Shown: in pieces, positions 1-23,895 of the stretch
Position numbering within the stretch: the stretch's first letter is position 1
Layout of the letters: each line of letters begins with the position of its first letter
Virus record (IMG/VR): IMGVR_UViG_3300031651_000021
Coordinates: 1-23,895 of that record
Reading direction: 5' to 3' (one strand)
DNA: 23,895 nt
Source: a virus
The notes under the pieces: generated by a model
What the model was told of the DNA's origin: nothing
Seen by the model: only the letters and a program-made list of their open reading frames with translations
Database searches by the model: none
Position numbers and translations under genes: made by a program

Positions 1-2
1 TT

Positions 3-461
3 ACAGATACATCGGAACTTCAGACTGATGACATACCAGGCACTTTATCAACTATAGACGGAATTGTAGATTCAATTCTCGAAGATACTGGAACAACTCT
101 TGAAAACCGTTTGATTGCTATTGAGGCTGATACTAATGTGATTGATGACGGCACAAGCGGGCTGGTTAAGATTGCCTCTGATGTAGCTGATATTCTTACA
201 GATACCGGGACGACAATCCCTGCCCTTATAGCGGATATGAATGATATTACAGTTAGTGACGTATGGTCGGCGGTTGTTGAGGGCGGTTATACGTACCAGG
301 ATTATATGAGACTGATGGCATCTTTGTTATTTGGCAAAATGACGGGCGGCAATACCTCAACTCCTGATTTTTATTCGCCTGCCGATGATACAAAGCTGAG
401 GTTCACCGAATCGATAGGTACAGGGACACGTACCCCGACTTTAATAGATCCAAACGATTAA
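3..461 (+). CDS. Phage fibre/appendage-like structural protein, 3' part
   Basis: The reading frame is open from the left edge, so this is the C-terminal part of a longer protein (about 152 residues visible). It has degenerate repeats of the pattern DTGTT-hydrophobic followed by acidic residues (for example ILEDTGTTLENRL and ILTDTGTTIPALI), then a VWS motif and a C-terminal block reading MRLMASLLFGKMTGG. From memory of phage proteomes, this repeat plus LL-GK-GG block is typical of virion surface or tail-fibre-like proteins encoded near head and tail genes. A role as a virion appendage or decoration protein is inferred from that and from the structural genes downstream. No enzymatic motif is visible. 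A TTG at 111 is not needed as a start because the frame continues upstream. Confidence 0.6.
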   Translation, partial: TDTSELQTDDIPGTLSTIDGIVDSILEDTGTTLENRLIAIEADTNVIDDGTSGLVKIASDVADILTDTGTTIPALIADMNDITVSDVWSAVVEGGYTYQDYMRLMASLLFGKMTGGNTSTPDFYSPADDTKLRFTESIGTGTRTPTLIDPND

Positions 462-483
462 AGAAGTGTGAAAAGTGAATAGT

Positions 484-577
484 GAAATATGGAAACCACG
501 AATGAACACGAATGAAGCAGTTAAAAATTCAAAATTAAAAAACTCGGTGTTCTCGGTGTTCTCTGTGGCTAAACAAA
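484..577. repeat. Intergenic repeat block (CACGAAT and CTCTGTGG families)
   Basis: Contains CCACGAATGAACACGAATGAA (496-516) and a CTCGGTGTT-CTCGGTGTT-CTCTGTGGCTAAA block (543-573). Close relatives recur at 20280-20320, 12880-12907, 21155-21183 and 21690-21720. It fills the gap before the next gene. Confidence 0.75.
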
Positions 578-1015
578 ATGGCTTTAAGAAATGTACATTT
601 TCCAACTGGACACTGGCCGGGCGGCCACTTTCCCGGCGGTCACTGGCCTTCGGAATTAGTGGAAGAAGTTATGAGTAATTTCGATACTTTAATTGACGGG
701 TGCAAAGAACATATTATTGATATGTTCAGTGATGAAATTACATTTCAGCCGGGCGTTCTGGACAGGACCATAGATGCTATTATCAATTATATAGCCGATG
801 ATAATCAATCGCCCGGGGCTTTGCGGCATAAGAGTCCGTTAATAAACATAAAGGTTTTGAACAGTAATACTCTCGGAATAGCTGCAAGTGAGATTCTTGA
901 GAACAGTGCTTTTTATGTAAGCATTCCGCCTCGTAAGGGTGCGGATGCCCGCAGTTTTCAGATAAAAAGAATAGTGAAGCAGACGGCGGTTTGGGTGACA
1001 TATGAGGTAAAATGA
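578..1015 (+). CDS. Putative head-tail completion protein with HWP-repeat leader
   Basis: A 145-residue ORF. Residues 8-23 are a low-complexity repeat (GHWPGGHFPGGHWP). From residue 32 (Met at 671) a globular protein follows. The Met at 671 has GGAAGAAG just upstream, so translation may start there and give a 115-residue protein, with the HWP segment acting as a leader. The C-terminal half alternates beta-prone stretches (SAFYVSIPP, TAVWVTYEV). Its size, and its place between a structural protein and the gpZ-like and terminator genes, fit a head-tail connector or completion protein, but no family signature is decisive. HWP/YWP-type repeats occur at the start of small proteins in other phages (from memory). 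The start at 578 has no clear ribosome binding site. Confidence 0.5.
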   Translation: MALRNVHFPTGHWPGGHFPGGHWPSELVEEVMSNFDTLIDGCKEHIIDMFSDEITFQPGVLDRTIDAIINYIADDNQSPGALRHKSPLINIKVLNSNTLGIAASEILENSAFYVSIPPRKGADARSFQIKRIVKQTAVWVTYEVK

Positions 1016-1017
1016 CA

Positions 1018-1059
1018 GCGTATAGCGTATAGCGTATAGCGTATAGGGTATAGGTTATA
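1018..1059. repeat. Tandem GCGTATA repeat (6 units)
   Basis: Four exact GCGTATA heptamers followed by GGGTATA and GGTTATA lie between the stop at 1015 and the ATG at 1063. The same tract recurs at 1957-2006, 3782-3810 and 4388-4407. Confidence 0.9.
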
Positions 1060-1062
1060 AAA

Positions 1063-1320
1063 ATGGATGAAACAACACAAAAGACATTATTCGGATTTTT
1101 ATTTGCGGCGGTGACAGGTATATATGGTTTCTTCATCAGGCATTTAGTCGGCCATGTTACCAGGGAGCAGTCAATAGCAAATAAAGCTGATATAAAAAAT
1201 CTTTTTGAGGTTAAGCAGTCAAAAGAAAACTGCCGGCAGATAGTAAAAAGAATGGATGAAAACCATAAAGAGACATGCAAAAAACTGGACCGTATTCTTG
1301 ACAAATTGGAATCAGTGTAA
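1063..1320 (+). CDS. Small membrane protein with coiled-coil tail
   Basis: An 85-residue protein with one hydrophobic segment near the N-terminus (residues about 9-26, FGFLFAAVTGIYGFFI) followed by a charged helical tail of about 50 residues, rich in Lys and Glu with heptad-like spacing (MDENHKETCKKLDRILDKLE). This N-terminal membrane helix plus coiled coil is common in small phage proteins near tail genes. A holin-like or membrane-anchoring role is possible but not shown, and I recognise no family. It sits between two GCGTATA tracts, with only a weak AGG as ribosome binding site. Confidence 0.55.
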   Translation: MDETTQKTLFGFLFAAVTGIYGFFIRHLVGHVTREQSIANKADIKNLFEVKQSKENCRQIVKRMDENHKETCKKLDRILDKLESV

Positions 1321-1351
1321 ATCTGTGAATATCTGTGGTTAAAAAAATAAA

Positions 1352-1957
1352 ATGATATCAGTAAGCGTAAAACTCGATGAAGCAAGTATAAGAGAGGCTC
1401 AGCATATCCTTCGTGCGATTCCCAAAGGCTGGCCGCGAGCGGCTCACCGGGCACTTACAAGAACGGCAAAGAGCGGAAAAACATCGCTTAGTCGTATAAT
1501 AAGACATCGAATGGGCGGCAAAGCTAAAGATATAAAAAATCTTATTTATGTTCATTACCCCTCGTTTGCTAATTTAAGGACAACACTGGAAATCAGTGAT
1601 TTTAATAAACAAATAATAGATTTGAATGCTCAGCAAACCGGTGAGGGTGTAACTTATGAGCCTTCTTTCGGCGGCCGTCGCCAGTTGATTCGTCACGCAT
1701 TCATAGCAACGGGCCAGAGCCGCGGCAGGCAGGTATGGCTGCGGAGCCGGTATCATATGGGCAGGGCAAAGATGATCGACTGGAAGGGTCGCAGGATGGA
1801 GGCCATTATCCCGCAGCGTGAGTCGGGGATAAGGCGGTTCTTAAAGGCCGAGGATTTGAAACAGGTACAAAAAGAGGGTGAGGTAAATCTCATTAAGAAT
1901 ATTCAGCATGAAGTGGAAGTCCAGTTAAAAGGCTGGGCCAAGAAAGGGAAATATTAG
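1352..1957 (+). CDS. Prophage minor tail protein Z (gpZ-like)
   Basis: A 201-residue basic protein with the gpZ-family pattern: an N-terminal helical segment rich in Ala/Arg (PRAAHRALTRTAKSGKTSLSR, residues about 28-48), an RHRMGGKAKDIKNLI block, a central beta region around residues 70-120 containing RHAFIATGQSRGRQVWLR, and a C-terminal amphipathic helix. Family members act in tail completion at the head-proximal end of siphovirus tails. Its position just before the tail terminator and tube genes supports this. The TAG stop (1955-1957) shares its last base with the first unit of the following GCGTATA repeat. Confidence 0.75.
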   Translation: MISVSVKLDEASIREAQHILRAIPKGWPRAAHRALTRTAKSGKTSLSRIIRHRMGGKAKDIKNLIYVHYPSFANLRTTLEISDFNKQIIDLNAQQTGEGVTYEPSFGGRRQLIRHAFIATGQSRGRQVWLRSRYHMGRAKMIDWKGRRMEAIIPQRESGIRRFLKAEDLKQVQKEGEVNLIKNIQHEVEVQLKGWAKKGKY

Positions 1958-2023
1958 CGTATAGCGTATAGCGTATAGCGTATAGCGTATAGCGTATAGG
2001 GTATAGACCTGAACGCTGAAAGC
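1957..2023. repeat. Tandem GCGTATA repeat plus ACGCTGAA element
   Basis: Six GCGTATA units, one GGGTATA, then ACCTGAACGCTGAAAGCTAA up to the next start. It overlaps the stop codon of the gpZ-like gene by one base. Confidence 0.9.
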
Positions 2024-2028
2024 TAATT

Positions 2029-2493
2029 ATGTCCGAACCTATTATAGAACAAATTGCTCAATGGATTAACGATGCCCTGGACGGAGCTGCGGATCCGGAT
2101 ACTACGCTTATTCTTCGAAGTATTCGCCCGACTATACTGGACTGGTCGGAGTTGCAATTGATACACGGTGACGTAATTATAGGTTTAATATCGGTAAAGA
2201 CCGAATCTTATACTAATACGAGCCGCACGGAACTGGCGGAATTTTTGTTAGATGGCTGCGTCTCACAACTGCCGGACTCAGTTAAAGCCGATACTGTGCT
2301 TGCCAGGTTTGCCGAGACTATAAGAAAAACGCTTTTGGCGGGCAATACTTCAGGCACGGCATGTAATGGGTTAGCAATTAGTTTAGATTGTGACGAAACG
2401 GAGTTTGCTGTAAGTGAAGGAGGCGTGGATGTACTGGTAAAATGTAAAGTAATTTATACGACAAATATTTTTGATGGTTATACACAAAGTTAA
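2029..2493 (+). CDS. Putative tail terminator protein
   Basis: A 154-residue acidic protein. Size, predicted alternation of helix and strand, and position (after gpZ-like, immediately before the tail tube protein) match siphovirus tail terminators of the gpU/HK97 gp10 group, which cap the tube and join it to the head. The N-terminus (EPIIEQIAQWINDALDG) looks like the first helix of that fold and the C-terminal stretch (DVLVKCKVIYTTN) like a closing strand. Sequence alone does not prove the family, so the call rests largely on synteny. There is no strong Shine-Dalgarno; the ATG follows the repeat-derived AAGCTAATT. Confidence 0.55.
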   Translation: MSEPIIEQIAQWINDALDGAADPDTTLILRSIRPTILDWSELQLIHGDVIIGLISVKTESYTNTSRTELAEFLLDGCVSQLPDSVKADTVLARFAETIRKTLLAGNTSGTACNGLAISLDCDETEFAVSEGGVDVLVKCKVIYTTNIFDGYTQS

Positions 2494-2496
2494 TAA

Positions 2497-2540
2497 TAAA
2501 GAGCCATCAGCCTATAGCTGATAGCTAAAAGCTAAAATTG
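2497..2540. repeat. AGCTGATAGCTAAAAGCTAA repeat
   Basis: The AGCTGATAGCTAAAAGCTAA-type element (CAGCCTATAGCTGATAGC and following) fills the gap between the terminator and tube genes. Relatives lie at 14720-14766, 15689-15711 and 18740-18768. Confidence 0.75.
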
Positions 2541-2554
2541 AAAGGGAAAATATT

Positions 2555-2971
2555 ATGAGTACGCAGGGATTTGCAGGGATGGGTTCTACCGGCATTTTTG
2601 ACGGTGTGACGATAGGTGAGGTCGAGTCTTACGATCTCGGTTCGGATACTCTCGACAGTGAAGAGATTTTAACAATCGATAGTTCGAGCTTTTATCCCGA
2701 CTTGATTTTGGGAGCTTTCCATTCGGGCCAGATTAATATAACCGCGATAATGCAGCCGAATAATACGACTGGTAATTACAAGCAGTTGAAAACAAAATTC
2801 GACGCCCGGACCAAGGGGACATTTATCTGGACGTTTTTGAACGGTGCTATATTTACAGGCACGGTGGCAATCACTGAATTGGGCCGTCCGAGTCCCCCGG
2901 ATGCTACGAAGGCTCAGAGATTCAATATAATCTTAACGGCATCAGGACAGATAACATATACAGGAACTTAA
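2555..2971 (+). CDS. Major tail tube protein
   Basis: A 138-residue beta-rich protein, SD AAAGGG 12 bases before the ATG. It reads like a gpV/TP901-1-type tube subunit: Gly-rich N-terminus, a VESYDLGSDTLDSEEI strand-turn region, a central helix (residues about 75-88, NYKQLKTKFDARTKG) and C-terminal strands (AQRFNIILTASGQITYTG). Tube subunits polymerise as hexameric rings around the tape measure protein. Position between the terminator and the frameshifted assembly chaperone is canonical for siphoviruses. Confidence 0.75.
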   Translation: MSTQGFAGMGSTGIFDGVTIGEVESYDLGSDTLDSEEILTIDSSSFYPDLILGAFHSGQINITAIMQPNNTTGNYKQLKTKFDARTKGTFIWTFLNGAIFTGTVAITELGRPSPPDATKAQRFNIILTASGQITYTGT

Positions 2972-2984
2972 TATTTAAGAAAGG

Positions 2985-3057
2985 AGTCAGTAGTCAGTAG
3001 TCAGTAGTCAGCGGATGGAATTATTCTGTCTTCTGTATTCTGTCTTCTGTATTCTGA
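2985..3057. repeat. AGTCAGT and TTCTGTATTCTG repeats
   Basis: Tandem AGTCAGT units (2985-3011) and alternating TTCTGTCTTCTGTATTCTG (3023-3055). This block separates an AAGAAAGGAG Shine-Dalgarno-like site (2977-2986) from the ATG at 3065. Confidence 0.85.
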
Positions 3058-3064
3058 ACTAATT

Positions 3065-3619
3065 ATGAAAGCGCAGGAAATTAAAAAAGCTGAGGAAATT
3101 AAAAAAGCCATTCTGGCAGAAATGATAAAGAAGCCCGAGCCGGTTAAGGAAGCGGTAATACTGGGTGTTACAGGCTGGTTGTATGAATGTTCGCTCGCCC
3201 AGTGGGAGGACTGGCGTGCGGTAAGAAACGCCGTTCTCGACAATGGCAAGCCTGATACAGCACAAAGAAGATTAGCACCCGCAAAGCTGATCCAGATATC
3301 TTTCAGGGACAGTGAGGGCAATCTTGTTTTCGACGATGCCGATATCGCTTTACTGTCGACATTAAAGGTTCGCCAGCAGGACAGGTTATGCAGGGACATT
3401 TCGGAGATTAACGGATTCTCCGACGAGAGTATCGAGGGTCTGGTAAAAAACTTAATAGCGATTACTGGGGTCGTTGGCTTTTACGATATTCTCGGGAAAT
3501 TGGGATTCCCATGCCCGAAATGTGCCAAATATACTCAGTTAAAGAACTCAGAAGACAGTGGGTCCTCGAGCACTACTGGCCCACAGGTCAGGCCGCAGAA
3601 AACTGGAGAGCAAGATTAA
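3065..3619 (+). CDS. Tail assembly chaperone (gpG-like)
   Basis: A 184-residue protein in the position of lambda gpG: after the tube protein and before the tape measure. The N-terminus is a Lys/Glu helix with a short internal repeat (EIKKAEEIKKA). The middle (residues about 35-125) is mixed helical, and the C-terminus becomes Ser/Thr/Gly/Gln-rich (SSSTTGPQVRPQKTGEQD), the usual disordered tail of the short product. Chaperones of this type coat the tape measure protein during tail assembly. At 3445-3451 the frame contains the canonical -1 slippery heptamer A AAA AAC (codons GTA AAA AAC). A -1 shift there leads into an open frame ending at 3777. No Shine-Dalgarno lies close to the start. Confidence 0.7.
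   Translation: MKAQEIKKAEEIKKAILAEMIKKPEPVKEAVILGVTGWLYECSLAQWEDWRAVRNAVLDNGKPDTAQRRLAPAKLIQISFRDSEGNLVFDDADIALLSTLKVRQQDRLCRDISEINGFSDESIEGLVKNLIAITGVVGFYDILGKLGFPCPKCAKYTQLKNSEDSGSSSTTGPQVRPQKTGEQD
3445..3451 (+). promoter_or_regulatory. Programmed -1 frameshift site, A AAA AAC
   Basis: In the chaperone frame the bases read GT A-AAA-AAC, the X-XXY-YYZ form with X and Y both A, one of the most efficient bacterial slippery heptamers. Slipping gives AAA AAA CTT in the -1 frame, which has no stop until 3775. The predicted fusion is about 237 residues (129 before the slip, 108 after). Confidence 0.7.
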
Positions 3620-3777
3620 CCGGCCTGATAGCGGCTCAGGGCATGTGCTTCTCAGATGATCGAGCAAAGGAAATTGAAAGAATAAGTAAGATGCTGGATG
3701 GGACCTATGATATTGATACCGATGGTTACAAACTTATCGAAATGGAGCCCGAACAGTTGAAAGATTTAATAACTTAA
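3452..3777 (+). CDS. gpT-like extension of the chaperone, made by -1 frameshift
   Basis: The -1 frame is open from 3412 to 3777. Its product after the slip contains EIGIPMPEMCQIYSVKELRR, which resembles the G-x-x-x-x-EM...S-x-x-EL segment of the small gpT/DUF4035-type domains, followed by an aromatic/Pro stretch, a WRARLTGLIAAQG segment and an acidic C-terminus. That similarity starts upstream of the first ATG of this frame (3511), so initiation there would cut the domain; this favours the frameshift. gpGT-type fusions bind the tape measure and tube protein during tail assembly in lambda. An independent start at 3511 remains possible but has a weak ribosome binding site. Confidence 0.65.
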
Positions 3778-3780
3778 GCA

Positions 3781-3844
3781 GCGTATAGCTTATAGCGTAT
3801 AGCGTATAGTGTAAACGCTCCACGCTGAACGCTGAACGCTAATA
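3781..3844. repeat. GCGTATA tract plus ACGCTGAACGCTAA element
   Basis: Degenerate GCGTATA units (3782-3810), then ACGCTCCACGCTGAACGC and TGAACGCTAAT. The following SD (AGAAAGGA, 3847-3854) lies downstream of the repeat. The same composite occurs at 4388-4442. Confidence 0.85.
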
Positions 3845-3860
3845 TAGAAAGGAATATATT

Positions 3861-4373
3861 ATGTCAGTAGGAACAACAAGAATAGCGGCTTTAGCCGGGG
3901 CGGTAATGGATATTCAGGCGGAATTGGCAGGTGATTTAGCACCGATTAAATGCCCCATTGTTATCAATAATACCGGCTGGTCATACGGGACCGGAGCTAA
4001 CCAGGTCAATGTCATTTTTCAGGATACAGTGACTCTTGACGATGGTGCTAACGATACTCTTGATTTGTATGCCAGCGGTTCGCTGCTCGATGTATTCAAT
4101 CGAGCATTGACAATTGAAGGTTTGAAGTTTCTGTACATTAAGAACAACTCGGCGGATGCGTCTCTTTTAGTATTTGGCGGCGATTCAGTTGATATCGGAA
4201 TTCTCGGCGGAGCAACCGAACAGCTTACAATTAAGCCGGGCGGTCATCTTTTATGGACAGATCCATCGGCTGCCGGCCTTGATATTACTACCAATAAGAA
4301 TCTGTATATCGAGCATGATGGTACAGGAAGTTCAACGATGGATGTCGATATAGTTGCAATGGGTTTGGATTAG
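3861..4373 (+). CDS. Small phage structural protein
   Basis: A 170-residue beta-rich acidic protein with SD AGAAAGGA. The segment around residues 60-110 (DTLDLYASGSLLDVFN, LTIEGLKFLYIKNNSADAS, LLVFGG) matches a recurrent pattern in phage proteins (L-D-L-x-G-x-L-x-D-x-F...I-x-x-L-x-x-I-x-x-x-N-x...I-G-G), seen from memory in small virion or tail-associated proteins of unknown exact role. It lies between the assembly chaperone and the tape measure. A second tail-surface or decoration protein is the most reasonable guess. Confidence 0.6.
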   Translation: MSVGTTRIAALAGAVMDIQAELAGDLAPIKCPIVINNTGWSYGTGANQVNVIFQDTVTLDDGANDTLDLYASGSLLDVFNRALTIEGLKFLYIKNNSADASLLVFGGDSVDIGILGGATEQLTIKPGGHLLWTDPSAAGLDITTNKNLYIEHDGTGSSTMDVDIVAMGLD

Positions 4374-4442
4374 GAGATAGCAGATAGCGGATAGCGTATA
4401 GGGTATAGTTCCTGTACGCTCCACGCTGAACGCTGAACGCTA
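4374..4442. repeat. GCGTATA/ACGCTGAACGCTAA composite repeat touching a start codon
   Basis: AGATAGCAGATAGCGGATAG, GCGTATA units, then ACGCTCCACGCTGAACGC TGAACGCTAATG. The final AATG contributes the ATG of the tape measure gene at 4443, and no Shine-Dalgarno is visible between repeat and start. Confidence 0.85.
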
Positions 4443-6479
4443 ATGTTCGAAGATGTACGAAGAATAGCAGCAGAGTTTACCGCCCGTAATAAGGGAGCCG
4501 GTGAAATTGCGGCTTTCACACGCGGTCTCGATAAAACACTTCGGTCGGCACGCCGACTGGCATCCGGATTATTGCTAATGGCTGGGGTCGGCGGTATAGG
4601 TTATATGATAAAGCAGCAGATGGCGGCGATTGATTCAACTGCCAAACTTTCAGATCGTCTGGGTATTGCAACCGAAGCACTTGTCGGCTTACAGCACGGA
4701 GCTAGTATCGCCGGAGTTGATCAGGGAACGCTTAATAAATCACTTGAAATATTTTCACGTCGCTTGGGCGAGGTTGATATGGGTGTTGGCCAGGCTACTT
4801 ATGCCCTCGATAAACTCGGTATGAATTACAAAGACCTTATCGGGCTGGAAATGGATGATGCCTTCAAAAGAGTTGCTGATCAAATCGACAGATTATCAAC
4901 TCAATCGGAAAAAGCGGCGGCGGCAAATTATCTTTTCGGCAGATCGGGACAAGCATTGCTTAATCTATTTGCAGAAGGTTCGGCCGGAATAGAGGATTTT
5001 CGCAATGAAGCAGAGAAACTCGGGCTGACTTTCGACAGGATCGATGCAGCAAAGGTCGAAGCTGCCAACGATGCTCTTACAAGAACAAAGTCAGTAATTA
5101 CCGGACTGTTTAGAACCACTACTATCGAACTTGCTCCGTATATCGAAGCGGCTTCAGATAAGTTTGTAGATATGGCTACTGCGGGAGAAGGTGCAGGAAC
5201 GAAAATAGTTAATGCCTTCGAAGCGGTATCATTGGCAATTGTAAAATCAGGTGATTTCGTAAACGATTTAAAGGGATATTATTATGATTTAGCCGCAACA
5301 GTAATGGAAGTATATACAATATTTGACAAATTTAATAAAGTGGCCGGGAAAATTAAAGTTACGATAAAGCCAAATATTGAAGGGGCTGAAACATGGGAAC
5401 AAGCAAGGAATTTATTTATTCAAAAAGGATTAGATGTAAGAGCTGCAAATGCAAAGCAAATCAATGAAGTTCAAAGATTTTTTGACGAATTGCGTTCAGG
5501 ACAGACTAAAGCAATATCTGACAATCTCAACTCAGTAGGGACCGATGGCGGTATTGCGGCAACTAACGAGCGGGCACGTGCCCAGCTTGTTGAGGTTAAT
5601 AAGGTTCTCGATGAAGAACGTAAAAAGCGAGAAGAAACAGCTTTAGGGAATGCGAAAATAGTATCTCGAATGTATGAAGATATGGGTATGTATGGAGATC
5701 AATACTGGCAAGCTACGAATCTTTTACTCGAAGATCAGGTCAAGAAATTCATTGATGCAGGAACTGATGCAGTAACTGCGACACAGTGGAAAGCTAATAA
5801 ATTGATTGAAATCGAAGAGAAGATTACTAAAAAGCATAATGAAGAAAACGAGAAAAGAAAAAATGCCCTGGAGCGGTGGGTAGATAATTATTCTGATATG
5901 GGAAATGTCTGGTCAGAGCTTGCTGATAATTCGGCGAGTGGTCTTAACAGCCTTGCCGCAAGCATGACCGATTTTGAAAAGACAGGTGAAATGAATTGGC
6001 GCAACTGGCTTGACAGCCTATATACATCATATCTCGATACAATAAATAAAATGATTATTGCTAATATTGCCAAAGGTGCAATCAATCCTTTACTTGATGC
6101 AGTTGGAACCGGTTTAGGAAATATTTTTGCCCCTTCTGTTAATCCAAATATAGAAACAGGCGGACCTAATCCAAATACTTTATTAACTCCGGCGGGCGGC
6201 TGGCATGGCGGCGGTGTGGTAGGGAAAGATAGTCCGACATTTACACGAGCGGTTCCATCATCACTTTTCGCAAACGCGCCGCGACTGCATGGCGGATTAA
6301 AGAGTAATGAGCGCCGGGCGATACTCGAAGTGGGTGAGGAGGTAACGAGTAAAGAGGATGTTCGGCGCGGTAAAATAAGTGGTAATATATATAATTTCAA
6401 TATTTCAACGCCTGATGCCGACAGTTTTCGCAGGTCGAAAACGCAAATTATGAACGATTTCAGGATAGTAACGAGATGA
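4443..6479 (+). CDS. Tail tape measure protein
   Basis: A 678-residue, mostly helical protein. Residues about 40-58 form a Gly-rich hydrophobic segment (ASGLLLMAGVGGIGYMI). The middle is alpha-helical and Ala/Lys/Glu-rich. Near the C-terminus are the typical tape-measure features: a hydrophobic helix region (YLDTINKMIIANIAKGAINPLL, about 536-557), a Gly/His stretch GGWHGGGVVG (about 585-594), and HGGLKSNERRAILEVGEEV (about 616-634), the conserved closing motif of lambda gpH-like proteins. The protein sets tail length and is ejected with DNA. At about 1.5 angstrom per residue the tail would be roughly 100 nm. The gene overlaps the next by four bases (ATGA). Confidence 0.9.
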   Translation: MFEDVRRIAAEFTARNKGAGEIAAFTRGLDKTLRSARRLASGLLLMAGVGGIGYMIKQQMAAIDSTAKLSDRLGIATEALVGLQHGASIAGVDQGTLNKSLEIFSRRLGEVDMGVGQATYALDKLGMNYKDLIGLEMDDAFKRVADQIDRLSTQSEKAAAANYLFGRSGQALLNLFAEGSAGIEDFRNEAEKLGLTFDRIDAAKVEAANDALTRTKSVITGLFRTTTIELAPYIEAASDKFVDMATAGEGAGTKIVNAFEAVSLAIVKSGDFVNDLKGYYYDLAATVMEVYTIFDKFNKVAGKIKVTIKPNIEGAETWEQARNLFIQKGLDVRAANAKQINEVQRFFDELRSGQTKAISDNLNSVGTDGGIAATNERARAQLVEVNKVLDEERKKREETALGNAKIVSRMYEDMGMYGDQYWQATNLLLEDQVKKFIDAGTDAVTATQWKANKLIEIEEKITKKHNEENEKRKNALERWVDNYSDMGNVWSELADNSASGLNSLAASMTDFEKTGEMNWRNWLDSLYTSYLDTINKMIIANIAKGAINPLLDAVGTGLGNIFAPSVNPNIETGGPNPNTLLTPAGGWHGGGVVGKDSPTFTRAVPSSLFANAPRLHGGLKSNERRAILEVGEEVTSKEDVRRGKISGNIYNFNISTPDADSFRRSKTQIMNDFRIVTR

Positions 6480-7426
6480 GTTTTCACGAAGTAAGATTTC
6501 CGACAGATATAAGTTTTCAAAGTGCGGGCGGCCCCGGCTACAATACAAATATAATTGAAACCGATTCCGGATCGAAGGTTCGACTCGCTCGCTGGAATAA
6601 TGCTTTAAGAACGTACAATGTTGCTTACGGAATCAGGGAGCAGGAAGATTTAGCTGCTGTTATTGATTTTTATCTCGCTCGCCTGGGTTCGGTTTACGGG
6701 TTCAGGTATAAGGACCCGCTTGATTATTCAAGTGCATCGGACCATTACAGCACACCGGCTGCTACTGACCAGCAGATAGGTCTTGGCAACGGAGCAACTA
6801 CTACTTTTCAGATTATTAAAACATATATAAGCGGCTCAAATACCAAGGCTCGAACAATAACAAAGCCTGTTGCTGATACTGTCCTTATAGCTTTCGATGA
6901 TGTTGTTCAGGAAAGCGGATGGTCTCTCGATACGACAACGGGGATAGTTACCTTCACCGCCGCGCCGGACGAGGATGTAGTAATAACGGCAGGCTTCCAG
7001 TTTGATGTCCCGGTAATATTCGCCAACGATACCGATTTTACAGGAATGAGTATAGATACATTCGAGGCCGGTTCGCTTCCGTCGATAAATCTAATAGAGC
7101 TTAAAGCGGAAGATTCTGTTATTAGTGACGGCTTCAATTATGGCGGTGGAAAGTACGATACCCTGAGCGAGTCTATAAGTATCTCAGTTCTGCAGGCGAG
7201 GGTATATAATCTCGCACCTTCGGTGGCCGATAAAACGGTAAGCCTTCCCGCCGTAACCAATCTCATTACCGGCGGACCATATTTTTACATAGTCAATTCC
7301 GGAACGGAAAGTTTCGATGTATTGAATTACGAAGGCGAGACGGTTATCACCCTGGCCGCCGATGAAAGTTGCACGATCATTCTGGCGGTTGATGATGAAG
7401 ATAACAAAATCTGGTTTGCAATATGA
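6476..7426 (+). CDS. DUF2460 distal tail protein with extra C-terminal domain
   Basis: Residues 1 to about 212 match the DUF2460 (TIGR02217) family: start MSFHEVRFPTDISFQSAGGP, then the L-ARL-GSVYGFRYKDPLDY block (residues about 70-92) and VIFANDTDF near residue 180. DUF2460 proteins correspond to gene g12 of the Rhodobacter gene transfer agent and are distal-tail hub components. The protein is about 100 residues longer than usual. The added C-terminal domain (about 240-316) is similar to the separate small protein encoded next (7423-7698): about 19 of 35 aligned positions are identical, from RVYN through FYIVNSG. It is translationally coupled to the tape measure gene through ATGA. Confidence 0.85.
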   Translation: MSFHEVRFPTDISFQSAGGPGYNTNIIETDSGSKVRLARWNNALRTYNVAYGIREQEDLAAVIDFYLARLGSVYGFRYKDPLDYSSASDHYSTPAATDQQIGLGNGATTTFQIIKTYISGSNTKARTITKPVADTVLIAFDDVVQESGWSLDTTTGIVTFTAAPDEDVVITAGFQFDVPVIFANDTDFTGMSIDTFEAGSLPSINLIELKAEDSVISDGFNYGGGKYDTLSESISISVLQARVYNLAPSVADKTVSLPAVTNLITGGPYFYIVNSGTESFDVLNYEGETVITLAADESCTIILAVDDEDNKIWFAI

Positions 7427-7698
7427 TTTCCCAGCAGCAACATTTCGGTCAGGCTAAATACCTGGAAATTTCGGAAGATACGAATCTTCATCTCGGCAGG
7501 TTTCGGGTATGGAACGTGGCCGCGACCGTTTCGGGCCTATCCCTAACCCTGCCTGCTATAACTGATTTACCCATGGGTGGGCCGGTATTTTATATAATCA
7601 ATTCCGGCAGCAGGAGAATCTTGATTAAGGATTCCGAAGGTGATCCGGTCGGCAGGATTGAAATTAACGAGGCTGCTATAATAATGAGGAGCTCGTGA
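7423..7698 (+). CDS. Small virion-associated protein, paralogue of preceding C-terminal domain
   Basis: A 91-residue beta-rich protein starting within the upstream stop (ATGA). Residues 28-62 (RVWNVAA, then PAITDLPMGGPVFYIINSG) repeat the C-terminal domain of the DUF2460 protein. The shared GGP-FYI-NSG motif suggests a compact beta domain, perhaps for receptor binding or decoration at the tail tip. The family is not recognised. Function is inferred only from location between DUF2460 and DUF2163. Confidence 0.65.
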   Translation: MISQQQHFGQAKYLEISEDTNLHLGRFRVWNVAATVSGLSLTLPAITDLPMGGPVFYIINSGSRRILIKDSEGDPVGRIEINEAAIIMRSS

Positions 7699-8480
7699 TG
7701 GAAATAGATATTGGTTCAGAAGCTGTTTCTCAGTCAAATTCAACAAGCTCAGATTATACTTTGATTAGTAAAGTCAATCCCGCCAATAAGGCGGGATATT
7801 TAACAAGAGTTGAAATCTATGCTAAATCGAATATATCGGGCTGCAAGGTAGGAACGTTTTATAATATATCGGGTACAACTTATAAATGCAGGGATTCCGC
7901 CGTTATAGGAGATGTTCCTTCCGGCTCGAAACAGAGTTTCACGGAACTGAACATAGAAGTTCAGACCGGTGATTTTATCGGCATTTATTTTTCCGGCGGC
8001 TCAATATGCAATCCGATTTATACAGGTGATGGATATTTACATGTTAGCGGTGATTATTGTGATCCGGATGACCAGACTATTTATACTGATTCTGGTTTTT
8101 CAGGGGGGAAAATAAGTCTTTATGGAGACGATTTTATGGGTGGAGCGGTTTCTGCACCTGCTTCGATTACTTATCCTGAAACAGATTCGCACGGTGAATT
8201 CGAGGTAAGCTGGGATGAATCGGAAAATGCTAATAATTATACTCTGGAGCGGTCTGATGACGACGGCGAGAGCTGGGATGAAATTTACAACGGTTCCGGA
8301 TTGAGTGACTTTCAGAGTATAGAATCCGCCGAATACATTTACAGGGTCAAGGCGGCTAATGATGAAAACGAAAGTGATTATACTACCGGGGATACGTGCG
8401 TTGTTGATTATACACCGGCAACTATTGTAAAATCAGAAAATATAGCAGTAAAGATAAGTGAATGTTCAGGGGGCGTGTAA
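7698..8480 (+). CDS. Virion protein with FnIII-like domain
   Basis: About 260 residues. An in-frame GTG lies at 7695, but I prefer the ATG at 7698, which overlaps the upstream TGA by one base and has GAGGAG at 7686-7691. The N-terminal 140 residues are Ser/Gly/Thr-rich beta structure (SDYTLISKV, GDFIGIYFSGG), like a jelly-roll or concanavalin-type module. Residues about 150-238 read as a fibronectin type III domain (SAPASITYP ... FEVSWDESENANNYTLERS ... YIYRVKAANDENESDY). Such modules are common in tail-tip proteins and may bind surface carbohydrate. Between DUF2460 and DUF2163, a tail-tip adhesin is plausible. Confidence 0.65.
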   Translation: MEIDIGSEAVSQSNSTSSDYTLISKVNPANKAGYLTRVEIYAKSNISGCKVGTFYNISGTTYKCRDSAVIGDVPSGSKQSFTELNIEVQTGDFIGIYFSGGSICNPIYTGDGYLHVSGDYCDPDDQTIYTDSGFSGGKISLYGDDFMGGAVSAPASITYPETDSHGEFEVSWDESENANNYTLERSDDDGESWDEIYNGSGLSDFQSIESAEYIYRVKAANDENESDYTTGDTCVVDYTPATIVKSENIAVKISECSGGV

Positions 8481-9320
8481 ATGACTGAGCCTGCTGTACA
8501 GGTATTATTGGAAGGCAAAAGCCTGTTTTACGCTGTTCTATGGAAGATCGAGCGTGTGGATGGAACATTGTTTTATTTTACAGATCACGATGAGCAGATT
8601 GAATTTACCGATGGTGAGACTTATCTTCCGGCTGGCGGCTTTAATGCAACTGCCCGGCAGATTCAGGCTAATTTTAATGCCGAGAATATGGATGTGACCG
8701 GAGTGATTACAGATGATGCAATTACTGAAAATGATTTGAAGGCCGGTTTTTACAACGATGCCAAAATTACAGAGACAATAATCGACTGGCGGTATCCCTG
8801 GCTCGGAGCGATTATATACCGGTACTATTGGATAGTTGATACAACTTACACAGGCGAGATATGGACGGCGAAAATGGAAGGTCTTACACGCTGGCTCACA
8901 GTTAAGACCGGCGATATATATACGAGAACATGCAGGAACGATTTAGGGGTTGTTTACTGTACAAAGACGCCGACATCGGAAAACGGCACAGTTTACGATG
9001 TGAGCAGTACCGGTTATAACAGCCGCCGAACATTTCTTGTTTCCGGCCTTACCGAAGCGGACGGCTATTACGATTACGGCTATATGACAATAAATGGTAT
9101 TGATTTGGAAATAGAATCTTATACAACGGCTGGTGCCTATAAAAAAATTATACTGGCCATCCCCAGCCCGATAAAGATTGAGGTCGATGATACTTTTGTA
9201 ATATATGAGGGTTGTGACAAATTATTTGCAACGTGTCAGGCAAAAGGTGTAGCCGAAGATTTCGGTGGGTTCCCGGATATTCCGGGGATTAATAAAATGT
9301 TCCAGACCCCAACTGGATAA
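8481..9320 (+). CDS. DUF2163 / BR0599-family tail hub protein
   Basis: A 279-residue protein directly after the preceding stop codon. N-terminal region: LWKIERVDGTLFYFTDHDEQIEFTDGETYLPAGGF pattern, typical of TIGR02218. C-terminal region: the conserved YEGCDK...C...F-GFPDIPG motif (residues about 244-270) of the Phage_BR0599 domain. This is the counterpart of g13 of the Rhodobacter gene transfer agent, a hub component between the distal tail protein and the tip. The neighbours DUF2460 and NlpC/P60 are those expected. Confidence 0.88.
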   Translation: MTEPAVQVLLEGKSLFYAVLWKIERVDGTLFYFTDHDEQIEFTDGETYLPAGGFNATARQIQANFNAENMDVTGVITDDAITENDLKAGFYNDAKITETIIDWRYPWLGAIIYRYYWIVDTTYTGEIWTAKMEGLTRWLTVKTGDIYTRTCRNDLGVVYCTKTPTSENGTVYDVSSTGYNSRRTFLVSGLTEADGYYDYGYMTINGIDLEIESYTTAGAYKKIILAIPSPIKIEVDDTFVIYEGCDKLFATCQAKGVAEDFGGFPDIPGINKMFQTPTG

Positions 9321-9342
9321 AAATAGTTTTGAGTTTTAAGTT

Positions 9343-9756
9343 ATGAATATAAGAGAAAAGATAATTGAAGAGGCACGAACTTATCTGGGCACTCCTTTTG
9401 TTCATCAGGGCAGGCTCAAAGGGATTGGTATAGATTGCATCGGGCTTATTGTAAATGTTGGCAAATCACTTGACCTGTTACATAATGACAATACAACTTA
9501 CGGCAGGTATCCTGATGGCGTGACATTAATGGCAGAGCTTCGCAAATATTTTATTGAAAAGAGTATTGAAAAAGTACAGTCGGGTGATGTTGCGGTTTAC
9601 TGGCTGAAAAATCCCGATATTCCAACTCACGTAGGTATTGTAACGGATTATGGCTTGATTCATACTTACGCTGATATTGGCAAGGTAGTAGAGCATAAAT
9701 TAACGAAAGCGTGGTCAAAGAGACTTTATGCCGCGTTTACTTATCCGGGGTTGTAA
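9343..9756 (+). CDS. NlpC/P60 tail peptidase
   Basis: A 137-residue NlpC/P60 cysteine peptidase of the phage TIGR02219 type. The catalytic Cys32 sits in GIDCIGL, with His96 (PTHVGIVTD) and a probable third polar residue His107 (LIHTY). The start MNIREKIIEEARTYLGTPF is characteristic. Such enzymes (g14 of the Rhodobacter gene transfer agent) sit in the tail tip and cleave peptidoglycan stem peptides locally during DNA entry. No signal peptide, consistent with assembly into the virion. The gene follows DUF2163 after 22 bases without a clear Shine-Dalgarno. Confidence 0.9.
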   Translation: MNIREKIIEEARTYLGTPFVHQGRLKGIGIDCIGLIVNVGKSLDLLHNDNTTYGRYPDGVTLMAELRKYFIEKSIEKVQSGDVAVYWLKNPDIPTHVGIVTDYGLIHTYADIGKVVEHKLTKAWSKRLYAAFTYPGL

Positions 9757-9796
9757 GAGTTTGAAATTTTTAATTATGAATTTTGAGTTAAATGAA

Positions 9797-9827
9797 ACTA
9801 ACAACTAAGCACTAAAAACTAAAAACT
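9797..9827. repeat. ACTAAAAACTAAAAACT repeat
   Basis: Short A/C/T-rich direct repeats (ACAACTAAGCACTAAAAACT) in the gap before the tail-tip gene, followed by the AAGGA site used for the ATG at 9848. Confidence 0.6.
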
Positions 9828-9847
9828 TTTTTCCGAAGGAAAAATAA

Positions 9848-10789
9848 ATGGCGTCATTAGCTTTAATGGCTTTAGGTAACGCGGTATTTCCTGCAGCAGC
9901 TGGGTCTATTGCATGGGGAGCGACTATGGGGGCAATGGCAGGCTCATATCTTGACCAGGCATTTATCATGCCTGCATTATTTCCCGTTGAGCAGCAGAAA
10001 ATATCCGTAGGCAAGTTAGATGAGCTGCAGTTGCAGTCTGCATCCGAGGGCACTCCGATAAATCGCTGTTATGGAGAGGCTACGCCATGTATCGGAACGG
10101 TTATATGGCTTTCGGATTTAATTGAGGTTGCCAGTACAGAAGATGTGGGCGGCAAAGGCGGAAGTGGCGGCGGGTCGGAAGTAACTACATATTCATATTT
10201 TGTTGATGCTGCAATAGGGGTATGCAAAGGGCCTCGTGAGATCACTCATATCTGGGCCGATGGTAAGTTGATATATTTAGCTAATCCGGAAGCAACTACA
10301 ATAATGAATTTAACAGGTAATATTTATGTCAGGCATATTGGGCGATATGCAATAATGATGGATGTCGTTTATGATTCTTCCGGAGTATTACCTGATTTTG
10401 ATGTAGGAAGAAGTGTGGGTTTATCCGGTACTGGCTTTAATGTAGCCAATGAAGGAGTATTTAAGCTTGTATCTAAATATATTGACGATTCTAATTTAAC
10501 TCATTTAAGATTCTTCAATGATGATGCAGTCAGCCAGACATTATCCGGCTCAAATACAATTATGTCGCAGAGTATATATGTTGTTACCGGCCAGTATGAT
10601 TCTTTAACAATTTATCAGGGCAATCAGGTAAGCCCTGATCCTACAATAGAATCGTATAAAGGGGCAGGCAATGTCCCTGCTTATAAGGGATTATGCTATG
10701 CTGTATTTCACAGACTGAAACTAACTGATTACGGTAACAGGCTCCCGAATTTAAGATTTTTAGTAGAAAAATATGAGGCCCCGGCGTAA
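9848..10789 (+). CDS. Tail-tip hub protein, N-terminal half (split J/GTA g15-like)
   Basis: A 313-residue protein with SD AAGGA. The N-terminus is an Ala/Gly-rich hydrophobic stretch (residues 1-40), followed by EGTPINRCYGEATPCIGTVIW and, after a Gly-rich loop (KGGSGGGSE), YSYFVDAAIGVCKGPREITHIWADGKLIY. This is the hallmark N-terminal segment of large tail-tip proteins (from memory: YGR-R-G-x-VIW ... YSYSVSFA-A-C-GPI-GIxRIWADGK). The end carries PAYKGLCYAVFHRLKLTDYGNRLPNL, the next conserved segment. Usually one long polypeptide continues from here; in this phage the frame ends with TAA overlapping the ATG of the next ORF (TAATG). Confidence 0.8.
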   Translation: MASLALMALGNAVFPAAAGSIAWGATMGAMAGSYLDQAFIMPALFPVEQQKISVGKLDELQLQSASEGTPINRCYGEATPCIGTVIWLSDLIEVASTEDVGGKGGSGGGSEVTTYSYFVDAAIGVCKGPREITHIWADGKLIYLANPEATTIMNLTGNIYVRHIGRYAIMMDVVYDSSGVLPDFDVGRSVGLSGTGFNVANEGVFKLVSKYIDDSNLTHLRFFNDDAVSQTLSGSNTIMSQSIYVVTGQYDSLTIYQGNQVSPDPTIESYKGAGNVPAYKGLCYAVFHRLKLTDYGNRLPNLRFLVEKYEAPA

Positions 10790-12423
10790 TGGCAAATGAG
10801 CTTGATACAATTATTGAAGAGATCATAGCTGAAACAGGCACTGATACCGTTGTTATAGACTCCGATGATATAGCGGCTATAGAATGCGGAGGACTCATAG
10901 TTGATCAGCCCCAGCCGGTAAGCGATATATTAAATGCTATTCTGGATTGTTACGATTTAATTGTCAGGCAGGATAACGGTATCTTGACATTTTTGCAGCG
11001 GGGTAATGAAGACCAGATAATAATTACAGGAGATGATTTATCAGCGTCTGAAATCGGCAAAAAAGCGGACAGGAAATGGTCGATAAATGATGTATCCGAT
11101 ATTAATCTGCCGAGAGAGGTAATTATCAATTACAACGATCCTACTCAGGAATGGCAGAAATCTGCAGTTGGATTCCGTAAAGTAAACGGCATTACAGAAG
11201 AGACGAAAACATTTAATATACCGTTTACTATGACTGCGGAAGAAGCGAGATATATAGCTTACAGAAGATGTATGGCTTATTATTTATGCCGCAAGCCTAT
11301 CAGTATATTCCTTCCCCCAAAATACGTTACATTAAGGGAAAATGACATTCTTTTGATTCCTGATAATGACGAATATATCATTATGCGTATCCGGAATATT
11401 ACGAGAGGATTAAATTATTTGATTGAAGTTAAGGGAATTATAGATAATAGTCTCGATTCGGCCTTTGCGATTGAGGCGGAAAATAAAGATACTTCTCAAA
11501 CTATTACGTTTCCCGTCCCTGTAGGATTTGAATTTATTGATATATGCTCATTAAGTGATACATACATAAACTCTGCCGGTTATTACGCGGCCGCATTTTC
11601 TCTAGATCCGGACAGTTCATTTAATGGTGCAGCTCTTTTTGACGGATTCAATTCCGTTATCAAGTTCCTTTACGGATCGGCCGCCGGTTATATTGCAAAC
11701 GAGTTGGGAACGGCGGAAGGTTATTACTGGGACAGGATAAATACTATAACAGTAGTATTAAGTAGCGGCACGCTCGAATCTGTTACAAAGGCCGAATGTT
11801 TGGCAGGTTCAAACAGAGCATTGGCCGGCAGCGAGATAATCGGATTTCAGTCAGCATCGCTTATAGAGACCAATACGTATGAGCTGTCAAATCTTTTACG
11901 GGGTCTTGGTGATACGAGGGACCAGATAGATTCTCATGTTGAAAATGAAAGTTTTCTGTTTCTTGATTCTTCGAAGTTAAAATTCAAGACGATAAATAAT
12001 AATGAGATAGGGATAGAAAAATCATTCAAGATAGTTCCGACCGGAGATTACTTTGATAATAATGAAGCGGTCGCTATAACACCGCACGCTTATAATTTAA
12101 GAACGTTTGCTCCATGTCATATCAGTGGGATGCGGGATTCAAGTTTGAATCTTGCGATAGAATGGTGCCGCCGGACGCGGTCGCTGGTAGAATTATTAAC
12201 TGAACTGCCGATACCACTAAGCGAGGCAACTGAGGCTTACGAGATTGATATAATGGATGGTGAGGACGTTTTACGAACGATAGAGGTTACAGAGCAAGCC
12301 TGTGAATATACAGCCGCAGAGCAAACTTCGGACGGCTTGACGCCGGGCGATCCAATAACGGTTAGAATTTACCAGCTTTCGGCTATTACAGGCCGCGGCA
12401 AATATGGAGAACGAGAAATATGA
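10789..12423 (+). CDS. Tail-tip hub protein, C-terminal half (Phage-tail_3-like)
   Basis: A 544-residue protein that begins on the A of the upstream TAA. Residues 1-70 (LDTIIEEIIAETG ... DDIAAIECGGLIVDQPQPVSDIL ... YDLIVRQDNGILTFLQRG) match the Phage-tail_3 type domain that normally follows the preceding protein's last segment in a single chain. Residues about 110-220 continue the conserved region (INYNDPTQEWQ). The C-terminal part (after about 250) is beta-rich and resembles the end of GTA g15-like proteins (NLLRGLGDT, PCHISGMRDSSLNLAIEWCRR). The two proteins probably assemble into one hub. The TIM-barrel domain found in the Rhodobacter GTA protein appears absent. Confidence 0.78.
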   Translation: MANELDTIIEEIIAETGTDTVVIDSDDIAAIECGGLIVDQPQPVSDILNAILDCYDLIVRQDNGILTFLQRGNEDQIIITGDDLSASEIGKKADRKWSINDVSDINLPREVIINYNDPTQEWQKSAVGFRKVNGITEETKTFNIPFTMTAEEARYIAYRRCMAYYLCRKPISIFLPPKYVTLRENDILLIPDNDEYIIMRIRNITRGLNYLIEVKGIIDNSLDSAFAIEAENKDTSQTITFPVPVGFEFIDICSLSDTYINSAGYYAAAFSLDPDSSFNGAALFDGFNSVIKFLYGSAAGYIANELGTAEGYYWDRINTITVVLSSGTLESVTKAECLAGSNRALAGSEIIGFQSASLIETNTYELSNLLRGLGDTRDQIDSHVENESFLFLDSSKLKFKTINNNEIGIEKSFKIVPTGDYFDNNEAVAITPHAYNLRTFAPCHISGMRDSSLNLAIEWCRRTRSLVELLTELPIPLSEATEAYEIDIMDGEDVLRTIEVTEQACEYTAAEQTSDGLTPGDPITVRIYQLSAITGRGKYGEREI

Positions 12424-12746
12424 GTGCAACACCGAATTTGAATATTGATTACATGGTCGATGCCCAGGCGGGCGCATATATAGTAGTAAATGACGCATTG
12501 AATATTATTGATGCTCTAATCCAGCTCTCGGTCAAGGACCGCGATTTAACGGCCCCGCCGGGCGGTGAGTCCAACGGTGACCGGTACCTCGTAGATACGC
12601 CGGCCACAGGGGCATGGACAGGCCACGAAGGCGATATAGCGGCCTATTATGACGGCTGGATATTTATTACACCGAAAGAGGGATTTACGATGTGGGTTGA
12701 TGATGAAGATACACATCTTGATTTCGATGGCAGTTCATGGTCATAA
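12420..12746 (+). CDS. DUF2793-family phage protein
   Basis: A 108-residue protein coupled to the previous gene by ATGA. It matches the DUF2793 pattern: YMVDAQAGAYIVVNDALNIIDALIQLSVKDRD (residues 11-42), TAPPGGESNGDRYLVDTPATGAWTG, then IAAYYDGWIFITPKEGFTMWVDDE and a C-terminal FDGSSW. Members are encoded at the end of tail-tip operons and are thought to be tail-fibre or tip accessory proteins; the biochemical role is unknown. It is the last gene of the tail operon, followed by hairpins. Confidence 0.85.
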   Translation: MSATPNLNIDYMVDAQAGAYIVVNDALNIIDALIQLSVKDRDLTAPPGGESNGDRYLVDTPATGAWTGHEGDIAAYYDGWIFITPKEGFTMWVDDEDTHLDFDGSSWS

Positions 12747-12764
12747 GAGCTTTTCATAATGCAC

Positions 12765-12780
12765 GCCCGGTCAGACGGGC
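12765..12780 (+). terminator. Short hairpin after tail operon
   Basis: GCCCG GTCAGA CGGGC, a 5-bp stem with 6-nt loop, about 20 bases after the DUF2793 stop. It has no adjacent T-tract and probably acts with the stronger hairpin downstream. Confidence 0.4.
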
Positions 12781-12794
12781 GGGAACTCCTTTTA

Positions 12795-12828
12795 GCGGGC
12801 CGTCTTGTAAGGAGACGGCCTGCATTTT
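12795..12828 (+). terminator. Tail operon terminator
   Basis: Stem GCGGGCCGTCT / AGACGGCCTGC (11 pairs, one G-U) with loop TGTAAGG, followed by ATTTTAG. The U-tract is short, so termination may be partial. It closes the tail operon. Confidence 0.65.
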
Positions 12829-12908
12829 AGACACAGATACCTTTCATCCCGCAAAGTATTAATTACAAACACAAAATATCTGTGAACTCTGTGTCCTCTG
12901 TGGCTAAA
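12829..12908. repeat. CTGTGAACTCTGTGTCCTCTGTGGC repeat block
   Basis: ACACAGATACCTTTCATC, then CTGTGAACTCTGTGTCCTCTG and TGGCTAAAA. Same family as 561-574, 20222-20262, 21155-21183 and 21690-21720. The 326-base stretch 12747-13072 holds this block, the terminators and the promoter, and no gene. Confidence 0.75.
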
Positions 12909-12987
12909 AATATTTAAAATATTTTCCTCATTTTCAGCCTAATAACCCACATTCCTAAAAAATATTCCATTTTATTAGATTTTATTC

Positions 12988-13016
12988 TTGACAATAATCT
13001 AATATAGTTATATAAT
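12988..13016 (+). promoter_or_regulatory. Consensus sigma70-type promoter
   Basis: TTGACA (12988-12993), exactly 17 bases, TATAAT (13011-13016). Both hexamers are perfect consensus. Transcription would start about 13023 and read the Cys-rich gene at 13073. It lies in an AT-rich stretch after the tail terminator. Confidence 0.85.
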
Positions 13017-13072
13017 TACAATAGAATTGAAAAGTAAATAATATGATTAACAATTATTAGAAAGGTCAAAAA

Positions 13073-13555
13073 ATGAAAACTTACGGCTATTGCATTAATA
13101 ACGAGGATCACTGGGGCGTAACATGTGATGATTGTGGCTGCTGCCTTTCCTGCTGTCAGTGTGAATGGCGGATAAAACAGCGAAGTCGCAGAAATATAGC
13201 CCTTCATGCCAGACTGCAAGAAGCCCATGAGACATACGATGATATTCTCGCCGATAGTGTCGTGCTGGCTGAGACAGATGGAATAGTCTGTCACTGGGAT
13301 GAAGAAAAAATGCGAGAAAAGATGCTTCCTTATGTTCATTCTCGCGTCGATAACTCCATAAAACACGGTCCTCATATTCTTGTCGGCGATCCTGTTGTGG
13401 GTGAACGGCTGAAAGGTGTCGTCACAAAAGATCAAGTCAAAAAATCTCTTGCCCGCCAATACAAAAAAATTAAAACGTCTCACTTGAATCGTCACCCCGA
13501 ACATAAAAAAGCTATAGCGGACATAGAGTATTGTATCGTGAATGAAATCAGTTGA
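13073..13555 (+). CDS. Cys-rich zinc-finger-like protein, unknown function
   Basis: A 160-residue protein with SD AGAAAGG (13059-13065), its own consensus promoter and its own terminator. Residues 7-30 hold eight cysteines, including CDDCGCCLSCCQC (18-30), suggesting a zinc cluster. The remainder is basic/helical (KKSLARQYKKIKTSHLNRHPEHKKA) with an HWDEEKMREKMLPYVHSRV segment. I do not recognise a family. A metal-dependent nucleic-acid or regulatory protein is possible. Its isolated, strong transcription unit suggests expression separate from the tail genes, perhaps in the prophage or early. Confidence 0.65.
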   Translation: MKTYGYCINNEDHWGVTCDDCGCCLSCCQCEWRIKQRSRRNIALHARLQEAHETYDDILADSVVLAETDGIVCHWDEEKMREKMLPYVHSRVDNSIKHGPHILVGDPVVGERLKGVVTKDQVKKSLARQYKKIKTSHLNRHPEHKKAIADIEYCIVNEIS

Positions 13556-13565
13556 GTATTTTTTG

Positions 13566-13602
13566 ACCCGCCCTTCGGCGTGTTGCCGGGGGGCAGGTTT
13601 TT
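13566..13602 (+). terminator. Rho-independent terminator
   Basis: ACCCGCCC / GGGCAGGT stem with one C-A mismatch, continued inside by CGGC-GTGTT-GCCG, and followed by TTTTT. It ends the Cys-rich gene unit 11 bases after its stop. Confidence 0.8.
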
Positions 13603-13628
13603 ATCAGTGTAAATCTGTGTCTAAGGGA
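13603..13628. repeat. ATCAGTGTAAATCTGTGTCTAA repeat
   Basis: CAGTGTAAATCTGTGTCTAA, relative of the AATCTGTGTAATC...ATCTGTGTCTAA element at 20229-20262 and of 1318-1345. It precedes the AAGGGA site of the HTH gene. Confidence 0.65.
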
Positions 13629-13632
13629 AAGA

Positions 13633-13863
13633 ATGAATTTACGTAAACAGATAAAAAAAGAAATAGACAGACAGAAGATCAATACTTCTCAGATGGCCAG
13701 GCGGATTGACTGCGCCCAGCAGACTCTTTATAACTATTTTGCCGGCGGCAATATGACGGCCAGGTATATCGAGGCACTTATAAACGAACTGGGTGGTAAG
13801 ATAATATTCACCGCAAAGCCGCAAAGAAATAAAAATAGCTCTCAGCCACAAGCCGACAGCTAA
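13633..13863 (+). CDS. Small XRE/Cro-like HTH protein
   Basis: A 76-residue protein with a ribosome site AAGGGAAAG. Residues about 15-50 (KINTSQMARRIDCAQQTLYNYFAGG) fit a helix-turn-helix of the XRE/Cro type, followed by helix ARYIEALINELGGKI. The C-terminal tail (NKNSSQPQADS) and the TAA stop come from an intergenic-type repeat (see findings). Likely a phage transcriptional regulator. The neighbouring dyad at 14311-14335 is a candidate operator but without proof. Confidence 0.75.
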   Translation: MNLRKQIKKEIDRQKINTSQMARRIDCAQQTLYNYFAGGNMTARYIEALINELGGKIIFTAKPQRNKNSSQPQADS

Positions 13864-13890
13864 GAGCTGAAAACTGATGTCTGAAAGCTA
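13845..13890. repeat. ACAGCTAAGAGCTGAAAACTGA repeat crossing a stop codon
   Basis: CCACAAGCCGACAGCTAAGA then GCTGAAAACTGATGTCTGAA. The TAA of the HTH gene (13861-13863) lies inside it. Same family as 14720-14766 and 18735-18768. Confidence 0.7.
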
Positions 13891-13897
13891 TTCAGTT

Positions 13898-14203
13898 TTA
13901 ATCCGCGGATAAAGAAAGCCATTGATTTGTATATTTACACGGATCCTCCTCATAAACATCAGCATAGCCTTCTTTGACAAGTTCCTCATTTAAAAACAGG
14001 CCATCTCTTGAGCGGTACATGAAGGCCAGTGTCCGGCCGTAACGATCATGTTTTGGCTGGATAGTATCGTATTCGATATAAACTTTGCAATTTTTGAGCA
14101 ATTGTTGCATAAAAGCGGTTGAAATTTCACCTTCAGGGGTATTTTTTTCAGGTGTATCGATTCCGAGCAGTCGGACATGTTCATCTGAACCGTTACGGCT
14201 GTG
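13898..14203 (-). pseudogene. 5'-truncated staphylococcal nuclease (SNase) remnant
   Basis: The minus-strand frame reads NGSDEHVRLLGIDTPEKN, then GEISTAFMQQLL, VYIEYDTIQPKHDRYGRTLA and NEELVKEGYADVYEED. These are the middle and C-terminal parts of an SNase domain: the catalytic Arg of VRLLGIDTPE, the Glu after it, and the Arg of DRYGRTLA are kept. Upstream the frame meets TAG (14204-14206) and a second TAG at 14237-14239. The N-terminal beta strands with the Ca-binding DGDT motif are absent in all minus frames. An internal Met at 14110 would give only 70 residues without active-site Arg35/Glu43 equivalents. I call it a decayed gene, the only protein-coding trace on the minus strand. Confidence 0.75.
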
Positions 14204-14467
14204 CTAAACTTCTTTCGGCGGCTTGTTTTCTGAACTCTAAACACAAAATACGATCAATCTGACCTAATTGAAGTAAATTTTTTGATTTTTCCTCAAAATT
14301 TTTCATACAGTAAGTATAGTAAACTTAAATACTTATCAATTACAATTTCTATTATTATATTATTTTATCTGAATTTATAAATATTTATCTTGATTTTTCT
14401 AAAAATAAATCGTAATTTGACCGATATAGTAATAATCAATGTTTGATGAAATTGAAGGATCTATAAT
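14204..14467. other. AT-rich intergenic region with dyad
   Basis: About 260 bases without a gene. It holds an inverted repeat TAAGTAT-N11-ATACTTA (14311-14335), a candidate operator. No convincing promoter spacing was found: TTGACC at 14417 lacks a -10 at the right distance. Confidence 0.4.
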
Positions 14468-14719
14468 ATGGCAACGGAAGCTGGCAACGCAAAAGGCAAA
14501 AATACGAGTGATAAGATGAGAACAATAACAAGTTTAAGTTTCAGGATGGGCGGTCATGATGATGAACTTATTGGGGCGGCTAACGAATTTGCCCGTCTAC
14601 CGGAGAATCAGGGGATACCGCCTACGTCGCTGTTGAGAAACTATATTACCAGAAAGCTCAAGGAAGCTATCGAACAGGCGAGACTTAGTAAACAAAATAC
14701 AATACGTAATACGGGCTGA
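14468..14719 (+). CDS. Small RHH-like protein
   Basis: An 83-residue protein with SD GAAGGA (14454-14459). The core TSLSFRMGGHDDELIGAANEFA then GIPPTSLLRNYITRKLKEAI has the layout of a ribbon-helix-helix domain: a beta strand, a helix starting near DDEL, a Pro-containing turn, and a second helix. The N-terminal 17 residues are polar and probably disordered. A DNA-binding regulator acting as a dimer is a reasonable guess; no specific family was recognised. Confidence 0.55.
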   Translation: MATEAGNAKGKNTSDKMRTITSLSFRMGGHDDELIGAANEFARLPENQGIPPTSLLRNYITRKLKEAIEQARLSKQNTIRNTG

Positions 14720-14766
14720 AAATTAGGTAATAGCTGATAGCTGATAGCTGAAAACTGACAGCTAAA
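14720..14766. repeat. TAGCTGATAGCTGAAAACTGACAGCTAA repeat
   Basis: Tandem TAGCTGA units (14732-14750) followed by AAACTGACAGCTAA, just upstream of the strong SD AAAGGAG used by the ligase gene. Confidence 0.75.
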
Positions 14767-14778
14767 AAAGGAGTTGTT

Positions 14779-15525
14779 ATGAAACCGATGCTTGCGAAGA
14801 AATACGATGGTCAGGACCCGACAGGCTGGTTGATGAGTGAGAAACTCGATGGTGTTCGGGCGATATGGACCGGGGAAAAGCTGATTTCGCGGACAGGCAA
14901 GCCTTTCTGTGCTCCGGCATGGTTCGTTGAGGGTTTGCCTAAAGATGTTGTTCTTGACGGTGAATTATGGGAAGGGCGGGGGTTGTTTCAGCAGACATGC
15001 GGAAAGGTAAGAACAAAGAACAATCCAAACTGGGACGGAATCAGGTATATATTGTTCGATTGCATTGCCGCAGGCACTTTTACGGCAAGATATAAGAAAT
15101 TGTATCAGCTTGAGTTGCCTGAACATGCGGAGATGTTAAGGCAGATTGTATGTTCGAGTAAAAAACACATGCTGGATCTCGAGCGGCAAATATTGAATGA
15201 AGGCGGGGAAGGGATAATGCTTAAGAGGGCGTTAAGTCTTTATCAATACAAGCGGTCAGGGGACATTCTTAAAGTCAAGCGCTTTCAGACAGATGAAGCT
15301 ATTGTTGACGGATACGAAGCTGGTCAGGGCAGGCATGAGGGGCGCATTGGCGCTTTATTATGTAAGTTCAGAAATAAGATGATATCTATAGGCACCGGCC
15401 TTACCGATTCGGAAAGAGAAAATCCTCCGGAAAAGGGTGATTTAATTACCTTTAGATATTTTGAGTTAACGGAATCCGGAATGCCGAGATTCCCGGTATT
15501 TGTAGCACCAAGGGATTATGAATAA
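14779..15525 (+). CDS. ATP-dependent DNA ligase (minimal type)
   Basis: A 248-residue ligase with SD AAAAGGAG. Adenylation motif I is EKLDGVRA with Lys22 as the AMP-accepting residue, preceded by the usual MLAKKYDG start. Motif III is VVLDGELW (around residue 60), IIIa YILFDC, IV GGEGIMLKR, V LKVKRF. A short C-terminal OB domain follows (GRHEGRIGALLCKF ... GDLITFRYFELTESGMPRFPVFVAPR). There is no signal peptide, unlike periplasmic LigE. It joins nicks using ATP. A role in phage DNA replication, repair or recombination is expected. Confidence 0.92.
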   Translation: MKPMLAKKYDGQDPTGWLMSEKLDGVRAIWTGEKLISRTGKPFCAPAWFVEGLPKDVVLDGELWEGRGLFQQTCGKVRTKNNPNWDGIRYILFDCIAAGTFTARYKKLYQLELPEHAEMLRQIVCSSKKHMLDLERQILNEGGEGIMLKRALSLYQYKRSGDILKVKRFQTDEAIVDGYEAGQGRHEGRIGALLCKFRNKMISIGTGLTDSERENPPEKGDLITFRYFELTESGMPRFPVFVAPRDYE

Positions 15526-15538
15526 AAAAAGGATTTTT

Positions 15539-15673
15539 ATGGAAACTATAGAACTTGAAATTGATACTGCACAGAAGGACAAGCTTCAGCAATTACTCGC
15601 CAATGATGAACCGGTTGAAAATTACAGGATAATGGCCCAGATTCTATTGAATCAGGCTATTGAAGATGCGTAA
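15539..15673 (+). CDS. 44-residue protein, possible antitoxin/RHH-like
   Basis: Short ORF METIELEIDTAQKDKLQQLL...NQAIEDA with SD AAAGGA (15528-15534) at good spacing, 13 bases after the ligase stop. It looks like a small strand-helix-helix protein (an IELEID strand, then two amphipathic helices), compatible with a truncated ribbon-helix-helix fold. No family is recognised. The good ribosome site, codon pattern similar to its neighbours and co-directional placement support a real gene. Confidence 0.55.
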   Translation: METIELEIDTAQKDKLQQLLANDEPVENYRIMAQILLNQAIEDA

Positions 15674-15688
15674 ATTATTATCCCGCAA

Positions 15689-15711
15689 AGCTGAGAACTA
15701 AAAGCTGAAAG
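15689..15711. repeat. AGCTGAGAACTAAAAGCTGAAAG repeat
   Basis: AGCTGA/AGCTGAAAG family element in the gap before the DUF7873-like gene. Confidence 0.6.
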
Positions 15712-15758
15712 AAAAAAGGATAATTGGATATTAATTTTAAGATGAACAAGGAGTTATT

Positions 15759-16487
15759 ATGAAACAGAATCAGATTATCGCTATTGTGTCAGGAAAGAAA
15801 GCGAGAGCTACGAAAACTATTACTGAAATACATCATGGATGGAAAGATAGCGAACTTACAGGCATAGTTCGCACCTACGAGCCAAAAGACGAGGAGGGCG
15901 AAAGATTCCCTTCTGAAAGCCGTGAAGTGCAAATTCGAGCAGCTCGTATTATTCCGAAAGTCACGGAAATACTGAGGGATTTTTATGATTTTGTTTTGAC
16001 GCAGGAATATGCGAATCAACTTGCCAAAGCTGATGTTAAAATAGATGATAAAACTTTGCTGGTTGGTCTGCCTGTTACTACTATCCTGTTCCTGGAAAAA
16101 CAGGTTGTAGATTTATTGGCTTTTGCTAAAAATCTTCCGGCACTACCTACAGATAAGGTATGGAAATATGACTCGGGCAAAGACTGTTTCGTTTCCGATA
16201 TAGAGGAAACCAACAAAACAAAGAAAGTACCGAAAGTCATAACAAAATGTGCAGCTACGAAAGAGCACCCTGCACAAACGGAACTAATCACAATAGACGA
16301 AACTATTGGCCATTGGAAAACTATACATCTTTCCGGTGCTGTTACCGTTGAGTATAAAGAAAAAATAATAAAGCGTCTTGAGGTTTTACAGGATGTTTTG
16401 AAAATGGCAAGGGAAGAAGCTAACAGTCAGGAAGTTTCAATGCTAAAAATGGGTGACAGTATATTTTCTTATATTTTTGCTGATTGA
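15759..16487 (+). CDS. DUF7873-like phage protein
   Basis: A 242-residue protein with SD AAGGAG. The sequence follows a family I know from phages and actinobacterial genomes (DUF7873 by memory): NQIIAIVSGKKARA at the start, ELTGIVRTYEPKDEEGERFP (33-52), VGLPVTTILFLEKQVVDL (about 102-119), TKKVPKVITKCAATKEHPAQ (about 154-173), and a C-terminal KMAREEANSQEV then GDSIFSYIF. Function is unknown; no catalytic motif is obvious. It follows the ligase group and precedes the tRNA region, so a role in nucleic-acid metabolism is only a guess. The TGA stop overlaps a TTGACA hexamer (16484-16489). Confidence 0.75.
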   Translation: MKQNQIIAIVSGKKARATKTITEIHHGWKDSELTGIVRTYEPKDEEGERFPSESREVQIRAARIIPKVTEILRDFYDFVLTQEYANQLAKADVKIDDKTLLVGLPVTTILFLEKQVVDLLAFAKNLPALPTDKVWKYDSGKDCFVSDIEETNKTKKVPKVITKCAATKEHPAQTELITIDETIGHWKTIHLSGAVTVEYKEKIIKRLEVLQDVLKMAREEANSQEVSMLKMGDSIFSYIFAD

Positions 16488-16509
16488 CAAGTTAATAAAG
16501 AGCACAGGT

Positions 16510-16542
16510 TTAAACTTAGATTCAGTCTAAACACGATATCCT
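16510..16542 (+). other. Upstream rod strand of permuted tRNA unit A
   Basis: This strand can pair, in order, with the strand after the unit A 5' piece: 16510-16517 with 16661-16668 (8 bp), 16524-16528 with 16649-16653 (5 bp), and 16535-16542 with 16632-16639 (8 bp, two G-U). The last would be the variable arm of a class II tRNA. Confidence 0.5.
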
Positions 16543-16638
16543 TGCAGGTTCGAGACCTGCTCGGGCAACCAGTTATTATTTTTATAAACTGCCCGGTGGC
16601 GGAATTGGCAGACGCATAACCGAAAGGTTGTAGGGTAT
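16536..16638 (+). tRNA. Circularly permuted Leu-like tRNA (unit A), 3' piece before 5' piece
   Basis: Order in DNA: variable-arm 3' strand (16535-16542), T arm GCAGG-TTCGAGA-CCTGC (16544-16560), acceptor strand TCGGGCA (16561-16567), A73, CCA (16569-16571), linker of 18 nt, then acceptor strand TGCCCGG (16590-16596), TG, Leu-type D arm GCG-GAATTGGCAGA-CGC (16599-16615), and variable-arm 5' strand (16632-16639). The acceptor strands pair 7 of 7 (one G-U). Where the anticodon arm should be, TAACC-GAAA-GGTTG (16617-16630) forms a stem closed by a tetraloop, so no anticodon is present. Either a two-piece tRNA-like RNA not used for decoding, or a tRNA needing further processing. Processing at both ends of the linker (RNase P and a 3' nuclease) would leave two annealed pieces, as in two-piece tmRNA. 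Confidence 0.65.
16572..16589 (+). other. Linker of permuted unit A
   Basis: 18 nt between the encoded CCA and the matching 5' acceptor strand, ending TTTATAAAC. Unit B has a 22-nt linker with the identical last nine bases at the identical position. Confidence 0.7.
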
Positions 16639-16668
16639 TATAAAATTCAGACTATCGCTCAAGTTTAA
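16632..16668 (+). other. Downstream rod strand of permuted unit A
   Basis: Partner strand of 16510-16542. The three helices are nested and collinear, separated by internal loops of 9/6 and 7/6 nt. This region also contains TTCAGACTATCGC, part of which could instead pair with 16841-16846 downstream of unit B. Confidence 0.45.
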
Positions 16669-16677
16669 TCCGCAATG

Positions 16678-16699
16678 CGTATCCGGTCGAGTTTCACAT
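16678..16699 (+). other. Upstream rod strand of permuted unit B
   Basis: 16678-16685 (CGTATCCG, after GCAATG) can pair with 16833-16840 (CGGATGCG, 8 bp, one G-U), and 16693-16699 (TTCACAT) with 16812-16818 (ATGTGAA, 7 bp), extending the anticodon stem of unit B. Confidence 0.5.
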
Positions 16700-16700
16700 G

Positions 16701-16799
16701 TTATAGGTTAGGTTGTCGGTTCGATTCCGACCCCCTTCTCCATGCTATCATTCATTTTATAAACGAAGGGGTAGCTCAAGTTGGTCAGAGCATGACCTT
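16701..16799 (+). tRNA. Circularly permuted tRNA (unit B), 3' piece before 5' piece
   Basis: Order in DNA: anticodon-stem 3' strand GGTTA (16706-16710), variable loop GGTT, T arm GTCGG-TTCGATT-CCGAC (16715-16731), acceptor strand CCCCTTC (16732-16738), U73, CCA (16740-16742), 22-nt linker, acceptor strand GAAGGGG (16765-16771), TA, D arm GCTC-AAGTTGGTCA-GAGC (16774-16791), A26, anticodon-stem 5' strand TGACC (16793-16797). Acceptor strands pair 7 of 7 by Watson-Crick. The anticodon stem pairs 5 of 5 (one G-U) across the two pieces. The break lies in the anticodon loop, so the anticodon depends on how or whether ends are joined: TT from the 5' piece plus TTATA would give UUA, but this is not established. 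U73 would fit Gly, Cys or Thr identity. Confidence 0.7.
16743..16764 (+). other. Linker of permuted unit B
   Basis: 22 nt between the encoded CCA and GAAGGGG. It ends TTTATAAAC, identical to the end of the unit A linker. Confidence 0.7.
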
Positions 16800-16811
16800 A
16801 ATTAGACTAAA

Positions 16812-16840
16812 ATGTGAATTAAACGGAGAAAACGGATGCG
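16812..16840 (+). other. Downstream rod strand of permuted unit B
   Basis: Partner of 16678-16699. The adjacent GCGATA (16841-16846) could also pair with TATCGC (16653-16658). Confidence 0.45.
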
Positions 16841-16868
16841 GCGATAAGTTCCATTGTATGAACTACCC

Positions 16869-16885
16869 ACGTTCTTAAAAAACGT
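16869..16885 (+). other. Anticodon-arm-like hairpin with Leu(UAA) loop
   Basis: ACGTT-CTTAAAA-AACGT: a 5-bp stem and 7-nt loop with C32, U33, anticodon UAA, A37, A38. No D arm, T arm or CCA surrounds it. See findings. Confidence 0.3.
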
Positions 16886-16902
16886 ATTGGTTGCTCAAAC
16901 GC

Positions 16903-16935
16903 TGCCCCTGTCGGCAGGATAGTTCGGCAGGGGCA
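16903..16935 (+). other. Strong GC hairpin after permuted tRNAs
   Basis: TGCCCCTG / CAGGGGCA perfect 8-bp stem, extended inward by TCGG / TTCGG with wobbles. The sequence after it (TTATAAAAATAAAAT) is A-rich rather than U-rich, so a classical terminator is unlikely. It may be a processing or stability element closing the RNA. Confidence 0.5.
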
Positions 16936-16991
16936 TTATAAAAATAAAATCCGCGAAAGCCGCGGTTTAAAAATGGAGTTGAAAATTAGCT

Positions 16992-17567
16992 TTGAATTAC
17001 GCAAAAAATACAACAGTTTCAATTGAGCGATCCCGGCAGGAACTTGGGGTAATACTAAGACGAGCGGGGGCGAATAAAGTAATGCTCGGCTGGGACAGTG
17101 ATATAACATTTGTGGCTTTTGCTATTGATGGTATACCGGTAAAGCAGACGATTGTAATGCCGCCGAAGGAAGATTACTCACAAACCGAGCAGGGCAGGGA
17201 TAGGAACGAGCAATCAATGTTAAAAGCATGGGATCAGGCATGCCGGCAGCGGATGAGGGAGCATGTAGTATTATTGAAGGCTAAACTTATAGCAATTACC
17301 CTTGGCTTTCGTACAGTTAAGCAGGAATTCATGGCTGATATCTGCTTGCCGAGTGGAAATACAATTGGGCAGGAATCATCAACCTCCTCCTCCGAACCGT
17401 GCGGGGCCGTGCGCAAACCGGTCCCGGCGGTTTATTTATTGCAGGGTAGAGCAGTCAGGTTAGCTCGCGTGGCCCATAACCACGAGGTCGCGGGTTCGAA
17501 TCCCGCCCCTGCTAATTGGGCCCGACAATATAGAAAAGAAGAGAATAGAGTGCGTCCGGTACACTAA
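16992..17567 (+). CDS. Conserved phage hypothetical protein, 3' end overlapping a tRNA
   Basis: Starts with TTG (16992) and reads NYAKNTTVSIERSRQELGVIL (residues 2-22), KVMLGWDSDITFVAFAIDGIPV, RQRMREHVVLLKAKLIAI, FMADICLPSGNTIG. This is a widespread phage family (from memory: YAKGT-V-x-x-S...GW-x-x...AF-x-x-G...WEQACRQRWRAL-L-IKAKLEA...LPDG-TVG) of unknown function. Homologues end soon after the LPDG-TVG motif. Here the frame continues into Pro/Ser-rich sequence and then runs through the tRNA at 17440-17514 to 17567, so the last 50 or more residues are unlikely to be native. GGAG lies about 15 bases upstream of the TTG. Either the true stop was lost by rearrangement or the tRNA was inserted here. 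Confidence 0.65.
   Translation: MNYAKNTTVSIERSRQELGVILRRAGANKVMLGWDSDITFVAFAIDGIPVKQTIVMPPKEDYSQTEQGRDRNEQSMLKAWDQACRQRMREHVVLLKAKLIAITLGFRTVKQEFMADICLPSGNTIGQESSTSSSEPCGAVRKPVPAVYLLQGRAVRLARVAHNHEVAGSNPAPANWARQYRKEENRVRPVH
17440..17514 (+). tRNA. Initiator-like tRNA(CAU), contiguous
   Basis: Acceptor TGCAGGG / CCCTGCT (6 bp, with 1-72 U-U mismatch), TA, D arm GAGC-AGTCAGGTTA-GCTC, anticodon arm CGTGG-CCCATAA-CCACG with anticodon CAT at 17475-17477, variable AGGTC, T arm GCGGG-TTCGAAT-CCCGC, A73 at 17514. No CCA is encoded. The unpaired 1-72 and the A11:U24 pair are bacterial initiator features; the three G-C pairs of the anticodon stem are only partly kept (29:41 is U-A). Position 33 is C instead of the near-universal U. 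It lies inside the 3' part of the ORF at 16992. Confidence 0.82.
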
Positions 17568-17652
17568 CGGCATTGAACTGAATTAACAGTGGTAAATTTT
17601 ATCGCCCCAAAGGCCGGAATAGGGACGGCATTATTTGAAAAGTTAATATTAA
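17568..17652 (+). other. Noncoding stretch before tRNA-like unit C
   Basis: No gene seen. It contains a small hairpin GCCG-GAATAGGGA-CGGC (about 17613-17629). Together with unit C and the stretch to 18112, about 545 bases carry no credible protein gene. Confidence 0.4.
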
Positions 17653-17800
17653 GGCCGAGAATTGCAAGGTGTAGCATCAAAACTATATGCCCCAGCCAAG
17701 ATAGTCGAGAGCGTTTTGCCGTCGCTCGTTAAAAAGGAAAGCTTGTTTACAGTTTCCGATGATGAGAGCGGGGTCGCGGGTTCGAATCCCGCCTCGGCTA
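17653..17800 (+). pseudogene. Disrupted or insertion-bearing tRNA-like locus (unit C)
   Basis: The 3' side is clear: variable GGGTC, T arm GCGGG-TTCGAAT-CCCGC (17776-17792), acceptor CTCGGCT (17793-17799), A73; no CCA. 22 bases through the T arm (GGTCGCGGGTTCGAATCCCG and following CC) are identical to the initiator-like tRNA upstream. A matching 5' acceptor strand GGCCGAG (17653-17659) pairs 7 of 7 with one G-U and is followed by a D-loop-like AAGGTGTA. Between these lie about 100 extra bases: an insertion before an anticodon stem CGCTC / GAGCG (17723-17727 / 17766-17770) and a 38-nt loop carrying a GGAAA / TTTCC hairpin. It may be a tRNA remnant, a recombined tRNA, or an attachment-site-like 3' tRNA end. 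Confidence 0.45.
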
Positions 17801-17899
17801 ATTGCGAAGCTGAAAAAAGTAGAAGCCGAACCTTGGGTGAGCAGTTCCATGGGACTGTGGGTAAGGATAAAGCAATCGCCCATTTTTTTGGAATCATTA

Positions 17900-17937
17900 T
17901 GAAAACTAAACGCTATACGCTATACGCTATCAACTAT
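17900..17937. repeat. ACGCTATACGCTATACGCTAT repeat
   Basis: ACTAAACGCTATACGCTATACG, CTATCAAC: the ACGCTAT family, the reverse complement sense of the GCGTATA tracts (TATACGC). Also at 19061-19086 and 19885-19928. Confidence 0.75.
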
Positions 17938-17938
17938 T

Positions 17939-18026
17939 GAAAGGCGATGGAGCGAACGGACATGGATGTGTCTGAAACAGGATGTTCATTCAACTCAACT
18001 GACAACGGATTGCCATCGTCTTTTTT
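17939..18026 (+). terminator. Long-stem terminator or small structured RNA
   Basis: AAAGGCGATGG (17940-17950) pairs with CCATCGTCTTT (18013-18023): 11 bp, one G-U. TTTTTT (18021-18026) follows immediately. The 62-base interior holds a GACA/TGTC mini-hairpin. It could be the terminator of the tRNA region or the body of a small RNA. Confidence 0.5.
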
Positions 18027-18040
18027 GTTATCCCGAAAAG

Positions 18041-18104
18041 GTGTGAAAGGTGTGAAAGGTGTGAAAGGTGTGAAAGGTGTGAAAGGTTAGAAAGGTTAGA
18101 AAGG
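18041..18104 (+). repeat. Tandem 9-bp GTGTGAAAG array (7 units)
   Basis: Five exact GTGTGAAAG units and two GTTAGAAAG units end 9 bases before the ATG at 18113. Each unit boundary contains GAAAGG, complementary to the CCUUUC part of the 16S 3' tail. A related array lies at 23130-23174. Confidence 0.9.
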
Positions 18105-18112
18105 ATATTGAA

Positions 18113-18457
18113 ATGAAAATATTGAAAAGGATTTCTCATGCGGTAAGGTCGTATAAGCTTAAACGGCTTGACGAGCACTTAATGAAGAAACATTTCGATG
18201 TCACTCCACTGTTGACGCCGGAACAGGCATCTATGCACAGGGCACTGAATAATACTCAGCAGCGGATAGCTAAGATGCTGACAAAAGATAAGCTTAGCTT
18301 AAAAAGGTTTCAGTCAATGGCCGAAGATATGACCGATGGTGATATTGATAATGCACGCAGGCTCGTCGGAGCCGTTCTCATTGAAGATATGATCTTAAAT
18401 GAGCTGAATGAAACATGCTTTAAGGAGAGAAAGGGATTTGAACATGGAAGAGCTTAA
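18113..18457 (+). CDS. Hypothetical protein, helical
   Basis: A 114-residue protein with a basic N-terminus (MKILKRISHAVRSYKLKRLDEHLMKK) and predicted helices throughout (LLTPEQASMHRALNNTQQRIAKML; DNARRLVGAVLIEDMIL). No family or motif is recognised. It is preceded by the GAAAGG array and overlaps the next small gene by 14 bases, so they are probably co-translated. Confidence 0.6.
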   Translation: MKILKRISHAVRSYKLKRLDEHLMKKHFDVTPLLTPEQASMHRALNNTQQRIAKMLTKDKLSLKRFQSMAEDMTDGDIDNARRLVGAVLIEDMILNELNETCFKERKGFEHGRA

Positions 18458-18572
18458 CGAATATTATTTAGACCAGGAAAGAGAGAATGCTGAACTCGTT
18501 GGATGCTGGTGGTTCGTCATCAAGTGGGTTGGTTTCGCGTTATTTTTCATGTGGATAGGCAGCAAATTATGA
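18444..18572 (+). CDS. 42-residue single-pass membrane protein
   Basis: MEELNEYYLDQEREN, then a hydrophobic aromatic segment (residues about 20-38, CWWFVIKWVGFALFFMWIG) and SKL. Good ribosome site AAAGGG 10 bases upstream of ATG 18444. It overlaps the upstream gene by 14 bases and the downstream gene by ATGA (18569-18572). The acidic outside/membrane helix pattern suggests a small inner-membrane phage protein; role unknown. Confidence 0.65.
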   Translation: MEELNEYYLDQERENAELVGCWWFVIKWVGFALFFMWIGSKL

Positions 18573-18748
18573 CTTATCCATTAACGGACAATCAGATTTG
18601 GGGATGCGAAGATACGGCGGTCGATTTTGACTGCCCTCTGAAAGAAGGCGGCTATTGCCCGATGGATTGTAATAGCTGCGAAGATTTTCAGTTGGAAATG
18701 GAAGGGATTAAAATAGCCGACAGCTCACAGTCATCAACCGACAGCTAA
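18569..18748 (+). CDS. 59-residue Cys-rich protein
   Basis: I place the start at ATG 18569 (MTYPLTDNQIWGCED), inside the upstream stop (ATGA), rather than at 18503, because the upstream membrane ORF occupies that stretch. Cysteines at 13, 22, 30, 34 and 37 (CPMDCNSC) suggest metal binding. The C-terminal SSQSSTDS and the TAA stop are encoded by an ACAGCTAA repeat. No family is recognised. Confidence 0.6.
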   Translation: MTYPLTDNQIWGCEDTAVDFDCPLKEGGYCPMDCNSCEDFQLEMEGIKIADSSQSSTDS

Positions 18749-18770
18749 TGGCTGAAAGCTGAAACCTATA
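18735..18770. repeat. CCGACAGCTAATGGCTGAAAGCTGAAA repeat crossing a stop codon
   Basis: CAACCGACAGCTAATGGCTG then AAAGCTGAAACC. The TAA of the Cys-rich gene lies inside. It matches 13851-13875 at the equivalent place. Confidence 0.75.
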
Positions 18771-18795
18771 AGTTAATGTTTAAGGAGAAACAAAA

Positions 18796-19053
18796 ATGCA
18801 CGAAAGAAAGTACAAAATCAAGGATGGTAAATTAGTTGACAGAGTTACAGAAAAGCCTATTCCGGATAATGAGCCGTTGTTCATTTTTCGTGCACAGGAC
18901 CGCAAGGCCCTGCCGGCATTGTGTGCCTATCTTATTATTCTTGATAATCTCAATCATAAAGCCAATGTCAATAAGAGTATTAAAGATTTTTGCGAGTTTC
19001 AGGAAAAGAATCCCCAACTTATGAAGGAGCCTGACTCACTGAGAAACATTTAG
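18796..19053 (+). CDS. Conserved phage hypothetical protein
   Basis: An 85-residue protein with SD TAAGGAG. It has the recurrent phage pattern KYKIKDGKLVDRVTEKPIPD, then EPLFIFRAQDRKALPALCAYL and a C-terminal FCEFQEKNPQLMKEPDSLR (I recall homologues with I-P-x-D-E-P-x-F-x-x-R-A-x-D...F-x-x-x...H-P-E-x-M-K-x-P). Function unknown. It lies in a run of small accessory genes separated by repeats. Confidence 0.65.
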   Translation: MHERKYKIKDGKLVDRVTEKPIPDNEPLFIFRAQDRKALPALCAYLIILDNLNHKANVNKSIKDFCEFQEKNPQLMKEPDSLRNI

Positions 19054-19057
19054 CCGG

Positions 19058-19086
19058 TACTAAACGCTATACGCTATACGCTAATT
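19058..19086. repeat. ACGCTATACGCTATACGCTAATT repeat
   Basis: CTAAACGCTATACGCTATAC GCTAATTTT, directly upstream of SD AGAAAGGAG of the following gene. Confidence 0.8.
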
Positions 19087-19103
19087 TTAGAAAGGAGTTT
19101 GTT

Positions 19104-19868
19104 ATGGATAAGATTGCAGTGAAGACAAAAATAACAGAGTGGGGTACTGTCGGCGAGAAAGAGAAAATATCGTTTGAATTACTGGACTTCTCACCCGCCC
19201 AGGTAGCCAAAATCGACAGGGCCATTCGCAATAACGGCGAGGACAAGTATCGAATGACAATCGAGCCGGAGCAGAAACAACTGCAATTTGCACCGGTAGT
19301 ATCGGAAGTTCGCCTGGTGAGTATGAATTGTATGAGCGGGGGCCAGAAGTTAAAGATTGCTGATTTTTCCAGTCACGATAATTCTGCAAAGGCGATTAAG
19401 GCAATGGTTCAGGCAGGTACGCAGGTTGTAATTACTTTCGAAGAGATTCAGGGTAAGCTGTTTGGTGAAACTGAGGATAAAGAACGTCCCGGTCTCGATG
19501 ATAACCAGCCTGATCCGGGTGACGAGTCACGAGGTATTAGGGATGATTTCGAGGTTAATGAGAACGGTGTCATTACTAATCCACAGGTCATTACTGTCAA
19601 GCTTCCGAAGAACTACGGCACGATGTGTGCAATGTCGCTGGGAAAGAGTAACGATAACTGGTACTTCGGGTATGATTTATCAATCGGTCACGAAGCTAAT
19701 GGATCGCCGTGTTCCAATGATGGCGGTGAAAATATATATACGGCATTGATGTCAGCCAAAAATGAGATATACGAATTTATTGACAGGCAGAAAACATTCA
19801 AATATGCAAAGCAGGCCAAAAAGAAAATCGAAAAAGCCATTGATAACTGGCTGTTTGAAAACGCATAA
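19104..19868 (+). CDS. Two-domain hypothetical phage protein
   Basis: A 254-residue protein with SD AGAAAGGAG. N-terminal domain (residues about 1-115, beta-rich, VKTKITEWGTV ... TQVVITFEEIQGKLF), an acidic Pro/Gly/Asp linker (about 118-145, RPGLDDNQPDPGDESRG), and a C-terminal domain (about 150-254) with ITVKLPKNYGTMCAMSLGKS, DNWYFGYDLSIGHEANGSPCS, and a basic helix (AKQAKKKIEKAIDNWL). The arrangement suggests a nucleic-acid-metabolism protein of the early region, but I do not recognise a family. Confidence 0.55.
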   Translation: MDKIAVKTKITEWGTVGEKEKISFELLDFSPAQVAKIDRAIRNNGEDKYRMTIEPEQKQLQFAPVVSEVRLVSMNCMSGGQKLKIADFSSHDNSAKAIKAMVQAGTQVVITFEEIQGKLFGETEDKERPGLDDNQPDPGDESRGIRDDFEVNENGVITNPQVITVKLPKNYGTMCAMSLGKSNDNWYFGYDLSIGHEANGSPCSNDGGENIYTALMSAKNEIYEFIDRQKTFKYAKQAKKKIEKAIDNWLFENA

Positions 19869-19928
19869 ATCAGCGGATAGTAATAGCGTACAGCGTGTAC
19901 GCTAAACGCTAAACGCTAAACGCTAATT
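19869..19928. repeat. GCGTACAGCGTGTACGCTAAACGCTAA repeat
   Basis: AGCGTACAGCGTGTACGC then AAACGCTAAACGCTAAACGC TAATTT. It joins the GCG-forward and CGC-forward halves and can fold (GCGTACA / TGTACGC). The SD AGAAAGGA follows. Confidence 0.8.
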
Positions 19929-19946
19929 TAAGAAAGGAATCGAAAA

Positions 19947-20156
19947 ATGAGTAAGGAAAATGATATTTTATTAGCAATCAGGTTATTGTTTATTCTCTGG
20001 CCGATAATCGAAAAGTTTCTGCAATCGCTTACAAAACCGGAAGAAATTGACAAGGTGGAAGAACATATCGCACAGGCGTTTGGCGTATCTCAGCAGGTGA
20101 TTGATACAGCCAAACAACTGGCAATGATACCCGGCTTCTCTAAGTTTATAACGTAA
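19947..20156 (+). CDS. 69-residue protein with N-terminal hydrophobic helix
   Basis: SD AAGAAAGGA. Residues 6-24 (DILLAIRLLFILWPIIEKFL) form a hydrophobic or membrane-associated helix; the rest is helical (KPEEIDKVEEHIAQAFGVSQQVIDTAKQL). It could be a small membrane or holin-like protein, but evidence is weak. It ends at a strong hairpin terminator. Confidence 0.55.
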   Translation: MSKENDILLAIRLLFILWPIIEKFLQSLTKPEEIDKVEEHIAQAFGVSQQVIDTAKQLAMIPGFSKFIT

Positions 20157-20157
20157 G

Positions 20158-20194
20158 GTAACAAATCACTTGAGTGAAGTGATTTATTACTTTT
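20158..20194 (+). terminator. Hairpin terminator
   Basis: GTAA-C-AAATCACT / AGTGATTT-A-TTAC, a 12-bp stem with one mismatch and loop TGAGTGA, followed by TTTTAGTTTT. It begins at the stop codon of the preceding gene. Confidence 0.7.
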
Positions 20195-20221
20195 AGTTTT
20201 AAGAGCCTTAAAAGCATGTGG

Positions 20222-20330
20222 GATTAAATAAATCTGTGTAATCAGTGAAATCTGTGTCTAAAAATAAAAAAGGATTTTAACCACGAATGAACACGAATAA
20301 ACACATAATCTCTGTGGCTGAAAAATAATA
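20222..20330. repeat. Composite repeat block (ATCTGTGT, CACGAATGAACACGAAT, CTCTGTGGCT)
   Basis: AAATAAATCTGTGTAATCAG, ATCTGTGTCTAAAA, CCACGAATGAACACGAATAA ACACATAATCTCTGTGGCTG. Same elements as at 484-577 and 12829-12908. The gap 20157-20367 holds no gene. Confidence 0.8.
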
Positions 20331-20340
20331 AAAAAAAGGA

Positions 20341-20359
20341 CGCGGGCAGGATGCCCGCG
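20341..20359 (+). repeat. REP-like hairpin between Shine-Dalgarno and start codon
   Basis: CGCGGGCA-GGA-TGCCCGCG, a perfect 8-bp stem with 3-nt loop. AAAGGA ends at 20340, immediately before it, and ATG (20368) lies 8 bases after it. Folded, the hairpin would bring the AAAGGA to a normal 8-nt spacing. Confidence 0.85.
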
Positions 20360-20367
20360 ATACGAAT

Positions 20368-21144
20368 ATGCAAAAGGATTTTCATTATTACATGACGTTT
20401 GCCCTGGCGATAAAGGCTGGTATGGACCATGACACTGCCAAGGCAATCGCCTGGTCGAATCAGTATACGGATGAGCTTACAGAAGCGGGCCTGTACGGAA
20501 CGCAAACGCAGTGCGGTCTGCTTGGCAACTGGAAGGACCGTATCGTACAGGAAAAGGTACTGATCCCGTTCCATTTCCTGCCCGGCAGCCGATGGATAGT
20601 GACACCGAACAGCAGGATTGCTAAAGAGGTTTGTAGCGAGGCAGTTGCGTCCGTGGATTTGTTTCGGTTAGGAATTGCTCTGCATTCGCTTCAGGATACA
20701 TTTTCTCATCAGTTCTTTACAGGCTGGGAGGAGCCTTTTAACGGGGCTAAGTGGTATCATTTGATACCTGCCTTAATGCCCGATATCGGTCATACCTGCG
20801 TGGGCCGCGACCCTGACATCATATCCGCCGTCTGGACGGATCCGCGTACGGGCGAGACTATCAGAAACTATAAGCGGGCAAGAGCGGCGGCGATTGAAAC
20901 TTATAAATGGCTGTTGAAATACACGGGCCAATACGAGGCGAAAAACTATCACTGGCTCGAAGAAAGTTTGATTCCGTTCTGGAAAATAAATTCTTACGAC
21001 AATCGTAAAGAATGGCTGCTGGAATGGGCGGCCCTGCCTGCTTACGACCGTTACAAATCGTTTGAGCCGCCGGCTGACTATAAACAGGAGTTCATTAAAG
21101 CAGCCCGGCAGCAACAGTCGCTTGTAGCGAAACTAATAGCATAG
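20368..21144 (+). CDS. DUF6765-family putative zinc-dependent hydrolase
   Basis: A 258-residue protein. DFHYYMTFALAIKAG (4-18), AKAIAWSNQYTDE (24-36), FHFLPGS (about 69-75), and FRLGIALHSLQDTFSHQFFTGWEE (about 99-122) are the His/Asp-rich motifs of DUF6765, which resembles the all-helical phospholipase C/S1-P1 nuclease zinc fold. The likely metal ligands include His6, Asp35 and the HSLQD-FSH residues. Substrate unknown. No signal peptide is visible, unlike secreted PLC. Base composition is more GC-rich than in adjacent genes, suggesting separate acquisition. Translation may depend on the hairpin just upstream. Confidence 0.75.
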   Translation: MQKDFHYYMTFALAIKAGMDHDTAKAIAWSNQYTDELTEAGLYGTQTQCGLLGNWKDRIVQEKVLIPFHFLPGSRWIVTPNSRIAKEVCSEAVASVDLFRLGIALHSLQDTFSHQFFTGWEEPFNGAKWYHLIPALMPDIGHTCVGRDPDIISAVWTDPRTGETIRNYKRARAAAIETYKWLLKYTGQYEAKNYHWLEESLIPFWKINSYDNRKEWLLEWAALPAYDRYKSFEPPADYKQEFIKAARQQQSLVAKLIA

Positions 21145-21154
21145 AAATATTATT

Positions 21155-21183
21155 AGCCACAGAGGGCACAGAGGACACAGAGA
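21155..21183. repeat. GCCACAGAGGGCACAGAGGACACAGAG repeat
   Basis: The reverse-complement orientation of the CTCTGTG family (AGCCACAGAGGGCACAGAGG, ACACAGAG). It abuts the ATG at 21184 and its GAGG may serve as the ribosome site. Confidence 0.85.
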
Positions 21184-21735
21184 ATGATAGAATGCAAGCG
21201 TAAATTTGGAAAGCGAATAGACATCCCGGAAATACAGCACAAAGAGTTAGTTGATAGAGCATTTGGCTATTTGAAATTTTCTCACAGTCCATCATGTTCG
21301 GTAATATTCAAAGAGAGGCGTGCGTCAACAAGTGAAACCCCTGATGTAATCGGATTTTATGGGGGCTTTAGTTATTTAATTGAGTGCAAGGCTTCTCGTA
21401 CTGATTTTTTAGCCGATAGAAAGAAGTTTTTCAGACAAAGGCCGGAAGATGGTATGGGATATATGCGTTACTACATGGCTCCTGTTAGGCTGTTAGACCC
21501 TGATGAAATTCCCAATGGATGGGGATTGTTAGACGTGTATGAAAAAACTGGAAACCGGAACCGTATCGTCAAAATAGCAAAGGAAAGTGAGCGTTTTGAT
21601 AACAGAGATCAACTCGCCGAAATAAGCTATCTCGTATCTGCTATTAGAAGGCTCGATATATCAATGGCTGTTTATGTAGCTTCTGAAAGCTCTGTGAACT
21701 CTGTATCCTCTGTGTCTAAAAAGGCTGATAACTGA
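21184..21735 (+). CDS. PD-(D/E)XK-type phage nuclease
   Basis: A 183-residue protein. The active-site pattern is ETPDVIGFYG (Glu51, Asp54) then SYLIECKASRTDFLADRKKF (Glu67-Cys-Lys69), followed by RYYMAP (95-100) and IPNGWGLLDVYE (109-120). I know this arrangement from a common phage family related to MmcB-like/VRR-type DNA repair nucleases. It probably cleaves or processes DNA with Mg2+. The last about 16 residues (ESSVNSVSSVSKKADN) are translated from a CTCTGTG-family repeat (21690-21720), so the native C-terminus appears extended or replaced. Confidence 0.75.
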   Translation: MIECKRKFGKRIDIPEIQHKELVDRAFGYLKFSHSPSCSVIFKERRASTSETPDVIGFYGGFSYLIECKASRTDFLADRKKFFRQRPEDGMGYMRYYMAPVRLLDPDEIPNGWGLLDVYEKTGNRNRIVKIAKESERFDNRDQLAEISYLVSAIRRLDISMAVYVASESSVNSVSSVSKKADN

Positions 21736-21748
21736 AGGCTGATAACTA
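21688..21748. repeat. CTCTGTGAACTCTGTATCCTCTGTGTC and GGCTGATAACT repeats
   Basis: The first element lies inside the nuclease reading frame. The second (AGGCTGATAACTGAAGGCTG ATAACT) carries the frame's stop TGA and continues into the gap. Confidence 0.85.
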
Positions 21749-21770
21749 ATATAAATAAAGGAGAAAATTT

Positions 21771-21983
21771 ATGTGGGATGAGATAATAAAAAAGGCAAGT
21801 AAGAAAATGATAGTAGCTATCGTTTCAATGTTTTTATTAACTTCCGCCGATCCCGGATACATTGCCGGTGTAGCAATAATCGCTATAGCCTGCCAGTGGT
21901 CTCTTGATATGCGATATGGCAAGGACCCTGTAAAATTGCAAGATTCTGAAGCAGAAATACCGACCGGCGAGCCGTCCCCCTAA
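21771..21983 (+). CDS. 70-residue two-helix membrane protein, possible holin
   Basis: SD AAAGGAG. Two hydrophobic segments: KMIVAIVSMFLLTSA (about 12-26) and YIAGVAIIAIACQWSL (about 30-45), joined by a short polar turn (DPG), with a charged C-terminal tail (DPVKLQDSEAEIPTG). Size and topology match class II holins (hairpin with both ends cytoplasmic), but many small phage membrane proteins look alike. No endolysin is recognised next to it, which weakens the holin call. Confidence 0.55.
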   Translation: MWDEIIKKASKKMIVAIVSMFLLTSADPGYIAGVAIIAIACQWSLDMRYGKDPVKLQDSEAEIPTGEPSP

Positions 21984-21990
21984 ATAAAGA

Positions 21991-22326
21991 ATGAAAACGG
22001 GAATCAAAGGAGTTACACAGCGATATAACGGCAGGTTCACTGCCCAGTTCTATAACTCGATGGATAAAAGTGTTAAATATCTTGGTGGTTTTAATACTGC
22101 GATCGAGGCGAAGGCGGCCTGTGACGAATACGTTAAAAGCCTCGGGCCGTTACCAGGGCCGATTCGCGGCAGGACTAAGAAGAAAGAAAAAAAGTACAGC
22201 TATAATCCTGTGCCAAAAGAGATTACATATGTTTGCTGGCGGTGCCTGGGCTGCGGCGCCGAATATACCGAATCCAGGCAGCCGAAACAATGCGCGTGCG
22301 GGTCAATTTCTTTTGAAATGTTATGA
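21991..22326 (+). CDS. AP2-like DNA-binding domain with C-terminal zinc ribbon
   Basis: A 111-residue protein. Residues 4-50 (GIKGVTQRYNGRFTAQFYN ... KYLGGFNTAIEAKAACDEYVK) match an AP2/ERF-like DNA-binding domain, as found in phage HNH homing endonucleases. After a basic linker (RTKKKEKK), Cys82, Cys85, Cys88, Cys101 and Cys103 (CWRCLGCGAE ... QCACGS) form a zinc-ribbon-like end. There is no HNH motif, so it is probably a DNA-binding protein rather than a nuclease, or a derived homing-endonuclease fragment. It overlaps the next gene by ATGA. Confidence 0.7.
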   Translation: MKTGIKGVTQRYNGRFTAQFYNSMDKSVKYLGGFNTAIEAKAACDEYVKSLGPLPGPIRGRTKKKEKKYSYNPVPKEITYVCWRCLGCGAEYTESRQPKQCACGSISFEML

Positions 22327-22586
22327 AAAAACCAGGAATAGGAATAGCGGCAGCTTCGATAATAATGATGCAGATAAATCAGCCTCCGGTTGTAACTGAT
22401 TGCCGCTTGGTTGAACTTAATGAGTTCGTAATTATAAGCGGTGTGCCTTGGACGGATTGCGACTTTCAATGGTCTTTAGTTTGGAACGTGCCGGAAAATA
22501 ATTATATAGATGTGACTGTTTTTCAGCAGAAATCTGTTGATGGCAAACTAAAACAAAATCGTTACACGCAAAGGAGAATGAAATGA
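22323..22586 (+). CDS. 87-residue hypothetical protein
   Basis: Starts in the upstream stop (ATGA) and ends in the downstream start (ATGA). The N-terminal 17 residues are hydrophobic (PGIGIAAASIIMMQ), followed by INQPPVVTDCRLVELNE. The same motif, IDQPPIVTGCRVF, ends the next protein. No known family. The tight coupling suggests the three proteins 21991-23032 are made together. Confidence 0.55.
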   Translation: MKKPGIGIAAASIIMMQINQPPVVTDCRLVELNEFVIISGVPWTDCDFQWSLVWNVPENNYIDVTVFQQKSVDGKLKQNRYTQRRMK

Positions 22587-23032
22587 AAACTAAAATATTA
22601 TTATTACTGGTATTAACGGGCATAGCACTTGGTGGTTACATACCTATCGGTATAGTTTCGCCGGATGGAATTGATTTTGACCCGAATTTGGCACCATCGC
22701 CGGTTATGGGAGCATATCCAACCAGAGTCGGCAAAATAATTATTGGAGAGTTTGACATTGTTGCTTCGAGTGACAGAGTCTTGACTATTGTTACAGACTT
22801 GACACTAACTGAGCCTGCTATAACAACTGATACTAACGATGTTTGCAAATACGTATATGGCTGGTCTGTAACGCCTGAAACCATAGGGATACATTATTAT
22901 AATATATACTACAGCAGTCAATTATATGATCTGGAAGACCCCGATACAACAGCAGAGCATGGGGAAAGAACTATAGTTATCAAAGCAAATATTGACCAGC
23001 CTCCGATCGTAACAGGCTGTCGAGTATTTTAG
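22583..23032 (+). CDS. 149-residue exported protein
   Basis: The N-terminus is a clear signal peptide: MKTKILLLLVLTGIALGGYIPIG, with a short basic start, an Leu-rich core and small residues at about 17-18. There is no lipobox Cys. The mature part is beta-rich (RVGKIIIGEFDIVASSDRVL, VCKYVYGWSVTPETIGIHYY), ending NIDQPPIVTGCRVF. Export suggests a role at the cell envelope (lysis, superinfection exclusion or lysogenic conversion). SD AAAGGAG lies upstream. No family is recognised. Confidence 0.6.
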   Translation: MKTKILLLLVLTGIALGGYIPIGIVSPDGIDFDPNLAPSPVMGAYPTRVGKIIIGEFDIVASSDRVLTIVTDLTLTEPAITTDTNDVCKYVYGWSVTPETIGIHYYNIYYSSQLYDLEDPDTTAEHGERTIVIKANIDQPPIVTGCRVF

Positions 23033-23125
23033 TCGCAGAGAGTGACCTCTGTGGCAAGGACTAAAGATAGCTGACAGCTGACAGCGTATCCGCTGCACGC
23101 TCTACGCTAAACGCAAAACGCTAAA
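23033..23125. repeat. Composite repeat block
   Basis: CGCAGAGAGTGACCTCTGTGGC, AGCTGACAGCTGACAGCGTA, ACGCTCTACGCTAAACGC, AAAACGCTAAAT: elements of three families in sequence. Confidence 0.75.
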
Positions 23126-23127
23126 TA

Positions 23128-23181
23128 ATGAAAGGTGTGAAAGGTGTGAAAGGTGTGAAAGATGTGAAAGGTGAGAAATAA
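23128..23181 (+). CDS. 17-codon repeat-encoded leader ORF
   Basis: ATG AAA GGT GTG ... AAA TAA encodes MKGVKGVKGVKDVKGEK. It is read wholly from the 9-bp GAAAGGTGT array. Its TAA overlaps the next ATG (TAATG, 23179-23183), so it could couple translation to the downstream gene. It may equally be a by-product of the array. Confidence 0.35.
   Translation: MKGVKGVKGVKDVKGEK
23130..23174 (+). repeat. Tandem 9-bp GAAAGGTGT array (5 units)
   Basis: GAAAGGTGT three times, GAAAGATGT, GAAAGGTGA, ending 6 bases before the ATG at 23181. Same unit as 18041-18104 and same position relative to a start codon. Confidence 0.9.
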
Positions 23182-23798
23182 TGACCAATCTATTTGAGAA
23201 TAAAGATATAGTTTTATGTGCAAGATGCAGTGCACGCTGCAAAAATATGCCTGTCCCGAATTCAAAGGCGAAAATGCTAAAGAGGGGAGTTGGTGAAAAA
23301 GGATCGCTTTGTATTAGCTGCGCGGTACATGACTGGTTGCGAAATACATATCCCGTAAATAGGATTCTGGCCGGTATGCAAAATCCAAAATACCTTTTAC
23401 TGCCTCATATACAGGAACAATTCACCGGTATTATGAGGGCGGGATTTTCCGATGCGAGGCCAGATGAGATTGACTGGCAATTGATAGTTGATAACTGGGA
23501 CCTGCCATGGCCGAATAAAGTCAAAGCAACTGCAATGAATCCGATGAGCCAGGAGCTTCTTGATAGGGAGCCTGCCGAACTTGCTAAAAGAGAAGCCATT
23601 CTCAAAGAAGAATTTAAGTCAAAAGAAAAAAGAAAAAAAGAGCGTGACGAAAAAGTAATTGAAGCAATGAATGATTTTCTAAATGCTGTAAATCCGGACA
23701 GGCCGGAAAGAAAGTATCAATGTCACGAAAATGAATCTCATTCGATAATTATTGATGGTTATGAAGATATTCAGGCAGATAACAGCGACGGGCAATGA
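23181..23798 (+). CDS. Phage zinc-finger hypothetical protein
   Basis: A 205-residue protein. Cysteines 13, 16, 20 and 44, 47 (CARCSARC ... LCISC) form a zinc site near the N-terminus. The middle reads YLLLPHIQEQFTGIMRAGF and EIDWQLIVDNWDLPWP, a combination I recall from a widespread phage family of unknown function. The C-terminal third is a highly charged helix (KREAILKEEFKSKEKRKKERD). Probably a cytoplasmic nucleic-acid-related protein of the early region. The ribosome site is the GAAAGG array. Confidence 0.65.
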   Translation: MTNLFENKDIVLCARCSARCKNMPVPNSKAKMLKRGVGEKGSLCISCAVHDWLRNTYPVNRILAGMQNPKYLLLPHIQEQFTGIMRAGFSDARPDEIDWQLIVDNWDLPWPNKVKATAMNPMSQELLDREPAELAKREAILKEEFKSKEKRKKERDEKVIEAMNDFLNAVNPDRPERKYQCHENESHSIIIDGYEDIQADNSDGQ

Positions 23799-23895
23799 AT
23801 GGCAGCCATGTAAAAGATGCGGCCAAACGTTTGGGAATGGTGAGGTTATTACAAGCATATGCCGCGATAATGGACTGTATGTAGAAAGCTGGTTT
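23761..23895 (+). CDS. Zinc-ribbon protein, 5' part
   Basis: Open to the right edge. Begins MKIFRQITATGNEWQPCKRC and continues with GQTF, CRDNGLYVESWF. The spacing C-x2-C and a further Cys is typical of short phage zinc-ribbon proteins. The start at 23761 overlaps the previous gene by 38 bases and has only a weak GATGG upstream, so the start is uncertain; the frame itself is convincing. Confidence 0.5.
   Translation, partial: MKIFRQITATGNEWQPCKRCGQTFGNGEVITSICRDNGLYVESWF

What the first reader, a model, noticed from the sequence alone, without database searches (positions are those of the whole stretch)
16535..16668. Circularly permuted Leu-like tRNA (unit A)
Seen directly: a complete T arm, 3' acceptor strand and encoded CCA (16544-16571) lie upstream of a 5' acceptor strand and Leu-type D arm (16590-16615). 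The two acceptor strands pair 7 of 7. A variable arm of 8 bp forms only between the outer ends of the unit (16535-16542 with 16632-16639), as expected if the gene is permuted at the variable arm. Permuted tRNA genes are established for red algae, some other algae and a few archaea, with splicing by tRNA endonuclease; in bacteria the known precedent is the permuted two-piece tmRNA. A permuted tRNA in a bacterial phage would be new or nearly so.
Basis: partly seen in the sequence, partly recalled or inferred. Interest (0 to 1): 0.9.

Follow-up and report, generated by a model that had tools for sequence, protein, structure and literature searches.

The report
Paired tRNA-mimic RNAs beside DUF7873
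A phage carries two small RNAs shaped like transfer RNAs with their halves in swapped order, next to a gene of unknown function, and the same gene-plus-RNA pair recurs in well over a hundred other phages and bacteria, so it looks like a widespread and so far undescribed RNA-protein partnership rather than a one-off odd tRNA gene.

Summary
Unit A has the T arm, acceptor 3' strand and ACCA upstream of the acceptor 5' strand and D arm, with 7/7 acceptor pairs and an 8-pair closing stem. It is one of two such units (A; B at 16685-16825) directly downstream of a DUF7873 (PF25283) gene. DUF7873 with one or usually two permuted tRNA-like units is a conserved cassette: a strict detector finds units just downstream of DUF7873 in 71/80 phage and 70/80 bacterial loci, against 6 hits in 1.6 Mb of flanks and none in 1,600 shuffles. 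A covariance model raises this to about 153/160. Acceptor, T, D and closing stems covary strongly.

The reading as a split tRNA gene that is spliced is not supported. No anticodon loop exists: it is replaced by a tetraloop hairpin (unit A) or by an open basal stem (most others). The nearest known kind is YrlA, the bacterial Y RNA whose tRNA-like domain is permuted in the same way. These RNAs score below the YrlA threshold, have different basal motifs, and sit beside DUF7873 instead of Ro/TROVE, which two thirds or more of the carriers tested lack. Best reading: a Ro-independent, Y-RNA-like tRNA mimic with DUF7873 as partner. Binding and function are inferred.

The parts
15759..16487 (+). DUF7873 protein gene (242 aa), proposed protein partner, directly upstream of the RNA units
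   Evidence: PF25283, 264 bits against a cut-off of 27; relatives next to permuted units in about 153 of 160 loci
16510..16517 (+). Unit A outer stem, 5' strand TTAAACTT
   Evidence: pairs 8/8 with 16661-16668 (sequence; fold)
16524..16528 (+). Unit A second basal stem, 5' strand AGTCT
   Evidence: pairs 5/5 with 16649-16653 (fold); the equivalent AGTCT/AGACT stem can be read in L137 and, with one G-U, in L136 (sequences)
16535..16542 (+). Unit A closing stem at the variable-arm position, 5' strand
   Evidence: 8 pairs with 16632-16639; covaries in L136, L137, L139, L140, L141, L153, L178, L180, L181, L210
16544..16560 (+). Unit A T arm (GCAGG TTCGAGA CCTGC)
16561..16571 (+). Unit A acceptor 3' strand TCGGGCA plus encoded ACCA
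   Evidence: pairs 7/7 with 16590-16596
16572..16589 (+). Unit A linker between the acceptor strands (18 nt)
   Evidence: sequence; the linker lengths count from the base after the acceptor 3' strand, so 22 here and mostly 6-10 in relatives
16590..16596 (+). Unit A acceptor 5' strand TGCCCGG
16597..16615 (+). Unit A D arm, Leu-like (TGGCGGAATTGGCAGACGC)
   Evidence: same D arm in relatives L136, L137, and nearly so in L140
16616..16631 (+). Unit A hairpin ATAACC-GAAA-GGTTGT in the place of the anticodon arm, no anticodon loop
   Evidence: relatives keep a hairpin here with other letters (ACCA-gaaa-TGGT, ATCAG-gaaa-CTGAT, GGC-gaaa-GCC)
16632..16639 (+). Unit A closing stem, 3' strand AGGGTATT
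16649..16668 (+). Unit A 3' basal part: AGACT, conserved ATCGCTC, AAGTTTAA outer stem
   Evidence: motif recurs 3' of first units in many loci
16685..16691 (+). Unit B 5' conserved motif GGTCGAG (consensus RTCGAYC)
   Evidence: conserved columns in alignment A3
16693..16699 (+). Unit B outer stem 5' strand TTCACAT (3' strand ATGTGAA 16812-16818)
   Evidence: sequence; the free fold pairs this region
16705..16710 (+). Unit B closing (anticodon-position) stem AGGTTA, pairs with TGACCT 16793-16798
   Evidence: mean closing-stem score z = 11.8 over 47 second units
16715..16742 (+). Unit B T arm, acceptor 3' strand CCCCTTC, TCCA
   Evidence: Rfam YrlA 31.9 bits, below gathering 69
16765..16791 (+). 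Unit B acceptor 5' strand GAAGGGG (7/7) and D arm
16802..16810 (+). Unit B 3' internal-loop motif TTAGACTAA
   Evidence: conserved columns in A3
16819..16825 (+). Unit B 3' motif TTAAACG, about 27 nt after the D arm
   Evidence: UUAARYG-type motif at this place in 50 of 70 second units

Best explanation
Unit A is the first of two tandem, circularly permuted tRNA-mimic noncoding RNAs that form a cassette with the DUF7873 gene just upstream. Shown by sequence comparison: the T, acceptor and D arms of a tRNA are kept in rotated order; the anticodon arm is replaced by a basal stem (in most members) or by a tetraloop hairpin plus a basal stem at the variable-arm position (Leu-type first units such as A); the basal part ends in an internal loop with conserved motifs and an outer stem; the cassette is conserved in phages and bacteria of many phyla. 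Inferred: the RNAs are made with or from the DUF7873 transcript; DUF7873 (or a complex with it) holds the basal module; the tRNA-like head docks on a host tRNA-binding enzyme, such as a modification enzyme, RNase P or an exonuclease like PNPase. The RNA would thus tether or gate that enzyme, as YrlA tethers PNPase to the Ro protein Rsr. It is not decoded in translation and is not spliced into a tRNA.
For: Linkage: units 0-800 nt downstream of DUF7873 in 71/80 phage loci (104 hits in 62 kb, 6 in 805 kb elsewhere) and 70/80 bacterial loci (101 in 63 kb, 0 in 820 kb); CM R1 recovers most of the rest. Named phages: Arthrobacter Mimi, Gordonia Phendrix and Ziko, Rhodococcus NiceHouse, Pseudanabaena Pam2, Rhizobium TM30, Vibrio D505, Klebsiella KpLz-2_45. 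Reverse test: a scan with an RNA pattern alone led to L049, whose upstream gene is DUF7873. In 24 Streptomyces genomes a full-length RNA hit at the DUF7873 locus occurs in 12/12 carriers; non-carriers have nothing above 53 bits. Covariation: 98.2% of cells paired against 69.0% in shuffles, 125 against 30 both-side changes; closing stems z = 11.1 and 11.8; Leu-type hairpin and closing stem covary. No other conserved neighbour gene. Where Ro/TROVE is present, separate YrlA-like units with a different basal motif (CTACTTC) sit beside it.
Against: No expression, processing or binding data. DUF7873 has no fold match, no detectable relation to TROVE and is slightly acidic (median pI 6.2), so RNA binding rests on gene linkage alone. 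About a third of units encode NCCA, which a pure mimic would not need. Six or seven loci have DUF7873 without a detected unit.
Confidence: 0.6

Rival explanations
1. It is a member of the known YrlA (bacterial Y RNA) family and the partner is a Ro/Rsr protein encoded elsewhere in phage or host.
For: Same permuted order of T arm, acceptor, D arm with an open basal stem; weak Rfam YrlA scores (31.9 bits B, 19.6 bits A); R1 core also hits YrlA-like units beside TROVE.
Against: All units tested lie below the YrlA gathering score. TROVE was found in only 10 of 30 DUF7873-bearing bacterial genomes and 5 of 30 phage records. Where both systems exist, the Ro-adjacent units are separate and carry another basal motif.
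Confidence: 0.17
2. Processed two-piece tRNA-like RNA: RNase P cuts at the acceptor 5' strand and the 3' end is trimmed and CCA-tailed, giving a charged but anticodon-less mimic, as in permuted tmRNA. LeuRS, which does not read the anticodon, could charge unit A.
For: Intact acceptor and T arm stack; ACCA with discriminator A in unit A; Leu-type D loop and a stem at the variable-arm position; A is the commonest base after the acceptor strand in first units.
Against: Linkers are mostly 6-10 nt and NCCA is encoded in only about a third of units. The acceptor sequences and D-arm types differ widely among first units, so no single charging identity is kept. No reading frame or tag as in tmRNA.
Confidence: 0.12
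3. Decoy or toxin-antitoxin module: the tRNA-like RNAs titrate a host tRNase, or act as an RNA antidote to DUF7873 as a toxin (type III-like).
For: Protein plus RNA cassette, widely spread and patchy (50 of 101 Streptomyces), often inside phage tRNA clusters; stand-alone module with no conserved neighbour.
Against: DUF7873 has no match in PADLOC or NCBIfam. From general knowledge, type III antitoxin RNA lies upstream of the toxin and is a pseudoknot repeat. Single copy in half of Streptomyces looks settled.
Confidence: 0.08
4. A circularly permuted tRNA gene that is spliced and rejoined into a translating tRNA.
For: Gene order and 7/7 acceptor pairing; rotated sequence folds as a cloverleaf.
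Against: Rotated unit gives no valid anticodon loop (ARAGORN reports an unassigned anticodon in a tiny loop, or a spurious intron); tetraloop conserved in relatives; no BHB endonuclease system expected in bacteria; known cases are algae and one archaeon (PMC3978253).
Confidence: 0.02
5. Chance, or the abutting halves of two decayed tandem tRNA genes.
For: Tandem tRNA arrays give the same order of halves; several pattern hits elsewhere are just that.
Against: No normal tRNA overlaps the units; acceptor strands pair and covary; conserved across phyla in a fixed place.
Confidence: 0.01

Closest known systems
YrlA (Y RNA-like A, RF02553) with Ro60/Rsr, RYPER with PNPase
   Same: Permuted tRNA-like domain (T arm, acceptor, D arm) on a basal stem; found in bacteria and phages; near a protein gene; in loci here the Ro-adjacent units also come two or more together
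   Different: Partner gene is DUF7873, not detectably related to TROVE; basal motifs RTCGAYC / UUAGACURA / UUAAACG instead of CUACUUC; Leu-type first units add a hairpin and open at the variable arm; below the Rfam threshold
Circularly permuted tRNA genes of algae and one archaeon
   Same: Order 3' half, spacer, 5' half; 7-bp acceptor across the spacer
   Different: Those give mature decoding tRNAs through BHB splicing (PMC3978253); here no anticodon loop exists
Permuted two-piece tmRNA
   Same: Bacterial, permuted, tRNA-like head with acceptor strands joined through a removable piece
   Different: No mRNA-like part or tag, no single charging identity kept, two units in tandem, DUF7873 linkage; only an 18-nt tmRNA fragment match in the window, outside the units, and a sub-threshold cyano_tmRNA match over unit B

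Membership tests
YrlA / RF02553 | Score at or above the Rfam gathering cut-off (69 bits) | tested here: not met
   31.9 bits (B), 19.6 bits (A); no gathering match at units in 31 loci
YrlA / RF02553 | Permuted tRNA-like domain on a basal stem | tested here: met
YrlA / RF02553 | Encoded near, and bound by, a Ro/TROVE protein | tested here: not met
   Neighbour is DUF7873; TROVE in 5/30 phage records and 10/30 bacterial genomes, elsewhere in the genome where checked; binding itself not testable here
YrlA / RF02553 | Binds PNPase; modified by TruB and DusA | not testable with these tools
Circularly permuted tRNA gene | Mature tRNA with 5-bp anticodon stem and 7-nt anticodon loop after rotation | tested here: not met
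   GAAA tetraloop hairpin; ARAGORN on rotated unit gives no valid anticodon
Circularly permuted tRNA gene | BHB or BHB-like motif at the outer junction | not tested
   no explicit BHB scan; the outer ends form stems
Permuted tmRNA | tmRNA covariance match and a tag-encoding part | tested here: not met
   Rfam scan gives only an 18-nt tmRNA fragment at 17775, outside the units, and cyano_tmRNA at 14.5 bits (gathering 70) over unit B
DUF7873 (PF25283) | Pfam gathering score for the upstream gene | tested here: met
   264 bits against 27

The most novel reading that the evidence does not exclude
A previously undescribed ribonucleoprotein system, independent of Ro60, found in phages and in hundreds of bacterial species, in which DUF7873 and two different permuted tRNA mimics form a dedicated particle. 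The tRNA-like head is the shared effector part, and the basal module was exchanged together with the protein partner (DUF7873 versus Ro).
Probability: 0.55. Interest if true: 0.9.

Novelty: new variant of a known kind. Interest (0 to 1): 0.82.

Why it matters
It turns one odd phage locus into a conserved protein-RNA cassette in many bacterial phyla (single copy in half of the Streptomyces species sampled) and in large phages, with a function for DUF7873 now open to test. It suggests that bacterial Y RNAs are one branch of a wider class of permuted tRNA mimics whose basal part is matched to different protein partners. It also warns that tRNA finders and Rfam miss these RNAs: no RNA feature was annotated at the units in the phage records read, and no Rfam family reached its threshold there.

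Tried and rejected
Similar DNA in the phage collection: none. PHROGs, NCBIfam and PADLOC for DUF7873: nothing above cut-off. PDB by sequence: nothing significant. Fold search of a confident model (pLDDT 90.7): no PDB or BFVD match at E <= 0.001; a second look gives 3kdq_A, function unknown, Z 9.7 but rmsd 8.2 over 147 residues, judged uninformative. hhalign of DUF7873 against two TROVE proteins: no relation. Conserved neighbour genes: only the antisense shadow of DUF7873 and, as I read them, spurious frames over the RNAs. Promoter and terminator consensus scan: at chance level. Papers: DUF7873 in none; key Y RNA papers (Chen 2014, Wang 2018, Sim 2018, Sim 2020) not held, so YrlA facts rest on PMC8394870 and general knowledge. 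Tandem-tRNA halves rejected as the cause: those hits overlap normal tRNAs.

Full report
The observation. The window is a 23,895-base virus record. At 16535-16639 the T arm, acceptor 3' strand and ACCA precede the acceptor 5' strand and a Leu-type D arm. The acceptor strands pair 7/7 and the outer ends pair over 8 positions, as reported. ARAGORN finds only an ordinary tRNA-Met at 17439-17515. After the D arm comes a closed hairpin, ATAACC-GAAA-GGTTGT, where an anticodon arm would be. Rotating the unit and running ARAGORN gives no usable anticodon. Outside the closing stem two further stems extend the unit to 16510-16668 (fold). A second permuted unit, B, follows at 16685-16825 and weakly matches the Rfam family YrlA (31.9 bits against a gathering score of 69). 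Unit A gives 19.6 bits.

The neighbour. The gene just upstream, 15759-16487, is DUF7873 (PF25283, 264 bits). It has no PHROG, PADLOC or above-cut-off NCBIfam match. Relatives were found in 73 phage records, and in viral contigs (167, of which 80 were kept) and bacterial genomes (at least 502, of which 80 were kept).

The test. A detector was written that asks for a 5-bp T stem with a TTCRANN loop, seven acceptor pairs across a linker, and a D arm. In the 80 viral loci it finds at least one unit within 800 nt downstream of DUF7873 in 71 and two in 33: 104 hits in 62 kb, against 6 in 805 kb of the rest of the same loci and none in 1,600 shuffled regions. In the 80 bacterial loci (Streptomyces, Nocardia, Actinomadura, Kibdelosporangium, Planctomycetes, Chloroflexi, Spirochaetes, cyanobacteria, Myxococcus and others) it finds units in 70: 101 hits in 63 kb against none in 820 kb. 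A covariance model of the second unit (R1) finds units in most of the loci the detector missed, including unseen ones at 77-94 bits. By my count about 153 of 160 loci then have a unit downstream on the same strand, and L211 has one on the other strand; a few loci are near-copies of each other. The two units lie a median of about 152 nt apart. Among annotated phages the stretch directly downstream of DUF7873 carries no annotated RNA gene at the units; in Vibrio D505 and Gordonia Ziko small hypothetical-protein genes are annotated there.

Independence of the two searches. A scan of viral contigs with an RNA pattern only gave 120 stretches. Most permuted-looking hits there were the abutting halves of normal tandem tRNAs. 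The pair in L049 was not, and its upstream gene proved to be DUF7873. Two others, L038 and L093, are permuted units without DUF7873 or TROVE in the record. In 24 Streptomyces genomes, R1 gives a full-length match (50-95 bits) at the DUF7873 locus in 12 of 12 carriers. In 12 non-carriers the best is a 52.7-bit core-only match. DUF7873 is present, once per genome, in 50 of 101 Streptomyces.

Covariation. On 31 second units, 98.2% of cells pair against 69.0% in shuffles, and 125 cells carry changes on both sides against 30; sliding the partner by one column drops pairing to about 50%. The detector demanded T, acceptor and D pairs, so these helices are partly selected; but the detector almost never fires elsewhere, and the letters vary at all acceptor positions. 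The closing stem was not part of the detector and scores z = 11.1 (first units) and 11.8 (second units) against partners shuffled between loci. For the Leu-type first units closest to unit A, both the hairpin in the anticodon place (ACCA-gaaa-TGGT, ATCAG-gaaa-CTGAT, GGC-gaaa-GCC) and the closing stem (CACTGCT/GGCAGTG, ATGTTGCC/GGCAACAT, TCCTGCC/GGCGGGG) keep pairing with other letters.

What it is not. It is not a permuted tRNA gene in the sense of Soma's review (PMC3978253), because no anticodon exists. It is not tmRNA. It is not the halves of two tandem tRNAs.

What it works like. YrlA is a bacterial Y RNA made of a basal stem that holds the Ro protein Rsr and a tRNA-like head with D, T and acceptor arms that binds PNPase and is modified by TruB and DusA (as reviewed in PMC8394870). 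Phage Ro/Y RNA systems have been suggested (PMC12282133, PMC7765460, PMC7824862). The RNAs here have the same head in the same permuted order, and most have the same opening at the anticodon stem. Three things differ. They are below the YrlA threshold everywhere looked at. The gene beside them is DUF7873, with no detectable relation to TROVE, and TROVE is absent above its cut-off from 20 of 30 bacterial genomes and 25 of 30 phage records that carry DUF7873 (viral records may be fragments). The basal motifs differ: RTCGAYC, UUAGACURA and UUAAACG against CUACUUC in units beside TROVE. In Streptomyces genome G041, and in Rhizobium phage TM30, both systems exist at separate places.

Mechanism. The best-supported reading is a Ro-independent, Y-RNA-like particle: DUF7873 holds the basal module and the tRNA-like head recruits a host tRNA-binding enzyme. 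The RNA anatomy and the linkage are shown; transcription, binding and target are inferred. A weakness is that DUF7873 is slightly acidic and has a fold without informative matches, so its binding surface is unknown. The main rivals are membership in YrlA with a Ro partner supplied elsewhere, and a processed, possibly leucylated two-piece mimic.

Novelty. No paper in the searchable library mentions DUF7873 and no Rfam family covers the RNAs at its threshold. The primary Y RNA papers are not in the library, so it remains possible that some of these units were once listed under YrlA. I rate it a new variant of a known kind, with high interest because the partnership is widespread and directly testable.

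Noticed in passing
window 17760-17800: A T-arm copy (GGGGTCGCGGGTTCGAATCCCGCC...GCTAATTG) that repeats the 3' half of the tRNA-Met at 17439-17515; it causes the tmRNA-fragment and weak YrlA matches there.
   Followed up: partly
L038:2722-3150: Three tandem permuted tRNA-like units in a 233-kb viral contig with neither TROVE nor DUF7873 in the record; the flank motif GCTTATTTC resembles the CTACTTC of Ro-adjacent units.
   Followed up: partly
L093:5780-5850: A permuted tRNA-like unit inside a Leu/Ser tRNA gene cluster, without DUF7873 in the 7.7-kb record.
   Followed up: partly
L303:299 and 498; L305:208, 363 and 950; L306:131: Ro/TROVE-adjacent YrlA-like units also occur two or more together and fall below the Rfam gathering score, so YrlA itself seems under-annotated.
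   Followed up: partly
window 18041-18105: Short tandem repeat GGTGTGAAA / GGTTAGAAA in an intergenic stretch.
   Followed up: no
L211:4453-4581 (- strand): Strong second-unit match (93.8 bits) on the opposite strand about 1.2 kb from DUF7873, the one locus with a different arrangement.
   Followed up: no
L126:5132-5200: Ordinary-order tRNA-like element (41 bits, Rfam tRNA) about 400 nt after DUF7873 that ARAGORN does not report.
   Followed up: no
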